Of a stretch of DNA of 64,000 nt, positions 1 through 64,000 are shown piece after piece. The notes below the pieces were generated by a model, which did not search any database, had not been told where the DNA came from, and worked only from the letters and a program-made list of their open reading frames with translations. Every line of letters begins with the position of its first letter. Position 1 is the stretch's first letter. Source of the stretch: a bacterium 1xD42-67 (lineage in GTDB: Bacteria > Bacillota > Clostridia > Oscillospirales > Oscillospiraceae); assembly GCA_003612335.1 (NCBI GenBank), contig RAYO01000027.1, positions 1 through 64,000 of the forward strand, given 5' to 3'. The position numbers were made by a program, and so were the translations under genes.

Positions 1-91
1 AGCTTTGGCAACAATGCGGAAAAAGACACGGCTGGCTGCCGTGCCTCTTACCGTAATTCTTATTGTAATAGGAGGAATACAAGCGCCATGA
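1..91 (+). CDS. 3' end of an upstream conjugation gene (partial)
   Basis: A frame open from the window edge ends in TGA at 89-91, overlapping the ATG of the VirB4 gene as ATGA. The visible C-terminus is basic, then hydrophobic (LAAVPLTVILIVIGGI), as in a small membrane protein. In related elements a small membrane gene often precedes VirB4, but too little is visible to name it. The ATG at 14 could also start a 25-residue peptide. Confidence 0.4.
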   Translation, partial: ALATMRKKTRLAAVPLTVILIVIGGIQAP

Positions 92-1974
92 TTAAGAGCA
101 TCAAGACTATCATGCGGCAGGATCGGGAGCCGTACCACATCCCCCGCAGGGTGCAGGACGTGATCCCCATTCAATGCGTCTGGCCGGACGGCATCTTTAA
201 GGTGGGCATCAAGTTCTCCAAGACCTACCGCTTTACCGACATCAATTACAAGGTAGCCAGCCGGGAGGACAAGGAAACCATGTTCCTGGCCTACTCGGAG
301 CTGCTGAACGGCCTGGACAGCGCCGCCACTACCAAGCTCACCATTTGCAACCGCCGCCAGAGCCAAGCGGACTTTGAGCAGTCCGTCCTTATGGCTATGC
401 GGGGGGACAGTCTGGACAAATACCGTAAGGAGTACAACCAAATGCTCCTTGACAAAGCGACTGGGGCCAACGGCATCATTCAGGAGAAACTTGTCACCGT
501 AACCGTCTACAAGCGGGACATTGAGGACGCCCGCGCCTACTTCACCCGCATCGGGGCCGACCTGACCGCCCGCTTCGCCGCCCTCGGCTCCAAGTGCGTG
601 GAACTGGACACCGCTGACCGGCTGCGTATCCTCCACGACTTCTACCGGGCCGGGGACGAGGGCAGCTTTCACTTCGATATGGCGGATATGGCCCGGAAGG
701 GCCACGACTTCAAGGACTATATCTGCCCGGATGGGATTGAGAAGCACAGCGACTACCTGAAGCTGGGCGACCGCTATTGCCGGGTGCTGTTCCTGAAGGA
801 CTACGCCAACTATATCCAGGACGAGATTGTGGCGGACTTGACCGACCTGAACCGCAATATGATGCTGTCCATCGACATTCTTTCCGTGCCCACCGACGAG
901 GCCGTGCGGGAGGTGGAGAACCGCCTACTCGGTGTCGAAACTAATATTACAAATTGGCAGCGCCGCCAGAATCAGAACAACAACTTCTCCGCCATCGTCC
1001 CCTACGATATGGAGCTACAGCGCAAGGAGAGCAAGGAGTTTTTGGCCGATCTCACCACCCGCGATCAGCGGATGATGCAGGCCGTCCTCACCATTGTTAT
1101 CACCGCGGACAGCAAACGGCAACTTGACAGCGACACGGAAAGAATACGCACCCTGTCTGGTCATAGTCAGTTGGCGGTGCTGAGATACCAGCAACTCGAC
1201 GGCCTGAACACCGTCCTGCCCATCGGCACCCGGAAGATCAACGCTTTCCGCACCCTGACCACCGAGAGCCTTGCCGTGTTCATGCCCTTTAAGGTGCAGG
1301 AGATCATGGACAGGGGTGGCATCTATTTCGGGGAGAACGCCATTTCCCACAACCTTATCATGTGCAACAAGGCGAACCTGCTCAATCAGTCCTCCTTCCG
1401 GCTGGGCGTCCCTGGCTCCGGGAAGTCCTTCGGTGTCAAGGAGGAAATCGCGTTCCTGATCCTTAACACGGACGATGATATTCTCATAGCAGACCCGGAG
1501 GGAGAGTATGCCCCCCTCATTGAAGCGATGGACGGCCTGGGCAGCGTTGTCCGGGTGGCCGCTGGCGGGAAAGACCGCCTGAACGCCATGTATATGGTGG
1601 ACGGCTACGGTGAGAACAACCCCATCGTGGTGAAGTCGCAGTTTATCATGTCCCTGGTGGAGCGCATCGACCCCAACGGTGTGGGGGCCAAGCAGAAATC
1701 CATTATTGATCGCTGTACAGGGGACTTGTACGAGGAAGCGGAGCAGAACGGCACCGTCCCCACCCTGGCGACCCTCCGGGAGAAGCTGATGGAACAGCCG
1801 GAGAACATGGCAAAGGAGATCGCCCTGGCCCTGGAGCTGTTTACCACGCCAGCGAACCTACCCGCCCAGGGATGGACAGCGCCCCCGGCAGGACACCGGC
1901 CCCATCCAGGACAGACGGCTCCCACGCCAGCGAACCAGGACGGCCCCGGAGCGCCAGCCCCTCCCACGGTATGA
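88..1974 (+). pseudogene. virB4: VirB4/TraE-family conjugation ATPase, truncated and fused out of family
   Basis: VirB4 ATPases power type IV secretion of conjugating DNA at the inner membrane. About 587 residues match the family, with Walker A GVPGSGKS near residue 443 and the ADPEGEY strand that follows it. The family normally continues for roughly 200 more residues with Walker B (DEFH-type) and the arginine motif. Here, after ALELFTT, the frame runs into a proline-rich 41-residue tail that belongs out of frame to the N-terminal region of the next gene. The ATG overlaps the upstream TGA and has GGAGGA upstream. Loss of Walker B makes it non-functional; the cause is a deletion ending in the next gene, probably at a short CCACG homology. 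Confidence 0.85.
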
Positions 1975-2104
1975 GCGCACAGCGGAGCGGCCCCCGGCCC
2001 ATGTTGACGTTGAGCGCCCCGCTGACACTGTAAGTTCTTTTGTAGAGCGTGGGCGGACTTTTGCTAAAAAGCAGGCCGCAAAGTGGGCCGAGCAGAAACG
2101 CCAG

Positions 2105-3610
2105 GTGAAAAACCGGCCTGTCCAGTCTGACCGGCCACTACAGATAAAACTCCCGGACGCTGCCAAAGCACCCCGGCAGGTGGAAACGGCGGTCAATGTC
2201 GTGGAAACGCCCATAAAAATGGCAAAACGGCCCGCCCAGGCTATGAGGCAGACCGCAAAGGCCACCGCCAAGGGCGCAAAGACCACTGTTAAGAGCGCCC
2301 AGCGGACGGTCAAGACTGCCCAGCGCACCGCAAAGGGCACTGTGAAAACTGCCCAGCGTACGTCTAAAACCGCCATCAAGACCGCAGACCATACGGCAAA
2401 GGCGGCACAGAAAACGGCACAGGCCACCGCGAAGGCGGCGAAAATGACCGCCCACGCCGCCCGTGTCACGGCAAAGACCGCCGCCGCCACCGCGAAAGCC
2501 GCCGCAAAGGGCGTTTCCGCCACGGTAAAGGCCATGATAGCGTCCGTCAAGGCGCTTGTGGCCGCTATCGCCGCTGGGGGCTGGGTTGCCATCCTTGCCA
2601 TTGTGATAATCTGCCTGATAGGTTTGATTGTCGGCTCCTGTTTTGGTATCTTCTTCTCCGGGGAGGACAGCGGCACAGGACAGACCATGCCCACCGTTGT
2701 CCGGGAGATAAATCAAGAATACGAGGGAAAGCTGGACGAGATCAAAAACGGCACCGCCCATGATACGCTTGAAATGTCTGGCTCCCGCGCTGTCTGGCCG
2801 GAAGTGTTGGCGATATACGCCGTTAAGACCACCACCGACCCGGACAATCCCCAGGAAGTCGCCACGATGGACGACAGCAAAAAGGAGTTGTTGAAAGAGA
2901 TATTTTGGGCTATGAACGAGATAAGCCACCGAACAGAAACCGCTACAACTACCCAAACCGTTGAAACGGATGATGGAGCGGGCAATATCATTGAGGAAGA
3001 AGTCGAGGTAACGACAACGACCCTCTATATCACCGTGACCCACAAGACCGCCGATGAAATGGCGGACGCTTACAACTTCACCGCTGACCAGCGGGCGCAG
3101 CTTGCGGAATTACTGGCTGAAGAAAGCCGCAGTATGTGGAGCAGCGCCCTATACGGTATCGGCGTGGGCGACGGGGAGATCGTGGTAGTGGCCCTCTCCC
3201 AGCTCGGCAACGTGGGGGGCCAGCCCTATTGGTCGTGGTACGGCTTCAACTCCCGCGTGGAGTGGTGCGCCTGCTTTGTCAGTTGGTGTGCCAACGAGTG
3301 CGGGTATCTGGACGCTGGCGTGATCCCCAAGACGGCGGGCTGTATCTCCGGCTCTAATTGGTTCAAAGATCGGGGGCTATGGCAGGACAACAGCTATGAG
3401 CCGCGCCCCGGCGACATCATCTACTTTGACTGGAACAATAAGGGCAGCTCTGGCCCCCAAGACGGCCTTGCCGATCATGTAGGCATCGTGGAGAAAGTGG
3501 AGAACGGGATGGTCTACACCGTGGAGGGCAATTCCGGCGATAGCTGCCGGGAGAACCGCTATGCCATAGGCCATTATGAGATTTACGGGTACGGAACCCC
3601 CGCCTACTGA
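2105..3610 (+). CDS. CD1108-type mobile-element protein with C-terminal CHAP hydrolase, N-terminus lost
   Basis: In conjugative elements this secreted, membrane-tethered peptidoglycan hydrolase opens the wall for the transfer channel. The sequence has a long Ala/Lys/Thr-rich repetitive cytoplasmic region (about residues 40-155, many AQRTxK and ATAKAAK units) and one membrane helix (WVAILAIVIICLIGLIVGS, about 160-185). It ends in a CHAP domain with catalytic Cys in WCACFVSW and His in ADHVGIVE. GTG at 2105 is only a nominal start. Family-like Arg/Pro-rich sequence continues upstream in this frame to about 1860 without a start codon, so the natural beginning was removed by the deletion that truncated VirB4. 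A strong terminator follows at 3631. Confidence 0.75.
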   Translation: MKNRPVQSDRPLQIKLPDAAKAPRQVETAVNVVETPIKMAKRPAQAMRQTAKATAKGAKTTVKSAQRTVKTAQRTAKGTVKTAQRTSKTAIKTADHTAKAAQKTAQATAKAAKMTAHAARVTAKTAAATAKAAAKGVSATVKAMIASVKALVAAIAAGGWVAILAIVIICLIGLIVGSCFGIFFSGEDSGTGQTMPTVVREINQEYEGKLDEIKNGTAHDTLEMSGSRAVWPEVLAIYAVKTTTDPDNPQEVATMDDSKKELLKEIFWAMNEISHRTETATTTQTVETDDGAGNIIEEEVEVTTTTLYITVTHKTADEMADAYNFTADQRAQLAELLAEESRSMWSSALYGIGVGDGEIVVVALSQLGNVGGQPYWSWYGFNSRVEWCACFVSWCANECGYLDAGVIPKTAGCISGSNWFKDRGLWQDNSYEPRPGDIIYFDWNNKGSSGPQDGLADHVGIVEKVENGMVYTVEGNSGDSCRENRYAIGHYEIYGYGTPAY

Positions 3611-3630
3611 CCTCGCAGACGCATAATTTT

Positions 3631-3671
3631 CGCCCTGTGCTGACGTTTCCAGTCAGCACAGGGCGATTTTT
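3631..3671. terminator. Bidirectional intrinsic terminator
   Basis: A 14-bp perfect stem (CGCCCTGTGCTGAC with GTCAGCACAGGGCG, 7-nt loop) is followed by TTTTTA on the plus strand and preceded by an AATTTT tract. It sits between the convergent CHAP gene and the minus-strand XRE gene. Confidence 0.85.
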
Positions 3672-3897
3672 AATCCTCAAACAGCTTTGAAGCCGGCACG
3701 TTCAGCGCCTCCGCGATCTTGAACAGCGTTTCCATTGATACGCCAAAGGCCCGCGTGGGACTTTCGATTTTAGCAACATACGACCATGACCGTCCGATCT
3801 TATCCGCAAACGCCTCCTGCGTCAGCCCCAGCAATTTGCGGTAAAATTGTACCTTTAGTCCAAAGCGGATGTACTGCTCCCGGTATTCCGTTTCCAT
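3670..3897 (-). CDS. Small XRE-family HTH regulator
   Basis: 75 residues, almost entirely one helix-turn-helix (about residues 14-65: YRKLLGLTQEAFADKIGRSWSYVAKIE, then LFKIAEALNVPASKLFE). Single-domain XRE proteins bind operator DNA as dimers. No effector domain is present. It is convergent with the CHAP gene and divergent from the 4058 gene, whose promoter at 3960 lies in the shared upstream region. It could therefore repress that promoter, but no clear operator palindrome was seen. A plain element or lone chromosomal regulator are equally possible. Confidence 0.8.
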   Translation of the reverse strand: METEYREQYIRFGLKVQFYRKLLGLTQEAFADKIGRSWSYVAKIESPTRAFGVSMETLFKIAEALNVPASKLFED

Positions 3898-3959
3898 AGC
3901 GCACCCCTCTTTCTACTTAAAGGGTAACACGAAAGCGAGAAATTATTTATAGAATGATA

Positions 3960-3989
3960 TTGCCATTTATAGCAATACAATGATATAAT
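3960..3989 (+). promoter_or_regulatory. Sigma-A promoter for the 4058 gene
   Basis: TTGCCA (3960-3965), an 18-nt spacer and a perfect TATAAT (3984-3989), in AT-rich DNA about 70 nt upstream of the start codon. Confidence 0.65.
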
Positions 3990-4057
3990 AGAGCAATTAA
4001 AGGATATGAAGTTTTGTTAAATCCAGCAAGCAAAGGATGGACGCGGGAGGTCGTGCG

Positions 4058-4510
4058 ATGGAAAAAACGTGCTTTTTTGTTGGGCATCGGGATGCGCCGG
4101 ATAGTCTGGCCCCGGAACTGGATGCCCTGGTGGAGCGGTATATTACGGAATATGACGTGGGCGAATTTGTGGTAGGACGTTACGGTGGGTTTGATGCGCT
4201 GGCGGCAAGCGCGGTAAAGCGGGCTAAAAAACGCCACCCGGACGTGCGGCTGATCTGCCTGCGTCCCTATCACCCTGCGGAACGGCCTGAAAAGATACCA
4301 AGCGGTTTTGACGGCTCCTTTTATCCTCCAGGAATGGAGCGTGTACCGCGCAAACTGGCTATTGTCCGGGCCAACCGCTACATGGTGGACACAAGTGACT
4401 GTTTAATCGCTTACGCATGGCACCCTGGTAACGCTTGTGAACTGGCGGAATATGCCCAACGGCGGGCAATGCGGGGGTTGCTACGAGTGGTGGTGCTGGG
4501 TAGAATGTAA
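4058..4510 (+). CDS. Short GHRD-motif Rossmann-like protein (SLOG/DUF1273-like)
   Basis: 150 residues. The N-terminus CFFVGHRDA and the following FVVGRYGGFDALAA strand resemble the nucleotide-binding SLOG/YpsA-like fold, which binds nucleotide-derived ligands. VRANRYMVDTSDCLIAYAW and the final ELAEYAQRRA complete the alternating strand-helix pattern. ATG 4058 was chosen over the ATG at 4037 because GGGAGG lies just upstream of 4058 and the family begins at this point. Function is unknown; similar short proteins accompany mobile elements and some abortive-infection systems. No catalytic residues can be assigned. Confidence 0.7.
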   Translation: MEKTCFFVGHRDAPDSLAPELDALVERYITEYDVGEFVVGRYGGFDALAASAVKRAKKRHPDVRLICLRPYHPAERPEKIPSGFDGSFYPPGMERVPRKLAIVRANRYMVDTSDCLIAYAWHPGNACELAEYAQRRAMRGLLRVVVLGRM

Positions 4511-4620
4511 TGATAAATAACTTCTTTGTCAGCACAGTTAATTTCAAAATTAATTTCATAAAACCAAAGCAGGAAAATCGAAAGTGGGCGCACTCAATGC
4601 TTTTATTCTTGCCAAATTTA

Positions 4621-4649
4621 TTGACACCCGTGGTATTCGACTGTATAAT
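4621..4649 (+). promoter_or_regulatory. Consensus sigma-A promoter for the HU-like gene
   Basis: TTGACA (4621-4626), 17-nt spacer, TATAAT (4644-4649). Both hexamers are perfect. The 5' leader (about 80 nt) holds a small stem, TCCAGC...GCTGGA, before the AGGAGG ribosome site at 4725-4730. Confidence 0.85.
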
Positions 4650-4734
4650 GCGGATTTGTCCAGCTTTTTACTGTGCTGGATACACAAAATGTTATTGGCA
4701 AAGGAATACACCCTTTGCCAGAATAGGAGGAAAT

Positions 4735-5022
4735 ATGAACAAGCAAGAATTGATTGAACGTATGGCAGGTAAGACCGGGATGGCAAAAAAAGACTGCGGC
4801 ATTGCTCTGGACAGTCTGCTGTCTACAATCACAGAAGGTCTGAAAAGGGATGAAAAAATCAAGCTGACTGGTTTTGGTGTCTTTGAAGTAAAGCACCGTG
4901 CAGCCAGAACAGGGCGCAATCCGCAAACCAAGGAAGTTGTGGAAATTCCGGCGCAGAGCGTCCCTGTGTTTAAGGCGGGAAAGGCTCTAAAAGAGAGCAT
5001 ACTCGGCAATGAGGAAAGCTAA
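4735..5022 (+). CDS. HU-family DNA-binding protein
   Basis: 95 residues, the normal HU/IHF length. It shows the family layout: KQELIERMA helix, central GFGVFEVKHRAARTGRNPQT beta-arm with the DNA-contacting RxGRNPQT motif, and VPVFKAGKALKE near the end. HU bends and compacts DNA and assists site-specific recombination. It has its own strong promoter (4621) and AGGAGG ribosome site. It lies directly upstream of the tyrosine recombinase and its inverted sites, so a role as architectural helper in that recombination is plausible but inferred only from position. Confidence 0.9.
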   Translation: MNKQELIERMAGKTGMAKKDCGIALDSLLSTITEGLKRDEKIKLTGFGVFEVKHRAARTGRNPQTKEVVEIPAQSVPVFKAGKALKESILGNEES

Positions 5023-5187
5023 CTGCGAGAAGAAGGAAATACAGCCGCAAAAAGGAACAAAGATGAAAGTATGCCGCTGAGAGGCGGTTCATTTTTAGCC
5101 GCATGACAATGAACATTCACTTGCTTTGGAATAACCTTCTTTCTATTCGGAAAACTATCAGCATCGAATACAAAGGAGACTATTACC

Positions 5188-6048
5188 ATGTTCACTCAGG
5201 AAACAGCTTTTACAATCACTGCCGACCATATTACCCAGTATGCAGCACATCTCCAGGAACAGGAACGGGCCAAAAACACGGTAAAGAAATATGTTCATGA
5301 CCTTCACGACTTCATGGCGTTTCTGAATGGGCAGCCAATCACAAAAGGGGCTGTGATCGCATGGAAAGAACATTTGGCAGATACCTATACCCCGGCCACC
5401 GTCAACTCTATGCTGGCAGCGGTCAACGGTTTCTTTCATTTTATGGACTGGCCAAAGCTGTCCGTCAAACCGCTAAAAGTACAGCGTCCTCTTTTCTGCG
5501 ACGAAAGCCGGGAGATGACCCGCGCCGAATATGTCCGTTTGGTGGATGCGGCCCGGCGGCAGGGAAATGAGCGGCTGGCCCTGCTCCTTCAGACAATCTG
5601 CGCCACCGGCATCCGGGTGTCGGAACTCCGATTTATCACGGTGGAAGCGGCAGCCTTGGGCCGGACAGTGGTCAGCAACAAGGGAAAACGGCGAACCGTC
5701 TTTTTGCCGGGGAAGCTGTGCAAGCTGCTGAAAAAATATCTGAAAAAACAAAAAATCACCGAGGGTTCGGTGTTTGTAACGCGGACGGGAAAGCCCCTGG
5801 ATCGCTCCAATATCTGGCGGGATATGAAAGCTCTGTGTGAAAGCGCCGGAGTGGAGCCAGACAAGGTGTTCCCCCACAACTTGCGGCACCTGTTTGCCCG
5901 GACGTACTACTCGCTGGAAAAGGACTTGTCCCGGCTGGCGGATATTTTGGGTCACTCCAATGTCACTACCACCCGTATTTATACTGCGGAGAGTGGTTTT
6001 GTCCACGCCAGACAAATGGAGCAGCTTGGATTGATTCTTACAACATAA
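5188..6048 (+). CDS. Tyrosine recombinase, probable invertase of the adjacent promoter segment
   Basis: 286 residues with a SAM-like N-terminal core-binding domain (about 10-95) and a catalytic domain. Expected residues: R143 (TGIRVSEL), H230 and R233 (HNLRHLFA), H256 (LGHSN) and nucleophile Y265 (TRIYT). Size and layout resemble XerC/D and the RecV-type enzymes that invert promoters in Clostridia. GGAGA precedes the ATG. The stop codon lies inside the first of three 24-bp sites with 8-bp inverted arms (6040, 6081, 6300), which makes this gene the natural candidate for acting on them. It lacks the arm-binding extension of phage and ICE integrases. A role in resolving the ICE remnant is the alternative. 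Confidence 0.85.
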   Translation: MFTQETAFTITADHITQYAAHLQEQERAKNTVKKYVHDLHDFMAFLNGQPITKGAVIAWKEHLADTYTPATVNSMLAAVNGFFHFMDWPKLSVKPLKVQRPLFCDESREMTRAEYVRLVDAARRQGNERLALLLQTICATGIRVSELRFITVEAAALGRTVVSNKGKRRTVFLPGKLCKLLKKYLKKQKITEGSVFVTRTGKPLDRSNIWRDMKALCESAGVEPDKVFPHNLRHLFARTYYSLEKDLSRLADILGHSNVTTTRIYTAESGFVHARQMEQLGLILTT

Positions 6049-6063
6049 TTTCCCTTTTGTTGT
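6040..6063 (+). repeat. Recombination site S1
   Basis: Arm ACAACATA, spacer ATTTCCCT, arm TTTGTTGT. It has the same orientation as S2, and the recombinase stop codon lies in its left arm. The spacer is identical to that of S3 read on the opposite strand, so S1 x S3 would be a homology-perfect inversion pair. Confidence 0.7.
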
Positions 6064-6080
6064 TGAAGTCGAAGATGGAC

Positions 6081-6104
6081 ACAACATAGTTTCCCTTATG
6101 TTGT
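6081..6104 (+). repeat. Recombination site S2 (left inverted repeat)
   Basis: Arm ACAACATA, spacer GTTTCCCT, arm TATGTTGT. The arms are perfect inverted repeats of each other, as in loxP- or dif-like sites. It matches the reverse complement of S3 at 22 of 24 positions. Confidence 0.8.
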
Positions 6105-6299
6105 TGTTTCGGCAAAAAGAAGTTACCATACATATCCGCATTATACAGGAAAACCACCTTTTTTACAAGCCTTTTCCCAAATCTAAATACGAAAGAACCG
6201 GCGGGATACGATTTATCATATCTCGTCTGATTTTTTGCGCCTATTTCCAGTCCTTTTTAGGTTTTTGCAATAAATTAGAGATACAATTCCCGATTCAAT
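6105..6299. other. Putative invertible promoter segment, currently OFF
   Basis: This 195-bp AT-rich stretch contains no gene and is bounded by oppositely oriented 24-bp sites. Its only good sigma-A promoter (6140-6168) points leftward, into the end of the recombinase gene. Inversion would turn that promoter toward the GGDEF-PilZ-adhesin operon that starts at 6364. Similar recombinase/inverted-repeat promoter switches are established in Clostridioides and Bacteroides. Confidence 0.75.
6140..6168 (-). promoter_or_regulatory. Strong sigma-A promoter inside the invertible segment
   Basis: On the minus strand: TTGTAA (6168-6163), 17-nt spacer, perfect TATAAT (6145-6140), followed by GCGG, the same context as the HU promoter. 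In the present orientation it fires away from the downstream operon. Confidence 0.8.
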
Positions 6300-6323
6300 A
6301 CAACATAAGGGAAATTAAGTTGT
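6300..6323 (-). repeat. Recombination site S3 (right inverted repeat)
   Basis: Read on the minus strand: arm ACAACTTA, spacer ATTTCCCT, arm TATGTTGT. It is oriented opposite to S1 and S2 and lies 40 nt before the diguanylate cyclase start. Confidence 0.8.
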
Positions 6324-6363
6324 TTTGAGGATAGCCTGAGTAAATACAGTAAGGAGTGGAGTT

Positions 6364-7281
6364 ATGGAAAAAATACTGATTGTCGATGATAGTCTGCTGC
6401 AAGCGACTCAGCTGAAGGCAATCATAGAGGACGAATATGACGTTGCCATTGCGCAGACAGCGGAAGATGGCTTGCGCAGAGCGCACGATGAAGATTTTTC
6501 CCTCATTCTGTTGGATGTAGTAATGCCGGAAATGGATGGGTTTACACTACTGAAAAGATTGCAGGAGGAAATCATTACTCAAAACGTCCCGGTTATTTTG
6601 ATTACCAGTCTTGCGGACGCAGCAAATGAACAGCGCGGGCTTATTTTAGGGGCCGTGGATTATATTACAAAGCCATATATTCCCCTGATCGTCAAAGCAA
6701 GAGTGAACACCCACGTCAAACTGTACCGATACCGCAGGCAGATTGAAGAACAGTCTATGACCGACCAACTGACTGGGGTTGCAAACCGCCGCAGATATGA
6801 CCGTTACAGTCTGACGAAATGGCATGAAGCAGCCCGCCTGCAAGTCCCCTTTTCCGTCTGTATGTTTGATATTGACCATTTCAAAGTGTATAACGACACA
6901 TTTGGACATCCAGCCGGGGACAAAGTAATCGCCGCCGTGGCAAAAACAATTTCCTCCCATTTGAAACGCAGCACAGACTTCGTGGCCCGTTACGGGGGAG
7001 AGGAATTTGTGGCAATCTCGATGGGTGAATCCTCTGAGAAAATGTTTGAGTATTTGCAAAAAATCCGGCAGGCCATAGAAGATTTACACATTCCGCACAA
7101 TCCGAAGGTATCCCAGTGGGTCACTGTCAGCATAGGAGGTGTTACTGTGATCCCCGAAACGGGAAGCGCCTATGACCTTCACCTAAAAATTGCAGATACA
7201 ATGCTGTACGATGCGAAAAAACATGGGCGCAACCAAGTCGTTTGGGCCGATGAACAGTTCAAGCAGAGATTTGAAAGATAA
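6364..7281 (+). CDS. Response-regulator diguanylate cyclase (REC-GGDEF)
   Basis: Makes cyclic di-GMP from two GTP. Residues 1-120 form a receiver domain with acidic D8/D9, phospho-acceptor D51 (LLDVVMPEMDG) and K103. Residues 130-300 form a GGDEF domain with active-site GGEEF at 211-215. An intact RSTD inhibitory-site motif (202-205) lies five residues upstream, so product inhibition is expected. No partner histidine kinase is visible. GGAGTGGA precedes the ATG. It is first in an operon with the PilZ gene and the adhesin, and sits directly downstream of the invertible promoter, which probably sets whether the operon is transcribed. Confidence 0.92.
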   Translation: MEKILIVDDSLLQATQLKAIIEDEYDVAIAQTAEDGLRRAHDEDFSLILLDVVMPEMDGFTLLKRLQEEIITQNVPVILITSLADAANEQRGLILGAVDYITKPYIPLIVKARVNTHVKLYRYRRQIEEQSMTDQLTGVANRRRYDRYSLTKWHEAARLQVPFSVCMFDIDHFKVYNDTFGHPAGDKVIAAVAKTISSHLKRSTDFVARYGGEEFVAISMGESSEKMFEYLQKIRQAIEDLHIPHNPKVSQWVTVSIGGVTVIPETGSAYDLHLKIADTMLYDAKKHGRNQVVWADEQFKQRFER

Positions 7282-7297
7282 ATTTGGGAGAGATGAT

Positions 7298-7981
7298 ATG
7301 AAGCTATTCAATTTATTTGGAAAGAAAACGGACGCGCCGCCTCAAAAGACGGAAGATGACGAGGATGAGCTGGAAATCTATTCGGGGATGCGTGTAGAGG
7401 TGACGGCTATGGATGGCCGTATGCTTTTCGTGGCAAAGTTGATGGGCCTACATGGGAGTCAGGCTGAATTACATCAATATTCAGAAGCCGCCTTTTCTCA
7501 GGAGGAACCGTTTCCTGTCAGAATCCGCGGGTACAGTGACCGTGATCGAAAGGCTGTCTACATGGAGGGCGTGATTGCGCCTCTGCCGCAAAATAAATGT
7601 TCAGTCACAGAATTGAAGGTATGCCGGATTGGAAACGACCGCGCCTTTTTCCGCCTGGACACAAATCTGGACGCCACCGCCACCATGTTCAGCGGTTTGT
7701 CGATGGGTGAAAAACCGTGCAAGCTGCTGAATATCAGCATAGGCGGAGCCTGTATCAGCTCGGAACACCGATACCATGATGGCGATAAGTTTTTGCTGAA
7801 AGTCAGGCTGTTGGAGGAACGGCCGGAATCCGCCATGTTCAGCCAGGTCATGCGCGTCATTGAAAAGGGAGAGGACGGATTTGAATACGGATGCCGGTTT
7901 TTGGAACTGACCGACGCCGATCAGGAGCAGATTACACAAAACATTTTTGCGGCGCAAAGGAAAAAAATGGGACGGTCTTAA
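7298..7981 (+). CDS. PilZ-domain c-di-GMP receptor protein
   Basis: 227 residues. A YcgR-like N-terminal beta domain (about 28-105) precedes a PilZ domain with both ligand motifs: RAFFR (115-119, the RxxxR loop) and NISIGG (145-150, the N/DxSxxG motif). Such proteins change activity or partners when c-di-GMP binds. ATG 7298 was chosen because GGGAGAG lies just upstream; it begins 16 nt after the cyclase stop. Gene order (maker, reader, surface adhesin) suggests that c-di-GMP made by the first gene acts on adhesin expression, export or display. No membrane segment is seen, so it is probably cytoplasmic. Confidence 0.88.
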   Translation: MKLFNLFGKKTDAPPQKTEDDEDELEIYSGMRVEVTAMDGRMLFVAKLMGLHGSQAELHQYSEAAFSQEEPFPVRIRGYSDRDRKAVYMEGVIAPLPQNKCSVTELKVCRIGNDRAFFRLDTNLDATATMFSGLSMGEKPCKLLNISIGGACISSEHRYHDGDKFLLKVRLLEERPESAMFSQVMRVIEKGEDGFEYGCRFLELTDADQEQITQNIFAAQRKKMGRS

Positions 7982-8012
7982 ATATTTGCTGAAATAAAGG
8001 GGAGGATATGAA

Positions 8013-9839
8013 ATGGGTATGTTTCATCGTCACAGCCGGGGCGGCAAACGGCTCCAACGGAAACCAAAATCCGAACACCATCCAGGAGTACGGCTTGCCG
8101 CACTCCTTTTGTGCCTGTCTATGCTGACGGGCTTTCTCCCTGCCCTGGCGCGGGCAGCGGACAATGGGGAAAAACTTTCCAGCATTGTCACATTTGACAG
8201 CATAACTCTCCACTATGCCGGTGCCGATGGACAGTCAGTAGGTGCAGCAGTTCAAGACAATACTTTGCTAAAAAAAGATGATAAGCTGATCCTGCGCTAT
8301 ACATACACGATTACAGAGGCTCAATGCAATAGCATACAAGCCGGAACGAAATATTACCTGGATGTATCTCCCCATTTGGTGCTGCCCCATTTGGAAGGCG
8401 GATCGCCACTAACAGTAGAAACAGAAGATGGAAAGCAGGAGCAGTTTGGAGCAATCTATGCAGATGGCAAGAGCGCATGGGTCACATTTGCCGCAAAATC
8501 GGATGGGAGCGGCACAATTTTGTCAGAGTATGGTGAACTGAATAACGCTTATTTTTATCTAAACTGCAATCGGGCAAACGACATACCAGCAGGTGAAACG
8601 CCCATAGACGGAAACAGCAACCTCTACGCGATGAAGTTTGAAAACAACACACAGCTCAAATTCGGCTATGCGGAAAACGAGCCGGTATCGGCAAAGGCGC
8701 AGATCAACAAGGGCGGCAGCTTAAGGGACAAAACGATCACCTGGACAATCAATTACACTCCCTGGCAGAACCCCACCGAGGGCGACGGCGTTACCCTGGA
8801 CACCCCCTTTGAACTGCGGGACACCATTGATACCTCCTTGCACAGCTATGTCAATAACAGTGTGACAATAGGCGGTCAATCGGTTACAGCCTATACTTCC
8901 CGTGATGATATTCCAACAGACGCAGAAACCTATGTGCTTGTCGAAACGCCAGCGGACGGCAGCGACACAACCTTGACCTTTGGCGGCATAAAATTCAACG
9001 CAGGTCAGGCTACACAAGGAAATCCGGCAACGTCCCTGACAATTACCTATCAGACCTCTATCAACGACGATCTTCTTCTGCCGGGAGGTACGGGTAGCAA
9101 GAGCGTAAAGAATGCCGCTGATTTATTTGCCGGTGAAGATGGCGTGTTCAACAGCTTGAACATCAGCAGCAGCAAGACCGTAGCCATTCCCCAACCCACA
9201 TGGCTGACAAAGGAGGGACACACGACCCGCCATACAGACGGCACCGGCTCCACCACCGATTGGACGGTTACATTCCAGCCGAATGGCTTTGACTTTGCAA
9301 CGGAAAACAATCTGACACTTCACGACCAGCTTCCCAATGGCAGTACGTTGGTGGCAGGATCAGTAAAGGTGGACGGAGCAGCCGTAACAGCGACAGCCGG
9401 AACAAATAACGATTTTACCATTTCTCCAATTACAACTACAACGAATAGCCAGCCTGTTACCATCACCTATCAGAGCCATGTGCCGGAGGATATGTACGAC
9501 AGCGGCACAAGCCTGGGCAGCAATGTCGCATGGTTTACGTTCCACTATGGCGACCAAGATTATACGACACCCAACGCCAAAAAGGATGTTGGCAGCGGGG
9601 ACGGCAGCGGAACTCCCGGCACGGCCACGCTGGTCAAGGAAAACAGCGGATATGACACGGCAGCCCGCACCATTGTTTGGACAGTGAAAATCAATCCCCA
9701 TCTACTGAATGGGTCCGTTATCTCGTTCTTTAGAGACGAAGGAGGCCCTTCGATATACAAAGATAGAGATATTTGTCCGTATCGTCCGCTGTGTCCACAG
9801 TGTCGTAATGCCACCGCAATGCCACGTCTCGGATTATAG
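8013..9839 (+). pseudogene. Large cell-surface adhesin, 5' part, interrupted by the prophage
   Basis: Begins 7 nt after GGAGG. The basic N-terminus and hydrophobic core LAALLLCLSMLTGFLPALA with cleavage near ARA-AD form a Sec signal peptide. The rest is beta-rich, with repeated 'TITWTINYTP', 'STTDWTVTF' and 'RTIVWTVKINPH' segments of the DUF11/isopeptide Ig-like type used in Gram-positive adhesins and pilins. Host sequence ends near 9710-9724. The last ~40 residues of the open frame are phage-arm sequence ending at a stop at 9837. The gene resumes at about 61402-61435 in another frame register. It is co-directional with the GGDEF-PilZ genes, 31 nt downstream. Confidence 0.85.
9718..9724. other. 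Proposed left attachment core (attL)
   Basis: TTATCTC, also present at 61402-61408. Region 9725-9857 to its right holds no gene and would be the phage attachment arm. The core is short and not proven. An imperfect alternative (CTGAATGG at left against CTCAAGGG at right) would rejoin the adhesin in frame. Confidence 0.4.
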
Positions 9840-9857
9840 CACCGCAGGGGGAGGCTG

Positions 9858-10205
9858 TCAAATGGGCGGGCTGTTCTCAGAGGCTCCGCCGGCATCCTCC
9901 CGGAAGCCGGAGGCAGCGGCGGCGGCATACTTCACCCCTTCGCCGGCGGCGCTGGTATTCTCCGCCCGGTTCTTCTCCACAATCCTGGACAGGACGATGG
10001 ACAGGGCGGTGCCGATGGGGGTGAAGACCACCGTCCAGCAGGCCAGTGGGCCGCTGTACTGATGCCTGATACTCAGGACGGCCAGCACAAAGCCCCCGGC
10101 CAGCCCAGCGGCCAGCAGCAGGACCAGAAGAAAGCCCAGCAGGTCGGTGTTCCCCATCCTCCGCCGGGGCGCCGCCGTCCTGATCTGCTCTCGCTTCCCC
10201 CTCAT
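9858..10205 (-). CDS. Small membrane protein, last gene of the lysis module
   Basis: 115 residues with two hydrophobic helices (LLGFLLVLLLAAGLAGGFVLAVL at about 22-44 and a second around 55-73) and a charged, Ala-rich C-terminus. Its ATG overlaps the endolysin stop as ATGA, so it is translated with the lysis genes. Two-helix topology and position suggest a holin-like or accessory lysis role. It is also the prophage-terminal gene, where lysogenic-conversion genes often lie. No family recognised. Confidence 0.55.
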   Translation of the reverse strand: MRGKREQIRTAAPRRRMGNTDLLGFLLVLLLAAGLAGGFVLAVLSIRHQYSGPLACWTVVFTPIGTALSIVLSRIVEKNRAENTSAAGEGVKYAAAAASGFREDAGGASENSPPI

Positions 10206-11185
10206 GCCAGACCGTGGGTCTGGGCGAAGCGGAACAGGATTTGCGCCGCCTGCTCACGGGTGAGGAAGTCTTCCCACATGAAGTTGGGCTGGCCGTCAGC
10301 TCCAGCACCGCCGCCGGCGAAGATACCCTCCTTGACGGCGTACTCCCTGGCCTTCCGGCTCCACTCGCCGCTGTCGTTGTCCCTCAGCTCCTGGCGGTAC
10401 TGCTGCATCGCCGTGGCGAACATCTTGTTGAACTGTTCCTGTGTCATTTCCTCGACTTCCTCCTTCGGTTTCTCGGCCAGCTTCAGGACCTGGCCTGGGT
10501 AGATGGTGTAGGGGCTTCCGATGCCATTCAGGGCGGCGATGGTCTTCCAGTCCACCCCCGTCTTGGCACCGATAGCGGCGAGGCTGTCCCCAGCCTTCAC
10601 GGTGTAGGTGTCGTACTCAGGCCCGGCAGGGGAGGCCCCGCCCCCGGCGTTGTAGGCCCTGGCGTCCACGACCCAATAGTAGGTCGCCTCGTTGAAGAAG
10701 GTCGCCGGGTCCCCGTTCAGCCGCTTGTCCTTGGTGCTGGCAGGGTCATTGATGCGGACCTTGTTGTCGGCCCACCAGACCACAACGAAGTGGCCGCCGC
10801 CGGTCCAGGTCCCTTTTTTCATGAGGGCAATCAGGTAATAGCCCTGCTTCAGGTATTCCCTGGCCTGCTCGTGGACCTTGGCCTTCGGGTTGTGGTAGGC
10901 GTTCGTCCAGCTCAACTGCCAGCACTTAATCCCGAACTCGGCGAACTGAGGGGCGAAGTAGGCGTAGTACGTCCCGTTCCCCAGGGCCTTGTAGCCGTGG
11001 GCGACGCTCCAGGCGCAAGCGTCCTCGGGGGTGAAGGTCTTCCCGGTCAGGGTTTCGATAAGCATAGCAGCCGCCGTAGGGCCGCACCCGCTGTCCCCGA
11101 TGGTGCTATTCTCCCCCTTTACCCGGTAGGGCTTCTTGGCCCACCTGGGGTCGGTCTGAAGGTAGCTGACGGGCCTCTTATTCAT
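10202..11185 (-). CDS. Endolysin: C39-like peptidase with LysM wall-binding repeat
   Basis: Degrades peptidoglycan at the end of infection. The N-terminal papain-like domain (about 1-180) shows the C39 pattern: catalytic Cys in DSGCGPTAAAM, His in GGGHFVVVW and Asp/Asn in INDPAS. A LysM repeat follows (YTVKAGDSLAAIGAKTG ... YPGQVLKL, about 200-245). The C-terminal FLTREQAAQILFRFAQ segment resembles an S-layer-homology-type helix. The start at 11185 (MNKRPVSYL) overlaps the holin stop by 8 nt and has GGGGAGG upstream; an in-frame ATG 21 nt earlier is less likely. There is no signal peptide, which fits holin-dependent export. Confidence 0.88.
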   Translation of the reverse strand: MNKRPVSYLQTDPRWAKKPYRVKGENSTIGDSGCGPTAAAMLIETLTGKTFTPEDACAWSVAHGYKALGNGTYYAYFAPQFAEFGIKCWQLSWTNAYHNPKAKVHEQAREYLKQGYYLIALMKKGTWTGGGHFVVVWWADNKVRINDPASTKDKRLNGDPATFFNEATYYWVVDARAYNAGGGASPAGPEYDTYTVKAGDSLAAIGAKTGVDWKTIAALNGIGSPYTIYPGQVLKLAEKPKEEVEEMTQEQFNKMFATAMQQYRQELRDNDSGEWSRKAREYAVKEGIFAGGGAGADGQPNFMWEDFLTREQAAQILFRFAQTHGLA

Positions 11186-11543
11186 GGCTGCCAGCCTCCC
11201 CGCCATTTACCAGGGCCGCCGCCGCCGGGTTCTCCTTCAGCATCTCCCGCATATCCTCCAGGGCGTCGTCTACCATCTGGCTGAACAGCTCAAAGGGGAC
11301 GACCTTCGCCAGCCACGGGAAGCGGACGACGAACAGGTCATAGACCTGGCGGAGCTTCAGCCGCCCGGTGCCGCCGCCCAGCTCCTTCTCGGCCCCGGTC
11401 ACAGCCCACAGCAGCCACTCCCGGACCTTGGCAAGCTGGGCCTCGCTGGGAAGATTGAAATAGCGGTAGGCGTACCAGACGGCCACCCCCAGGACGGCGG
11501 CCAGGGCAAGGATGATGTACCAATTCTCGACGATGAAATTCAT
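11178..11543 (-). CDS. Phage holin, LLH-like family
   Basis: 121 residues. A single N-terminal transmembrane helix (WYIILALAAVLGVAVWYAY) precedes a charged cytoplasmic region, KVREWLLWAVTGAEKELGGGTGRLKLRQVYDLF, typical of LL-H-type holins. Such proteins form membrane lesions that release endolysin. It overlaps the endolysin start by 8 nt and lies 17 nt after the next small holin-like gene. Confidence 0.8.
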   Translation of the reverse strand: MNFIVENWYIILALAAVLGVAVWYAYRYFNLPSEAQLAKVREWLLWAVTGAEKELGGGTGRLKLRQVYDLFVVRFPWLAKVVPFELFSQMVDDALEDMREMLKENPAAAALVNGGEAGSHE

Positions 11544-11560
11544 GTTCTGTTCCTCCTTCT

Positions 11561-11821
11561 TTACGCAGGCTTGTGGAATTTCTCCAGGTCCTCGATACGG
11601 TGGTTGGCGACCTTGATTTTCTCCTCCTGAAGCTCGGTCCGCTCCTCGACCTGGTACATCCTCTCGACCAGGTTGTTGTGGGCCTGCACCTTCTTTTCCA
11701 GCTCCTCCAGCCGGTAGGCAATCAGGGCGGCAGACTTACGGTTCGCCAGGTAGCTGCCGCCCAGCGTCCCGAGAAGGGCAAGGCCGCCGGTGATAAGTGC
11801 GACGATGATTGTCTCGCTCAT
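11561..11821 (-). CDS. XhlA/holin-like small membrane protein with coiled coil
   Basis: 86 residues. An N-terminal hydrophobic helix (IIVALITGGLALLGTLGGSYLA) is followed by a heptad-rich coiled coil (LEELEKKVQAHNNLVERMYQVEERTEL). This layout is shared by haemolysin XhlA-type and phage spanin/holin accessory proteins. It overlaps the upstream gene by 4 nt (ATGA). Probably works with the LLH holin in lysis. Confidence 0.7.
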   Translation of the reverse strand: MSETIIVALITGGLALLGTLGGSYLANRKSAALIAYRLEELEKKVQAHNNLVERMYQVEERTELQEEKIKVANHRIEDLEKFHKPA

Positions 11822-12621
11822 GCCTCGCCTTCACCCCCTCCCTGGGCAGCAGCCACGGAGGTGGCGACGGGCTGGTAGTAGTCCCCAGACAGGGCCGGGG
11901 GCCTCCAGCCCTCCACCTTGTCGAACAGGCGGCGGACCTCATAGAGCTGCCCGTCACAGGTGAAACGCTCCCCCACGTTGAAGGAGTAGTTGGCCGGGAG
12001 GTCGTCCCAATCGGGAACGTCGAAGGGGTCCGGCCCAGGCTCCGGGTCCGGCTCGTCGTACAGGGCATATTCGGAGGGGACCAGGTGGGGGAAGTGCGGC
12101 TCGTACAGGGTCACGCCTCCCTGGTGGATGGGGGTATAGAGCAGGCCGTCCTCGGGGTCCCGGCGGACAGCTCCGAAGGGGACGTGTTCCCCCCAGGCGA
12201 AGTCGAGGTATTCCCCCTCGCCCTCCGGCTCCTTCCTCAGCAGGCGAAACAGGGTCCGGCCACCCTCAGACCCCGGCGCCCACCCTTCCTGGGCCTGGTG
12301 CTGGGTCAGGGTGATGTAGGTTTCCCGGTCAGGGCCGATGACAGGCTCGTTGGCGAACAGGGTCCCAATGTCGGGCCGCCACTCCCGCACCCCGTCGGCG
12401 GTAGCCATCCGGGACAGCTCCTCGTCGGTGAACTCCCCAGCAGACACCACCCCGGCCCGGACAAGGTTCGCCTGGGCCTTGCTGAGGGTGGCTTCAGGGA
12501 GGCCCTGGCCGCCGGCGGCGGTCAGGGCGTGGTGGACATCCAGAATAGCGGACCACAAGTCGGCATTGTCCCGGCTCTGGGTCTGCTGCTGGTAGGCTCT
12601 CGCCTCGTCAAGGTTTTTCAT
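11818..12621 (-). CDS. Tail-end or accessory fibre protein, unknown family
   Basis: 267 residues, acidic and Pro/Asp-rich in the middle (EPDPEPGPDPFDVPDWDD). The C-terminal segment FNVGERFTCDGQLYEVRRLFDKVEGWRPP resembles small carbohydrate-binding modules found at the end of phage tail and chaperone proteins. The N-terminus YQQQTQSRDNADLWSAILDVHHAL is helical. It lies between the DGR target gene and the holins, where fibre assembly or carbohydrate-binding genes are common. Function not established. Confidence 0.55.
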   Translation of the reverse strand: MKNLDEARAYQQQTQSRDNADLWSAILDVHHALTAAGGQGLPEATLSKAQANLVRAGVVSAGEFTDEELSRMATADGVREWRPDIGTLFANEPVIGPDRETYITLTQHQAQEGWAPGSEGGRTLFRLLRKEPEGEGEYLDFAWGEHVPFGAVRRDPEDGLLYTPIHQGGVTLYEPHFPHLVPSEYALYDEPDPEPGPDPFDVPDWDDLPANYSFNVGERFTCDGQLYEVRRLFDKVEGWRPPALSGDYYQPVATSVAAAQGGGEGEA

Positions 12622-12641
12622 GCTGACGTTCCTCCTTCAGG

Positions 12642-14321
12642 TCAAATGTAGCTGCCGCTGATGGAGTACAGGGCAATGGTGTCGAAGCCGGGTGTCTTCT
12701 GGATTTTCACCCGGACACCTACCGCCCAGCTCTCGGCGGTCTTGGCCTTGTTGCTGAAAATGTGCTTCCGCCCGCTGTTGGCATCCTCCCAGGCCGGGGA
12801 AGCGTCGTTGAAGTTATTACACACCTGGAGCTGGACGGCGCTGTCAGCGGCCAGATACCGAAGGCTGACCAGGATTTTCTCGGCGGCGGCGCTGGTGTCG
12901 TCCATCTTCCAGTCGAGGTCGATACAGGACACGGACCGGGAGAAGGTAATGGTACGGGTGGCGCTGTTCCCGGCGCTGTCCGTGACCTTCACCTTCATGG
13001 TGTGTTCTCCCTTCAGACCGGCGAACTGGACCTCGGACAGGGCAAAGGTGTACTGCTGGCCCCGGACCGCCTCCTCGATGGTGCGGACCTCCTGGCCGTC
13101 CAGCATCTCCACCACCTCCAGGGTGTCGCCCGTGTCCACATCCCCTACGGTATAGGTAAAGCTGGGCGGGGTGGTCACCACCCCCAGGGCCTGGTCGCTC
13201 CCGCTCACGGTGGGGTCGGCGTTGTGTATCACGGTCCGGGTCAGGCTCGTGGTATATCCACTCCGCCCGCCTCGGCTGTCCTTCGCCAGCACCCTATACG
13301 CTACCGTGTTCATCGCCGTCGTGATATTATCCGTGTACTGTGTGGCGGCCCCGTCGTAGACCTTCGACCAGGCCCCGCCATTGTACTGCCGCTCCAGCTC
13401 ATAACTTACGGCGTCCCCGTCGCTGTCCATGGATGCGGCCCAGCTCACCGCCAGACCCTTCCCGCTCCGCACAGTCTCGGGTACGGTGATACCGGGGGGC
13501 GTGGTGGGGGCGTTATTCCAGATAATCGTATAGTATCCTTCAGAATCTGGGGTATCAGATACCAAGATTTCAGAGGACAAATTCAAAGCCGGACGCACGC
13601 CCCCGCCGCCGCCGTAGGCGCTGTTGTTGTTCAGCGTCCCGTCCGTAATGACGTTGCGGGCGTGGTAGCCATAGCCCGCACTCGGGGACCGCAGCCACCA
13701 CCACCAAGGCTGGGAGGCAGACAAGGAACTGTTGGTGTACTCGGAGTTGCTGACGGCCTGGGTGGTGGGGTAACACTTCCGGGAGTTGTTGTCGCTGAAC
13801 ATCGCCAGGACGGACCCCTCGGCGATGCCATTCTCAGACCCCAGGCCCACCTCGGCCATGGACAACAGGAAGATGCCGTCGGTCAGTGTCTCAGACCCTC
13901 CACCGTCGCAAGAGGGCTTCGCCACGATAAGGGTGGTGGGCAGGATAGCGGCCAGGAACTCGGCGCTGAAGCCGGTCTTAAAGCCCGCCTCGGCGTCGTA
14001 CTCGTTGTAGTTACTCCAGACATTGGCGTTGGAGGGCGGGCGGTCATAGCTGTGCTGCTGGGTATACCAGCCCGTCCCGGCCTTATTCAGCCACTGGCGG
14101 ATGTTGGCGTAGATGTAGCGGTTGTTGCCGTAGCTCTCCCGGCTATTCCCTCCGCCGCTCTCGGTGGCGTCGAAACACTTCAGCGTCAGCATACGCTCGG
14201 CCACGAGGGTGACGGAGCTGGCAGGGAAGCCGGTGTGGTTCTTATCGCCGATGACCCATGCGATAGGCACCCCTTTGTATTTGGTCAGAGGGTCCCTGAC
14301 CTTCGCCTTCACAGGCAGCAT
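12642..14321 (-). CDS. DGR target 1: DUF6273/C-type-lectin-like tail protein with Ig/FnIII repeats
   Basis: 559 residues. Residues 1-250 form a DUF6273 (C-type-lectin/formylglycine-enzyme-like) domain with IRQWLNKAGTGWYT and WWWWLRSP...GVRPALNL. The variable repeat covers residues 210-244, and DGR-altered positions are S214, Y217, H220, I225, S234, G237, G239 and G240. Two Ig/fibronectin-III-like domains follow (about 265-465: GKGLAVSWAASMDSDGD, HTMKVKVTDSAGNSATR), then a beta-rich tail domain. Thus the variable domain is internal rather than C-terminal. The start at 14321 is 1 nt after the reverse-transcriptase stop, which suggests coupled translation; an upstream in-frame ATG at 14417 would overlap that gene by 95 nt. 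Probably a receptor-binding fibre tip or decoration. Confidence 0.85.
   Translation of the reverse strand: MLPVKAKVRDPLTKYKGVPIAWVIGDKNHTGFPASSVTLVAERMLTLKCFDATESGGGNSRESYGNNRYIYANIRQWLNKAGTGWYTQQHSYDRPPSNANVWSNYNEYDAEAGFKTGFSAEFLAAILPTTLIVAKPSCDGGGSETLTDGIFLLSMAEVGLGSENGIAEGSVLAMFSDNNSRKCYPTTQAVSNSEYTNSSLSASQPWWWWLRSPSAGYGYHARNVITDGTLNNNSAYGGGGGVRPALNLSSEILVSDTPDSEGYYTIIWNNAPTTPPGITVPETVRSGKGLAVSWAASMDSDGDAVSYELERQYNGGAWSKVYDGAATQYTDNITTAMNTVAYRVLAKDSRGGRSGYTTSLTRTVIHNADPTVSGSDQALGVVTTPPSFTYTVGDVDTGDTLEVVEMLDGQEVRTIEEAVRGQQYTFALSEVQFAGLKGEHTMKVKVTDSAGNSATRTITFSRSVSCIDLDWKMDDTSAAAEKILVSLRYLAADSAVQLQVCNNFNDASPAWEDANSGRKHIFSNKAKTAESWAVGVRVKIQKTPGFDTIALYSISGSYI
13589..13693 (-). repeat. DGR variable repeat VR1
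   Basis: 105 nt, aligned without gaps to the template repeat at 15576-15680. Ten differences, each at an adenine of the template on the coding strand (for example AAC to GGC twice, AAT to TAT, AGG to GGG). At the 3' end the coding strand reads CCGGCTTTG, against CCGGGTTTG after the template: the expected IMH versus IMH* distinction. Confidence 0.95.
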
Positions 14322-14322
14322 A

Positions 14323-15399
14323 CTAATTTTTTGTGCCACGGGTTTCGCTCCTTCCTTCAGAGAAGATTTTTTGCACTCGCTGGTCAAATTCGAGGACAAG
14401 GTTTCGGCAGTTCCCATGCGAAGCGTGGGCCCGCCAGCTCCTGTAACTATCCTCGATTTCCTTCCGGGTCATCTCCCCGGATTTGTACTTGGCCTCGAAC
14501 GCCCTCAGCTTCCGGGCCATCCTGGACTTGCTGGAGCGGCGCACCTTTCGGATGACCTTTCCGCTGTCTGTCAGGTAGCTGTGGAAGCCGAGGAAGTCCA
14601 GGCCATTCCGCAGGGGGAAGATATTCGTTTTGCCGTTCAGCTCCAGCCCACGGAGGGCCAGCAGCTCGGCAATTTTCCGCCACGCCTCCTGAAGGGCGGC
14701 CTTGTCCTCGCAGATAAGATAGAAGTCGTCCATATACCGCCCATAATATTTGACCCGCAGGACCTCCTTCACGAAATGGTCCAGCGGGTCAAGATACAGC
14801 AGGGCGAATATTTGGCTGCTCTGGTTGCCGATAGGAATACCCACGTTCCCCGGCGTACTGTCGATGATGGCATCCACAAGGGCCAGGGTCCGTGGGTCCT
14901 TCAGGTGCCGGCGCACGTCCTGTTTCAGGACATCATGCCGGATGCTGGCGAAGTAGTGGCGCACGTCAGCCTTCAGCACCCAACCGTCGGCGGCCCCATG
15001 CTTCAGGAAGTATTCCCGCATGAAGCCGCTCAGACGGTCGAGGCCGAACAAGGTCCCTTTCCCCACCTGGGACCCATAGTTGTCCAGGATGAACGGCGCA
15101 GACAGGACAGGGTAAAGAATTTCGTCGCATAGGGAGTGCTGCACGATTTTGTCCTTGAAGCTGTTGGTTTGGACGATGCGCTCCTTCGGTTCATGGACCA
15201 CGAACTCGAAATATCCTCCGGGGCGATATTCCCCGCTTTCAAGCTCCGCCTGGATAAACCGCACAGCCTCCAGCGCATTGGCTTCCACCCTTGCGACGGG
15301 GTTCTTCCACCTCTTGCCCTTCCGGGCCATCCGATAGGCCCGATACAGATTCGAGAAGTCGTAGACGACTTCAAAAGGTGGTTCGACTGTTTTACTCAT
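14323..15399 (-). CDS. DGR reverse transcriptase
   Basis: 358 residues. It copies template-repeat RNA with errors at adenines; the cDNA replaces the variable repeat. Visible motifs: catalytic Asp in LKADVRHYFASI (D145), the DGR-type IGNQSSQ motif at 190-196 (where retron and intron enzymes differ) and YMDD at 222-225 in YGRYMDDFYLI. No maturase, endonuclease or retron-type features. GAGGTG lies just upstream of the ATG. The template repeat is 177 nt upstream and Avd beyond it; the target gene follows immediately. All are on the same strand, giving the order avd-TR-RT-target. Confidence 0.96.
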   Translation of the reverse strand: MSKTVEPPFEVVYDFSNLYRAYRMARKGKRWKNPVARVEANALEAVRFIQAELESGEYRPGGYFEFVVHEPKERIVQTNSFKDKIVQHSLCDEILYPVLSAPFILDNYGSQVGKGTLFGLDRLSGFMREYFLKHGAADGWVLKADVRHYFASIRHDVLKQDVRRHLKDPRTLALVDAIIDSTPGNVGIPIGNQSSQIFALLYLDPLDHFVKEVLRVKYYGRYMDDFYLICEDKAALQEAWRKIAELLALRGLELNGKTNIFPLRNGLDFLGFHSYLTDSGKVIRKVRRSSKSRMARKLRAFEAKYKSGEMTRKEIEDSYRSWRAHASHGNCRNLVLEFDQRVQKIFSEGRSETRGTKN

Positions 15400-15575
15400 T
15401 CACGGCACCTCACCGCTGCTGGCAGCTCCAGACCTCCGCTGTGCGAGGCCCAGGGCGTCAACGGTATGTGTTTGTCCCTTCCCTGTCAGGTCAGGACGGG
15501 ATGTATCTTCGCTTTGATAGTGATAGGCTTCAGCTTTCGCCCTCTCGGGTTACTCAATCGCAGTTTCTACCAAAC

Positions 15576-15680
15576 CCGGACGCACGCCCCTGTTGCCGTT
15601 GTAGGCGTTGTTGTTGTTCAGCGTCCCGTCCGTATTGACGTTGCGGGCGTTGTAGCCATTGCCCGCATTCGGGGACCGCA
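15576..15680 (-). repeat. DGR template repeat (TR), within the non-coding Avd-RT interval
   Basis: 105 nt inside a 333-nt gene-free gap (15400-15732). Read on the minus strand it is rich in AAC/AAT codons (virtual peptide with the runs NAGNGYNARNVNTDG and TLNNNNAYNGNRG), the typical DGR template composition. It matches VR1 over its whole length and VR2 over 73 nt, differing only at adenines. The rest of the gap has no open frame and presumably supplies the structured RNA needed for priming. Confidence 0.96.
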
Positions 15681-15732
15681 CACGGCACACCAAAGGTCAA
15701 GCGCAAACAAGACACACCCCCAGGCCCTCAAA

Positions 15733-16221
15733 TCATCGCCGGGGGTATTGCGGGCCACCCTGCCGGGGAGGGGGCTGTTGGCCCCTGGGAGGTTGTCCCT
15801 GGGCCTGGGCCTTCTTCTCGGCAAGCAGCCGGTTAAACCGCTCGGCGTCCTTCTTCCTCCACGATGCCGCCATGTTCTTGACATCGGTGGTGAGCCCCGT
15901 CCAATACTCACACCGCCTGATGTCCACATAGCCCTGTTCGAGGGCGATGTCCAGCAGGGACAAGAACACTTTGCAGTTCGTCAGGACCTCCTTTTGGAGG
16001 TCAAGCCGCTGTTCCATCTTCTGGCGGTTATCCGGGTAAATCTCATTCGCCGCCAGGATGTCGTGCAGGATTTGAAGGGAGATATTCTGCATACGCTGGC
16101 AGATGGTGAAACGGACCTTCTTCGGGAACAGCTTCGAGTTATTGGTCACGGTCAGGGTATGGTTTACCAGGTCCTTGGCCTTCCCTACGATTGTCAGCTC
16201 CCCTTGCCTCGCAGCAGACAC
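15733..16221 (-). CDS. avd: DGR accessory variability determinant (Avd-like four-helix bundle)
   Basis: 162 residues. Residues 8-125 are all-helical with the Avd pattern (KAKDLVNHTLTVTNNSK, FPKKVRFTICQRMQNISLQI, VDIRRCEYWTGLTTDVKNMAASWRKKD). The C-terminus is a Gln/Pro/Arg-rich basic tail. Avd forms a positively charged pentameric barrel that binds the RT and nucleic acid and is needed for mutagenic homing. It starts at GTG 16221, 10 nt after AGGAGG, and overlaps the upstream gene's 3' end by 83 nt. It lies directly upstream of the TR. Confidence 0.9.
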   Translation of the reverse strand: MSAARQGELTIVGKAKDLVNHTLTVTNNSKLFPKKVRFTICQRMQNISLQILHDILAANEIYPDNRQKMEQRLDLQKEVLTNCKVFLSLLDIALEQGYVDIRRCEYWTGLTTDVKNMAASWRKKDAERFNRLLAEKKAQAQGQPPRGQQPPPRQGGPQYPRR

Positions 16222-16447
16222 AGTTGATGCACCTCCTTTCCCTCATGGCCTCCACTTCCTCAGCCGGGACGCCCTCCACTTCGAGAACGCCATCCAGCAC
16301 CCGGACAGTGACCTTTTGGCCGTTATATCCCAAACCGCAAAGCACAAGGCCGCCGGCCCCATCCAGGGGACACGGCGGCGTCAGCTCCACGATAAGGTTC
16401 GGAATTAAGCAGCTCGCCTGCTCAGGGGTACACAGGACCCCGTTCAT
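16139..16447 (-). CDS. Small phage protein, unknown
   Basis: 102 residues. The N-terminal half is beta-rich with LVLCGLGYNGQKVTVRVLDGVLEVEG; the C-terminal half is charged with CINCVCC, a possible metal-binding cluster. It overlaps the tail-fibre gene stop by 4 nt (ATGA) and the avd start by 83 nt. The last residues may be overprinted or artefactual. No family recognised. Confidence 0.5.
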   Translation of the reverse strand: MNGVLCTPEQASCLIPNLIVELTPPCPLDGAGGLVLCGLGYNGQKVTVRVLDGVLEVEGVPAEEVEAMRERRCINCVCCEARGADNRREGQGPGKPYPDRDQ

Positions 16448-17181
16448 GCCGTGACCGTCCTTGCGACGATGTTCAGCACACCGTCCCGGATAATCAGGCC
16501 GGTGCCGGTCCCAAAGTCGGCGGTACGGTTCACGCCTCCAGGCATATCGCCAGAAACGAGGTCATTCAGCAGCTCGATACTGGCCGAGTGGTCGTCCAGA
16601 ATATCAGCCAAACCGATGATGTCCGTGATTTCGTGGCTATGGCCCAAAAGGGCGTATTTCTCCAGGTCCACAATGCGGGCCAGGGCGTTGGGGTTGATGA
16701 CCGCCGTCACATAGGCGGCGCCCGTGACGATGCTCTGGATGGAGAAGGTGGCGAAGGAGTTGATGGAGCTTCCCTGCGGCCTTATCCAGACCGGGTGGTC
16801 GTGAAGGTCCAGGTAGCAGTACGCCACGTCCCCGTGGGTGTCTGGGTCTTCCACATAGACCAAAACGCCCTTGCAGGGGAAGCCGACAGCCACCCCCATG
16901 CTGTGCGCCTGGACCACGATGGTGGCCTCCCCATTCCCGGTGTTCTCCACGCTGGCGATAAGCCCATCGCCGGCATACTGCACCGGGGCGGTCAGCTCGT
17001 CGATGATAGTCCCCTCGGGGAGGTCCCCGCTGTCCAGCTCGGCCTTGGTGTAGTTCACACCACCCTTTTGGGCCAGGATGCGGCCCAGGACCTCGAAGCC
17101 GCTCATAAGGGGGATTGCCCCGTCGTTCCCATCATTCACACTTACACCCGGCATGGGTTCCAACTCGTCGATGTTCGGCAT
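16444..17181 (-). CDS. Tail fibre/collar-type protein
   Basis: About 245 residues from ATG 17181, which was chosen over a GTG/ATG further upstream because the latter overlaps the preceding gene. Beta-rich, with KYALLGHSHEITDIIGLADILDD, the short helical linker with a His-containing 'GHSH' motif common in tail-fibre shafts, and a C-terminal GLIIRDGVLNIVA. It follows the XkdU/YmfQ-like baseplate gene, where fibre genes normally start. It likely links the baseplate to the DGR-diversified protein. Confidence 0.65.
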   Translation of the reverse strand: MPNIDELEPMPGVSVNDGNDGAIPLMSGFEVLGRILAQKGGVNYTKAELDSGDLPEGTIIDELTAPVQYAGDGLIASVENTGNGEATIVVQAHSMGVAVGFPCKGVLVYVEDPDTHGDVAYCYLDLHDHPVWIRPQGSSINSFATFSIQSIVTGAAYVTAVINPNALARIVDLEKYALLGHSHEITDIIGLADILDDHSASIELLNDLVSGDMPGGVNRTADFGTGTGLIIRDGVLNIVARTVTA

Positions 17182-17186
17182 AGCCT

Positions 17187-17876
17187 TTAATTCCTCCTTA
17201 TCTTTCCAGTGATCTGGATGTCTTCCCAAACCGTAGCACCTACCCGAAGGGAGGCCCTGCCGGTTCGGTTCATGCTTGTGCGGACGTTCGCCTTCAGGTC
17301 CATTTCATCCACGGCGGCGACGCCCAGGTACAGGCGGTGCGTGAACTTATGCCGGACCCTCAGAAAAATGCGGGTCCCAATTCCGGCGGCGGCGATGCGC
17401 TTTACCAGCTCCGCAATGAGCGGGGCAGCCTCCAGCCTTTCGGCGTCCAGGATGTCCTCGTCGATATACAGCCACACCTTGGCCGGGAACACCTCCCGAA
17501 GCTCCACTTCGGGAAGTTCCACGTTAAACAGGTTGGCAGCAGCCGAAACAATGGTGTCGATGTCCCCGCCGGACAACAGGGCAATCATTTTGATTTTGAT
17601 AAGCAGCCGGAAGAAGGCATCGTTGGACCCTCCACGCTCGACCCCGAAATTTGCCCCGTAGCGGTCCAGTACAGCGCCCTGAGCGTTGTCCAGGTTATCC
17701 CATAGCACCATCCTGTCGCCGCTGTCGTGGATAAGCTCCATGCCCCACGCAAGGGTCCCGAACAGCTTCCCAATGTAAGTCTCGGGGCTGAGGCTATGGC
17801 GGGCGTTGCGAATATCCTCCCTGGCGTAGGCGCTCGTCAGGAAGTCCAGCATTTGGGTGAGATAGCCCGCACTCAT
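17187..17876 (-). CDS. Baseplate protein, YmfQ/XkdU-like
   Basis: 229 residues, matching the size and position of Mu gp48/XkdU-type proteins, which sit next to baseplate J. Features: MLDFLTSAYAREDIRN start, WDNLDNAQGAVLDRYGANFGVER, DAFFRLLIKIKMIALLSGGDIDTIVSAA. It overlaps the baseplate J stop by 4 nt. Structural role in the baseplate wedge. Confidence 0.75.
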   Translation of the reverse strand: MSAGYLTQMLDFLTSAYAREDIRNARHSLSPETYIGKLFGTLAWGMELIHDSGDRMVLWDNLDNAQGAVLDRYGANFGVERGGSNDAFFRLLIKIKMIALLSGGDIDTIVSAAANLFNVELPEVELREVFPAKVWLYIDEDILDAERLEAAPLIAELVKRIAAAGIGTRIFLRVRHKFTHRLYLGVAAVDEMDLKANVRTSMNRTGRASLRVGATVWEDIQITGKIRRN

Positions 17877-19066
17877 GCCCCCGCCTCCCTCACAATGGTT
17901 ATGGCGTCGGCGTTCGTGACGGCCTTCTCCCTCGTGCCGATGACGATATTCTTCACGGCGAGGGCGGCGGCGCTGGTCCCGATACTCAGGCTAAAATCGA
18001 CCACCCCAGGGACGGACAAGATTGCCCCAGGGAGGGCCATGTAAAGCACGTCCGTCCCGATAGGCAAGCCGCCCTGGACATCTCCCCCGATGAAGGAGAT
18101 AAGGGCGGCCTTTATCCGGCTTTCCCCGTCCCAGGGGAAGTTGGTGTCCGTTTCCAGGTCATAGACCTTGATGTAAATGGGGACGGTGGCAGGCCGGGAA
18201 AAATGGATGTCGTAGCTCTGCCCATTCAAGGCCACCACGGGGATGGTCTTTCCTCCATAGGTCTGGATACCTCCAGCCTTCCGCCGGAAGATGGCCTTCG
18301 CCACCTCCTCGTCCAGGCCGCCGTAGGCCACCACCTCGAAGCTGTGCGGGGGGAGGCCCAGGGCGTCCACCTCGTCGGTGTCGTTCTCGTAGCAGATGGC
18401 CGAATAGACCCCCTCGACGTTCTGGAGGATTTCGCCGGCGATGGCATCAGCATTGACGCCCCCGGCAAAGTCCACGGATTTGTAGTAGCGGTCCCGGAAC
18501 TCCTCGTCGCTCTCCCTCCAGCGCCCGCCGGTCATGGCGGAGGCGTTCGTACAGGACGACACCCCATCCAGGGGGTTGACGATTTCCTTCACGGTCCCGG
18601 CGTCGGCGTTGTAGTCGGCTCCAGCCCCCACAGCCTGAACGGGCAGTATCACGGTGCCGTCGGCCCCGATGCGCCCAGCTACCAGGACGGCGTACTGATA
18701 GCCCGCCACCGTCTTCACAAGGAAGCCGGAGGGAATAGCCGTCCCGACGGCCCCGCTGAAGGTCACATAGCCGCTGGCCTTCTGAGCGGGCAGCAGGGAC
18801 AGCCCTATGGCCCGGCCCAGGTTATACAGGCTCGTCCCGACGGCGGTGTCCACAAAACGACTGTTGTAAACGTCCTCCATCAGGGCGAACAAGATGTTGA
18901 GCATCCACGCAAAAATGCGGAGGAAGATGCCCAGGGGGGACCGCACAGTGAGGACGGCCCTCTGCCCGAACAACTCCCTTGCCTTATACTCGATGGCGTT
19001 CAGCAGCTCGACATAAGTAGGGCGGCGAAAGCCTCTTTCGGTTACGCCCCATTCCTCGGTGTTCAA
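17873..19066 (-). CDS. Baseplate J family protein (XkdT-like)
   Basis: 397 residues, a usual length. Shows the gpJ pattern: FRRPTYVELLNAIEYKARELFG near the start, VDTAVGTSLYNLGRAIGLSL, GYVTFSGAVGTAIPSGFLV, and WRESDEEFRDRYYKSVDFAGGVNADAIAGEI. Forms the wedge ring that triggers sheath contraction. It overlaps neighbours by 4 nt on both sides, indicating a tightly coupled baseplate operon. Confidence 0.92.
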   Translation of the reverse strand: MNTEEWGVTERGFRRPTYVELLNAIEYKARELFGQRAVLTVRSPLGIFLRIFAWMLNILFALMEDVYNSRFVDTAVGTSLYNLGRAIGLSLLPAQKASGYVTFSGAVGTAIPSGFLVKTVAGYQYAVLVAGRIGADGTVILPVQAVGAGADYNADAGTVKEIVNPLDGVSSCTNASAMTGGRWRESDEEFRDRYYKSVDFAGGVNADAIAGEILQNVEGVYSAICYENDTDEVDALGLPPHSFEVVAYGGLDEEVAKAIFRRKAGGIQTYGGKTIPVVALNGQSYDIHFSRPATVPIYIKVYDLETDTNFPWDGESRIKAALISFIGGDVQGGLPIGTDVLYMALPGAILSVPGVVDFSLSIGTSAAALAVKNIVIGTREKAVTNADAITIVREAGA

Positions 19067-19440
19067 CTCGTTGTCACCTCCGCATTGATAGTTTCTCCAT
19101 CAGACAGGCGGCCAGATACAGACACGGCCAGCGCCCGCCCTTCCATGGTGTAGCTGACCTCCTGGACCTCCTCGACCTCCGGCTCCTGGAAAACGGCGTC
19201 CCGGATGACTTCAGGGATTTCGTCCTCGGTCAGCTCGTAGGGCTTCTTGCCCATTATCCGCTCGTATGCGGTGCCGTGGGAGGGGACGAAGGGGAACTCC
19301 CCCTGCCACGCCTGGAGGGTCAGCCTGACCGCCTGGGCGCTCACATCATCCCCCGTGACAATCTCCATGACCCCTTCGTCATCGAGAACAAGGTCACGGG
19401 TCACGGGGTCGATTTTCAGGGTATACTTTTCATCGCTCAT
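19063..19440 (-). CDS. Baseplate wedge protein, gp25/XkdS (DUF2634)-like
   Basis: 125 residues. Begins with DPVTRDLVLDDEGVMEIVTGDDVSAQAVRLTLQAWQGEFPF, the conserved opening of the family, followed by a short beta domain. Acts with baseplate J in initiating the sheath. Overlaps baseplate J by 4 nt. Confidence 0.85.
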   Translation of the reverse strand: MSDEKYTLKIDPVTRDLVLDDEGVMEIVTGDDVSAQAVRLTLQAWQGEFPFVPSHGTAYERIMGKKPYELTEDEIPEVIRDAVFQEPEVEEVQEVSYTMEGRALAVSVSGRLSDGETINAEVTTS

Positions 19441-19446
19441 AGTTCG

Positions 19447-19737
19447 TCATCCTCCGATAAAAACGTCGCCGCTTCCCTCCATCACGGACCCGCCAATGGA
19501 AACGGCGTCCCCCACCCTTGCGGCGGGGTGCCCATTGATGAATACGGTAGAGCTTCCAGCAGAAATAACGTCCTGGTGTCCGGGGTGGGTGACACAGCCG
19601 TGGGTGGCGTAATGGTCCCCCACCCGGCCAGCCCCCAGCCCGTTGACTTTCACGTCGGCGCTATACTCGACCAGGGGGGCAGGGGGGCAGGCGTCGTGAC
19701 CTGTGCAGTTGTCCCCCTGGCGTGTTGCCTGTGCCAT
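19447..19737 (-). CDS. PAAR-motif tail-spike tip
   Basis: 96 residues built of short beta turns with the PAAR sequence itself (FINGHPAARVGDAVS). HDACPP, ATHGCVTHPGHQ supply the His/Cys residues that bind metal at the needle tip. In contractile tails this protein caps the spike and pierces the membrane. It is located between the gp138/gpV-like spike and the gp25-like wedge. Confidence 0.92.
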   Translation of the reverse strand: MAQATRQGDNCTGHDACPPAPLVEYSADVKVNGLGAGRVGDHYATHGCVTHPGHQDVISAGSSTVFINGHPAARVGDAVSIGGSVMEGSGDVFIGG

Positions 19738-19752
19738 TCCTCAGCCCTCCCC

Positions 19753-20289
19753 CTAATTCAGATTGACGATGCCGCCCTGGGTCGTCAGGTCCCCGGTGAT
19801 GGTGACATTCCCCTTGATGTCGATGCCGGTCTTGGTCATGGACAGGTAGACGCTCCCGTCCACGGTCGCCATGCACAGGGTCCCGGAGGGCAGGCCGGTG
19901 ATCTGATTTGTCCCGGTCCTCACTCCCCCCAGGAAGATGGCGTCGTCGCCGCTGTGCAGCCGCTCGGTGTTCGGGTCAGCCTCAGCCCCTCCAGCTATCA
20001 CGGCGTCGCTGTCCCGGTCCAGATACAGGACCACACCGATGTCGCCGGGTTTGTAGATGGGCCGGAAGACCCATCCGCCCCCGTAGACCATAGAAACAGG
20101 GACGGCCAGGACTTGGGGCTTGGTCTGGAAGGTGTCCTCGTCCGGGTAGTGGGTCAGGGGTTGCACATCCACCGTCATTTTGACCTCGTCGAAGGCGACC
20201 ACCTTCACGATGTCAGCCACGCACAGGGCGGCGGCCTCGCTCTGGGTCCTTGCGTCCTCGTAGGCTCTCTTTTTGCTTTGCCTCGCCAT
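19753..20289 (-). CDS. Baseplate spike protein, Gp138/gpV-like
   Basis: 178 residues. The N-terminal OB-like domain (VKMTVDVQPLTHYPD ... PVSMVYGGGWVFRPIYKPGDIGVVLYLDRD) is followed by a repetitive beta stalk (MTKTGIDIKGNVTITGDLTTQGGIVNL), as expected for trimeric puncturing spikes. PAAR cap follows directly downstream. Confidence 0.82.
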   Translation of the reverse strand: MARQSKKRAYEDARTQSEAAALCVADIVKVVAFDEVKMTVDVQPLTHYPDEDTFQTKPQVLAVPVSMVYGGGWVFRPIYKPGDIGVVLYLDRDSDAVIAGGAEADPNTERLHSGDDAIFLGGVRTGTNQITGLPSGTLCMATVDGSVYLSMTKTGIDIKGNVTITGDLTTQGGIVNLN

Positions 20290-20305
20290 ACCTTCAGCCC
20301 CTCCT

Positions 20306-21151
20306 TTACGCTGGCTTCATCTCGACGGAGGTCTTCCAGGCCCCCCTCGGGCTTCCCGTGTGCTTTCCCTTCACAACGATAAATTTCCCGTTCAGGGTAG
20401 CGGACTGGATTGCCACGGCCTCAGCAGGGCCGACATGGTAGTTGAGCAGGAAGTCCCGGCTGACGTAGTTCCCTTCCTCGCCCTTGGCGCTGGCGCTCTT
20501 TTGGCTGTCAGCTCCAGTGGCGATGACGGTTTCCTCCACCTCGTTCCCGGACAGCAGCAGCCCGCTTTGAGGGGTCAGCACAAGCCCGTTGGATATTCCC
20601 TTGGAGGGGTCGCTGATGACCACGGACCCGGTACGGATAAGAAAGCGGCTCTTGCAGTCGTCAACGGCGATTTTCTTCAGGAGGTCCTTGACCTTCCCAT
20701 CGCATACCAGGCCCCGGTCGTACACCTTGTTGACGGCCAGGGAGAACTCGCCGATTTCCAGCCCGAATATGTTCAGGAGGTCGGACACTATCTCCTGGGC
20801 CGTACTCCCCTTGGCGTAGGTCTTGGCGACCTTCGCACTCAGCCACTCGTCCATGGCGGCCGTGGCGGTGATGGAGGTTATCCAGTTCGTTTTGTCGTGT
20901 TTATGGGAGCAGGCGGACACCTTCCCCACGAAGATGGCCCCGATGTCCCCCTCATAGCCGGCGTTCAGGATGATGGCGCTCCCCCTCTTGATGCCCTTCC
21001 GGGTGGCCTCAGACAGGTTATAGACCTTGAACGTGGCAGACTGGAGGGTGTCGCTGTCCTCAAAGGGGACCTCGAACTCGAAGTACAGGTCGTCCATGCC
21101 GTAGACCTTCCCCCCGATTTGCAGGGTGGCCTCTCGCATCCAAAAGGACAT
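20306..21151 (-). CDS. Baseplate hub protein (XkdQ/gpD-like)
   Basis: 281 residues. Beta-rich with AIILNAGYEGDIGAIFVGKVSACSHKHDKTNWITSITA, GSTAQEIVSDLLNIFGLEIGEF and KIAVDDCKSRFLIRTGSVVISD, a pattern of gp27/gpD/XkdQ hub proteins that join tail tube to spike. Its start overlaps the baseplate-plug stop by 1 nt. Confidence 0.75.
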   Translation of the reverse strand: MSFWMREATLQIGGKVYGMDDLYFEFEVPFEDSDTLQSATFKVYNLSEATRKGIKRGSAIILNAGYEGDIGAIFVGKVSACSHKHDKTNWITSITATAAMDEWLSAKVAKTYAKGSTAQEIVSDLLNIFGLEIGEFSLAVNKVYDRGLVCDGKVKDLLKKIAVDDCKSRFLIRTGSVVISDPSKGISNGLVLTPQSGLLLSGNEVEETVIATGADSQKSASAKGEEGNYVSRDFLLNYHVGPAEAVAIQSATLNGKFIVVKGKHTGSPRGAWKTSVEMKPA

Positions 21152-21504
21152 TATTCGGCCCTCCTATCGAACAGGTAGAGCTTGACCAGCTTCCCGAAGT
21201 TCTCCCACGTCACGGTGTCGATTTCGTCCCCGGTCAGGCACAGAGGGATGATGACGGGCAGGGGGAAACGCTCGTCCTCGATGGGTCCAAACAGGGGCCG
21301 CCCATATCTCACGGGGTCGCCATAGGCCAGGACCTCGCCGGTGTTGGCGATGCTCAGGTCCACGGTGAAGAACTTCCCGATGTCGTTATAGCGGACGGTG
21401 AAGGAGTAGGTCCTGTCCTTCAGCTTCACGCTGAAGGTGTAGGGGACCTTCGAGGTGTCGATTTCGATGTATTCCACCTCAGCCCCCAATTCGATAAGCT
21501 GCAT
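21151..21504 (-). CDS. Phage baseplate plug family protein
   Basis: 117 residues from ATG 21504 (SD AGGGAGGAAG upstream); the longer open frame to 21600 overlaps the preceding gene and has low-complexity sequence. VPYTFSVKLKDRTYSFTVRYNDIGKFFTVDL matches the compact beta domain of small plug proteins in contractile-tailed phages of Firmicutes. It lies between the Dit-like and hub genes. Confidence 0.7.
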   Translation of the reverse strand: MQLIELGAEVEYIEIDTSKVPYTFSVKLKDRTYSFTVRYNDIGKFFTVDLSIANTGEVLAYGDPVRYGRPLFGPIEDERFPLPVIIPLCLTGDEIDTVTWENFGKLVKLYLFDRRAE

Positions 21505-21508
21505 TTCC

Positions 21509-22114
21509 TCACTTCCTCCCTGTGTTCGTGGGGGTCGCCCTGCTGGACGGCCCGGAGCTTCCCGCCGGCTTGCTGTTGTAGGAATTGACGTAGGAAGCAT
21601 AGGCGCTGCTGGATATTTTCTCGCTGGTGGTAGTCTTCAGCCCATCGGCCCTGGTCTTCGCCGTCTGGGGGGAGGTCTTCCCCCCAGACGAAGCGGCGGC
21701 AGCACTATCCTGGTCGGACATCATCTCGGCTGTACCGCTTGCGGAACTGCTACCCAGGGTGATTTGCTTCAGGGTGGCGGTGAACGTAAAGCCCTTACGG
21801 TTGGTGGCGTCGTGGGTGCTTTGGAGGTTCTGTATCACCAGATTGCTGACCCGGTTCCGCCCCGTGTAGGTCAGGATGTCGCCACGGGTCCACATCTGAT
21901 TGAGGGTGGCGATTGCGGCAGCTCCATCCGTCACGGTCCCGGCAAGCTGGAAGGACAGGGGGGAGCGAAACACATGGTCGTTGATATTCCCCCCGCCCTC
22001 CACAGGGTTGTCGGTGATGGTGCTTTGCCTGCTCACGGTTTCCTTGGTGATAACTCCAGTTTTGAACGGCTCAAAGCGGACGGTGCCGCATTTCGCCCCT
22101 TGCAGGATATACAA
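21509..22114 (-). CDS. Dit-like baseplate/tail protein with disordered tail
   Basis: 201 residues. Residues 1-125 are beta-rich with ITKETVSRQSTITDNPVEGGGNINDHV and ALATLNQMWTRGD-like elements (here AIATLNQMWTRGDILTYTGRNRVSNLVIQNL), typical of the N-terminal domain of Dit-type proteins that connect tape measure and hub. Residues 126-201 are Ser/Thr/Pro-rich and disordered. Directly downstream of the tape measure. Confidence 0.7.
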   Translation of the reverse strand: MYILQGAKCGTVRFEPFKTGVITKETVSRQSTITDNPVEGGGNINDHVFRSPLSFQLAGTVTDGAAAIATLNQMWTRGDILTYTGRNRVSNLVIQNLQSTHDATNRKGFTFTATLKQITLGSSSASGTAEMMSDQDSAAAASSGGKTSPQTAKTRADGLKTTTSEKISSSAYASYVNSYNSKPAGSSGPSSRATPTNTGRK

Positions 22115-22132
22115 GCCTGTCCACTCCTTCCG

Positions 22133-24694
22133 TTATGCGTAGCCCTGCTGCATGGCCCGGTCGGTATAGTCCCTCTCCTGGGCCTCAGCATACAGTTCGT
22201 CGAACAAAGCCCTGATACGGCCCTCCACAGCGTCAGCAATGGCCTGGGGGTCCCCTCCACCCTCCACCTTGATTTCGAGTTTTGGGGAGAAGGTCATGCT
22301 TCGGCTGTTCTGCTGGTTTGTCACATTGGAGCTGAAGGAAGACATCAGACGGTCGGTTTGGTCCGCTGGGATGATAGCAGACCCTCCGGGCAGGACGGCC
22401 AGCTCCCCACCCTCCTCGTTCATGTAGGTGGGGCCGCCCTTCCAGTTGTCAGTGCCTCGGGCATTGTGGGGGATGTCAGCCCCCATCTGGATGCTGGCAG
22501 CCTTCCCCGCCTCCTTCCCGGCGGCGGTTATCCTCTCCAGGGCGGCGACGATTTTCCCGGCTCCAGTCTCGGCGGCGGTAGTCATCGCTGTCCAGGCTGT
22601 CTCGGCGTCGGTCTGCATGGTGCCATAGGTAGCCGTAGCAGACGCTCCCATCGCCAGGAAGTTTACGTCTGTGATTTCCTTTGCCGCATTGGAACTCTCC
22701 GTCACAGCGTCCGTGGCGGCGTTTGCGGCCCCTTCCACCTTCTCCTTGTAGTCGTTGGTGTCCACGGCAAGGGATGTTTCTTTGCTCGTCGTCTCGTCCA
22801 GGCCATTGACGGCCCCGTTCAGGTCATTTACGGCGGCCTCACTCTCTTTCGCCCCACCGAACAGGCCAGCGAAGAAGTTCGCCACAGCTCCAACCCCGTC
22901 GGCCAGCCATCCGACCACAGACCCCAGCACGTCGGCTATGGTCCCTAAAACGTCGCCGATTACGCTCAAAACGGGCGAAATGGCCTGCAAGATTGGCGAA
23001 ATAGCACCCAAAAGCTGGCCGATGGGCGGCAGCAGGGCCTCGGCTATTCGCTGTATCACAGGCACAAGCGGCGTGATAATAGACGTGTTCAGGGTGTCGA
23101 GGATGTCCACCAGGGGCGGTATGACGGTTTCGGCCAGCAACCCGATGATGTTGGCTACTGGCGGCAAGATCGTGGAGGCCAGCGAGCTGAATACCGAAAT
23201 GAGCGGCGTGGCGGCCTGAAAGAGGGTCCCGAGTACGTCAATCAGGATGGGCAGCAGGGTTTGGCCCAGCTCCAGGATGACGGGCATACTCTCCGCCAGC
23301 CCGTCGCTCAGGACCGTAACGAGCTGCATCAGCATCGGTTCGATGGTGGGCCAATTACTGATAATCAGCCCGAACAGCCCCTCCAGCATGGGGGAGAATT
23401 TCGCCCCGGCATCCCCCAGGAACTCGTTCCAAACCCCCTTGAGGTTTTTCGTGCTGTTCACCAGGCCCCCGGTGTCCTTCACGGCGGCCTGTTGGATTTT
23501 GCTGGATTGGTCCAGCAGGGTGTTCATGCGGACCTGGGCCAGGGCAGCATCGTCCAGGGCATCCAGCTCGGCCCCGAGGCCCATTTCCATGGCCTTCGCC
23601 TTCAGGGTGGCGTCGTCGATATGGACCCCGAACTCCTCCAGGGCGTTGGTGTTCCCGCTGATATAGTCCTGCATGACGGCCAGGGCCTCGGCATCATCCA
23701 TGCTGAAGGCGTTCCCCAGGTCATAGGCCAGGGAAGTGGTGATTTTGGACAGCTCGGTGGCGGCCTCTCCAGTTATGCCCAGCTCGGCATACATAGCCTT
23801 GTTGGACACCATGAAGCCCTGCACCTCAGCCGTGGACCTGTGAACGGCCCCGGCGAAGTTCTCCACCCATTCGGCGGCATCGGTCCCCTCGAAGGAGGCC
23901 CCGAAGCGTTTCCCCATGCTCTCAGCAGCTCCGGCGGCCTCCAATGCGGCGGCCCCCAGCTCTTTGAGCTTGTCGATACCGGCCTTGATAGCCTCCAGGC
24001 CAATAACGGCGGTCAGCGCCCCCTTGATGGCGTCCTTTATCTGCTCCCCAGCATCGCCCCCAGCGTCGCCCATGTCGTCCAGGTCCTTCCGGGCATCATC
24101 GGCGGCGTCGCCCAGGTCTTCAGCATCATCGGCGGCAGACAGCAGGGCGGCCCCCAGCTTGTCCTTGATGGTCTTTATCGGGTGCATAAAGGCCGTCCCG
24201 ATATTCTTGGCCCCGGACTTGAAGGAGGTCACAAGCCCCCCCACTTTCTTCTGGGTGTAGCCGATAGCCCCTTCAAAGCCCGCCTGGAGGCCCTTAGCGG
24301 CGCTCCGGCCCTCCTTCAGGGCTGTACCCATAGACTTCGCCACAGCCTGCCCAAAACCGCCGGCATCGGCCCCCATGCGCCTGAACGTGTCCCGGAACTC
24401 GTCGCCAGTCTCGTCAGCTCCAGCCCCGATGTCGTCCAGGTCCCGGCGGATGTCGTCGGCGGCGCCTCCAGCTTCATCGGCAGCACCTCGGATGCTGTCG
24501 GTCAGGCGGTCCATACCTCCAGCCCCCACGTCGGCCCCGGCCTCGATGTCGGCCCCCATATCCCGGCCAGCTCTTTCGGCAGCTCCCATGCTGTCGATGC
24601 TCTGCTCCAGTCGGTTGATAAGGTCATCCAGTTTGTCGATGCTTTCATCCAGACCGAAGTCGAGGCCGAAGGTCATTTCTCGGCTGTCAGCCAT
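22133..24694 (-). CDS. Tail tape measure protein
   Basis: 853 residues. Sets tail length. The first ~200 residues are helical with repeated DIGAGADETGDEF- and DLDDMGDAGGDAGEQ-type units. A conserved core (about 240-420) contains TSLAYDLGNAFSMDDAEALAVMQDYISGNTNALEEFG and TLLDQSSKIQQAAVKDTGGLVNSTKNLKGVWNEF. Hydrophobic Leu/Ile/Pro-rich helices follow (about 425-610: LGQTLLPILIDVLGTLFQAATPLISVFSS). AGGAGG precedes the ATG. A strong terminator lies just upstream at 24716-24757, so its expression is probably lower than that of the tube. Confidence 0.95.
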   Translation of the reverse strand: MADSREMTFGLDFGLDESIDKLDDLINRLEQSIDSMGAAERAGRDMGADIEAGADVGAGGMDRLTDSIRGAADEAGGAADDIRRDLDDIGAGADETGDEFRDTFRRMGADAGGFGQAVAKSMGTALKEGRSAAKGLQAGFEGAIGYTQKKVGGLVTSFKSGAKNIGTAFMHPIKTIKDKLGAALLSAADDAEDLGDAADDARKDLDDMGDAGGDAGEQIKDAIKGALTAVIGLEAIKAGIDKLKELGAAALEAAGAAESMGKRFGASFEGTDAAEWVENFAGAVHRSTAEVQGFMVSNKAMYAELGITGEAATELSKITTSLAYDLGNAFSMDDAEALAVMQDYISGNTNALEEFGVHIDDATLKAKAMEMGLGAELDALDDAALAQVRMNTLLDQSSKIQQAAVKDTGGLVNSTKNLKGVWNEFLGDAGAKFSPMLEGLFGLIISNWPTIEPMLMQLVTVLSDGLAESMPVILELGQTLLPILIDVLGTLFQAATPLISVFSSLASTILPPVANIIGLLAETVIPPLVDILDTLNTSIITPLVPVIQRIAEALLPPIGQLLGAISPILQAISPVLSVIGDVLGTIADVLGSVVGWLADGVGAVANFFAGLFGGAKESEAAVNDLNGAVNGLDETTSKETSLAVDTNDYKEKVEGAANAATDAVTESSNAAKEITDVNFLAMGASATATYGTMQTDAETAWTAMTTAAETGAGKIVAALERITAAGKEAGKAASIQMGADIPHNARGTDNWKGGPTYMNEEGGELAVLPGGSAIIPADQTDRLMSSFSSNVTNQQNSRSMTFSPKLEIKVEGGGDPQAIADAVEGRIRALFDELYAEAQERDYTDRAMQQGYA

Positions 24695-24715
24695 ACGGTG
24701 TCACCTCCTTATGCA

Positions 24716-24757
24716 CAAAAAGAGGGGGGCAGGCACTCAGCCTTGCCCCCCATTTTT
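24716..24757 (-). terminator. Intrinsic terminator between tail chaperone and tape measure
   Basis: On the minus strand GGGGGGCAAGGC and GCCTGCCCCCC form a GC-rich stem followed by TCTTTTTG. A T-run also follows on the plus strand, so it may work both ways. It overlaps the chaperone's second frame. Confidence 0.75.
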
Positions 24758-24871
24758 TGTGGGTTTCCATTCAGTATTGAAAAGGATTTTCGCCTCGACC
24801 GCCTCCCTGAACTCCCCGAGGTCCATCCCCCGGAGGTCAGCATAAGACAGGCCAGGGCCAGTGAAGACCAT
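24737..24871 (-). CDS. Second frame of the tail assembly chaperone
   Basis: The frame ending at TGA 24739-24737 is clearly coding-like (RAKRNKEFWLMVFTGPGLSYADLRGMDLGEFREAVEAK) and stays open through the end of the preceding gene (stop at 24927). Tape-measure genes are normally preceded by two chaperone forms joined by ribosomal frameshifting. The offset here needs +1 or -2, with TTTCTTCGAGAC as the overlap region. Independent start at ATG 24871 (AAGGA upstream) giving 44 residues is the alternative. Coordinates give the minimal version. Confidence 0.6.
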   Translation of the reverse strand: MVFTGPGLSYADLRGMDLGEFREAVEAKILFNTEWKPTKNGGQG

Positions 24872-24926
24872 CAGCCAAAATTCCTTGTTCCGCTTGGCCC
24901 TCTGGCGGGCCAGCTCGACCGATTTC

Positions 24927-25196
24927 TCAGTCTCGAAGAAACTGCTCGATGGCCTTGATAAGTTTCTCGGGGGTCTTGACGTCCTCCTTCTCGTCGAAGT
25001 AGCTCATGCCCTGGCTGGCGACCTCGGCGGGGGCGATGACCACATTCCTGAACATAGTGTCCAGATACTTGCTGGTGTCACGGCCCCGGCCCCCGGTCAT
25101 CCCACACTCGTCATTGGTCTGGAAATACCAGGACGGGGAAACGCTCTGAAGGGTAAACTCCTGACCCTCGACGGTCACTTTCTTCTGCTTCGCCAT
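24927..25196 (-). CDS. Tail assembly chaperone (G-type)
   Basis: About 89 residues from ATG 25196 (MAKQKKVTVEGQEFTLQS); an earlier ATG at 25250 adds 18 basic residues. QSVSPSWYFQTNDECGMTGGRGRDTSKYLDTMFRNVV and KTPEKLIKAIEQFL fit the small helical chaperones that coat the tape measure before tube polymerisation. Position between tube and tape measure is diagnostic. Its C-terminus overlaps a second coding frame, suggesting a frameshifted long form. Confidence 0.75.
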   Translation of the reverse strand: MAKQKKVTVEGQEFTLQSVSPSWYFQTNDECGMTGGRGRDTSKYLDTMFRNVVIAPAEVASQGMSYFDEKEDVKTPEKLIKAIEQFLRD

Positions 25197-25259
25197 ATAC
25201 TTCCGATAGCCCCTTTCAGTCAGTGATTTCGGTTTTCTTGGCCACGCCATAGTGCCGCC

Positions 25260-25670
25260 TTACCGCAGCACCATGGACGGGACGTAGATATTCACGGTGA
25301 CGGTCCCCTGCTCCTTCGCTCGGTTGGCGTCGGGCATCTTCAGGACCCGGCAGTTGTCACAGGCCATCACGAAGCTGTCGCTGTCGTTCTTGTCCTGGAC
25401 GGACACGCTGACCATTTTCCGCTTGGCCTCCAGCTCCCGGAGGTAGGCGAGGCTGGCGGAGGTGGACATCAGGGTGAGGGCGACGGTCCCCGTCTCGTCG
25501 GCGTTCTCAGAGTAGGCCACGTCGCCCTTGGCGCCCACGGCAGGGGTCACGCTGTCGCTGTTCCTCGTCAGGTTCACCACACCGTCAGAGGCAAAGCCGG
25601 TGATGACACGGCCAGCCACGATGACGTTGACCTTCTGGGGGTCATAGCTCGTTACAGTCTTGTTGCTCAT
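25260..25670 (-). CDS. Tail tube protein (XkdM-like)
   Basis: 136 residues, the usual length. VIVAGRVITGFASDGVVNLTRNSD opening and TVALTLMSTSASLAYLRELEAK, then a beta sandwich to the end. Hexameric rings form the inner tube. It follows the sheath gene by 23 nt. Confidence 0.85.
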   Translation of the reverse strand: MSNKTVTSYDPQKVNVIVAGRVITGFASDGVVNLTRNSDSVTPAVGAKGDVAYSENADETGTVALTLMSTSASLAYLRELEAKRKMVSVSVQDKNDSDSFVMACDNCRVLKMPDANRAKEQGTVTVNIYVPSMVLR

Positions 25671-25693
25671 AGCTCGTATATCCTCCTTTCAGC

Positions 25694-26776
25694 TCAGGCG
25701 CTCAGGGTGGCCCGCAGGACACCCTTGACCTTGACGGAATGGACGGCCCCCTCCAGCAGGGCCTCCCATGCGATGTCGGGCATCTGGCGGGACCGGGCCT
25801 GCTCGTCGGTGGCCTCAGACCGCTTGGGGACGACCACAGTATAGACCCCCTGCTGGCTCTCAGGGTCCCGGGCGATGATGCCCAGGTCCACAGCCCGGTT
25901 GAGGGCCTTATACACACCGTCGGCAACGATGGCAAAGCCCTCGTCGGTGTAGCCGATGGTGGCGTTCTCCAGGAAGATGTCGTACAGGTTCTCCCGCATG
26001 GTCTTGGCGATGTAGTCAGCCCCGATCTGCACGTCGATGAACTCCCCGTTCAGACAGGACCCGTTCTTGACGTACTCCCGCTTGTACTCCACAGTGAGGA
26101 AGTTGACATACTGCTCGGCCAGGGCGTCACGCTCGCCGGAGGTCAGGTCGGGGACAGAGATGCCCTGGGGCCGCTTAAACTTCCAGGTGACGCTCTGGGG
26201 GTAGAACGGCCCCACGTTCCCCAGGTAGGCGGCGTCCGCCCATTCCTCCAGCTTCCCCTCGTCCACATACATGACGATGGCACGGGCATTGCTGGGGTTG
26301 CCCTCCTTCTTGGTGGTCTGGCCGAAGTACAGCTTCCGATGGTCCTCGATACCGGCCCCCAGCTCCGCCTCGGTCGGCTCCGAAGCCTCAGCCCAGGCCG
26401 CCAGGGCCTCCACGACCTCGGGGGAGGTCTGGTCGGTCAGCAGGATATACCAGTCGTCGTCCTTCTCCCGGATGCCCTCCACAGCCGCCACAAGAGCGGT
26501 GGCCTTGGCCTTCTCGTCATCCCCGGCAGGGGCCTCGATACCGGCGATACGGACCTTCCGAATAAGGGTCGTGGCGAGGGTGGTCTTCCCCTGGTTGAAC
26601 AGGGCCTCGGCCATCTTCGCCACCTTCTTGCCGGGGTAGTCAGTATTGATGACGGACAGGTCCCGGTACGTCTTCATATCCTTCTTGCCCTCGGTGGACA
26701 GCAGCAGGATGTCCAGGGTTTCGACGCCCTTGGGCTTTGCGTCGATGTCAACGACGACAATTACGTCATTCGGCAT
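25694..26776 (-). CDS. Contractile tail sheath protein (DUF3383-like)
   Basis: 360 residues. A short sheath subunit with the family pattern: IDAKPKGVETLDILLLSTEGK, VAKMAEALFNQGKTTLATTLIRKVR, DDWYILLTDQ, LGNVGPFYPQSVTWKFKRPQGISVPDLTSGERDALAEQYVNFLT and a C-terminal VHSVKVKGVLRATLS strand that interlocks with neighbours. Its presence identifies the phage as a myovirus-type particle. Overlaps the neck gene by 11 nt. Confidence 0.93.
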   Translation of the reverse strand: MPNDVIVVVDIDAKPKGVETLDILLLSTEGKKDMKTYRDLSVINTDYPGKKVAKMAEALFNQGKTTLATTLIRKVRIAGIEAPAGDDEKAKATALVAAVEGIREKDDDWYILLTDQTSPEVVEALAAWAEASEPTEAELGAGIEDHRKLYFGQTTKKEGNPSNARAIVMYVDEGKLEEWADAAYLGNVGPFYPQSVTWKFKRPQGISVPDLTSGERDALAEQYVNFLTVEYKREYVKNGSCLNGEFIDVQIGADYIAKTMRENLYDIFLENATIGYTDEGFAIVADGVYKALNRAVDLGIIARDPESQQGVYTVVVPKRSEATDEQARSRQMPDIAWEALLEGAVHSVKVKGVLRATLSA

Positions 26777-27326
26777 GAATTTGTTCCTCCTTCTTGGTTT
26801 GTTTTGTCACGGCACCATCAATCGTGGTGACCTTCTCAGCATCAGTGCGGACATACCGCAAGCGGACATCAAAGCCAAAGCGACGGCCCATCTCGTCCAG
26901 CTCCAGAGCGTCACGGGGGGCGGCGTTCGTCACCTCCACGACGACGAAGCCCGCCTTCTGGATGGAATACCTCCCCCCATGCAGGAAGAAGCCCTGGGCC
27001 TTCCCCGCAAGCTCCTGGGCCTCGTCAGCCCCCAGAACGTAGAAGGGTGTCCCATCCTCTCCCACTCCAGACCTATTGATGCTGCAAGCAGTAAACGACA
27101 GCGTGGCGGTGGGCTGCTCGGTCCTCACCGACAGCGCATAGCCTTCCCCCGCATCCTCCGTAGAGAAGTGGCCCAGGCTACCGTCCGGCGTGTAGTCGGA
27201 CAGGATTTCCCAAACGATGTACGGGGGTTCTTCCTCCGGCTGGACCTGGTTCGCCAGCAGGACAGGGCGGCCCACATACTCGGACAGCGCAAGCACAAGG
27301 GCGTTGCGCTTCTCCACAAACGTCAT
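26766..27326 (-). CDS. Neck terminator protein, LIC_12616-like
   Basis: 186 residues. FVEKRNALVLALSEYVGRPVLLANQVQPEEEPPYIVWEIL at the start and a late GFDVRLRYVR strand resemble the small neck/tail-terminator proteins that lie directly upstream of DUF3383-type sheaths. It overlaps both neighbours. Confidence 0.7.
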   Translation of the reverse strand: MTFVEKRNALVLALSEYVGRPVLLANQVQPEEEPPYIVWEILSDYTPDGSLGHFSTEDAGEGYALSVRTEQPTATLSFTACSINRSGVGEDGTPFYVLGADEAQELAGKAQGFFLHGGRYSIQKAGFVVVEVTNAAPRDALELDEMGRRFGFDVRLRYVRTDAEKVTTIDGAVTKQTKKEEQIHAE

Positions 27327-27694
27327 TTCGGGGCCGCCCCCTTCCTCGCCTCCACGAGATACCGTTTCATCGGGTGGATGCTGTTGTGGCCCAGCTCTTG
27401 GGTGACGGTGTAGGTCACACCCGTATCGGGGTCAAGCACCTGTCCCCCCACGCTCAGGGCATAGCCGTTTGTGTAAATCTTCTCGCTGTGGTCGGTCACG
27501 GTCCCCGCCAGCTCCCGCCGGAGGTCCTTGTCACTGACCGGCAGGACAGCCCCCTTGAAGGGGGTCCTGGAGGGCATACCCGGCACCCATTGGCCGCCCT
27601 TGGTCTGGTCATATCCCCCGGCGGCCTTCAGCTCGTACATGGTGTGCAGCAGCCCCCTGGGAATGGTCGGCTGTGCCATTTTCGTGAAGTTCAT
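27323..27694 (-). CDS. Head-tail connector/minor structural protein
   Basis: 123 residues from ATG 27694, which overlaps the upstream stop as ATGA. It has no clear motif beyond a beta-rich C-terminus (YALSVGGQVLDPDTGVTYTVTQELGHN). Its place between a gp10-like protein and the neck terminator suggests a stopper or connector role. Confidence 0.6.
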   Translation of the reverse strand: MNFTKMAQPTIPRGLLHTMYELKAAGGYDQTKGGQWVPGMPSRTPFKGAVLPVSDKDLRRELAGTVTDHSEKIYTNGYALSVGGQVLDPDTGVTYTVTQELGHNSIHPMKRYLVEARKGAAPK

Positions 27695-28380
27695 TCCAGG
27701 CCCTCGACTTTCCATGTGATAGAATTGAACATCCGTTTCGTCACGGTCAGCGGGCTATTTGCCCAGCTCGGCGCCCGCTCCTTCTGAATATCCCCCTTGG
27801 GGGTGAAGTTCCCGCTGTCCGACATGAACTCGTGGATAAAGTCCACAGCCTTCCCGCCTATCCACTCAGCAGCCTGGGCCGCCGTCTTCCTTCCATGGAT
27901 GATGGCGGCCACCTGGGATTGGCAGACCTCGGCCAGCCTTTCCCGGTTGGCATCAAAGCCCGCCCGGATGAAGGACCGCTCGGGGATGGTGACGGAGGGC
28001 AGCAGCAGGAACAGCAATTCGAGGTCGTGTTCCTCCTCGCCCCCGGCCTCCCCCTCGCCCTTCTTCTTCCGCCGCCGGCGCTTTACTCCGGGTTTCGGGA
28101 TAGCGGCCAGCAGGAAGCCGTTCTCGGACCGAAAGAAGAAAAGCCCCTGGGTATCGAAGTCCCTGGGGCTTTTGTCGTAGGACAGCTTATTGATGGGGAT
28201 GCACAGGTTTTTGGCGTTCTTGGCGTGGATGGTGGCCCCATACTCGTGGACACGGGCAATGGTCAGGATTTCGCTGTCAGCATCTCCCTGGATGCCGACG
28301 TGGATGGTGCAGGCTTTCAGCTTCTCCAGCTCCGCCCGTATCCTTCTCAGCTCAGGCAACACCTGGTCGTTCAGCGTCAT
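27691..28380 (-). CDS. HK97 gp10-family head-tail joining protein
   Basis: 229 residues. ARVHEYGATIHAKNAKNLCIP and the later TIPERSFIRAGFDANRERLAEV are the hallmark segments of gp10/virion-morphogenesis proteins. A basic insert (RRRRKKKGEGE, about 98-110) is unusual in length. Acts in head completion or tail attachment. Confidence 0.75.
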   Translation of the reverse strand: MTLNDQVLPELRRIRAELEKLKACTIHVGIQGDADSEILTIARVHEYGATIHAKNAKNLCIPINKLSYDKSPRDFDTQGLFFFRSENGFLLAAIPKPGVKRRRRKKKGEGEAGGEEEHDLELLFLLLPSVTIPERSFIRAGFDANRERLAEVCQSQVAAIIHGRKTAAQAAEWIGGKAVDFIHEFMSDSGNFTPKGDIQKERAPSWANSPLTVTKRMFNSITWKVEGLE

Positions 28381-28386
28381 GCCCCG

Positions 28387-29076
28387 TCACCACCTCGTAT
28401 AATGCCCGAGGGTTTCCATCCAGGAGGCCCGAGGCTCCTTGTCAAATGTCCAGCTCACGTCAGAGACAGAGAAGGCAGCAAGGCCCTGGGACCCGTTCGT
28501 CAAGACGGAGAACTCCTGCTCGGCAATCCCCCAGACGATAGCGATGATGTCCCACGGGAGGTCGCTGGGTTCCTCCTCGGTGGCGTCCTTGGGCAGGATA
28601 TACCCGGCGGTGAATTTCACCTCCAGGGACCGGCTGGGCGTCTTCACGTCGTTCGCCAGTCCGTAGCGGTAGCCCCGGAAGGGCCAGCCCTCGTCACGGT
28701 ACAGGACCCCGATGTCGCCCTCCATCGTGAAGTCGTAGGTGGCAGGGTCAAAGGGGACCCCGGACGCCACGTCCTTGACGTACTCCACAGCCCGGATGGG
28801 ATACTGCTGAAGGACAAGCTCCTGGGCGTCGGGGGAGGGGTAGCGGTGGACATAGGTGGCCCGCCCGAACTTCCTCCCGGTGATGGTTTCCACCCATGCG
28901 GAGGCCGAATTGATAAGCCGGATGACGTTATTCTTCACAGCGACATCGGCGTCGGCCTCGTCAATCCCCAGCCGCTCCAGAGTATCGGCCAGGGTCGTCA
29001 TGGCATTGTAGGCCAGCCTCTCGGTCGGCTCGTTGCTCGGGGCCGGGGTCTGGGTCTGGGTCCCTGCATCAGGCAT
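28387..29076 (-). CDS. Head-tail connector, gp6-like
   Basis: 229 residues from ATG 29076 (AAAGGAGG upstream). VKNNVIRLINSASAWVETITGRKF is the conserved first helix pair of gp6/adaptor proteins. ELVLQQYPIRAVEYVKD and FTAGYILP follow. It forms the ring beneath the portal. Confidence 0.8.
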   Translation of the reverse strand: MPDAGTQTQTPAPSNEPTERLAYNAMTTLADTLERLGIDEADADVAVKNNVIRLINSASAWVETITGRKFGRATYVHRYPSPDAQELVLQQYPIRAVEYVKDVASGVPFDPATYDFTMEGDIGVLYRDEGWPFRGYRYGLANDVKTPSRSLEVKFTAGYILPKDATEEEPSDLPWDIIAIVWGIAEQEFSVLTNGSQGLAAFSVSDVSWTFDKEPRASWMETLGHYTRW

Positions 29077-29115
29077 AGGGGCGTCGCCTCCTTTCACGGC
29101 AAACAGGGGGGAGGG

Positions 29116-29253
29116 CTATTCGCCCTCCCCCTCCTTCAGCTCCTTCTCGCCCTCGGAGGTCTGGGCGCTCTCGCCCTTGGCCTCCTTGGGGCCTTTCCCC
29201 TTCTTGTTAGAGGCGGGTTTGACCGCCTGGTGGGTAGGATATACTCTCGCCAT
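29116..29253 (-). CDS. 45-residue charged protein in the head module
   Basis: An open frame with a strong ribosome site (GGAGGTGCTTCAG before ATG 29253) encodes a Lys/Glu-rich, disordered peptide (MARVYPTHQAVKPA..., ending EGEGE). It fills an otherwise empty 188-nt gap between connector and decoration genes. Small disordered proteins of this kind are common here; function unknown. Confidence 0.65.
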   Translation of the reverse strand: MARVYPTHQAVKPASNKKGKGPKEAKGESAQTSEGEKELKEGEGE

Positions 29254-29285
29254 CTGAAGCACCTCCTGGACGGCTCTGGGGCCGT

Positions 29286-29657
29286 TTAGACAGGGGCCTG
29301 GGCAGGGTCGCCCAGGACCAAAGAGCAGCCCAGGGTGGCGCCCTCAGCCACGGTAGCGGCGGCCCCGCTGACAGTCAGCTTGACGAACTGCTTGCAGCCC
29401 ACCAGGTCGATATCGAAGTTGGCGATGTCGCCGGCCTTCAGGTCCTTGGCCTCGTCCCCGCCGCCCACGAACAGGCAGGCATCGGGGACGGCCTCGAAGG
29501 TCCCGGTGGAGGTATCAGCGTGGGTGACGGCCACCTTCATGTTGCCGGCGGCGGCAGCCTTCACAGCACACACGGCGGACAGGAAGCCCGCCCGGTCGAT
29601 GGCCTCCCCGCTGGTGTAGGGGATGGCCTTCACGTTCTGGATAAGCTCACGTTTCAT
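29286..29657 (-). CDS. Putative head decoration/capsid accessory protein
   Basis: 123 residues, beta-rich, Ala/Val/Gly-rich: VCAVKAAAAGNMKVAVTHAD, FVKLTVSGAAATVAEGATLGCSLVLG. Located directly after the major capsid gene, the usual site of a decoration protein. No sequence family could be confirmed. Confidence 0.6.
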   Translation of the reverse strand: MKRELIQNVKAIPYTSGEAIDRAGFLSAVCAVKAAAAGNMKVAVTHADTSTGTFEAVPDACLFVGGGDEAKDLKAGDIANFDIDLVGCKQFVKLTVSGAAATVAEGATLGCSLVLGDPAQAPV

Positions 29658-29681
29658 CGTTCTGTTCTCCTTCCTTCAGGC

Positions 29682-31262
29682 TCAAAAAGCCTTGATGTTG
29701 CTGACGTGGATGAAGCTCTCCTTGTGGCGGGCGGCGATGTCCACATACATGAGCGCACGAGTAGCCGCCAGGTTCTCCTCAAAGGCGTTGTGCTGGACCC
29801 CAGCCTCGTCCACCCAGGACCCGTCGAGGGTGGTGTACGTCTCCAGGCCCATCTGCTCACCGACCAGCAGGTCGGACCAGTTACCGAAGGCCAGCTCGGT
29901 GGTGCCGCCGTCGCTGGTGGTGATCTGATTGCTGACCAGGTAGGGGAAGCCCAGCAGCTTGCCGCCGGTCATCTCGTCCCGGTAGATGTAGGCCCCGGTG
30001 GTGGTCTTCATGTTCATGAAGAAGCCCTCCAGGACGCTGTTCATGGCCCAGCCCAGGTGGGCGTCGTCCACATTCTTCGCCAGGACCTTGGAGCGGACGA
30101 AGACAGGGAAGTCGGCGGTGATGACGCCAGCGGCGGAGGCCAGGTCGGTGTTGTTCAGCTTGGTGGCGTCCAGGTGCTCCACCTCCTTGTCGGCGAACAC
30201 GCCCAGGGGCTGGAACTCCCCGCCCTTGCCGAACATAGCGCCGAAGTCGAGGCCCAGCTCCATGCGCCGGGTCAGGTCATTGGCAAAAATCTGGTCGGCG
30301 GAAAAGTCGGTGGACATCAGCAGTTCACGGGTCTGGGGGACGATAGCCTCCAGCCGCTTGGCGGACAGCTTGATGTTGCCGAAGGCGGGCTGGCTCTTGG
30401 CAATCTTCCGGCCCTCACCGCCCCACGTCGCACGAGCGCCGGAGGTCATCCGGGGGATGTTCAGGTTGCCGTTCGCCATGGGGACCTTCTGAGCGCCCAG
30501 GCCGAAGATGACCGTCTTGGCGTACAGCAGCTCCACGATGTCGGCCAGGTACACCTCGGGAATGAGGTAGCCGCCCCCGCCGGGGTTGGTGGCAGACAGG
30601 GCCTTGAACTCCCTGGACATCTCAGCGTCGCCGTACTTCTTCCGGGCATAGAAGGAGGCGGCGTCGGGGTCGTGACGCCCGAAGACATCCAGACACTTGA
30701 TGGCCCGAGCGAGCTGGATGGCGGGGGGGATGGTCTTCTTGTCGGACCCGCCGCCGGAGGTCCCCCGGCTCAGGTAGATAGAAGAATACTTCCGCTGGGC
30801 GGGGGCGGGCCGGGAAGCAGGGGCGGCCTTGCGGGAGGTGGGACGGGGGGCAGCCTTGCGGCCCTTGCCTTCCTCCTCGCCCTCGCCGGCCTTCTCCTCG
30901 TCCTCGGTAGGCTCGTCGTCGGCCTTGGCCTCGTCCTCACCGCCGGCGGCGTCGATGATTTCCGCCACGGCCTCCAGGACCTCGTCGGCGGTCACGTCGC
31001 CCAGGTCCTCCCCGGCCTCCTTCCGGCTCTTGCGCTTCTCGGCCACCACATCCATGGCCTGCTCGATGATGGCGGCGATGTCGGCGGGGGCAGCCTCCAC
31101 AGCGGGGTCGCCCTCGTCGCCGCCCTCGCCCTCTGCTTTCTGCTCCTCCAGGGCCTCCTTGACGCAGCCCTTGATTTTCTCCATCAGCTCGTCGGCTTCC
31201 ATCTTCATGGACTTGCGCTCAGACCCGGCGGTGGGGCCGCCCTTCTTGGTGTTGAACTTCAT
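29682..31262 (-). CDS. HK97-type major capsid protein with long scaffold-like N-terminus
   Basis: 526 residues from ATG 31262 (AAGGAGG upstream). Residues 1-165 form a Glu/Ala-rich, coiled, highly charged delta-domain, ending in a Pro/Arg/Ser linker, normally removed by the prohead protease. The HK97 fold follows: LSATNPGGGGYLIPEVYLADIVELLYAKTVI, IPRMTSGARATWGGEGRKIAKSQPAFGNIKLSAKRLEAIVPQTRELL, GTTELAFGNWSDLLVGEQMG. Seven- or five-mers build the icosahedral shell. Confidence 0.95.
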   Translation of the reverse strand: MKFNTKKGGPTAGSERKSMKMEADELMEKIKGCVKEALEEQKAEGEGGDEGDPAVEAAPADIAAIIEQAMDVVAEKRKSRKEAGEDLGDVTADEVLEAVAEIIDAAGGEDEAKADDEPTEDEEKAGEGEEEGKGRKAAPRPTSRKAAPASRPAPAQRKYSSIYLSRGTSGGGSDKKTIPPAIQLARAIKCLDVFGRHDPDAASFYARKKYGDAEMSREFKALSATNPGGGGYLIPEVYLADIVELLYAKTVIFGLGAQKVPMANGNLNIPRMTSGARATWGGEGRKIAKSQPAFGNIKLSAKRLEAIVPQTRELLMSTDFSADQIFANDLTRRMELGLDFGAMFGKGGEFQPLGVFADKEVEHLDATKLNNTDLASAAGVITADFPVFVRSKVLAKNVDDAHLGWAMNSVLEGFFMNMKTTTGAYIYRDEMTGGKLLGFPYLVSNQITTSDGGTTELAFGNWSDLLVGEQMGLETYTTLDGSWVDEAGVQHNAFEENLAATRALMYVDIAARHKESFIHVSNIKAF

Positions 31263-31284
31263 AGCGTTCGGTTCCTCCTTTTCG

Positions 31285-32310
31285 TTAAAGCATGATTTCG
31301 ATGGTCGTTTTCCCGGCCTTGGTCGTGTTCTTGCCGAGATGGTTTTTCCCAGCCCATCCAGCGTCGCCAGACGGACGTTTGACGGGGCCGGGGTCATTCT
31401 TACCCGCCCCCTCGGTGGCCTCCTTGATGATGCTGTCCAGGGCTTTCGTGGCCGCCTTCATCGAGGCGCTGGCCTCCTTCAGCGCCTTCAGGCGGGCGCT
31501 GCTGATTTTGCGGCCAGCCTTCAGGTCGCTTGCCGCTTCCTCAGCCATGGCCTTGGCCCTCTCCACAGGCTCGGCGGTGTCCTTGTAGTCGGTCACCACA
31601 GCCCTGTCGTTCATGGCCCAGGTCACGAGGGAGGTTTCCCACAGCTTCACCTCCCGAAGGTGCCGGATGCCGGCCTCGTCGTACTCAAAGACAACGGGGT
31701 CGTACCCGATGGACAGCTCAGTGAGGACGCCATCCTTCAGCAGCACCTTTACGTCACGCCCCATAGAGGTGTCGCTGATTTTGGCCTTGATGAACAGGCC
31801 GTTGCTGTCTTCCCTCAGCTCCAGGGGGCGGCCAATAGGAAGCCAGCAGTCGTTATGCAGGGCGAGTATCTTCACCCTCTCCCAGCCTTCGGCGATTGTC
31901 TTCGTGAAGGCTCCGGGCTCTATGACATCGCCGCCGCTGTCCACATTCCCGAACACGGCGGCGTAGCCACTGAAAATACCTTCCTCCTCGTCCAGCTCTG
32001 CCTTGAAGGAGAAATTCTTGTACTCGGTCTTGACCCCCTGCCGCTTCACGCCCTTGGCGATGGAAGCCTCCCACGCCTTCAGGCCACGGCCAGGGGCATA
32101 ATAAGACGGCGAAGTGCGGAGGTGGGCCACCGCAATCTTCGCCGTCAGTACAGGGTCGTTATTGGTGATGTCGGTATCAGGGGAGGCGGTGCCGTGTTCC
32201 AGCTCCGCCGTCATCCCCAGGGCCAGCGCCTTGGCGTCGAACTTCTCAGCCGCCAGGTCGATGCCGGCCCCCTTTGCGGCCTCAGCCGACTGCTCGGGGG
32301 TAAATTCCAT
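31285..32310 (-). CDS. Prohead protease (HK97 U35-type) fused to N-terminal DUF5661-like domain
   Basis: 341 residues. Residues 1-80 resemble a DUF5661 domain (ALALGMTAELEHGTASPDTDITNNDPVLTAKIAVAHL). Residues 95-240 form the protease: FSGYAAVFGNVDSGGDVIEPGAF, catalytic His in ILALHND and Ser in LTELSIGYDP. A charged helical C-terminus follows. It matures the capsid by cutting scaffold segments. The fusion to an unrelated N-terminal domain is uncommon. Confidence 0.85.
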   Translation of the reverse strand: MEFTPEQSAEAAKGAGIDLAAEKFDAKALALGMTAELEHGTASPDTDITNNDPVLTAKIAVAHLRTSPSYYAPGRGLKAWEASIAKGVKRQGVKTEYKNFSFKAELDEEEGIFSGYAAVFGNVDSGGDVIEPGAFTKTIAEGWERVKILALHNDCWLPIGRPLELREDSNGLFIKAKISDTSMGRDVKVLLKDGVLTELSIGYDPVVFEYDEAGIRHLREVKLWETSLVTWAMNDRAVVTDYKDTAEPVERAKAMAEEAASDLKAGRKISSARLKALKEASASMKAATKALDSIIKEATEGAGKNDPGPVKRPSGDAGWAGKNHLGKNTTKAGKTTIEIML

Positions 32311-32328
32311 TTCGCTCGGTCCTCCTCG

Positions 32329-34533
32329 TTATTCGTCATAGGTCAGGAAGCAATGGCAGTTGACAACCTCCTCGGGCTTTCCACAGTCCGGGTCGCAGGG
32401 GAAGCGGCAGCCATTGGGGAAGGTAGCGTCGATGGGTATGCGCTTCCCATTCAGGGCCTTGTGGCTGTCACGGGCCACAGCCATGTTGGTGACGTGCCAG
32501 GTCTTCCAGGCGGCCCCGGCCCGCTTCATCATATCGAAGTTGCCAGACAGCAGGGAGGAATTGCACTCCTGGGCGGCGATGGTCTTGGCCCTTGCGCTGG
32601 TGGTCTGCATCTCCTGTTGGATTTGCCCAGCAATCGTGGCCCTGCTGTCCCCATTCTCCAGGCCAGCAGACACGATACGGCTGATTTCCTTCTGGGTGGT
32701 CTGGGTGATGTGCCGGACCCTGGCCCCGCCCCTCAGCTTGGCAACGGATACCAGCTCCGGGCGCTGGATAGCCTCCAGCCCGTAGACCTTTGCGGCCACC
32801 TCCACCCCCTTCTTGTAGCTCTCCTGCCACAGGGGGGTGAAGATAGAGGCAAGGACGCTTTCCTCCCCGGTCCAGTCGATAAGGCCCAGGACGAAGGCAT
32901 CTACACGGGACATCCGCTCGGCCTCGTCCAGCTTATACCAGGCCCCGGCCCCGTCCGTGTCATACTCGGCCACCCCATCAAGCAGGATGTCCCACACGGA
33001 CCGCTCGGCCTTCTGGGTCCCATTCACGGCGGCGGCGATGCGGTTGGACTGCTCCCGGAAATACTTGGCCGTGGCAATCTCAAACCGGCGGCCCTGCTCC
33101 CTCTCGGCCTGCATCAAAAGCCGCTGGGCATCCTTCAGCCTGACCGCCTTCAGCTCCTCGGCGGCCTTCTGCTTTTTCAGCCCAACGACTTCGACCGTTT
33201 CCTTGCTCTCTCCCTCGCCGTTTAAGGCGGGGTCGCCACCTTCCAGGCCCTCCACCTCCACCACGTCCTGCCCGCCCTCCTGGGCCGCTCCAGCGTCGTC
33301 CATGGGGGCAAGGGAGGCCATAGCCTCGGCGGGGTCCTCGTCCGCCGGGAGGTACAGGTCGGAGAAGGTAGCCTTGTAGACGTTCCCGCCCACGGGGTCG
33401 GGGGGGAGGTCCAGCAGTTCCCTGGCCTCGTCCCTGGTCATCAGGCCAGCGTTCCACCCGTCCATGGCCTTGGCCTTGTCGAACTCCTGGTTCCGGGGGA
33501 CAATATCCTCGAAGTGCCACACAAGGTCGGGGCCGAACAGAGGGATGATCTGCTCGTTGATGGCTTCCTCCCGCCTCAGCAGGCTGGGCATAAGCACGTT
33601 CTGGGCATAGATGTATTGGGCCGCCTCAGAGGTGGCCCGGTTGCTGCTCTCGGTTATCCCCATGATTTCACGGGGGACCCCGAAGTGTTCCAGGACAGCA
33701 TTACGAAGGAAGGTCCGGCCATTCACCATGTCCATGTCCTTCATGTTGTCCCCGACCTTGTTGATGATGGCCTCCCCATTCACCGTGGCGACCCCGTGGC
33801 TCTTGAATACGCCCTTAAAGCGTTCCATCCACTCAGCCCTGAAACGCTTCCGCTGCTCCTCGGTGCTTTTCGGCATAGCGATGACCAGGTTGGGGGTGGC
33901 ATCGTTGAAGAAAAACCTTTTCTGGAACTTGGCGGCATACTCGTCCGTCTCGATTTCATCCGCCAGGGCCTCAGCCTGCCCCAGGCCCCGCCTGAACGGG
34001 TCCACGGGGTTGAGGTCCTTCATCACGAACATATCATCCACGGACACGGGCATGATGACCCCGCTCGTCAGCCGGACGGTGTAGAACGGGTGGTCGAGGT
34101 AGGGGGTCTGCTGTACCCAATGCGTCGGGACGGGCCACAACTCAGCAGGCCGCCCGGCCTCGTCCTTCTCGATGATGAAGTAGCCCTCGCCTTTGAGTTT
34201 CAGGTAGATTTCCAGCAGCCGCCACAAGGCGGCGTTGGACATCTCGTGCAGGGGGTTAGGGTGCTTCCAGAACTCCAGGAAGGGGTGGTCGGTCAGCTCG
34301 TGTTCCTCCCCGGCCTCGTCCACCCGGTACAGTTTCCCCTTGGCATAGGCCAGGTCGCCGGCTATGCGCTCGATAACGGCGAGGCGGGGGTTTGTCCGAA
34401 ACGCCTCTATCCATTCCTGGGTGTTCCTCTCAGGCGGCGTGGTCCACCTCGGGACCATGATGCCGCCCTCGGTATAGGCTCGGCTCCCGGCACCTCCTGG
34501 GGTGGACCTTTTCCACCTATCCAGAAATGCCAT
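32329..34533 (-). CDS. Portal protein fused to MuF-type minor head protein
   Basis: 734 residues. Residues 1-400 are an HK97-type portal (HPFLEFWKHPNPLHEMSNAALWRLLEIYLKLKGEGYFII, then FGVPREIMGITESSNRATSEAAQYIYAQNVLMP). Residues 470-734 form an Mu F-like domain (NGDSRATIAGQIQQEM, TARAKTIAAQE-type segment, WHVTNMAVARDSHKALNGKRI) ending in Cys/His ligands CDPDC...NCHC. Most phages encode these as two genes. The portal is the DNA entry ring; MuF-type proteins are few per head and often injected or carry effector domains. Confidence 0.88.
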   Translation of the reverse strand: MAFLDRWKRSTPGGAGSRAYTEGGIMVPRWTTPPERNTQEWIEAFRTNPRLAVIERIAGDLAYAKGKLYRVDEAGEEHELTDHPFLEFWKHPNPLHEMSNAALWRLLEIYLKLKGEGYFIIEKDEAGRPAELWPVPTHWVQQTPYLDHPFYTVRLTSGVIMPVSVDDMFVMKDLNPVDPFRRGLGQAEALADEIETDEYAAKFQKRFFFNDATPNLVIAMPKSTEEQRKRFRAEWMERFKGVFKSHGVATVNGEAIINKVGDNMKDMDMVNGRTFLRNAVLEHFGVPREIMGITESSNRATSEAAQYIYAQNVLMPSLLRREEAINEQIIPLFGPDLVWHFEDIVPRNQEFDKAKAMDGWNAGLMTRDEARELLDLPPDPVGGNVYKATFSDLYLPADEDPAEAMASLAPMDDAGAAQEGGQDVVEVEGLEGGDPALNGEGESKETVEVVGLKKQKAAEELKAVRLKDAQRLLMQAEREQGRRFEIATAKYFREQSNRIAAAVNGTQKAERSVWDILLDGVAEYDTDGAGAWYKLDEAERMSRVDAFVLGLIDWTGEESVLASIFTPLWQESYKKGVEVAAKVYGLEAIQRPELVSVAKLRGGARVRHITQTTQKEISRIVSAGLENGDSRATIAGQIQQEMQTTSARAKTIAAQECNSSLLSGNFDMMKRAGAAWKTWHVTNMAVARDSHKALNGKRIPIDATFPNGCRFPCDPDCGKPEEVVNCHCFLTYDE

Positions 34534-34773
34534 TTACGCTTCGCCTCCCCCGGCCTTCTCCTTCGGGGGGCGGGTGGCCTTCACCTTCCCCGGCTTCACC
34601 TGGACGACGGAGGGGGCAGGGGCCGGGGCCTTCTGCTGGTCCTTCCCCTGGACCTTCCCCAGGCCCGTCTTGGCCTCCCAGACCTTCCTCGCCTCCTCGG
34701 GGGAGGTGGCCCTGACGAACTTCATGGGGAGGTCCCCACCGCCGACAAGATAGCTGTTGAGTTTCGCTTTCAT
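34534..34773 (-). CDS. Small protein between terminase and portal
   Basis: 79 residues. N-terminal LPMKFVRATSPEEARKVWEAKTG helix, then a Pro/Lys-rich disordered tail. The TAA stop touches the portal ATG. GGAGGAACAAATC precedes its ATG. Function unknown. Confidence 0.65.
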   Translation of the reverse strand: MKAKLNSYLVGGGDLPMKFVRATSPEEARKVWEAKTGLGKVQGKDQQKAPAPAPSVVQVKPGKVKATRPPKEKAGGGEA

Positions 34774-34797
34774 GATTTGTTCCTCCTTCAGTCAGAA

Positions 34798-36249
34798 TTA
34801 AAATTCGAGGCTCCAGTCACTCACAACGGGGTTGTAGAGTGCCAGGGCCAGGGCATCCGCCATATCCGGGGAGGATAGGCCCCGCTTCTTCATGGCTTCC
34901 TTGCGCTCCAGCTCAATCTTGCCGGAGCTGTTCACGGCGTACTTTCGGTTGGAAAGCTGGCTGATTTGCTTATCGTCATACCACAGGTGGATGGTGCCAT
35001 TTCTCAGGGCCTCCCGGACGGCTCCCCACATCAGGCCGGTGCTGTTCTGGTATTCGATGGGGTCATCGTCGGAGATGGTCCCGCCCTCTCCACCGAAGTG
35101 GCACTCCACGATTTGAAGGTCGAAGGGAGGGGGGATACGGGGGTCGTGGGGTTCCAGGTCCCTGTACCTCTCCGCCCGGTCTTCCTCCACAGCCTGGATG
35201 ATTTCCTCCCGCTGCTCATTCAGGCGGTCGTACACGCCCACGCCCAGGCCGTCACAGTCGATTTTGACATGGATGGCAGCCCATTCATGGGCCAGGGCAT
35301 ACCGCTTGATGGCCTGCACAGCTCTCCCGGCCAGCTCCATCGTGTCGTTGTGGTGGTAGACCTCCGGGGCCTCCTGGACGGCCAGGTCAAGGACGGGGGA
35401 CAGGACGGAGCTGTCGTCGCCGAAGCGGGCCACGTCGATGCCAATATCCACCCGGCGGACAAGCTCGGTAGCGGGGGCCTCCCCCTCGCTGGCCTTCTCC
35501 GCCCACTCCATAGGGATGAAGCTGTCAGGCAAGGCCCTGGGGAACTCTCCAGCCACACGGACCCGGAACACGTCGCTGTCTTCCCCGAACATCTCCACCA
35601 CCGTCTGGATGAAGCGGGTGTCCACCCTGGAGCTGTCCCGCCCATCCACATGGAGGGTGCTGTATTGCCCCCGGTCCTTATGGTGGGAGTTGTAGAAGAA
35701 GCCCGTGATTTTGGTGGGGTTCCCGCACATCAGCAGTCGTGCGCCCTCAGTAGACAGAGCGCCCAGGACCGGCTCGAAGATGTCATCCCTCACACCGCTG
35801 GCCTCGTCGATGATATACAGCACGTTCTCGGCGTGGAAGCCCTGGAGGGCATCCGGCTTGCTGGCGGTCCGGGCCACCGCAAACCATTCCTCGGGGTAGC
35901 CTCTCATGTAGACCTTCTCACGGGTCCAGATAAGGCTATCGGACAGGACGGGGTTTGACCTCAGCCATTTTGCGACCTCGGCCCAGAGGATGTCCCAAAG
36001 CTGGTGTTGCGTCGGGGCGGTGCAGGGTATCTTCGGGAAGGGCCTGGTGGACAAAAACCAAATGACGGCCCAGCTCTCGACGGCACTCTTTCCGATGCCG
36101 TGGCCGGACCGCACAGAGGTCATGGGGTATTTTGCGATGCTGTTCAGGATGTCCCGCTGGTGGGGGTCAGGCTTCGCTCGGATGATGTCCTCCACGAAGT
36201 CCACAGGGTTGTCGGCGTAGTACAGTATTGCGTTGGGGTCAATCAGCAT
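34798..36249 (-). CDS. terL: Terminase large subunit
   Basis: 483 residues. Packaging motor: ATPase and nuclease. Walker A GHGIGKS at 49-55 (TSVRSGHGIGKSA), Walker B in VLYIIDEASG, coupling motif in MCGNPTK. The RNaseH-like nuclease domain begins at VDIGIDVARFGDDSS, with further acidic residues in IDCDGLGVGVYD and the late DMADALALALY. ATG 36249 was chosen over in-frame ATGs upstream, which overlap the small subunit. Confidence 0.95.
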   Translation of the reverse strand: MLIDPNAILYYADNPVDFVEDIIRAKPDPHQRDILNSIAKYPMTSVRSGHGIGKSAVESWAVIWFLSTRPFPKIPCTAPTQHQLWDILWAEVAKWLRSNPVLSDSLIWTREKVYMRGYPEEWFAVARTASKPDALQGFHAENVLYIIDEASGVRDDIFEPVLGALSTEGARLLMCGNPTKITGFFYNSHHKDRGQYSTLHVDGRDSSRVDTRFIQTVVEMFGEDSDVFRVRVAGEFPRALPDSFIPMEWAEKASEGEAPATELVRRVDIGIDVARFGDDSSVLSPVLDLAVQEAPEVYHHNDTMELAGRAVQAIKRYALAHEWAAIHVKIDCDGLGVGVYDRLNEQREEIIQAVEEDRAERYRDLEPHDPRIPPPFDLQIVECHFGGEGGTISDDDPIEYQNSTGLMWGAVREALRNGTIHLWYDDKQISQLSNRKYAVNSSGKIELERKEAMKKRGLSSPDMADALALALYNPVVSDWSLEF

Positions 36250-36769
36250 CGCTATTTGCCCCCTCTCCGCCCGCCTGGTCGCCGTCAGGTTCATCGGGGG
36301 GTGTAAGCTCACCTCTCTGCTTGCGGCCCTCATAGGCCGCCTGGATAGCCTCAGCAAGGGACGCCTTTTCCTTCTCGGTCCCTGCCTTCTCGTACTCGAA
36401 CTTGGCCTTGTTGAGCTTCAGTTCCTCCCGGCGTATCTGGTCGCTGGGGCTTTCCCCTATGGTGTCCCGGAGGAAGTAGGAGGCTTTGACGTTCCCCTTC
36501 ATGGCCTGATTGAGCATAGCCACCATGACGGCCATTTGGTACGAGCTGTCCCCTTCAGGCACCCCGAGGAGCTTCATTTTCTGCTGAAGCTCCTTGCTGG
36601 TGACTGGCATATCCAGCAGCATTTTGGCGGCGGCCTTCATGCTCTTTTTTCGCCGGCGGGCAGCTCCAGAGGCTTGCCCCCCTTTTTGGGCTATTTCTCG
36701 TTGTTCGCTCGTTGTTCGATGGTCCAGCCCCTTCCCCTTCAGGTTGTCCGCATTTGCCAATGTCACCAC
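36239..36769 (-). CDS. terS: Terminase small subunit-like protein
   Basis: 176 residues starting at GTG 36769. N-terminal EIAQKGGQASGAARRRKKSMKAAAKMLLDMPV motif, a helical middle (YQMAVMVAMLNQAMKGNVKASYFLRDTIGE) and an acidic disordered tail. This pattern, next to terL, is typical of small terminases in Firmicute phages that recognise pac/cos DNA. Overlaps terL by 11 nt. Confidence 0.8.
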   Translation of the reverse strand: MVTLANADNLKGKGLDHRTTSEQREIAQKGGQASGAARRRKKSMKAAAKMLLDMPVTSKELQQKMKLLGVPEGDSSYQMAVMVAMLNQAMKGNVKASYFLRDTIGESPSDQIRREELKLNKAKFEYEKAGTEKEKASLAEAIQAAYEGRKQRGELTPPDEPDGDQAGGEGANSDAD

Positions 36770-36802
36770 CTCTCGTCTACATGGATTTGGGCGGGGGGAG
36801 GC

Positions 36803-37777
36803 TCAGATGAAGCAGGAATTTTGCCGGGGCGCCTCCATCTGGCTCGTCACCTGGTCCACAAAGATGTTGGGGGCGGTCATCCGGCAGGGAACGTCACAGG
36901 CAGCCATATTTGTCCTGAAGCTCTCCTTCTTCTCCAGGATGTTCCAGTCGAGGACATGGCCGACAATCTCATACGGTTTGTGGCAGCAGTACATGACCTC
37001 GCCCCGCTCATTCACGGCGATTTGCGCCCAGGAAGCCGCACACCTCTCGAAGGTCCTCCCCAGCAGCCCCCACTTGAAATTGAGGGTCACACGCTCGTCG
37101 CCCTCCTGGAGGTCCCGCACAGCCTGGATGATTTCCGTGGCCTCAGCCATAGCCTCTGGGGTGCTGTAGTCCTTCCCCCCGGTGCTTTCCTTGGGCCGGA
37201 AGACGATGTAGTCCACGTCCAGGTCCCGGTTGGCCTCATAGAAGCGCCGGACAGCTTCCACGGAGGTGGCGACCATCTGGATGCCGAGGGAGGTCCTGGG
37301 GCTTTTGGTCTTCTTCCAGGCAGCATACGCCTCGATATTCCTCCGGGTCTGCTGGTACATCCTCACACCCCTGGCCCTCTCGTAGCTCTCCTCGTCCCAC
37401 CCATCAAGGCTGACCTTCAGGTAGTCGGGGCGGATGAACTTCAGGGCATTAAAATTGCTGTTCACCCCGTAGTGAAGCTCTTTCCTCTCCAGCCATCTGG
37501 CAATCTTCAGGAAGTCAGGGGCGATGGTGGGTTCCCCGCCCCCGGTCAGGATAAAGCCCTTGACGCCCAGCCTCAGCAGCGTGTCCGCATACTCCTTGAA
37601 CTCCTTCAGGCTCATGGCGTAGGCGTCCTTCCCCAGCTCCCACCGCCTGTATGTGCAGTAGGGGCAACGGTTATTGCAGTAGTTCGTCAGGAAGATGTCA
37701 GCGGTTATTGGGCGGTGGGCCCCGACCACCCTGTCCAGGTGGGACAGCATCTTGTCCCCGGTTATCCCTTTGTTCAC
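36803..37777 (-). CDS. Radical SAM protein with SPASM-like C-terminal cysteines
   Basis: 324 residues. CxxxCxxC at C34, C38, C41 (TNYCNNRCPYC) binds the SAM-cleaving 4Fe4S cluster; ILTGGGEPTIAPDF is the GGE SAM motif. Extra cysteines follow (CAASW, YCCHKPYE, CDVPC), as in SPASM/twitch domains. The GTG start overlaps the upstream glycosyltransferase-like gene (GTGA). With that gene and a ParB-like gene it forms a three-gene cassette just before the terminase. I infer a DNA-modification role rather than peptide maturation because no small precursor peptide is nearby. Confidence 0.85.
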   Translation of the reverse strand: MNKGITGDKMLSHLDRVVGAHRPITADIFLTNYCNNRCPYCTYRRWELGKDAYAMSLKEFKEYADTLLRLGVKGFILTGGGEPTIAPDFLKIARWLERKELHYGVNSNFNALKFIRPDYLKVSLDGWDEESYERARGVRMYQQTRRNIEAYAAWKKTKSPRTSLGIQMVATSVEAVRRFYEANRDLDVDYIVFRPKESTGGKDYSTPEAMAEATEIIQAVRDLQEGDERVTLNFKWGLLGRTFERCAASWAQIAVNERGEVMYCCHKPYEIVGHVLDWNILEKKESFRTNMAACDVPCRMTAPNIFVDQVTSQMEAPRQNSCFI

Positions 37778-38640
37778 GTCTGGCGCTCCTTTCTGTACTT
37801 CTCGTTCAGTATTTTGGGGACGCAGCTCTCCCAGTCAATACGGTGGTGGATGCGCTGGTGCTTGCTATACATCATCCCGACTTTGATTGCGGAAGGCATA
37901 GACATGACCGAATAGAAGGTCTTCAGGTATGTACCGCTCTCCTTATACGCCTCGGTCATTCCTCCGCCCAGGGATTGTGTCGCCACCTGGATGATGTGGA
38001 CATCCACGAAGGTGAAGAACAGCTCCCCACGGCTCCCCAGGGTGGTGTATGTGGTCACGTCCTCATTCATCGTCCCCCGGAACTGGATGGGGCGGTCAGC
38101 CCTGCAAAAGAAGGCGTTCATGGCCTTCCGAAGGAGGCGCTTTTTGAAGTTCCCGCCGGCCAGCCCTCCGATGAAGTCCCCACCCTGGGCAAATGCCACG
38201 GTAGCAGCTCCAGACGTGTCCAGGAAGGCAAGCATGGCGTTGAATACCCTCTCCAGGTTCTCCCCGCACACGCTCTTGGACTGGAGGCTACGGCCCACAG
38301 GGAAGCGGAAAAGGAGGTCGCTATAATCGTCGTCCAGCATCAGGAAATATGTCAGGCCCAGCTCACGGGCGATGCGGAAGCTCTCGTTCCTGGCGTACAG
38401 GATAGCCCGGTGTTCATTCAGGTTGTCCATGGTATCGGCCAGGTCGTGGGCCTCCTGCTTGCAGAACTGAATAACATGATCCGCCCCGAACTTCTCCCGG
38501 TAGGCATCAGCGGTCGGGTCCTCGTCGTCGATTATCATGTACCACCTTCCGGCGTACCCATGCTTGCGAAGGGTCTTCATCGTCACCACGTTGTCGGCTC
38601 TCCCGTGGGTCAGGATAAAGACGGCGAAGTCATCACGCAT
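37774..38640 (-). CDS. Phage GT-A-like glycosyltransferase (GREB/TET-associated type)
   Basis: 288 residues from ATG 38640, overlapping the ParB-like stop by 8 nt. FAVFILTHGRADNVVTMKTLRKHGY start, WYMIIDDEDPT, ARNESFRIARELGLTYFLMLDDDYSDL (DxD-type metal/sugar-nucleotide motif) and FRGTMNEDVTTYTTLGSRG suggest a phage GT-A-fold enzyme of the class proposed to glycosylate modified DNA bases. Substrate unknown. Tight coupling with radical SAM and ParB-like genes supports a joint pathway. Confidence 0.65.
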   Translation of the reverse strand: MRDDFAVFILTHGRADNVVTMKTLRKHGYAGRWYMIIDDEDPTADAYREKFGADHVIQFCKQEAHDLADTMDNLNEHRAILYARNESFRIARELGLTYFLMLDDDYSDLLFRFPVGRSLQSKSVCGENLERVFNAMLAFLDTSGAATVAFAQGGDFIGGLAGGNFKKRLLRKAMNAFFCRADRPIQFRGTMNEDVTTYTTLGSRGELFFTFVDVHIIQVATQSLGGGMTEAYKESGTYLKTFYSVMSMPSAIKVGMMYSKHQRIHHRIDWESCVPKILNEKYRKERQT

Positions 38641-39376
38641 TGTCCCCGTCCCCCTCCATAGCGTCCAGGACCTCCCCCATAAGGGTGGCGTACCCATTGG
38701 CGATGGCGTTCCCCACGTCGATGATGACCAGGGCGCTGGCCTCCATCAGCTCCTGCATTTCGGGGGAGGCGTGGGCGTAATACTCGGCCACGTTCCCATA
38801 GTTGAAGACGTTGTGCCGGTGGGCGGCCCTGATAAGGAACGCCTTTTCCTCCTCGCTGACGCTGGACGCCTTGATTTTTGCAATCAGGGTGTCCGCCTTC
38901 TCGGTGTCCAGCATCTCGGCGATGGTGGGCTTCTTCCCGGTTATCTCATACTGAGGGACATTCACGGCGGCGGTGTATGTGTCATCCTCCAGCTCGTCCC
39001 CGAGGGGGCTTTCTTCCTCCCCGAAGCCGAACAGGGTCATGTCGATGTCGGCGATTTCCTCCAGCTCCTTCGCCATGGCCTCCTCGTTCCAGTAGGCAAT
39101 CTCGGCCACCTTGTTGTCGGCCAGCCTGAAGGCTTTTATCTGCTCCGGGGTCAGGTCATCGGCCACGACACAGGGGACGGTTTCGAGCTGGAGTTTGAGG
39201 GCAGCTTTCCACCTGGTATGGCCCGCCACGATGACCCCTTCACTGTCCAGGACGATGGGGACCTTGAAGCCGAACTCCTGGATAGAGGCGGCCACAGCGT
39301 CCACGGCCTCGTCGTTGAAGCGGGGGTTGTTCTCATAGGGATGTATCTCGGCCAGCCTTCTGTTTACGATGTCCAC
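38633..39376 (-). CDS. ParB/Srx-like domain protein
   Basis: 247 residues from GTG 39376 (GGAGG 7 nt upstream). N-terminal ParB-like domain: IHPYENNPRFNDEAVDAVAASIQEFGFKVPIVLD, then the signature IVAGHTRWKAAL. The C-terminal half is helical and acidic with no ParB HTH. Phage proteins of this kind act with DNA modification enzymes rather than in partition. First gene after the terminator at 39395-39437. Confidence 0.78.
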   Translation of the reverse strand: MDIVNRRLAEIHPYENNPRFNDEAVDAVAASIQEFGFKVPIVLDSEGVIVAGHTRWKAALKLQLETVPCVVADDLTPEQIKAFRLADNKVAEIAYWNEEAMAKELEEIADIDMTLFGFGEEESPLGDELEDDTYTAAVNVPQYEITGKKPTIAEMLDTEKADTLIAKIKASSVSEEEKAFLIRAAHRHNVFNYGNVAEYYAHASPEMQELMEASALVIIDVGNAIANGYATLMGEVLDAMEGDGDNA

Positions 39377-39394
39377 GTCAGCACCTCCAGAAAT

Positions 39395-39437
39395 GCAAAA
39401 AATAAGGGCAGACCCCCAGGATGTAGGTGGTCTGCCC
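39395..39437 (-). terminator. Intrinsic terminator ahead of the late operon
   Basis: On the minus strand GGGCAGACC and GGTCTGCCC form a 9-bp stem (14-nt loop) followed by TTATTTTTT. It ends transcripts coming through the late-regulator gene and stands just before the ParB-like gene. Confidence 0.8.
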
Positions 39438-39523
39438 TCTCGACAGTTTTTCATCTTGCGTCCATTTTAAGGGATAAGATTGCACACGTCTATGGCAACA
39501 TTTCTGCATAGCCATTTTTTAGG

Positions 39524-40039
39524 CTACTTCACAGCATCCACCCCATACAGACGGACGGCCACACGTTGGACTAACCGCTTCCTGTTCCTCCATACAGTGG
39601 ACGGGTCACAGTGGATTTTCTCGGCAATATCCTCGTCGTTCATCCGCTGGATGTACTTCCCGTCAACGGCCAGATAATAGGGGTCGTCCCGGATGGAAGC
39701 AAGGGCCTTGTCCAGGGCCTCCAGCTCGTGGCTGGTTGCGGCGATGGCGGCCTCCAGGTCGATGATGACAGCCTCCATGATTTCCTCCGGGGTCAGTCTT
39801 ACCCCAGACTTGAAGAAACGGGTGATGCTATGGCTCCGCTCCTTCAGCCCATACTTTCGGGTGTCCTCCAATTCCTCCTGGTCGTCCTTCAGCTTCGCCC
39901 GAAGGTCAGGCACAGCATACAGACGGCGCTCGGTGGCTTTGAAGGCGTCCCTTGCGGACCTCTCAGCAGAGATGCGCCCGGCCTCCACAGCCCGATAAAT
40001 GATATTCTCGATGCCCTGGTCCTTTTTATCCTTTGCCAT
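39524..40039 (-). CDS. ArpU/RinA-like late transcription regulator
   Basis: 171 residues. N-terminal helical region and C-terminal HTH resembling sigma-70 region 4: NDEDIAEKIHCDPSTVWRNRKRLVQRVAVRLYG. Proteins of this size placed just before the terminase switch on phage late genes. The 147-nt gap that follows contains a terminator (39395-39437) and probably the late promoter it acts at. Confidence 0.8.
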   Translation of the reverse strand: MAKDKKDQGIENIIYRAVEAGRISAERSARDAFKATERRLYAVPDLRAKLKDDQEELEDTRKYGLKERSHSITRFFKSGVRLTPEEIMEAVIIDLEAAIAATSHELEALDKALASIRDDPYYLAVDGKYIQRMNDEDIAEKIHCDPSTVWRNRKRLVQRVAVRLYGVDAVK

Positions 40040-40139
40040 TGACGTGGCCGCCTCCCTCGTGATAGAATAGTCGTGTCACGGGCTGCTTCCCCTACGGGGG
40101 AGGCGGCTTTTTTATTGTCTCTCCACCATTTTCCTGGGG

Positions 40140-40403
40140 TCAGGAAAATGGTCTGGGCGGGTGCCTCTTGATATACTCCAGCCTATCGGCGGCTTCCTCT
40201 TTCCTCCGCCCCCTCAGCTTCAGCAGCAGGGAGGCCAGGACACCACGGGGGCGGGCCTTCTCCTCGGTGGACAGTATCATGGTGGGATGGGCCGCCACTT
40301 CCTCCAGGGTCATCAGCCGGCGTTCCAGCTCCCGGACCCTTCCGTCCATGTAGGCGACCCTGGCCTCCATCTTCCGCAGGCGCTTTTCCCGGCGGGCGCT
40401 CAT
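40140..40403 (-). CDS. Small coiled-coil protein
   Basis: 87 residues from ATG 40403 (ATGA overlap with the upstream stop). Arg/Glu-rich helix: KRLRKMEARVAYMDGRVRELERRLMTLEEVA. Basic C-terminus. No family recognised. The 100-nt gap after it (40040-40139) holds only a GC-rich stem with a T-run on the plus strand. Confidence 0.6.
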   Translation of the reverse strand: MSARREKRLRKMEARVAYMDGRVRELERRLMTLEEVAAHPTMILSTEEKARPRGVLASLLLKLRGRRKEEAADRLEYIKRHPPRPFS

Positions 40404-40945
40404 GTCTTGCCCTCCTTCAGCTCGTCGAACAGCCAAAAGTGACGGTCGCCAGTCAAACAGTTGTACGGCAAGGCTTCCTCGGCCTCCTCGTCATATCCCC
40501 CGGTGTTTGCCCAGTTCTCGGAGGTCACACTGGTGCCATTCCAGCCCACGGCGATGACCTCCGGGTCCTGGGCCAGCTTTTCCAGGATGTCGGCCTGCTC
40601 CTTCAGGCTCGTTTCCCCCTCGAACTTCCTGAAGGCATCCACCACCCTGGGGATGTCCTCAGCCTTTACCAGGCAATCGTCGAAGGTGACGAACATGGAG
40701 ATGCGCTCGTGCATGGGGATTTCAGGGTTGTCGGCCAGCGCCCAGACCTCACGGGCCGGGTCATCCTTCCCATGCTTGCCGGACAGCATCCGGGTGGTCT
40801 TGACCCCGTGGTTGTAGAACTGAGGAAGGTATCGCTTTTCCATGGTCTGCCAGACGGCCATAGACCCCCGCCATGCGTTGTGGACCTCGGCGGCGAGGTG
40901 GGCGTTCCCATCCTTCCCGAAGGCATAAATCTCGGTGTAGCTCAT
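40400..40945 (-). CDS. Phage protein, unknown
   Basis: 181 residues, soluble, mixed alpha/beta, with EVHNAWRGSMAVWQTMEKRYLP and MFVTFDDCLVKAEDIPRVVDAFRKF. Overlaps both neighbours by 4 nt, so it is a real member of this operon. No known domain seen. Confidence 0.6.
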   Translation of the reverse strand: MSYTEIYAFGKDGNAHLAAEVHNAWRGSMAVWQTMEKRYLPQFYNHGVKTTRMLSGKHGKDDPAREVWALADNPEIPMHERISMFVTFDDCLVKAEDIPRVVDAFRKFEGETSLKEQADILEKLAQDPEVIAVGWNGTSVTSENWANTGGYDEEAEEALPYNCLTGDRHFWLFDELKEGKT

Positions 40946-41451
40946 TTCTTCACCCCGGACACGCCCGTCTGAAGGAGGAAGCCGAGCAGCATCCAGACTT
41001 TGCCCTTGATGCGCTCCAGGCAGATTTTTTTGCCCAGCTCCTCGCTGTAGTTCTCAGGGCTGACGCAGGAGGAAGCGTCCACAATCTCGAAGCCGTTCAC
41101 CAGGACAGCCCGGACGACGGTGGTCTTCTCCCCCAGGGTGGTGACGTGGACCTCAGAGATGAAGTCGTCCACCATCTTCTGGCTGACGCTGGGCTGGTCG
41201 GGCTTCAGGTTCTTGTTCACCTCGATGGGGAGGTAGGCCCGCTCGAAGACATCCTTGGGCGACCAGCTCTCGTAGCCGTCGGCATAGCGGACGGCGTAGC
41301 CCTCCCGCTTGGAGCTGGCGAGGTCAGGGATGCGGGCGTTCTCCTTGGTCCACTCCTCGCTGTGCTTCTTCAGGTAGTGGCCGCCCTCCTTCAGCTCATA
41401 GAGGGTGGCGGGCTCCGCCTCGACGATTTTCGTACCGATGTACTGCTTCAT
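40942..41451 (-). CDS. Gp49/Gp66-family phage protein (PF13876-like), possible anti-CBASS relative
   Basis: 169 residues. The N-terminal ~85 residues form a small domain (YAVRYADGYESWSPKDVFERAYLP). Residues 90-165 match the N4 Gp49/Sf6 Gp66 pattern: MVDDFISEVHVTTLGEK, AVLVNGFEIVDASSCVSPENY, ELGKKICLERIKGKVWMLLGFLLQ. Some small phage proteins of similar fold (Acb2-type) sequester cyclic nucleotides used in CBASS defence. Whether this member does so cannot be told from sequence. Confidence 0.7.
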   Translation of the reverse strand: MKQYIGTKIVEAEPATLYELKEGGHYLKKHSEEWTKENARIPDLASSKREGYAVRYADGYESWSPKDVFERAYLPIEVNKNLKPDQPSVSQKMVDDFISEVHVTTLGEKTTVVRAVLVNGFEIVDASSCVSPENYSEELGKKICLERIKGKVWMLLGFLLQTGVSGVKK

Positions 41452-41466
41452 GGTTTTTTCTTCCTT

Positions 41467-41574
41467 TCAACGTTTATTCAAAAGCCCCCAAAGGAGGCCC
41501 TTGTACCTTGCGGCCCGGTTCTTCAGGATGTAGAGAAGCTGGGCCATGTAGGGGTGCTTCTGCCTATACCCCAT
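41467..41574 (-). CDS. 35-residue basic peptide, possible small gene
   Basis: Frame from ATG 41574 to TGA 41467 (MGYRQKHPYMAQLLYILKNR..., ending GLLNKR) fills the gap between two genes. It overlaps the upstream stop by 11 nt. Basic amphipathic helix. Supported only by position and lack of other content. Confidence 0.4.
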   Translation of the reverse strand: MGYRQKHPYMAQLLYILKNRAARYKGLLWGLLNKR

Positions 41575-41962
41575 CGCTATAATCCACCCCCAGCAGCTCG
41601 CACAGCCGCACCTTGGCCTTCGTCACGACGGCGAGGTCCTTTTTCCCGGCCTCGGTGGTGGCCGGCACCAGGGAGGCCAGGGCGGGACTGAGGACCCCCA
41701 GCATGGCAACACCCGTCTTGTTCGGGTTGGCCTGCTTCTCCAGCTTCTCGGCCAGGGTGTCCAGGTCATCCAGCAGGCGGCGGTCGTAGCTCTCCAGGAC
41801 GGCGGCGGGCTTCTTCCCGTCAGGCCCCAGGATGACCCCATCTATGCTGTCGGCGTCATACTTCCACGCCTCCCCACAGGCCAGCGTGGTGGCCTCGTCC
41901 TCGTTCTCGGCCTTCACAGTAACGGTGGTGACGCTCGTCACCTCGACGGTGTACTCTTTCAT
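41564..41962 (-). CDS. Phage protein, unknown
   Basis: 132 residues from ATG 41962 (AAGGAGGGGGAAGCC upstream). N-terminal beta strands (YTVEVTSVTTVTVKAENEDEA) and a helical C-terminus (DDLDTLAEKLEKQ). No family recognised. Confidence 0.6.
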   Translation of the reverse strand: MKEYTVEVTSVTTVTVKAENEDEATTLACGEAWKYDADSIDGVILGPDGKKPAAVLESYDRRLLDDLDTLAEKLEKQANPNKTGVAMLGVLSPALASLVPATTEAGKKDLAVVTKAKVRLCELLGVDYSDGV

Positions 41963-41976
41963 GGCTTCCCCCTCCT

Positions 41977-42273
41977 TCACTCCAGCGGCATCTCGTAGAC
42001 CTTCGGAGGCTCAAAGGCAAACATCAGAGCGTTGCGCTGGGTGGTCCTTGTATGGTGCTTATACTGCCTCGCAATATCCTCCAGCACTTCCATGGCCCTG
42101 GCCTCGCTCTCGTACTCGCCCAAGTTCTCGGTGACATCCTCGGCCAGGGGGAGGGAGGCCAGCACCTTGACGGGCTTCCCCTCCTCGTATCCCCCGTAGT
42201 GGGACGACAGGTGCAGGTCCCCGGCCATCTCCAGATTGAACAGGCATTTCCTGTCCTGTGTCATAATCAGCAT
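41977..42273 (-). CDS. Phage protein, unknown
   Basis: 98 residues from ATG 42273 (GGAGG 8 nt upstream). MTQDRKCLFNLEMAGDLHLSS opening, ARAMEVLEDIARQYKHH helix, FEPPKVYEMP end. It resembles small 'translate-by-value' cell-host-factor-like proteins seen widely in Clostridia phages, but no function is known. Overlaps recU by 7 nt. Confidence 0.6.
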   Translation of the reverse strand: MLIMTQDRKCLFNLEMAGDLHLSSHYGGYEEGKPVKVLASLPLAEDVTENLGEYESEARAMEVLEDIARQYKHHTRTTQRNALMFAFEPPKVYEMPLE

Positions 42274-42800
42274 GGTCGTTTTTCCTCCATTCCCTCCAGG
42301 AACAGCAGCACCCCAGGCCCACCAATGCGGACCCGGCACCGCTCCACATCCTGGGGCGTTATGTATTTGTGGCCGAACAGGTTCTTCATGCCCCGCCAGG
42401 TACTCCACGGGACCCGGAAGAAGTCCAGCCCGGAGAAGGAACACAGGACGAAGGCGTGGCCCCCATAGGAGTGGCACCGCTCCAGCCTCTCGGCCTGGTC
42501 GGGGGTCACACGGTCCTGGTCCATCCTCCCGGTGTCAGTGTGCTTGGCCTCAAAGCAGACAGCGGCCCCGCCCATCAAAAAGCCCTTGAAGTCGGCCTGG
42601 GCCTTCTTGGTGTAGACGGCCACGAACTGCCCGTTCCCCAGGTTCCGCAGGGTCTTCATGGCCTCGGGGGTCTTCTCGATGTCTGCCACATCCCTGTCCC
42701 GGTAGTAGCAGCAGGCGGCCTCGATAAGGCTCTCGAAGTCCTTCCCCTGGTGGCGGTTCAGCTTGTTCCTGTACCTGGCCGCCAGCTCCTTCTCGGTCAT
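42267..42800 (-). CDS. recU: RecU-type Holliday junction resolvase
   Basis: 177 residues from ATG 42800. NRHQGKDFESLIEAACCYYRDRDVADIEKTPEAM, then the nuclease core QADFKGFLMGGAAVCFEAKHTDTGRMDQDRVTPDQAERLERCHSYGG with D and E-x-K ligands. Cuts four-way junctions during recombination and resolves concatemers before packaging. Lies in the replication/recombination-to-late transition. Confidence 0.9.
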   Translation of the reverse strand: MTEKELAARYRNKLNRHQGKDFESLIEAACCYYRDRDVADIEKTPEAMKTLRNLGNGQFVAVYTKKAQADFKGFLMGGAAVCFEAKHTDTGRMDQDRVTPDQAERLERCHSYGGHAFVLCSFSGLDFFRVPWSTWRGMKNLFGHKYITPQDVERCRVRIGGPGVLLFLEGMEEKRPC

Positions 42801-42802
42801 CC

Positions 42803-43192
42803 TCACCGCTTCCCGCCTCCCTTCTTCCCGGCCTCCCCGTAGGTTATCAGGGGCAGCCATTGATACCGCTCCTCGAAGGGGAAGAACTCCTCGCCCTCGG
42901 GGACGATGCGCCGGAGGGCGTCGTCCATCTTCTGCCGGAAGTAGTCGGCCTCGTCCTTCAGGGTCAGGGCGTCGAAATACAGGTCGTACTTGGCTCCCCA
43001 GGCGTCCAGCACCTTTTTGAGGCGGGCATACCCAAACACGTCCTTGCCCATGACCTCGGGGTCGTTCAGGGTGAACAGCAGGGTGTCGGTCATGTACTGC
43101 ACAAAGGTCTGGCGGGTGGCATCCTGAAGAACTCGTTCCCGCTTCTTCTGTTCCTCCTTCTGGCGCTTCAACAGGCCGCTTTGCTTCGCCAT
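42803..43192 (-). CDS. Phage protein, unknown
   Basis: 129 residues from ATG 43192. Basic helical N-terminus (LLKRQKEEQKKRERVLQD) then FVQYMTDTLLFTLNDPEVMGKDVFGYARLKKVLDAWGAKYD. Common between recU and early genes in Clostridia phages; role unknown. Confidence 0.65.
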   Translation of the reverse strand: MAKQSGLLKRQKEEQKKRERVLQDATRQTFVQYMTDTLLFTLNDPEVMGKDVFGYARLKKVLDAWGAKYDLYFDALTLKDEADYFRQKMDDALRRIVPEGEEFFPFEERYQWLPLITYGEAGKKGGGKR

Positions 43193-43214
43193 CTCTCGCA
43201 GCTCCTTCCTTCTC

Positions 43215-45032
43215 TCACACGGCGACCTTGCTTTCAAACTGCCGCATTGTGGTGATGGCCTCCCCGCACCACTCAGGGAGATTGGCCCGTACCAGGGCCG
43301 TGGCAAAGGGAGGGGGTACGGCGTTCCCACAGCGGGCAACCTGTTTCGACTTCCCGTACTCCTTCCCGGTGAAGTCCCGGTCGATGATGTAGTCATCAGG
43401 GAAGCCGTTGGCCCGGTACAGCTCCCTTGGGGTCAGCATCCGCAAGCCCACATCGGCGATGAAATACCAGGCCCCGCCGATGCGAAACAGGATAACCTCG
43501 TCGGCCTCCAGGCTGTACCCGCAGTATTCGTTCAGGCACTCCCGCACCTGGGGCCACCGCTGGAGGTCTTCCCCAGGGCAGGCCCGGACCACTTTCGTGG
43601 TGACGACCCCGAAGTGGGTCCCGCCGGCGGTGATGGTCTGCACAGGGTCCCCAGCAGGCCCGCCCAGGTTCTCCCCCTTCATCTTCACCAGGTGGGCGGT
43701 CTGAAGGGCGTTATGGTCCACGGACGTGACGGTGGGGAGGGGCTGGGACATCTCAGCCCCCACCACCCCGCCGAAGTATTTGGACAGGCTGGCAACGGTC
43801 AGCCCTTCCCGGTCCTTCGTCGTGATGGTGTGCAGGGGGTCAGTTATTCCCTGGTTTTGCTGCTCTCCGCTGTAATACTTCGTCAGGCTGGCAGCTACCA
43901 GGCCGTAGCGGTTGGAGGCGTCCACAGTCAGCAGGGGTCCGCCCAGCTCCTGGCCCCGCACGTTCTCCCCCTGCTCGGTGTGATACTGGATAAGGCTGGC
44001 ACCCATCAGCATTTGCCCACCACCTCCCCCGGTCCTGGCGGTGTCCACAGGCTCGTCGGGGGTATGCCCGGTGGAGTTCGTCGTATTCGTCACGGTCCAG
44101 GGGGCCATGAAGGGGGAGGCCACCCCGTACCCATGCTTGGCCGTGATGGTCTGGAGGGGGCTGTCCACTTCCTGCCCCCGGAACTCCCCGGCGTGGTTCA
44201 CCACGACCAGGTACGGCCTGGGGGCCTTCAGGACAAACTTGTCGATGCCACGGGCCACCCTCCGCATGGTGTTGGGCCGGAGGGGGCGCTGGGCGCTCAG
44301 GCCATACTTGGCCTTGACTTCCTCCCTGGTGTCGAAGATAGAGGGAGTGGGCAGGCTCCAGTCGATGACCTCAGCAGCAGAGCGCCAGGGCTTCAGCAAG
44401 CCGGCCTTGACCTCGGGGCTGTCAGCAGGGGCGTGGGTTGGGGCAGGCCACACGATAGGCCGCCCATCCCTCCGGGCAATCAGGAAAAACCGCTTGCGGG
44501 TCGTCGGCGCTCCATAGTCAGCCGCTACCAGCTCCCGCCACTCCACAGCATAGCCCAGGGCCTCCAGTTGGGAGATGAACTGCCGGAAGGTTTGTCCCGT
44601 CTTCGACTTCACGGGGCGCCCCCGGCGGACGGGTCCCCAGGTCTGGAACTCCTCGACGTTCTCCAGGATTATGACCCTGGGGCTGACGGTTCCAGCCCAC
44701 CGAAGGACAATCCAGGCCAGCCCCCGGATGTTCTTGTCCACGGGCTTCCCGCCTTTGGCCTTGGAGAAGTGCTTGCAATCGGGGGAGGCCCACAGCAGGC
44801 CCACGCTCCGGCCCCGGCAGACCTCCTCGGGGTCCACATCCCACACGCTGGCCTGGAAATGCTGGGTGTGCGGGTGGTTTGTGCGGTGCATCAGGATAGC
44901 ATCGGGGTCGTGGTTGATGGCAATATCCACCACCCGGCCCGCCGCCAGCTCGATGCCGGTGGAAGCTCCGCCGCCCCCGGCGAAGCTGTCCACGATGATT
45001 TCATCCAGTAGATTGATCTGGCCGTAGCTCAT
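43215..45032 (-). CDS. C5-cytosine DNA methyltransferase with variant SPDC motif and internal repeats
   Basis: 605 residues. Motif I DSFAGGGGASTG (15-26), catalytic loop WASPDCKHFSKAKGG with C86 (usual motif is PC preceded by P; here PDC), motif VI LENVEEF (ENV 124-126), motif VIII TTRKRFFLIARR, and motif X near GNAVPPPFATALV. Between motifs VIII and IX lie about five copies of a ~45-residue unit (PLQTITAKHGYG, PLLTVDASNRYG, PLHTITTKDREG, PLPTVTSVDHNA, PVQTITAGGTHFG), presumably the target-recognition region. Could protect phage DNA or prime it for further modification. Confidence 0.88.
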   Translation of the reverse strand: MSYGQINLLDEIIVDSFAGGGGASTGIELAAGRVVDIAINHDPDAILMHRTNHPHTQHFQASVWDVDPEEVCRGRSVGLLWASPDCKHFSKAKGGKPVDKNIRGLAWIVLRWAGTVSPRVIILENVEEFQTWGPVRRGRPVKSKTGQTFRQFISQLEALGYAVEWRELVAADYGAPTTRKRFFLIARRDGRPIVWPAPTHAPADSPEVKAGLLKPWRSAAEVIDWSLPTPSIFDTREEVKAKYGLSAQRPLRPNTMRRVARGIDKFVLKAPRPYLVVVNHAGEFRGQEVDSPLQTITAKHGYGVASPFMAPWTVTNTTNSTGHTPDEPVDTARTGGGGGQMLMGASLIQYHTEQGENVRGQELGGPLLTVDASNRYGLVAASLTKYYSGEQQNQGITDPLHTITTKDREGLTVASLSKYFGGVVGAEMSQPLPTVTSVDHNALQTAHLVKMKGENLGGPAGDPVQTITAGGTHFGVVTTKVVRACPGEDLQRWPQVRECLNEYCGYSLEADEVILFRIGGAWYFIADVGLRMLTPRELYRANGFPDDYIIDRDFTGKEYGKSKQVARCGNAVPPPFATALVRANLPEWCGEAITTMRQFESKVAV

Positions 45033-45045
45033 TCCTCGGTCCCTC

Positions 45046-45339
45046 CTATACCAGGTATCGCCCCATAAAGGTGTCGAAGCTCCTGAAGTCGCTCCAGTCA
45101 GCGGTATCGCCCCCGCTTCCCTCCACGACCTTGCACCACACTTTCAGCAACTCAGAGGCATATTGAGCGGAAATTGTGGTCAGACCCTTGTGGAGGCAGT
45201 ATGCCGTCCACAACACCAGGAGAAGGTCCCGGCAGATTTCCTCGTCGAAGAATGCCTCTTTCGCATAGTGCAGCAGGAAGCGGAACTCGGCGTTCTGTCT
45301 GGGCTTACGCACAGCCCCCGTATCATTTCCGATGTTCAT
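45046..45339 (-). CDS. Small helical phage protein
   Basis: 97 residues from ATG 45339, overlapping the upstream stop (ATGA). FLLHYAKEAFFDEEICRDLLLVLWTAYCLHKG. No family recognised. Confidence 0.6.
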   Translation of the reverse strand: MNIGNDTGAVRKPRQNAEFRFLLHYAKEAFFDEEICRDLLLVLWTAYCLHKGLTTISAQYASELLKVWCKVVEGSGGDTADWSDFRSFDTFMGRYLV

Positions 45340-45659
45340 TCTTCCTCGTCCTCTCCTTCCCAATGGCCGCAGAACTCCCTCACGGGACAGGTGTCGCACT
45401 CCTCGCCGGTATCCAGGCACATCCAGCCCAGGCGGACAAGGGCCTGCCGGTCCTCCATGTCGTACCAATCGACCTCGACGTGGCCCCGGTAGTGCTTGTC
45501 CATCTCGGGGAAACGCTTCACCCGGATGTTGATATAGTCAGCATCTTCGCACACCTCAGTCGAACGGGCGATTTTCTTGGCCTCCTTGCCGTTCTCAGCA
45601 AAGACGACGGTCGAGCAGTTTTCCACGCTCATGGTGTCCCACACCTGATATGCTTTCAC
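45336..45659 (-). CDS. Small Cys-containing phage protein
   Basis: 107 residues from GTG 45659. The C-terminal half has cysteines at WMCLDTGEECDTCPVREFCGHW, resembling a CxxC-type or 4Fe4S/zinc-binding segment. Overlaps upstream stop (GTGA). Function unknown. Confidence 0.6.
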   Translation of the reverse strand: MKAYQVWDTMSVENCSTVVFAENGKEAKKIARSTEVCEDADYINIRVKRFPEMDKHYRGHVEVDWYDMEDRQALVRLGWMCLDTGEECDTCPVREFCGHWEGEDEEE

Positions 45660-45829
45660 CTCTCCCGGCCCCCCTTCCAGAACTCGACGTAGTAGGTGTA
45701 CCGGGTGTTCTTCCCGACCTTCTCCTTCACCTGGCGGACCGTGTAGCCATTCCGAGCGAGTATCTGGACAACAGCGTCCCGGTCGTCGGCCTTTTCAATC
45801 TCCAGCCGGTTGACCTCGGCGGCGGCCAT
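45656..45829 (-). CDS. 57-residue phage protein
   Basis: ATG 45829 follows the upstream TAA directly and has GGAGG 7 nt before it; the TGA stop overlaps the next GTG. MAAAEVNRLEIEKADDRDAVVQ... with GYTVRQVKEKVGKNTRYTYYVEF, a small alpha-beta fold resembling many phage DNA-pathway accessory proteins. Unknown. Confidence 0.65.
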   Translation of the reverse strand: MAAAEVNRLEIEKADDRDAVVQILARNGYTVRQVKEKVGKNTRYTYYVEFWKGGRER

Positions 45830-46633
45830 TTAGACCACCTCCGGCCAGACCATCCCCTTCGGGTGGTCCTGGATAAGGTCAGGCCCCCATACCCCGGCGA
45901 GGTTCCCTTTCATGAAGACAGGGGCGTGGGTGATACCGGCAGCCTCGACGATGTTCTCCACCCATTCCCGGCGGGGCTGGTGGTCCTTGCTGTCGGGTCC
46001 AGTCATCGCCCCGACGATTATCCACTCAGCAGCCCCGAAGCTCCCCAGGCCAGCGTTGAGGGGTTCCAGTAACGGCTCGACGCTCAGGAAGGAGTGGTAG
46101 CGGATAGGCCCGGAGAAGAACTCGGCCCCCTCCTTCGTCACGGTGGACCCATACCAGAAATTGTCGAGGGCGGGCAGCTCCCCGGCGTTCAACAGGTCGT
46201 AGTATCGCTGGGGGTTCTTCGTCAGGAACAAGTAGGTATGCTGGGGCGCTTTCTGGCAGGCATCGAACACGGCCTTAATCCAGGCATCGGGGACCCACGC
46301 CCCAAACAGGTCCGCCATGCTCCCCACGAAGATGCGCTGGGGCTTCTTCATCTTCGCCGGGTCCCCCAGGCGGTAGCGGTGCAGGGTAGGGTAGAAGTTG
46401 GCGGGGAACGGCTCCGCCTTGCCGGAGGCATCCCGCACAGGCTCGTCCAGCTCATAGAAACGCTCCGGCTCGTCGGGCAGGAACGTCAACCCCTCGTCCT
46501 CCGGCTGAGGCCCCTTGAACAGGGTCCCAAACCGCTCCGCAATCTTGCGGGCGTAGCAGTAGGGGCAGCCATGCAGACAGCCCGTGACGGGGTTCCAAGA
46601 GCGGGTCGCCCAATCAATCTTGGTGTTGTTCAT
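45830..46633 (-). CDS. DUF5131/Gp37-family radical-SAM-like protein
   Basis: 267 residues. CxxxCxxC at C19, C23, C26 (GCLHGCPYCYARKIAER), followed by a TIM-barrel-like series: IFVGSMADLFGAWVP, YLFLTKNPQRYY, WYGSTV, FLSVEPLLEPL, WIIVGAMTGPDSK. This phage family (Gp37/Gp68) is related to spore-photoproduct-lyase-type radical SAM enzymes; its reaction is not known. AAGGAAAAATAACC precedes the ATG. Confidence 0.85.
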   Translation of the reverse strand: MNNTKIDWATRSWNPVTGCLHGCPYCYARKIAERFGTLFKGPQPEDEGLTFLPDEPERFYELDEPVRDASGKAEPFPANFYPTLHRYRLGDPAKMKKPQRIFVGSMADLFGAWVPDAWIKAVFDACQKAPQHTYLFLTKNPQRYYDLLNAGELPALDNFWYGSTVTKEGAEFFSGPIRYHSFLSVEPLLEPLNAGLGSFGAAEWIIVGAMTGPDSKDHQPRREWVENIVEAAGITHAPVFMKGNLAGVWGPDLIQDHPKGMVWPEVV

Positions 46634-46663
46634 GGTTATTTTTCCTTTCTGGGAGGGGAGGCC

Positions 46664-46942
46664 CTACAACCGCCCCTCCCCGCTGTATTTGAAGTCCCAG
46701 AAATACCCATCCTCGTCGATGGAGAACTCCCCATCGCCCCAATTCGCCCCACAGGTGCGGCACCCGGCGACAGATACCTCCATCGTGCCGTTATCCTCCT
46801 TGGTGTATCGTTTAGAGATGCGGCCCGATTTCGTCAGCTTGTGGACATACGAGTATTGGTTCAGGAAGGATATTTCGATTTCGCCCCCGCATTTGGGGCA
46901 TTTCTTCAGCCGGACCCCGGCGCTCCCATTCCTCGCCATCAT
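46664..46942 (-). CDS. Zinc-ribbon phage protein
   Basis: 92 residues from ATG 46942. Two CxxC pairs (KKCPKCGG and GCRTCGA) about 40 residues apart form a zinc ribbon. Unknown role, possibly transcriptional or nuclease accessory. Confidence 0.65.
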   Translation of the reverse strand: MMARNGSAGVRLKKCPKCGGEIEISFLNQYSYVHKLTKSGRISKRYTKEDNGTMEVSVAGCRTCGANWGDGEFSIDEDGYFWDFKYSGEGRL

Positions 46943-46949
46943 TCGCCAC

Positions 46950-47105
46950 CTACCAGCATCCGGCGGCCAGGATAGCAAGGGCCAGCAGGCCGGCGGCGGT
47001 CACCCTCGCCCCGTTGTTCTTCTCGGTGATGGTCTTGGCTCCGAAGGCATACACAAAGCTGATGAAGGTCACAAGGCCCACGAAGGCGGTCAGGAACACT
47101 CGCAC
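46950..47105 (-). CDS. 51-residue membrane protein
   Basis: From GTG 47105 (GGAGG 10 nt upstream) to TAG 46950. Two hydrophobic helices: VFLTAFVGLVTFISFVYAFGA and VTAAGLLALAILAAGCW. Overlaps the end of the DGR target 2 gene. Unknown; two-helix small proteins in early regions may be superinfection-exclusion or toxin-like factors. Confidence 0.6.
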   Translation of the reverse strand: MRVFLTAFVGLVTFISFVYAFGAKTITEKNNGARVTAAGLLALAILAAGCW

Positions 47106-48043
47106 GTCTCGCCGCCCTCCTTCCGGGGGAAGTCCAGGCGGGGGAGGCCCACAAGGTCGGCCAGGTGGTCCAGCTTCTCGGCCTCGGCCTCGCTGTTCTC
47201 CCCGAAGATGACCTCCAGTTGGTTGAGCATGATACCCACGTCGGCCCGCTCCTCGGCGATAGCCTTCAGCAGCTCGTCCCGGCGGCCCTGGTCGAAGTTC
47301 TTATACCGCAGCCACTTCAGCAGGGCCTTGGACAGCTCCCCCAGCTCCTCGACGGCAATCAGCATCTGGGCGTCCTCGCCGAACTTCTCCACGGCGGCTT
47401 CGTACAGGGCCGTTTCCTTCTGCTCAGGGGTCAGCTCGTCCTTGTCCTCGTCCACCCCCTCGACAGATACCAAGAGGCCAGATTTGAGATACAAAGCCGG
47501 ACGCACGCCCCTGACGCCGATGTAGGCGTAGTCGTTGCTCAGCGTCCCGTCCGTATTGACGACGCGGGCGAAAGAACTTCCCCCACCCGACGGGGTGCTG
47601 TCCGGGGTGATAAGCCAACGCCAGGTGCCGGGAGGGTCCATGTAGATGTCCCGGTTGGCCTTATACTCGTCGGCAGTCAGCAGGGAAACGGTGTCCGTAC
47701 AGGTGCCGTAGTCCTTCAGGCCATCATCGGCGGTCAGGTCCCGCAGGAAGGTGACGGCGGCGTCCTTCAGCTCGGGGAAGCTCTCCAGCAGCTTGGGCAG
47801 ATAGTCCTCGTGCAGATACTTCCGCAGGCTGGCGGTCCTCCAGTCGTTGCACCCGCCGTTGTCGAAGGCGGCCTTGCACAGGTCCTCGGCGGCCTCGACG
47901 AGGGTGTAGCCCTCCGGGGACTGGGCCTCCCCGCACTCAGGGAAGTGGCGGACGACCACGAACTCGACCTTCTTGTCCTCGATGAAGTTCTCCAGGAAGA
48001 AGTGGACCCCCCGGCCCAGGTCATTGAGCTTGACTTTTTTCAT
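47090..48043 (-). CDS. DGR target 2: DUF6273-like variable domain fused to MazG-like domain
   Basis: 317 residues. Residues 1-195 resemble DUF6273/C-type-lectin-like (NDWRTASLRKYLHEDYLPKLLESF, LLTADEYKANRD, GTWRWLITPD, GVRPALYLKSGLL). The variable repeat covers residues 159-182, with diversified positions V161, S169, D171, Y172, I175 and V177. Residues 210-310 carry MazG NTP-pyrophosphohydrolase motifs EELGE (232-236) and EERAD (264-268), which bind Mg. The start has GGAGGAATAATCACC upstream. It lies among early genes, 32 kb from the DGR, so the diversified product is probably intracellular or enzymatic rather than virion-tip. Confidence 0.85.
   Translation of the reverse strand: MKKVKLNDLGRGVHFFLENFIEDKKVEFVVVRHFPECGEAQSPEGYTLVEAAEDLCKAAFDNGGCNDWRTASLRKYLHEDYLPKLLESFPELKDAAVTFLRDLTADDGLKDYGTCTDTVSLLTADEYKANRDIYMDPPGTWRWLITPDSTPSGGGSSFARVVNTDGTLSNDYAYIGVRGVRPALYLKSGLLVSVEGVDEDKDELTPEQKETALYEAAVEKFGEDAQMLIAVEELGELSKALLKWLRYKNFDQGRRDELLKAIAEERADVGIMLNQLEVIFGENSEAEAEKLDHLADLVGLPRLDFPRKEGGETCECS
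47497..47569 (-). repeat. DGR variable repeat VR2 (remote)
   Basis: 73 nt aligned without gaps to the 3' part of the template repeat; eight differences, all at template adenines (AAC to GTC twice, AGC, GAC, TAC, ATC). The 3' edge reads CCGGCTTTG, as in VR1. Upstream of 47569 the similarity stops, so the repeat is shorter than VR1. Confidence 0.92.
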
Positions 48044-48233
48044 GGTGATTATTCCTCCTCGTATTTCTCCGGCTCGGTCTTGCCGGGTCGGTATTCTCCA
48101 GCCCGCAACGGCTGGGATGGTTCAGACAGGGCCGCTTGCAGGTCTTCAGGTAGTCACAGTCCGCACAGCAGTAATGGCCGTGGAGCTTGTCGCAGTTGAA
48201 GTTCCTGCATCGGCGCATTTTAGACAGGTCCAC
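48021..48233 (-). CDS. Small Cys-rich protein
   Basis: 70 residues from GTG 48233 (GGAGG upstream). CRNFNCDKLHGHYCCADCDYLKTCKRPC suggests a compact zinc fold; basic C-terminus. Overlaps the next gene by 23 nt. Confidence 0.6.
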   Translation of the reverse strand: MDLSKMRRCRNFNCDKLHGHYCCADCDYLKTCKRPCLNHPSRCGLENTDPARPSRRNTRRNNHHEKSQAQ

Positions 48234-48236
48234 GGG

Positions 48237-48404
48237 TCAGCCCTCCTTGTCCTTCTGGGCCGGCTTCCACGAGTAGCACTTCCAGATTTTCCAGTTAAAC
48301 CGATACCCTCCAGGACAGACACAAGCCCCCATCTCCGGCCTGAAATACAGGCACGTCGAACAGTTCTTTTTGGGAATGTTCTTGATGTCGATAATCTCGG
48401 CCAT
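48237..48404 (-). CDS. 55-residue Cys-rich protein
   Basis: ATG 48404 to TGA 48237. KNCSTCLYFRPEMGACVC and WKCYSW give four to five possible metal ligands. Its end supplies the ribosome site of the next gene. Unknown. Confidence 0.6.
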   Translation of the reverse strand: MAEIIDIKNIPKKNCSTCLYFRPEMGACVCPGGYRFNWKIWKCYSWKPAQKDKEG

Positions 48405-48407
48405 GGG

Positions 48408-48755
48408 TCAGCCCTCCGGCTCCTTGAAACACAGGCCGAAAAGGTAGCGGATAACCTCCACCATGAGGTCCTTTTTCACGGCGTTGTGGGTTTCCATATT
48501 CAGGATGACCTTGCGGATGGCCGCCCCCTTCATCTTTTTCGGGGTCTTCTCGTTCTCCAGGTCCAGCAGGATGGCGAAGGCTTGCCCGTAGGTCATATTG
48601 CGGATTTTATCCTCTGTCTCCAGCTCCTGAAAAAAGAAACAGTCTTTCCGCAGGAACTCCAGGCCCTCCTCGGTCACCTTCTCGCCCTCCGGCATATTCC
48701 TCGGGTGGTTCTCACATCCGTGGTGGGGGCAGATGTCGAACTTGCAATACTCCAT
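48408..48755 (-). CDS. Phage protein, unknown
   Basis: 115 residues. N-terminal CKFDICPHHGCENHP Cys/His cluster, then helices including YGQAFAILLDLENEKTPKKMKGAAIRKVILNMETHNAVKKDLMVEVIRYLFGLCF. Unknown. Confidence 0.6.
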   Translation of the reverse strand: MEYCKFDICPHHGCENHPRNMPEGEKVTEEGLEFLRKDCFFFQELETEDKIRNMTYGQAFAILLDLENEKTPKKMKGAAIRKVILNMETHNAVKKDLMVEVIRYLFGLCFKEPEG

Positions 48756-48758
48756 CCC

Positions 48759-49436
48759 TCAGCCCTCCCTATACGGGTCCGGCAGGGTCCAGGCCCACTC
48801 GCCGGCAGCCTCTCCCACGGGGAAGGTGGTGGTGAAGTGGTTCTCCCACCCGTCCCCCTCGAAGAACAGATACTCGGCAGGGAGGACCCGGCCCACATTC
48901 TCCTGTCCGGCCTTCTCAGCGGCCCACCGCTCCAGGACATCCTCGGCCAGCTCTATGTACTCCTGGACCACGGGCCTGTCCTCGCTCCAGGCGAATTGGT
49001 GGGGGGCGGTCACCACCTCCCGGATGCTGTCCCCATACCTCCCGGCGTCCAGGCGGTTGAGGACACACCACACGACGGCGGCCTTCTTCATGTCCCCCAG
49101 GCAGATGTCAGCCTCGGCATATATCGTCTGGGCCAGCAATACCAGGTCGTCCTCGGTCCAGGTTTCAGGCCCCGGCGTGGGGGACACGTCCCCTGGCCGT
49201 TTCTCAGGCTCGTACAGGCCGAGTGTCACGTCGGGGGGTACAGATACCACCAACACCCCATCCGGCCCCTGTGCGCCGCCCTGGGGCGCTCCCTGGGCCA
49301 TCCTCCGCCCCATGTTGAACAGGACCCCCGTATATACCAGGGCCACGGCCACAAGCAGGACCACAGCCCAGCCCATAGGCCAGGGGTGGCGCACCCCCTT
49401 CTGGAGGCGCTTTCCCCCTCTCGTTTTACCATCCAT
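48759..49436 (-). CDS. Membrane-anchored SleB-like cell-wall hydrolase
   Basis: 225 residues from ATG 49436 (GGAG 8 nt upstream). Basic start, one transmembrane helix (WAVVLLVAVALVYTGVLF, about 22-40), linker, then a Hydrolase_2/SleB domain: LLAQTIYAEADICLGDMKKAAVVWCVLNRLDAG, SIREVVTAPHQFAWS, catalytic Glu in YAEA. Its location in the early/replication region rather than the lysis module is unusual; possibly an infection-stage or exclusion function. Confidence 0.82.
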   Translation of the reverse strand: MDGKTRGGKRLQKGVRHPWPMGWAVVLLVAVALVYTGVLFNMGRRMAQGAPQGGAQGPDGVLVVSVPPDVTLGLYEPEKRPGDVSPTPGPETWTEDDLVLLAQTIYAEADICLGDMKKAAVVWCVLNRLDAGRYGDSIREVVTAPHQFAWSEDRPVVQEYIELAEDVLERWAAEKAGQENVGRVLPAEYLFFEGDGWENHFTTTFPVGEAAGEWAWTLPDPYREG

Positions 49437-50145
49437 TTTTCCGGCTCCTTTCCTCGTCATACTCCCACGCCTGCTGAAGGGTCGTTATCCCTCTTGCGGC
49501 GAGTGTTCTCATAGTTCCGAATATGTAGTTCCAATTCATGGCCCCGGCCTTCGACGCCTGCTCAAAGGCGTATGCCAGCAGCTCCTTTCGCCTCTCGGGG
49601 AAAACTATGGTAACGTCCCGGCCTTCTCCCTCTCGTTCGCATATCAGCTCGAACACCCTCTGTTCGTCCCGCTTGTCCGGCTTGTGGTCGGGCCAGTAGG
49701 CCCCCAGCAGCTCCTTGGTGATCTGCTTCAGCTCCCTGGCAACGTCCTCGTTCCAGCCGAAGTATCGTGTCAGGTCATCCACCCCATCGGCCATATAGTA
49801 CGGGACGCCATCCGGGAGGTCGGGGGGGACACCACCCTTGGCGGCGTCCTTCCCCCATACACTACTTGGCGGTATCAGGGTGTACTCGCTCGGCTTCCCC
49901 TTCACCCCCTGCTTTACCTTCAGCAGGCCGGCAGCCTCCAGCTCACGGCGGACAGCAACAAATGTATTTCTCGATGCAACTCCTATCAGCTCCATCGCCT
50001 CCTGGTTCGTCAGGCGCAGGGGGAAGCGCCAGAAATTTCTATTTGCCCGGTGCATCAGTCTGTACCATAGGAGCTGTGCGTCTGGGGGAAGGGGCCGTTC
50101 TTCCATAGCATCCCCGAAAGCGTTGATTTCGTTGAGGTACTGCAA
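49426..50145 (-). CDS. Replication-initiation-type protein (HTH plus DnaD-like)
   Basis: 239 residues. Winged-helix N-terminus: QLLWYRLMHRANRNFWRFPLRLTNQEAMELIGVASRNTFVAVRRELEAAGLLKVKQG. The C-terminal helix GAMNWNYIFGTMRTLAARGITTLQQAWEYDEE fits the DnaD 'YxxxI' end region. It probably loads the host helicase at the phage origin, perhaps inside its own gene; no iterons were recognised. Confidence 0.82.
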   Translation of the reverse strand: MQYLNEINAFGDAMEERPLPPDAQLLWYRLMHRANRNFWRFPLRLTNQEAMELIGVASRNTFVAVRRELEAAGLLKVKQGVKGKPSEYTLIPPSSVWGKDAAKGGVPPDLPDGVPYYMADGVDDLTRYFGWNEDVARELKQITKELLGAYWPDHKPDKRDEQRVFELICEREGEGRDVTIVFPERRKELLAYAFEQASKAGAMNWNYIFGTMRTLAARGITTLQQAWEYDEERSRKNGW

Positions 50146-50194
50146 CGGGTGGCCCCCTCCCCTCTATCAGCTTTCCGGCGGCCCTCTCAGGGGG

Positions 50195-51079
50195 TCAGCC
50201 GCCCAACTTCTGCTGGCCGTCTCCTTCCTCCAGCTTTTCGCCCTCCGGCTCCCCCTCCTTCTCGGCGGGGACAGCCTCCCCGGTTTCCGGGTCCACATCA
50301 TAGTCGGCCTCGGGGTACGTCCCCTGGACCTCGTACATATCGGCGCTGACCTCATTCTTTACCATCTCGTCCTGGGCCACGGCCCGCAGGAACTCACTCT
50401 TGAGGGGGGCATACTTCAGCACCCGTTTGAGGACGGTCTTCTTCGCCATCTCCTCGAAGTTCGTCTGCCAGGGGCCGCTCCCATAGCTCTGGGAGAACTT
50501 CTTGGCGTGGTTCCTCACATCGTCGATGGACATGACCTCATAGCCATAGCCGCCGTCCTTGGTCTTGAACATGGCGTAGACATACACAGCCTGCCCCCGG
50601 TCCTTCATAGCCGGAACGTGCTTTAACGTAGGCTCCAGACCGAAGGAATAGGAGAACTCGTCGTTCTCATAGACCACCTGGGCCATGATGGTGGACACAT
50701 CCCCGGAGCGGTAGGCCAGGTCGATAAGCCCCTTATACCCAAGCTGGAACTGGCACTCGTTAGCCCCGACCTTCCGGCTCCAGTAGGGAATGAGGTACGC
50801 CTGCCCCAAGGGGGTGTTCGGCTCCACACCGAGCTGGGCGGCGGTCATCATAGCCCCCAGGAAGGATGGCGGGGTGCAGCTCTGGAGCTTGGGGTTGGTA
50901 GACAGGGCGGACAGGGTAATGCGGGTGAACCGCTCCGGGGTCATCACAGCAGGCAGAGCGGCCTTGATAGCGGGCGCCATCTGCTTGATGTACTGCTGGA
51001 TGGTGGGCTGCTTCCCCTCCTGGGTGCGGGCGGCGGCGGCCTCCTGGGTCCGCCTCTGGATAGTGTTGTTGTTCGCCAT
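50195..51079 (-). CDS. recT: RecT single-strand annealing protein
   Basis: 294 residues. MAPAIKAALPAVMTPERFTRITLSALSTNPKLQSCTPPSFLGAMMTAAQLGVEPNTPLGQAYLIPY and CQFQLGYKGLIDLAYRSGDVSTIMAQVVYENDEFSYSFG are diagnostic. The acidic C-terminal tail is typical. Pairs with the YqaJ exonuclease just upstream (2-nt gap). Confidence 0.95.
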   Translation of the reverse strand: MANNNTIQRRTQEAAAARTQEGKQPTIQQYIKQMAPAIKAALPAVMTPERFTRITLSALSTNPKLQSCTPPSFLGAMMTAAQLGVEPNTPLGQAYLIPYWSRKVGANECQFQLGYKGLIDLAYRSGDVSTIMAQVVYENDEFSYSFGLEPTLKHVPAMKDRGQAVYVYAMFKTKDGGYGYEVMSIDDVRNHAKKFSQSYGSGPWQTNFEEMAKKTVLKRVLKYAPLKSEFLRAVAQDEMVKNEVSADMYEVQGTYPEADYDVDPETGEAVPAEKEGEPEGEKLEEGDGQQKLGG

Positions 51080-51081
51080 AG

Positions 51082-52041
51082 TTAAACGGCCTCCTTTTCC
51101 TCAATCTCAATTTTGAAGGGTCTGGAATTGCTGACCTTGTAGTAACGGCTCAGGTCCAGCTCGGGGTGTTCCTTGGCGAACATAGCCGCCTGGAAGGTCT
51201 TCCGCTCCTGGGGCTTCCAGGATACCCGGAAGCCGGTACAGGTCCCCCGCTGGGCCTCTCCCAGGTCCATCTTGATGATGTTCTTGATTTCCTCCATGCG
51301 GTCAACAATGGCCTCGCCCTGCTTCCCCAGCTCTGCCCACTCTTTCAGCAGGCCCTCACGCCCGAACAGCTCCACCTCGCCGGCCTCAGCAGCACCCTGG
51401 AAAATGGTCTGAAGGGCTTCCCCGGTTGCCTCGGACCCATCCACAGGCGGCGGGGTCCCATCCTGCACATGGCCCCAGAACTCCAGCTCGGCCCCCATCA
51501 GGGCGTCGATTTCGGCCTGGTCCCTCTCCAGGGTGTAGCAGAACACCCCCCGGCCATAGACCATAACGCACAGATACCACCGCTCGGCCCCGGTCACGGC
51601 CATATAGTGGACACACTGGGCGTAATACTGCTCGGGGAACTCTCCCCCCTGGAACTGCCGGACATTCAGCGTGGAGGTGGTCTTGCACTCCAGGCCGGCG
51701 TTCTCCCCGACCACCCACCTGTCGATGTTGGCGTGGGCAAAGGGGTACAGGTCGTTATACAGGATGGCGTTGACCCGCTCCACCTTCTTCCCGGTAGCCT
51801 CCCCCCACCGCTCGGCGACGTACTGCTCCAGGTCCCGGCCCATCCTCATGGCCTCCGTCTCGGGCTTGTCCTCCAGCTTCCCCAGCTTCTCGGCCCACAC
51901 GGACAGCGGGCTGGCCCACTTGGACAGGCCCACGATGGCGGACGCCTCAGACCCTCCAATGGTCTGCCGCCGGACCTCCAGCCACTCAGCCCTGGGCATC
52001 CCCACAGTGGACACCCGCCGGACGTTCTTCGGTCTTTTCAT
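51082..52041 (-). CDS. YqaJ-like 5'-3' exonuclease
   Basis: 319 residues. WLEVRRQTIGGSEASAIVGLSKWASPLSVWAEKLG at the start, then the core AHANIDRWV, GLECKTTS (E-x-K), QYYAQCVHYMAVTGAERWYLCVMVYG (Q-x-x-x-Y). Degrades one strand so RecT can anneal. A C-terminal helical region follows (LLKEWAELGKQGEAIVDRMEEIKNIIK). Confidence 0.93.
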   Translation of the reverse strand: MKRPKNVRRVSTVGMPRAEWLEVRRQTIGGSEASAIVGLSKWASPLSVWAEKLGKLEDKPETEAMRMGRDLEQYVAERWGEATGKKVERVNAILYNDLYPFAHANIDRWVVGENAGLECKTTSTLNVRQFQGGEFPEQYYAQCVHYMAVTGAERWYLCVMVYGRGVFCYTLERDQAEIDALMGAELEFWGHVQDGTPPPVDGSEATGEALQTIFQGAAEAGEVELFGREGLLKEWAELGKQGEAIVDRMEEIKNIIKMDLGEAQRGTCTGFRVSWKPQERKTFQAAMFAKEHPELDLSRYYKVSNSRPFKIEIEEKEAV

Positions 52042-52046
52042 CTCGG

Positions 52047-52259
52047 TTATTCCTCCATTTCCTCGTAGTAGTCGTACACGTCCTTCGCCTCCAGGCAGAC
52101 ATCGCAGCCCATCACCTGATTGAGCGGGTCCGTATAGACGGTTTCACACTCATCCCCACAGACCGGGCAAGTGTACTCCTTCGGCTCCATCCCCGGCGGG
52201 TAGCCCGTCCGCATACAGGCCACGATGACGGGGTGGTCCGGGATGTCGTAGGGGTTCAT
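52047..52259 (-). CDS. Zinc-finger small protein
   Basis: 70 residues. CPVCGDECETVY and GCDVCLEAKDVYDYY supply four cysteines. Overlaps upstream gene by 4 nt. Unknown. Confidence 0.65.
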   Translation of the reverse strand: MNPYDIPDHPVIVACMRTGYPPGMEPKEYTCPVCGDECETVYTDPLNQVMGCDVCLEAKDVYDYYEEMEE

Positions 52260-52495
52260 CCTTCCACCCCCTTCCGCTTATCCCACACAAGGGAGTTGGG
52301 GTCGCTCACAGCCTCCATGATAGCGGCCTGGAAGACAGCAGCCTCGAAGACGTTCTCGCTGTCCTCAGCAATCCCGTTGTAGATGCCATTGATAACGGCC
52401 AGGGTTTCGTGGGCCAGCTCCTCCAGGGACCCGTCGATGTCGCAGGTGACCTCGATTTCATCCTCCCCGACGCTGGCGGCCTGTATCTTAATCAC
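52256..52495 (-). CDS. Small phage protein, paralogue of the next gene
   Basis: 79 residues from GTG 52495. GSLEELAHETLAVINGIYNGIAEDSENVFEAAVFQAAIMEAVSDPNSLVWD aligns with the upstream gene's EGNLKTLTLNTIEAVHAIYRAMAEDG...LAVAQAVGNPRSPVWD. Overlaps it by 4 nt. Evidently a tandem duplicate; function unknown. Confidence 0.65.
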   Translation of the reverse strand: MIKIQAASVGEDEIEVTCDIDGSLEELAHETLAVINGIYNGIAEDSENVFEAAVFQAAIMEAVSDPNSLVWDKRKGVEG

Positions 52496-52758
52496 GGCTG
52501 GCCCTCCTTCCCCTCCAGCACAGAGATGGGGTCGTCGCTCAGGTCCCACACAGGGGACCGGGGGTTGCCCACGGCCTGGGCGACAGCGAGCTTGAACAGC
52601 TCCAGGGACTGAGGCGGGCCGCCATCCTCAGCCATAGCCCTGTAGATGGCGTGGACGGCCTCGATGGTATTCAGGGTGAGGGTCTTCAGGTTCCCCTCGA
52701 TACCGCACCGGCACTTCGACCTTCCGTGTCCATCGGGTTCGATTTTCAGCTCAATCAC
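52492..52758 (-). CDS. Small phage protein, paralogue of the previous gene
   Basis: 88 residues from GTG 52758, which has the phage's repeated leader GAAAGGAGAAATAACC. Beta strand start, CRC, then a helical C-terminal half shared with its neighbour. Unknown. Confidence 0.65.
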   Translation of the reverse strand: MIELKIEPDGHGRSKCRCGIEGNLKTLTLNTIEAVHAIYRAMAEDGGPPQSLELFKLAVAQAVGNPRSPVWDLSDDPISVLEGKEGQP

Positions 52759-52837
52759 GGTTATTTCTCCTTTCAAACCGCTTGACAGCGGTGTTTTGAT
52801 GTGGTACATTGAGGATGGTTATTTTTCCTGGCCGCCT

Positions 52838-53323
52838 TCAGCCCTTCCCGGGGGTTGGGGCGGCTTCCTTTATGGCCCCGCCCACCAGCAGCATATCGGT
52901 GATGGTGTTCTCCAGCTCCCGGAGGAAGTCCAGGGCCTTGGCGAAGTCTTCCCGCTCGGTTTCATCTATCACCCCGTCGTAGGCGATTTCCTCCAGAGTG
53001 TCGGCCACCTGAAGGGCCTCCTTCAGCATCCGCCGGACCCTCAGCGTGGCGAAGGGCAGGGGCCGCTCGGTTGCGGCCTTCCCGGTCATCTTCCCAACAG
53101 GGCAGTCGGCGCAATACTGGAGAAGGAGGGACTGGCACCCATACCGCTCGGAGTACAGGACAGCGTCCTCGGGGGACATCTGCACGTCGCCCCTCTCATG
53201 CCTCCCGATTGTCTCAGGGGAGAAGGGGACCGCCATAGAAGCAGCCACCCGGTTCGCATATCCAGCCCTCGACCTTGCCTCCCGAAGATACTCGGGGGGC
53301 CTTTTTGTTGCTGTTGCTGACAC
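52838..53323 (-). CDS. XRE-like HTH phage regulator
   Basis: 161 residues from GTG 53323. EYLREARSRAGYANRVAASMAVPFSPETIGRHERGDVQMSPEDAVLYSERYG is an HTH; CADCPVGK adds two cysteines; helical C-terminus. Possibly controls early gene expression. Confidence 0.75.
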   Translation of the reverse strand: MSATATKRPPEYLREARSRAGYANRVAASMAVPFSPETIGRHERGDVQMSPEDAVLYSERYGCQSLLLQYCADCPVGKMTGKAATERPLPFATLRVRRMLKEALQVADTLEEIAYDGVIDETEREDFAKALDFLRELENTITDMLLVGGAIKEAAPTPGKG

Positions 53324-53369
53324 GCTCTATCACTCCCTTCGTGGTATCATAGGGAATAGTTCCAGGGGG

Positions 53370-54452
53370 TCAGGCCCCGGTGACTTCCTTAGCGTCGTAC
53401 AGGGCGTTCCTGGTGTACTGGCGCTGCCACGCCCCCTGGCTCGGCGCCCATTTGAAAGCCCGATGCCTCAGTTTCGACCGCATTTCCTCGTCCGGCTTCT
53501 CCTCGAAAAAAATCTGCACCCGGTTCAGGTCAGTGTTGATGACCACCTCGCCGCCCTCGAAGGTCCAGCCCTCCGGGGCCTCCTCGGTCTGGCGCTTCTC
53601 CAGCTCCTTGACACGGGCCTCATACCGCCGGATGTTGGCGTTGTTGTTAGACAGCGCATAGGCGGGATAGCCCACTCGCCCGCAGTAGTCAGGCGCCCGA
53701 AGCTCCTTGATTTCCTCAGAGGAAAAGCCCAGCTCGCACAGCCGGCGGTCGCCCTCCTCGGTGTCCTTCAGGCGGATAGCGGCGTTGGCCGCCTTCATCA
53801 GCTCCTGGTGCTTCTTCAGGCGCTCGACTTCCTTCCTCAGCTTCTCCAGGGCGTTCGGGTCATCAGAGCTGATGCCGCCGGTCCCGACGGACCGCATCCG
53901 CTCCAGCAGCCCCATGATTTCGCTGTACTCCTTCGCATTTCTCTCCAGGGCGGCGACCTGTTTCTCCTTCTTCCTCACAGGGAAGTTGCCAGCGCCGGAC
54001 ACCAAGACAGAGGGACACATACACCCGATGCGGCTCTCGGCGTTCATATTCTCAGCCAGCCGCTTGGAGAAGGAGGCCAGCAGCCCGTCGATTTTCTCAT
54101 GGTACATGGGGTCGGTCTTCTTCTTCAGGCAGTAGGCCAGGAAGGAGGCCCTGTCCACCTCCAGGCGGTACGCCCACGTCTTCTGGCCCTCGGGATAGTC
54201 CCGGAAGGACATCATGTTGTGGGCAGTCCTGGCGGTAGCCTCGTCGATAGCGTGGTAGACGGGGGACGGGCCAGCGACCAGGCCAAGGGCCGCCACGGTG
54301 TCATCGGGCAGGGCCTCGGTGAACTCCCTGTACCCGTAGAAGGTATAGCCCTTGAAGGCCGCCCCGTTCTTCCCGTAGCTCTCAGTCAGGGCCAGGGTCG
54401 GCAGCTCCAGTTCGGCAGGCATCTCGGGGGTGGTTATGTAGTAGCGATACAT
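53370..54452 (-). CDS. DUF3560-like/polyvalent-type phage protein
   Basis: 360 residues from ATG 54452 (leader GAAAGGAGAAATAACC). MNAESRIGCMCPSVLVSGAGNFPVRKKEKQVAALERN, a helical middle (ALEKLRKEVERLKKHQELM), and a C-terminal GGEVVINTDLNRVQIFFEEKPDEEMRSKLRHRAFKWAPSQGAWQRQ unit widespread in phage and plasmid polyvalent proteins. Such proteins often enter with DNA to counter defence, but role here is inferred. Confidence 0.6.
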   Translation of the reverse strand: MYRYYITTPEMPAELELPTLALTESYGKNGAAFKGYTFYGYREFTEALPDDTVAALGLVAGPSPVYHAIDEATARTAHNMMSFRDYPEGQKTWAYRLEVDRASFLAYCLKKKTDPMYHEKIDGLLASFSKRLAENMNAESRIGCMCPSVLVSGAGNFPVRKKEKQVAALERNAKEYSEIMGLLERMRSVGTGGISSDDPNALEKLRKEVERLKKHQELMKAANAAIRLKDTEEGDRRLCELGFSSEEIKELRAPDYCGRVGYPAYALSNNNANIRRYEARVKELEKRQTEEAPEGWTFEGGEVVINTDLNRVQIFFEEKPDEEMRSKLRHRAFKWAPSQGAWQRQYTRNALYDAKEVTGA

Positions 54453-54466
54453 GGTTATTTCTCCTT

Positions 54467-54778
54467 TCAAATCTTTCCGGCTTCCCGGCGTTGTCTCACC
54501 TCGAATGGCTCCACTTTCTTCCCGGCGAAGCAGTAGCCGCAGTAGACCCAATAATCGGGTCCGTCAAGGCTCACTTTCTTTTCAAAGGTCATGTGCGTAT
54601 AGGCAGGCATCCCGGTGTCCGGGTCAATAGCCCTGCTGTAAGCCTCTCCAGCCTGCCGGAGGTCATCCCGGTATGTAGTAGGCAGCAGCTCCAGGACGAT
54701 ACGGTCAACGGTCGCCTCGTCCACCACGTCCCCAGGCTTCAGCTTTCGGCCCATCATCTGAACGGGCAGGGGTAACAT
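54467..54778 (-). CDS. Phage protein, unknown
   Basis: 103 residues. GDVVDEATVDRIVLELLPTTYRDD, DYWVYCGYCFAG with two cysteines. Overlaps the upstream gene by 25 nt. Confidence 0.6.
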   Translation of the reverse strand: MLPLPVQMMGRKLKPGDVVDEATVDRIVLELLPTTYRDDLRQAGEAYSRAIDPDTGMPAYTHMTFEKKVSLDGPDYWVYCGYCFAGKKVEPFEVRQRREAGKI

Positions 54779-54939
54779 GGCTTTCGCTTCACCTCCAGAA
54801 CAGCGGGCGTCTGGTACGTCAGCCGGATGGCCTTCACCTCACGGCCCTGGGTCTTTTCCTCCTTCTCGGCCTCACAGTCGCAGACCTCTCCAGGGTCAAG
54901 ATGGCATCCGCACTTCGGGCACTCTTTCCAGTATGGCAA
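54754..54939 (-). CDS. Zinc-ribbon small protein
   Basis: 61 residues. CPKCGCHLDPGEVCDCEAE at the N-terminus, CYPCPF at the end. Unknown. Confidence 0.6.
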   Translation of the reverse strand: MPYWKECPKCGCHLDPGEVCDCEAEKEEKTQGREVKAIRLTYQTPAVLEVKRKPCYPCPFR

Positions 54940-54943
54940 GCTC

Positions 54944-55177
54944 TCACTCCTTCCTCGGCTCCTTCGCCGACTTCTTCCAGGGGGGACGGACCCCAGGCTC
55001 GTACATCGTCCGGCTATCGAAATAGCCCTTGCTGACCCGCCCAGACACGGTGAAGTAGCCCTCCCGTTCCAACTCCTGGTTGAACTGCTTCATAATCTGA
55101 TAGGCTTTAGACCTCCCCACCCCGAGGATGCTCATAACGTCCTCGACGGAGTAAAACCTGTCGCACGGGGTATTCAT
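54944..55177 (-). CDS. Excisionase-like/HTH_17-type DNA-binding protein
   Basis: 77 residues. FYSVEDVMSILGVGRSKAYQIMKQFNQELEREGYFTVSGRVSKGYF is a MerR/excisionase-like winged HTH. Overlaps the next upstream gene by 4 nt. It may act as the recombination directionality factor, or as an early regulator. Confidence 0.7.
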   Translation of the reverse strand: MNTPCDRFYSVEDVMSILGVGRSKAYQIMKQFNQELEREGYFTVSGRVSKGYFDSRTMYEPGVRPPWKKSAKEPRKE

Positions 55178-55383
55178 CGGGCCGCCGCCTCCTTCCTGTA
55201 GTAGCTGTCGATGTAGGCATCCACAGCAGGAACAAGGTCATGTCCCGGCGTTCGTCCGGCCATAGCAGCCACAAGGGTCGTCCGCTTCACCTTGGCGCCG
55301 GCGGCCAGTTCCTCGGCGGTCATCCCGGTTTCGGCCAGGAAGATGCTGACCTTTGTCCCGAACTCGCTTTTCGGCTTCTTCAC
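55174..55383 (-). CDS. Small HTH protein
   Basis: 69 residues from GTG 55383 (AAGGAGGACGTTCA upstream). FGTKVSIFLAETGMTAEELAAGAKVKRTTLVAAMAG is a XRE-like HTH. Paired with the excisionase-like gene. Confidence 0.65.
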   Translation of the reverse strand: MKKPKSEFGTKVSIFLAETGMTAEELAAGAKVKRTTLVAAMAGRTPGHDLVPAVDAYIDSYYRKEAAAR

Positions 55384-55437
55384 TGAACGTCCTCCTTTCG
55401 TCTCTTGTTTTTGCGTCTCATTTTTGATATACTATCC

Positions 55438-55665
55438 TCACCACTCAGCTCGGCACCTGTGCGGCAGGAAGGCTACGTCCCGGTCCGGGGAGGGGGCGTC
55501 CTGCCTCGCAAGCCGCCCGTAGATACTCACACCCTCGTCGGTGATGAACTCCACCTGTCCGCCGCTCAGGTCCACGAAGACAGGCTCCTCGTCAACGGGG
55601 ATGTTCTTCCCCTTTACCCGGTGGTATATCCAGTCGATGGACCTCCCGCAATACCTACACCGGGC
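55438..55665 (-). CDS. Zinc-ribbon phage protein
   Basis: 75 residues from GTG 55665. ARCRYCGRSIDWIYHRVKGKNIPVDEEPVFV matches a frequent phage zinc ribbon; late FLPHRC adds ligands. Confidence 0.65.
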   Translation of the reverse strand, partial: ARCRYCGRSIDWIYHRVKGKNIPVDEEPVFVDLSGGQVEFITDEGVSIYGRLARQDAPSPDRDVAFLPHRCRAEW

Positions 55666-55819
55666 CACAGTCCCCGCCCCCTTCCTCGTCGTCATCAAAG
55701 GCCGGCAGGCTCTCGATATACCGCTCGACGAACGGGATATGCGGCAGGATATAGTCGGCAATACACCCGCCGACGGCCAGTATCAGCAGATACGCAGCCA
55801 TGATTGCCAGCTCCACCAT
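55655..55819 (-). CDS. 54-residue membrane protein
   Basis: ATG 55819 with GAGGGGGG upstream. One helix (LAIMAAYLLILAVGGCIADYIL), then an acidic tail. Unknown. Confidence 0.6.
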   Translation of the reverse strand: MVELAIMAAYLLILAVGGCIADYILPHIPFVERYIESLPAFDDDEEGGGDCGPV

Positions 55820-55832
55820 GTCGCCGCCCCCC

Positions 55833-56018
55833 TCAAAACACATTGATGTCGATTGTCCCGGAGATGCCCTCGGCGACCTCCATAGCAGACGGTGGGTCAG
55901 GGACTACGCACAATCTGTTCCAGTCGCAGCCGTCCGGGCACTCCCGCACAAGGATTTCAAGGTCCCCGTATTCAGCTACAGCCTTTTGCAGCTCGGCGAT
56001 AAGTTCACTCGCTTTCAT
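55833..56018 (-). CDS. 61-residue phage protein
   Basis: KASELIAELQKAVAEYGDLEILVRE, a pattern common to small phage proteins (HHH-like 'GD.EV' form). Function unknown. Confidence 0.6.
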   Translation of the reverse strand: MKASELIAELQKAVAEYGDLEILVRECPDGCDWNRLCVVPDPPSAMEVAEGISGTIDINVF

Positions 56019-56033
56019 CGCCTCGCCCCCCCT

Positions 56034-56417
56034 TCAGAATAGTTTCAGGTTCTCGCCATAGTAGGCCCGCCCATTTTGGCAGGGCTTGTCCCCCTCCTTC
56101 TTGTAGAAGGGCCATCCAGAACAGAGGTATGCGCCCCTGTCTGTTCTCCCGTGGCAACGTGAGCAGTTGTCACAGTTCTCCGGGCGGGTCCAGCCTCTCG
56201 GCTTGAAGTGACCACAGGCCGGAGTGTTGAGGTAAATCCTCACATTCTGTGGCCTCCTGTCTTTACACTCACACCCGGCCCCCCTCGTCTCGTCAAAGCC
56301 AATGAAGGGGTGGTAATACAGCGTCATCCCTCCAGGCCCTTCGGCCTCGGCCCACTCAGGGGCGAACAGCATCTCGACGAAGTTCCCGAAGAACTCACAC
56401 TCGCCGCAAGTAGCCAT
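56034..56417 (-). CDS. Cys-rich phage protein
   Basis: 127 residues with about 11 cysteines (CGECEFFG, GCECKD, CDNCSRCHG, CSGW), likely binding more than one metal ion. Unknown. Confidence 0.6.
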   Translation of the reverse strand: MATCGECEFFGNFVEMLFAPEWAEAEGPGGMTLYYHPFIGFDETRGAGCECKDRRPQNVRIYLNTPACGHFKPRGWTRPENCDNCSRCHGRTDRGAYLCSGWPFYKKEGDKPCQNGRAYYGENLKLF

Positions 56418-56426
56418 CCCGACCCC

Positions 56427-56804
56427 TCAGTCATCCAGGGACGTGCATCGGACAAGCCCGCCGGCATACTCCTCGATGCGGGAAGGGTGGAGGTTATCCC
56501 TGATATACAGGGTGAGGGTATCGGCGGGGCGGTTTGTCCAGAGCTTCAACACCTCAATCGCCCAGTAGACCAAATTTCTGGAAAGCCTGTCCCTACGCTC
56601 CCAGATGGTAACAGCCACACAGAGGCCGACGGTCGCTCTCCCGTACTCAGGGAGGATGCTGTCAAACTCCCGCACGACATTCGGGTTGGACATCTTCCCG
56701 GCAGCCTCCCTTGCCTTCTTCAGGAAGGAAAAGCGGTGCTCACGGCTCCCATCGCCGTTTGCCGTTTTCTTGACCTCCCTGACGAATGTCTGGTCCAGCT
56801 TCAT
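56427..56804 (-). CDS. Phage protein, unknown
   Basis: 125 residues, helical: VREFDSILPEYGRATVGLCVAVTIWERRDRLSRNLVYWAIEVLKLW. Unknown. Confidence 0.6.
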   Translation of the reverse strand: MKLDQTFVREVKKTANGDGSREHRFSFLKKAREAAGKMSNPNVVREFDSILPEYGRATVGLCVAVTIWERRDRLSRNLVYWAIEVLKLWTNRPADTLTLYIRDNLHPSRIEEYAGGLVRCTSLDD

Positions 56805-56818
56805 GATCTCCCCTCCCC

Positions 56819-57364
56819 TCAGTCCGCTTGGCAGTAGAGCATGGCGTCGTACCCCAGGCCCTCCAGATACTCCCGCATGGCCTCAGCGGCCTTCGTGCGG
56901 GTCATCCCCTGGCCCACACCACAGCCCATCGGGAGGGAGAAGACGTAGGACTTATTCCCCCACAAATTCCAGACGTAGCAGCCCAGGCCAGCGGTCTTGG
57001 CGGCTGCCTCGACCTTCTTCTTCTCCCATCCAGGGAGGCGGATGGAGGGGGCGTCGAAGTTACAGGTCCCCCCGTCGTCGTCCCCCTTCCGCTCCAGGCC
57101 ATAGGCAAGGGCGGCGGCCAGGTCCTCGGCCAGCTTCTTGTAGCGGCCCTTCGGCTCGGGGACGTGATAGAACTCCCTCAGCCTTTTGAAGTGGCTCAGG
57201 GCCTCGGCCTCGGTTCCGGCCTCGGCGACATCCACTTCCTCGCCTGTCCTCGGGTCCAGCAGCATGACCTCGTACTTCCCCTCGCCCAGCTTGGCGGCGT
57301 CCAGGGTCATCAACCGGCCATCCTTCAGCCGGATGCGCTCGTCTCTCTTGATGCTCTCAATCAT
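56819..57364 (-). CDS. Phage protein, unknown
   Basis: 181 residues from ATG 57364 (AAGGAGCGAGGAACG upstream). N-terminal beta domain (YEVMLLDPRTGEEVD), C-terminal AAEAMREYLEGLGYDAMLYC. Unknown. Confidence 0.6.
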   Translation of the reverse strand: MIESIKRDERIRLKDGRLMTLDAAKLGEGKYEVMLLDPRTGEEVDVAEAGTEAEALSHFKRLREFYHVPEPKGRYKKLAEDLAAALAYGLERKGDDDGGTCNFDAPSIRLPGWEKKKVEAAAKTAGLGCYVWNLWGNKSYVFSLPMGCGVGQGMTRTKAAEAMREYLEGLGYDAMLYCQAD

Positions 57365-57381
57365 CGTTCCTCGCTCCTTCC

Positions 57382-57768
57382 TCAGACCGCCCACCGACCG
57401 TCGGTGTGGAAGTCCCACTCGATACTGCCATCGGGGTACAGATACACGTTATGGGCCTTCACGGTCCACCCATCACTGATACGCTGCATCGTGGCGGCGT
57501 CGTCCGTGTCCTTCTCGGTGGGGGAGGCCACGCACAGGTAGCGCCAGCCGTTGCGGTTCTCATAGACGACCCCCTCCTGGGGGATGATCCGCTTGGCCTC
57601 GTCCAGGAACTTCGCCAGGGGACAGGTCAGGCAGTTTGCGGAGAGGGGCTTGCACCCCATCTCCCGGCAGGCCCTCCCATAGTAGCCGCAAATCATCGGC
57701 GTGGTGTCGGGCTTCCCCTCGTTGGCCTTCTCAAAGAGGGCCTGGACGCTCTCGGTCATCACTCGCAT
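57382..57768 (-). CDS. Cys-containing phage protein
   Basis: 128 residues. CGYYGRACREMGCKPLSANCLTCPLAKFLDEAK suggests metal binding. Unknown. Confidence 0.6.
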   Translation of the reverse strand: MRVMTESVQALFEKANEGKPDTTPMICGYYGRACREMGCKPLSANCLTCPLAKFLDEAKRIIPQEGVVYENRNGWRYLCVASPTEKDTDDAATMQRISDGWTVKAHNVYLYPDGSIEWDFHTDGRWAV

Positions 57769-57771
57769 GGC

Positions 57772-57969
57772 TCAGACCTCCTCGTCAGGGTCCCGGATGT
57801 CCCGGTCCGTGATGCTCCCGTAGGTATAGCCGTTGTCGTTGCACAGGTACACGGGGCGGTCCTCGTCGAAGTCGGACAAGAAGGCAATCAGCTCGCCCAC
57901 GGTCATGGTCCGCTTGCACTGGTCGGGGCCGTAGCCCTCTCGCTTGGTGTCGATGTAAATAGGGGTCAT
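57772..57969 (-). CDS. 65-residue phage protein
   Basis: ATG 57969 with the repeated leader GAAAGGAGAAATAACC. MTVGELIAFLSDFDEDRPVYLCNDNGYTYGSIT is a frequent small-phage-protein pattern. Unknown. Confidence 0.65.
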   Translation of the reverse strand: MTPIYIDTKREGYGPDQCKRTMTVGELIAFLSDFDEDRPVYLCNDNGYTYGSITDRDIRDPDEEV

Positions 57970-58006
57970 GGTTATTTCTCCTTTCTTCTTCCAGGTGCCG
58001 GGGCGC

Positions 58007-58702
58007 TCAGGCCCCGGCGTGGTGGTTGGCTCGGATGGCATCCACCTTGCCCAGCAGCTCCTGGAGGCTCTTGGCGTGGGCGGTGTGGTTGCGGTGCCGG
58101 GACACGGCGGCGGCGAACTCGGGGAGGGCCGGGGCCTCAGCAAACCGAACGATTTCGGCGGCGGCCTTCTCGGCCAGCTCCTCAGCCTCCTCGGCCTGGT
58201 TCTCCAGAATGGAGGCCACGGCTTCCAGGTCCTCGGCGCTCAGGGTCTTGGCCTCCAGCTTCCTGATGACCGCCTGGGCCTCGTCCCTGGCCTGCTGCTT
58301 CTCGGCAATCTCCTGGGCGAGCTTCCCTTCCAGCTCCTTGACCTTGGCTTCCAGCTCGGTGACCTTCTCGGCGGCGGCATCGGCCAACCGCTTCTGGGAA
58401 TTTCCCCAGTCGTTCTCGATATTCCACTCAGCGTCCTCGAAGCACCCCTCAAAGGCTGTCCCGATATAGCTGTCCGGCCCCAGGTCGGCCACCATCTGGC
58501 GGATGACCTCCAGCGTCTCCCGCTCGTTCCGCTTGGTGGCGGGGGCGTCGGTCCTCAGCAGCTCAATGGACTGGAACGTCCTCCCGCACTCCTTGGCGGT
58601 TTCCCGGAAGAACTTCTTGGCGGCGGCCTCGGTGCGGTCCACAATGTTCATGCGGAAGGAGGCCCCGTCCTGGGCGGTGTAGGTGATGACGTACTCGTTC
58701 AT
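58007..58702 (-). CDS. First leftward early protein, long coiled coil
   Basis: 231 residues from ATG 58702 (leader GAAAGGAGAAATAACC). N-terminal beta part (YVITYTAQDGASFRMNIVDRTEAAAKKFFRETAK), middle coiled coil (VTELEAKVKELEGKLAQEIAEKQQARDEAQ), helical end. First gene of the leftward early operon. Function unknown. Confidence 0.65.
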   Translation of the reverse strand: MNEYVITYTAQDGASFRMNIVDRTEAAAKKFFRETAKECGRTFQSIELLRTDAPATKRNERETLEVIRQMVADLGPDSYIGTAFEGCFEDAEWNIENDWGNSQKRLADAAAEKVTELEAKVKELEGKLAQEIAEKQQARDEAQAVIRKLEAKTLSAEDLEAVASILENQAEEAEELAEKAAAEIVRFAEAPALPEFAAAVSRHRNHTAHAKSLQELLGKVDAIRANHHAGA

Positions 58703-58771
58703 GGTTATTTCTCCTTTCAACGGTGGGGGCCAGGGTTCCCGGTTCAGCAGGCCCAGCTATCAACAAATTAG

Positions 58772-58849
58772 TATCTACTTTTTTATAGGATGGCTAAATT
58801 ATACCACGATGGTGGTGGTTGTCCAGCGTTTTATACAAAAAAGTAGATA
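58772..58849. repeat. Inverted 13-bp operator pair in the lysogeny control region
   Basis: TATCTACTTTTTT (58772-58784) and its exact inverse AAAAAAGTAGATA (58837-58849) flank the divergent promoter zone between the early operon and the repressor. Likely CI-type repressor operators. Confidence 0.6.
58798..58825 (-). promoter_or_regulatory. Leftward early promoter
   Basis: On the minus strand TGGACA (58825-58820), 16-nt spacer, TATAAT (58803-58798). Lies between the two inverted operators, about 95 nt from the first early start codon. Confidence 0.65.
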
Positions 58850-58882
58850 TTCGTCACTATTCACAAATGGAGGTATACAAAT

Positions 58883-59320
58883 ATGTATAAATCGTCAGAT
58901 GTGGCAGACAGGCTTCGCTCTATGGCAAAACTCAGGGGCGTGTCAATGGCTTCTGTCCTCTCAGACTGTGGCCTCAACTTCAATGCAATGACACACATGA
59001 AAAAGTCAATGCCAAATGCAGGAAGCCTCGCCAAACTCGCCGACAGGCTGGAGTGTTCCGTTGATTATCTCCTGGGCCGCACCACCGAGATGCTGACGCC
59101 AGGGGCAGGACAGGCCCCGGCCCCCATCCAGGACGACGGGTGTGATCTGGAAGATGCTCCCCAGCTCTCCAAGGATGCCGCCGAGATGCTGGAGCTGTTC
59201 GAGCAGCTTCCAGGCCGTGAACAGGTCCTTTTCCTTGGTCGCCTTCAGGAAGCAGTTGCCCGAACGGTGGGGGAGGGGGGTGCAAGAGGCTCCGGGTCAT
59301 CTCCCGTAAAGGCCGGATAA
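58883..59320 (+). CDS. CI-like phage repressor
   Basis: 145 residues. HTH domain at 1-68: VADRLRSMAKLRGVSMASVLSDCGLNFNAMTHMKKSMPNAGSLAKLADRLECSVDYLLG. The C-terminal region has SKDAAEMLELFEQLPGREQVLFLGRLQEA helices; no S24 peptidase, so induction would not follow LexA-like self-cleavage. GGAGG precedes the ATG. Divergent from the early operon, over the operator pair. Confidence 0.85.
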   Translation: MYKSSDVADRLRSMAKLRGVSMASVLSDCGLNFNAMTHMKKSMPNAGSLAKLADRLECSVDYLLGRTTEMLTPGAGQAPAPIQDDGCDLEDAPQLSKDAAEMLELFEQLPGREQVLFLGRLQEAVARTVGEGGARGSGSSPVKAG

Positions 59321-59404
59321 TCACCATTGGATAGGCTGGAAAGTTTTCAACATTCTTTCCACAAAGTTTTCCACATTCGACACCAAGGGAAGGCGAACAT
59401 AAAA

Positions 59405-59467
59405 AGATACGGGTCAAATTTTGACCCGTATCTGAAAATGACCGTCATAATTTGACCCGTATTTTTT
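59405..59467 (+). repeat. Nested inverted repeats, possible terminator/attenuator
   Basis: AGATACGGGTCAAA and TTTGACCCGTATCT form a near-perfect palindrome (59405-59433). A second copy TTTGACCCGTAT at 59451-59462 is followed by TTTTTT. The first arm can thus pair with either copy. The 272-nt gap 59321-59592 contains this cluster and further related half-sites (ATGACCGTCAT, ATGACCCGAAT) but no gene. Confidence 0.55.
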
Positions 59468-59592
59468 CAGATAGCCGTCATTAAATGACCCGAATAGCTC
59501 CCTATACCTCTATTAAAATAAGACAGTGAGTGTAAAGACAATTATTATTATGTTCCTCTCCTGGCGGGGGAGAGCGGAAGGAGGATTTTTCG

Positions 59593-60207
59593 ATGGGCCT
59601 ATTTTCCAAGAAATGCTCAGTATGTGGGCGCACGCTACCAGACAAGAGGAAATACAAGGGAGTGTGCGACCCGTGCGGCATGGATTATCACACACTTACA
59701 AAGCAAATGAGTGATACGCTATCTTTGGTAGAAACAGCAAAGACGGCGACAACGGGGTACAATAGGTGCCTGCTTGGGATGCGCCTTTCTAAACGGCTCG
59801 CCCCCTTTGCAAAGGCTGGTTTGTACTCCTTCCCAGACGGAAGCATGGATGACCAAATCAGGCATTTTGAAGATATGGCGATAAAGTATGTCCAGCAAAT
59901 CAGGAAGGAGAACGAGGGCAAAAAATACGATAGGAAGGTAGGGGTCGCCCCATTCTCCCATTACAAAAAGCTACAAAACGCAAAGGCCAAACAGCCGGAT
60001 GGAGGGTGCAAGGCTTGCTGGGAAGTCGCTCCACTCAATAAGGCGGGCTACTGTTTGGAGTGCCTTGCCAGAGGTACATCTATCTCAGGAGGAGAAATTG
60101 CCGAATATTCACTTACGCATGACATAACGGGCCTATCCGGGGACGAGATAAGAAAAGCTGCAACCCGTTGGAAATTGGGAAGGAGCGTCCTTAATGCCAG
60201 CCTATAA
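59593..60207 (+). CDS. Zinc-ribbon cargo protein next to the integrase
   Basis: 204 residues. N-terminal CSVCGRTLPDKRKYKGVCDPCG zinc ribbon (residues 8-29), helical middle, and second cysteine set CKACW...YCLEC near 145-160. GC is visibly lower than in the phage around it. It lies on the plus strand between repressor and integrase, overlapping the integrase start by 14 nt; this is a typical site for lysogenic-conversion genes. Possible defence or exclusion protein; unproven. Confidence 0.65.
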   Translation: MGLFSKKCSVCGRTLPDKRKYKGVCDPCGMDYHTLTKQMSDTLSLVETAKTATTGYNRCLLGMRLSKRLAPFAKAGLYSFPDGSMDDQIRHFEDMAIKYVQQIRKENEGKKYDRKVGVAPFSHYKKLQNAKAKQPDGGCKACWEVAPLNKAGYCLECLARGTSISGGEIAEYSLTHDITGLSGDEIRKAATRWKLGRSVLNASL

Positions 60208-61333
60208 AGACCAGCAGCGGGGGACCTGGTACGCCTCGTTCTACTACACCGACTGGCAGGGGGCCAGGAAACTGAAGAAGAAGCGGGGCTTTGCCAGGAA
60301 GAAGGACGCAGAGCAGTACGAACGGGAATTTCTCCACAAAGAGGCGGGCAACTGCGACATGACCTTCGCCTCGATGGTAGACATCTACACAGACGACATG
60401 AGGGGCAGGCTCCGGGAAAGCACTATGGAAACGAAGGAGAACATTATCGAGAAGTGGGTCCTGCCCTTCTTCGGCTCCAGGAAGCTGGCAGAGATAACCC
60501 CCTCGATGGTCCGCCGCTGGCAATCAGAGGTGTTGGCCTCGGACATCTCCCCCACCTACGCAAAGACGATACACAATCAGGTGTCGGCCATCTTCAACTA
60601 CGCCTGCCGGTATTACGGCCTGAAGGACAACCCGGCAAGGCAGGCCGGCAGCATGGGCGAAAAGAGGGCCAACACAAAGCACTTTTGGACCCCGGAGAAC
60701 TTTGAGATGTTTATCGGCTTCGTTCCTCAGTATCCGGCCAGGGTAGGACTGGCGACCCTCTTTTGGACCGGCCTCCGCATAGGGGAACTGCTGGCCCTCA
60801 CCCCGGATGACGTTGACCTCCAGGCCGGGACCATCTCCGTGTCGAAGTCCTTCCAGCTCATAAAGGGGCGGGAGGTCGTCACAGCTCCAAAGACGAAGAA
60901 GTCCCGCCGGGTGGTCCCCCTCCCCTCCAGGATGGTCGAGGCCCTGAAGACCTACGAACAGAGCTTCTATGACCTCCAGCCCACGGACCGGCTGTTCCCC
61001 TTCACGAAGTCCTATTTCCACAAGCAGATGGACGCAGGGTGCCAAGCCTCCAAGATGGAGAAGATACGCCTGCACGACCTCAGACATTCCCACGCCTCGA
61101 TGCTCATACACATGGGCGTACCCATCCTCCTGGTGTCCGAGCGCCTGGGCCATGAAAACGTCGAGACGACGCTTCAGACCTACGGCCACCTGTACCCGGC
61201 TCAGACTACAGCGGCCTTGGAGAAGATGGACCAGATGATGACCGGGGACCTGGGAGGGCCAAAGAAGGCGCAGGGGAATAGTGCCGCCCAGGAAGGGGAG
61301 GAAGGCCCGGAGGAAGGCCAGGGCCTCCAGTGA
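60194..61333 (+). CDS. int: Phage tyrosine integrase
   Basis: 379 residues. N-terminal AP2-like arm-binding domain (GTWYASFYYTDWQGARKLKKKRGFARKKDAEQYEREF), SAM-like core-binding domain (about 58-150) and catalytic domain with R195 (TGLRIGEL), H294/R297 (HDLRHSH), H320 (LGHENVETT) and Y330. Catalyses insertion and excision at the adhesin gene; attachment site lies within 100 nt of its stop. Acidic/Gln tail after 350. Confidence 0.95.
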   Translation: MPAYKDQQRGTWYASFYYTDWQGARKLKKKRGFARKKDAEQYEREFLHKEAGNCDMTFASMVDIYTDDMRGRLRESTMETKENIIEKWVLPFFGSRKLAEITPSMVRRWQSEVLASDISPTYAKTIHNQVSAIFNYACRYYGLKDNPARQAGSMGEKRANTKHFWTPENFEMFIGFVPQYPARVGLATLFWTGLRIGELLALTPDDVDLQAGTISVSKSFQLIKGREVVTAPKTKKSRRVVPLPSRMVEALKTYEQSFYDLQPTDRLFPFTKSYFHKQMDAGCQASKMEKIRLHDLRHSHASMLIHMGVPILLVSERLGHENVETTLQTYGHLYPAQTTAALEKMDQMMTGDLGGPKKAQGNSAAQEGEEGPEEGQGLQ

Positions 61334-61356
61334 TGCCAACTCAATACCACAGGCAA

Positions 61357-61399
61357 AAAGAAAAAGCCCCCGGCCCTTGAAATACAAGGGCCGGGGGCT
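61357..61399 (-). terminator. Terminator at the prophage right end
   Basis: A 15-bp perfect stem (AGCCCCCGGCCCTTG with its inverse, 5-nt loop) has TTTTTCTTTTT after it on the minus strand. It is adjacent to the proposed attachment core and shields the prophage from antisense transcription, perhaps also ending int. Confidence 0.75.
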
Positions 61400-61401
61400 G
61401 A

Positions 61402-61408
61402 TTATCTC
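61402..61408. other. Proposed right attachment core (attR)
   Basis: TTATCTC, shared with 9718-9724, placed immediately after the terminator stem and before resumption of the adhesin frame. Confidence 0.4.
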
Positions 61409-63600
61409 CTATTCCCCATCAGGCGTACCTCAAGGGTGGTACGTTTACCGATGATTTGAGCGCCATTGGCCCTCAGACCTGTAACGGCAGCGGACACACC
61501 CACGGCTTAGAACTGGTGAACGGCACGACTGATATTGCAATCAAAATCAATGGAAACGACCCAACGGATGCTGAAAAAGCACTTATAAATTTACAATACA
61601 GTCAGCAGGTACTTACGATCACTGTCAGAGAAATCGGCGCAAAAACTATCACCCTCACTTACACCACAAAAGTATGTGATCCCTGTATTTTTGCAAACAA
61701 CACAGCAAAAACAGCGTTCAAAAACACCATTTCAACAAATGATATGATTCTCGGAAGTCAGTCAACCACCGGGCGAAGCGCCAGTGCCGACAGCACAGCA
61801 AATGTCAGCGCCACGGTCTTGAGCAAGAAAGCGCCGGTATATGACTATGCCAGCGGTACGATGAGATGGACGGTAGAGGTGGACGCGGCGGGGCTGTCTA
61901 TGGCCGATGTGGTCTTAACGGATGCTCTGCCCACCGGCTTGACCTATGTGGAGAACTCCCTCGGCACCACCCCGGAAATTTCGGACGCGTCAGCAAATGT
62001 GAATGGTCAAACGCTGAGTATCAATTTGGGTACTGTCACAGGAAAGACAACAGTCACGTTTGATACCAAAGTTGACCCGGAGATTTTAGGCTTCGGCGGT
62101 GATAAGCCAGTCGTGGTGGAGAACACCATCCGCATGAACGGAAAAGCGGACGGTGTTGAATTTGCGGAGGTTTCTCACCGCGTTCAACAGAACTTTTCCA
62201 ATCACGGGCTGGTCAAGAAAAGTGACGTGGACAATACGCGGGAACTGATCCAGTACGAGGTGCTGATTAACCCGTACCACCTTGCCCTCCCGGAAAATCC
62301 TTCTCTTGTGGACACGCTGGACAAAAGGCTCCAGTTGGACACTGATACGCTACTTTTCTACAAGGCAACCCTGACTGGAACAACAGCGGTCAGCGGACAG
62401 AAACCCAATTATGAAAAGGTTGGGGATGGTCAACCGCTGAAAATCACCAACTTCGACCCGGATACGAACAGCTTTACCGTGCAGCTTCCTATCAACGCCG
62501 ATAGCCGGGAAGCCTACGTGCTGACCTATACGGCGGATATTATTGACCATCAGGCGGGCGGTTACAGCAACAGCGTCCGCTTTGATGGCGGCTCCATTCT
62601 GCTGGGCGGCAACAAAAACAACAGCGCCTCCGTCGGTGGCGGCGGAGGCGGAGGGGGCGGCGGCGTTGCCGCTCGGAAAGCCACTATTACCATTGTCAAG
62701 ACCGACAGTGAAACGCAAGCCTCGCTTTCCGGCGTGTCCTTCCTGTTATACCAATGGGACAGCGACAGCAATACAAGGGGCCTGCCTTTTGCCCAGGGGA
62801 CAACCGACAGCCAAGGAAAGCTGTCGTTTAAGGTAAAACCCGGCGCGGTTTATGAGTTGGTGGAAACCGAAAGTATTCCCGGATACGGCAGCGCCTTTGG
62901 ATGGAGCGTTCCCCTCCCTAACGGTGTAAGTGAAACGGACAGCGGCCTGCTGATTACAGCGGGCGCGGCAAAATCGGAGCTGAAACTGGAACTGACGAAT
63001 GAAGCCCATACAACCGATATTGTATTCCGGCTGGTCAATGAATCCGGCATCCCGATGGCAGGCGAGAAAGTGAAGATATTCACATTTGACCCTACTGGAC
63101 AAATTGACCCGATACCGACCAAGGAAGTAACAGTTTCCGTTGATGGAACAGTCAAGTTTCCGGGAATCCGCCGTGGAGCAACCTACTATGTTCAGCGCCC
63201 TGGCGGTGGGATTATGACTATAAATGTTCCTGCTCAAGTAAATGATGAACCAAAGGTAACATTGCCCGATGGTACATCAGTAACGCTTACAGCGGATTAT
63301 CAGGCCACAGGTATTACAGAGCAAGAGCGGCAGTGGGCATTAACTGTCAATAAAGTAATCAGTGGAGGCACAACACCTCTGGCCGGGGCAACTATTGGGC
63401 TGTATGCAGATGCAGATTGCCAGACATTGATTAAAACAGGTATTAGCGGACAGGATGGAACCATCACTTTTTCAGGGCTGATAAAAGGCCAAAGCTACTG
63501 GCTGAAAGAAACGGCAGCGCCAAATGGGTATCAGTTAAATTCCAAAACCTACGGGGGATCGGAAGGAAATCCCAATGTAATCATCGAAAATACCCCATTA

Positions 63601-64000
63601 CCTGTGAATCCTGGCAATCCCAGCACCCCCGGCGAACCGGGTACTCCCAGTGAACCGGGCACCCCCAGCGAACCGGGTACTCCCGGCGAACCGGGCACTC
63701 CCAGCGAACCGGGCACCCCCAGCGAACCGGGCACCCCCAGCGAACCGGGTACTCCCGGCGAACCGGGCACTCCCAGCGAACCGGGCACTCCCAGCGAACC
63801 GGGCACCCCCAGCGAACCGGGTACTCCCGGCGAACCAGGCACCCCCAGCGAACCGGGTACACCCGGCGAACCGGGCACCCCCAGCGAACCGGGTACTCCC
63901 GGCGAACCGGGCACCCCCAGCGAACCGGGCACCCCCAGCGAACCAGGCATCCCCGGAGAACCAAGTACACCCGGCGAATCTGTTACTCCCGAATCCCCCG
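63601..64000 (+). repeat. Proline-rich 18-nt repeat array (GTPSEP/GTPGEP)
   Basis: About 20 in-frame copies of an 18-nt unit encoding GTP(S/G)EP, degenerate mainly in the third-base and Ser/Gly position. Typical rigid cell-wall-spanning stalk of sortase-anchored proteins. The array reaches the window end. Confidence 0.9.

Follow-up and report, generated by a model that had tools for sequence, protein, structure and literature searches.

Does a phage direct hypermutation only at proteins of its virion, or also at proteins with a role inside the cell? The question is raised by a prophage of a gut bacterium found in the window (the whole 64,000-nt stretch of contig RAYO01000027.1 analysed here), whose DGR appears to serve two genes, one adjoining the reverse transcriptase (RT) and the other lying among early genes and carrying a MazG-like domain. 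C-lectin DGR targets are usually virion proteins. The DGR of Bordetella phage BPP-1 comprises RT, Avd, a template repeat (TR), and a variable repeat (VR), with A-specific mutagenic homing into a C-lectin domain, features that have counterparts in the window, putative ones in the case of Avd and the lectin fold; unlike the window, it has a single target, Mtd, adjoining the RT. The tail fibre is the commonest DGR target according to the accessible text of PMC7981956.

As judged by the RVT_1 (1.5e-13) and phrog_1423 (reverse transcriptase, 1.3e-131) profiles, the 358-aa product of 14323..15399 (minus strand) is a DGR-type RT; the remaining RVT_1 matches above the cut-off in the genome are frames of 611-952 aa, and the one match below it is a 200-aa frame. 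The TR lies at about 15571..15680 (minus), and 15733..16221 (minus) encodes a 162-aa bAvd-like accessory protein, whose match to PF22296 (E 1.3e-8, 35.8 bits) is below the curated cut-off of 40. The first target, TGT1 (12642..14417, minus), contains DUF6273 and Ig-like domains and is of the tentaclin or Hoc-like decoration type (phrog_10993); its variable repeat, VR1, occupies 13584..13693 (minus). A repeat search of the window yielded three copies, at 13584-13709, 15571-15696, and 47492-47617. Over 126 nt, VR1 differs from the template at 18 positions, ten of them at A; of the other mismatches, seven lie within the initial 16 nt, outside the 110-nt match, and the remaining one is the boundary change of G to C. 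Just 3' of the VR, the template has G and both variable repeats have C, a candidate IMH/IMH* boundary difference.

The third copy lies in TGT2, a single ORF for 317 aa at 47090..48043 (minus), as delimited correctly in the initial annotation, with an ATG preceded by GAGGAGG. Its repeat, VR2 (73 nt, 47497..47569, minus), carries eight substitutions relative to the template, all of them where the template has A (8/8), and, given 21 A in the matched 73 nt, the probability of such a distribution by chance is 1.5e-5. This confirms the original observation of a remote match 32 kb away with every substitution at an adenine, and a template near the RT goes together with A-specific VR mismatches. A longer blastn alignment of 79 nt has nine mismatches, eight at A; the ninth, a change of G to C immediately past the 3' end of the 73 nt, also occurs in VR1, as a difference at the template/target boundary would. 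The residue changes, all from Asn (N161V, N169S, N171D, N172Y, N175I, and N177V), agree with the series V, S, D, Y, I, V listed previously.

TGT2 consists of an N-terminal DUF6273/phrog_9958 domain (residues about 1-197) and a C-terminal MazG-like domain (about 206-299). DUF6273 is recognized by PF19789 with a score of 25.2 bits (cut-off 23.5; E 1.7e-5), and the phrog_9958 profile spans residues 2-223 (E 1.2e-54), which places the protein in this family. There is no strongly hydrophobic 19-residue stretch in the protein, and a PDB sequence search with the whole of it gave no match. In the structure model, residues 1-195 mostly have pLDDT about 90 (blocks up to residue 190 average 73-98), while the MazG part is mostly below 55, though helical. 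The best Foldseek match of the model in PDB is 9qa6 (8.2e-7), with C-type lectins appearing only at E about 1; in BFVD, it matches DUF6273 proteins down to 8.6e-9, and the accessible text of PMC10743442 assigns a lectin fold to DUF6273. The changed VR2 residues map to predicted strands 158-162 and 168-172 and the next turn. From this strand pattern and the hairpin described for relatives in the same text, we infer that they lie on one face.

Since TGT1 and TGT2 both encode DUF6273, the match between TGT2 and the template could in principle reflect old homology of the domain with no DGR targeting. DNA identity outside the A sites speaks against this, and so does natural variation. The IMG/VR record L001 is identical to the window over the 20,951 bases compared, so it provides no strain variation; related phages do, and comparison of near-identical gene pairs does not depend on the A-favouring score used below to select segments. 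Between L105 and L112, 16/25 template A positions differ, compared to 0/63 other template bases and 0/710 positions in the rest of the gene, which is the A-site variation among related phages predicted at the outset. The respective counts are 12/22, 0/54, and 0/572 for L114-L119, and 9/18, 0/55, and 0/809 for L109-L111 (three gap columns, with the template borrowed from nd12). In the other eight pairs with a template, several of which share members and hence are not independent, the A positions account for 10-17 differences, the remaining template bases for 0-2, and the sequence outside the repeat for 6-35. In two pairs without a template to compare, the differences also cluster: 12 of 13 differing sites in L106-L110 and 14 of 34 in L069-L083 fall within 52 bases. 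Measured against the template of the window, the VRs of the window and L098 (see below) differ at non-A sites too. The near-identical pairs, which vary largely at A sites, rule out old homology as an explanation, leaving it a negligible probability, and the variation in relatives supports active mutagenic homing as read from these gene comparisons.

The second question is where TGT2 belongs in the phage genome. The prophage genes are mostly on the minus strand. After the integrase (60194-61333, plus) come the primase of the early module (53370..54551), a RecE-like exonuclease (51082..52041), a RecT-like annealing protein (50195..51079), a DnaD-like helicase loader (49426..50145), TGT2, a DUF5131 protein, a DNA methyltransferase (43215..45032), and a RusA-type Holliday junction resolvase (42267..42860), all those with coordinates after the integrase being on the minus strand. 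Past RusA are the terminase, portal, tape measure, and baseplate genes, with the DGR at the far end. Hence the location among early genes, noted from the start, holds: TGT2 is in the early/replication module, ∼32 kb from the template, and not in the late structural module as would be the case for a Mtd-type gene. Also in the early module, between DnaD and TGT2, the region 48759-49460 encodes a cell wall hydrolase-like domain (PF07486, 1.2e-8), and the window end past the integrase gene (63623-63978) carries a tandem array of 18-nt units with a higher period of 36 nt (copy number 9.9, matches 89%).

Relatives show the same setting. We surveyed up to eight same-strand ORFs of at least 80 aa per locus, 140 ORFs at 18 loci. 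The commonest families were replication initiation, methyltransferases, DNA-binding proteins, RecT, SSB, RusA, and YqaJ, and further ones included transposase/HTH_38 (6), transglycosylase SLT (3), and cell wall hydrolase (2). Families of capsid, portal, or tail proteins were absent from the best 25 of 165 PHROG and the best 25 of 35 Pfam neighbour families. Single neighbour ORFs of relatives' TGT2 matched the Acb2/Tad1 hairpin domain (E 6.4e-21), RtcB, and dATP/dGTP diphosphohydrolase; going by these matches, conflict and nucleotide genes are close to TGT2 in relatives.

What, then, is the C-terminal part? It is assigned by PHROG profile to phrog_2245, a family of phage pyrophosphohydrolases (residues 208-291, E 2.6e-16); a Pfam search for MazG in TGT2 gave no match, and matches to PDB profiles were weak, with a nucleotide pyrophosphohydrolase, 5ie9, ranked second (E 0.025). 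The combination EExxE...ExxD, which we take to be the signature motif of MazG-like NTP pyrophosphohydrolases, is kept in TGT2 (EExxE at 232-236, ExxD at 265-268) as in the phrog_2245 proteins; the difference is that here the MazG-like part is joined to a hypervariable lectin-like domain. Thus, the union of DUF6273 with MazG motifs proposed initially is real and in frame (PF19789/phrog_9958 with phrog_2245), and there is no start codon with a well-spaced ribosome site at the junction in the window.

The search for other DUF6273-MazG fusions, suggested together with that proposal, returned two, L098 and L226, and both EExxE and ExxD are kept without change throughout an alignment of nine sequences and in all three fusions. 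The L098 fusion (77% identical) comes from a 30.8-kb viral record that contains no more of an RT than a scrap: in the early region, 33 residues encoded at L098:17826-17924 resemble the start of the DGR RT (48% identity at its N-terminus) and end at TGA, likely a DGR remnant by this similarity. The L226 fusion (53% identical) is in prophage G517:C19, whose RT is 71% identical and lies 30 kb from TGT2, with VR2 mismatches 8/8 at A. The order there is primase, DnaD, TGT2-MazG, phrog_2045, RusA, terminase, and then portal, tape measure, baseplate, RT, TGT1, and integrase. The window's RecE, RecT, phrog_30550, and methyltransferase have no match in this prophage at 1e-6; in L098 and G517, as in the window, TGT2 lies between genes for DnaD and RusA. 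Codon 215 of L226 is an ATG preceded at a distance of nine bases by GGAG, and a separate MazG product may therefore be made from this gene; in L098, AAGGAG immediately abuts an ATG at codon 211.

Codon comparisons demonstrate purifying selection on the intact MazG signature of TGT2. Compared to L098, the MazG part has a dN/dS of 0.43, the sequence ahead of the VR one of 0.31, and the 23 codons of the VR one of 1.2; compared to L226, the respective values are 0.26, 0.50, and 0.68.

MazG is not the only partner of this variable domain. L122 carries a C-terminal dUTPase (PF00692, 1.3e-30) on the same domain with no start codon at the junction. An RT search in the L122 record gave no match, and the template borrowed from L089 fits poorly (77/95 with A sites free), so the DGR status of L122 is unproven. 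The N-terminal partners are DUF3310 (L087), Lar restriction alleviation (L088), and DUF7768/deoxyribosyltransferase (L084). In L087, L088, L117, and L084, upstream early genes run stop-free and in frame into the target (junction codons 86, 83, 86, and 118, respectively); each of the four has a Shine-Dalgarno-ATG at its junction, which weakens the case for the DUF3310, Lar, and DUF7768 fusions, and judging from the reading frames, dual products, fused and free, are possible for these genes.

Position and partners bear on the most obvious alternative, that TGT2 is a virion component, a Mtd-like receptor-binding or decoration protein, whose gene is outside the late module by chance and whose MazG part is an oligomerisation helix bundle. 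The C-lectin fold and DGR targeting are indeed typical of receptor binders, and such a role has been proposed for nd4_tgt2 and nd12_tgt2 in PMC10743442, where, in the accessible text, the homologues are called probable Mtd-like receptor binders. According to the same text, however, the beta-prism, the presumed attachment of Mtd, is absent from both nd4 and nd12 proteins. Because of the early-module position of the gene in the window and relatives, and because TGT2-type domains are fused to dUTPase and MazG, we regard a virion role as unlikely.

Remote second targets recur beyond these fusions. Among the matches listed, a TGT2-type gene and a template occur on one contig or record in 19 cases, the window and 18 others (G017, G085, L114, L120, L105, L118, L103, L084, L087, nd4 (L062), nd12 (L064), Lelie (L063), L226, L224, L223, L220, L222, and L233; in L084 and L087 the two appear to share a contig). 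TGT2 is closest to the RT in nd4, at about 10 kb, and farthest from it in L105, at 35.5 kb. Over the 19 records, 200/204 mismatches are at template A (200/205 with the window's 79-nt alignment), a figure favourable by construction because the segments were picked by a score penalising A mismatches least, and those in G017 and G085 by a filter of at least 75% mismatches at A. As a control, reversed genes yielded no segment in 13/13 pairs, nine of them among the 19. With a profile search (alignment A4, 1e-10), 31/400 sampled genomes of the host's family matched, including matches to TGT1-type and other DUF6273 proteins. An RT search in 47 genomes or records gave a match in 34, and the template comparison covered 30 target-RT pairs, its figures again referring to the matches listed.

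Several candidates were left out of the 19. No template was found near the own RT of L101, and no segment was found for L081 against L143. For L081 against L177, apparently the same genome, the top-scoring segment is the first-target gene, and the second one is a template with 13/13 at A on another contig. L090 against L166 has just 8/13 at A, with L166 on another contig, and L082, L088, and L089 have 14/14, 11/11, and 12/12 at A, respectively, but the RT is on another contig. In G052, G176, L092, L124, L125, L123, L128, and L131, real DUF6273 targets adjoin the RT; these represent a different cassette type and were not counted as remote.

Some of these genomes have features of their own. Two small DUF6273 targets are close by the RT in G052:C38, G176:C38, L092, L124, and L125, with both VRs A-biased in G052 and G176, and G052 also encodes a protein with a MazG-like stretch about 4.4 kb away. 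G255 has several phrog_9958-type targets and several DGR-like RTs in one genome; a template on its 194,555-base contig corresponds to a target on a 97,524-base contig with 11/11 A sites, which may reflect either a split assembly or action across prophages, as far as the contigs indicate.

A possible clue to homing into TGT2 is the stretch following the repeat. The post-VR2 stretch (47460..47496, minus), containing CTTGGTATC, is common to TGT1, where it follows VR1, and is little changed in L098: at TGT2 codons 183-205, four nucleotides differ, with dS of 0.06 compared to 0.30 before the VR. There is no special conservation relative to L226 (dS 0.56 vs 0.90). It is the sole site in the TGT2 gene of TTG (two) and GTA (one) codons, which across 26 prophage genes account for 6.6% of the Leu and 6.5% of the Val codons, respectively. 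A motif related to CTTGGTATC was found in 18/52 genes scanned, and no inverted repeats of at least 7 nt were found within 30 nt directly after VR1 and VR2. The stretch is a plausible candidate for a homing cis element on these codon and motif data.

The shared motif, together with the DUF6273 fold common to TGT1 and TGT2, admits a further reading, in which the DGR hits TGT2 through sequence homology alone, with little benefit and the variation tolerated. Homing could spill over in this way, and dN/dS in the VR relative to L226 does not exceed 1. On the other hand, the close template match has been kept though TGT2 domains are only about 30% identical, whereas an abandoned target would drift. 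We consider mere spill-over very improbable.

The explanation that we favour as reasonably probable, taken as a whole, is that one DGR serves two genes and that TGT2 is an intracellular adjustable binder. The RT, with its bAvd-like partner, would copy the template RNA with errors at A, and the cDNA would replace the repeat in TGT1, an adhesin-like Ig-domain protein of the late, virion type, and likewise, in trans, that in TGT2. As the mutated TGT2 codons are predicted to lie on a beta-hairpin of a C-lectin-like domain, homing would alter the binding of this protein, whose site of action is most likely intracellular, probably in the cytoplasm and early. Through its variable domain, TGT2 would either guide the MazG-like part, presumably a nucleotide pyrophosphohydrolase, to some partner or block this partner; more generally, the attached MazG or dUTPase may be delivered to, or controlled by, an intracellular partner. 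This partner is probably a changing protein of the host or of a rival element, e.g. a defence component. A variant of such a role is that, within a lysogen or during infection, TGT2 is directed at other phages, by superinfection exclusion or by binding proteins of incoming or rival phages, and not at host factors. An early-module gene and a diversified binder, fit for a changing set of rivals, agree with that, and the Acb2/Tad1-family ORF in one relative means that conflict genes occur nearby; however, a PADLOC scan of five proteins gave no match to known defence proteins, and we hold an anti-phage role to be distinctly improbable.

Part of this picture has precedents, and the claim of the initial annotation that such a target would be a new use of DGR mutagenesis was too strong, since Quimbyvirus (Benler et al., 2021, PMC8008677) has already been described as having a second DGR target that is non-structural and lies next to genes related to defence, and DUF6273 second targets have been described in nd4, nd12, Lelie, and CP11. 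Going by the accessible description, with which alone the comparison was made, Quimbyvirus is a Bacteroides phage with the RT in three overlapping frames, and its second target is not described there as DUF6273 or enzyme-fused. The second targets of nd4 and nd12 are, like TGT2, of the DUF6273 family (PMC10743442), and nd4_tgt2 is 42% identical to TGT2 residues 1-222. A-specific variation has been published for 39 nd4-like and 13 nd12-like two-target genomes, and a DUF3310-like motif has been reported in nd12_tgt2 (PMC10743442). Unlike TGT2, these proteins are without the MazG part, and the authors propose receptor binding; the accessible text of that paper contains no discussion of their replication-module position. 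Lelie and CP11, like the window, have two VRs with both targets being DUF6273 (PMC11792537); in the text available, no enzyme fusion is reported for their small targets, whose function is called not entirely clear. Lelie orf58, which matches the template and lies 14 kb from the Lelie RT, appears to be the small target of that paper. In the accessible passages of papers pairing DGRs with MazG or dUTPase, largely non-subscription ones, we found no fusion of a DGR target to either, and the literature examined, in the portions accessible, contains no mention of the replication-module place of the DUF6273 second-target family. Hence, as far as these sources go, a non-structural second DGR target and DUF6273 second targets are already known, and what is unusual here is the fusion and the wider pattern.

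These observations suggest that some phages diversify proteins acting inside the cell. More tentatively, and as a possibility that we would not yet rely upon, phrog_9958 may represent widespread intracellular antibody-like variable proteins of clostridial phages, with a DGR-diversified lectin-like domain produced along with the replication proteins, alone or joined to MazG or dUTPase, and aimed at changing defence factors of hosts or rivals, with the same template also diversifying a virion adhesin. If so, phage hypermutation would be used inside the cell and not just for receptor switching, and second DUF6273 targets now taken as receptor binders would need reinterpretation. The ligands of non-structural DGR targets would then become directly testable, as there is a defined family with known variable residues, and two fusion types carry an attached enzyme with an assayable activity. 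Finally, surveys limited to the region adjoining the RT miss remote targets such as TGT2.
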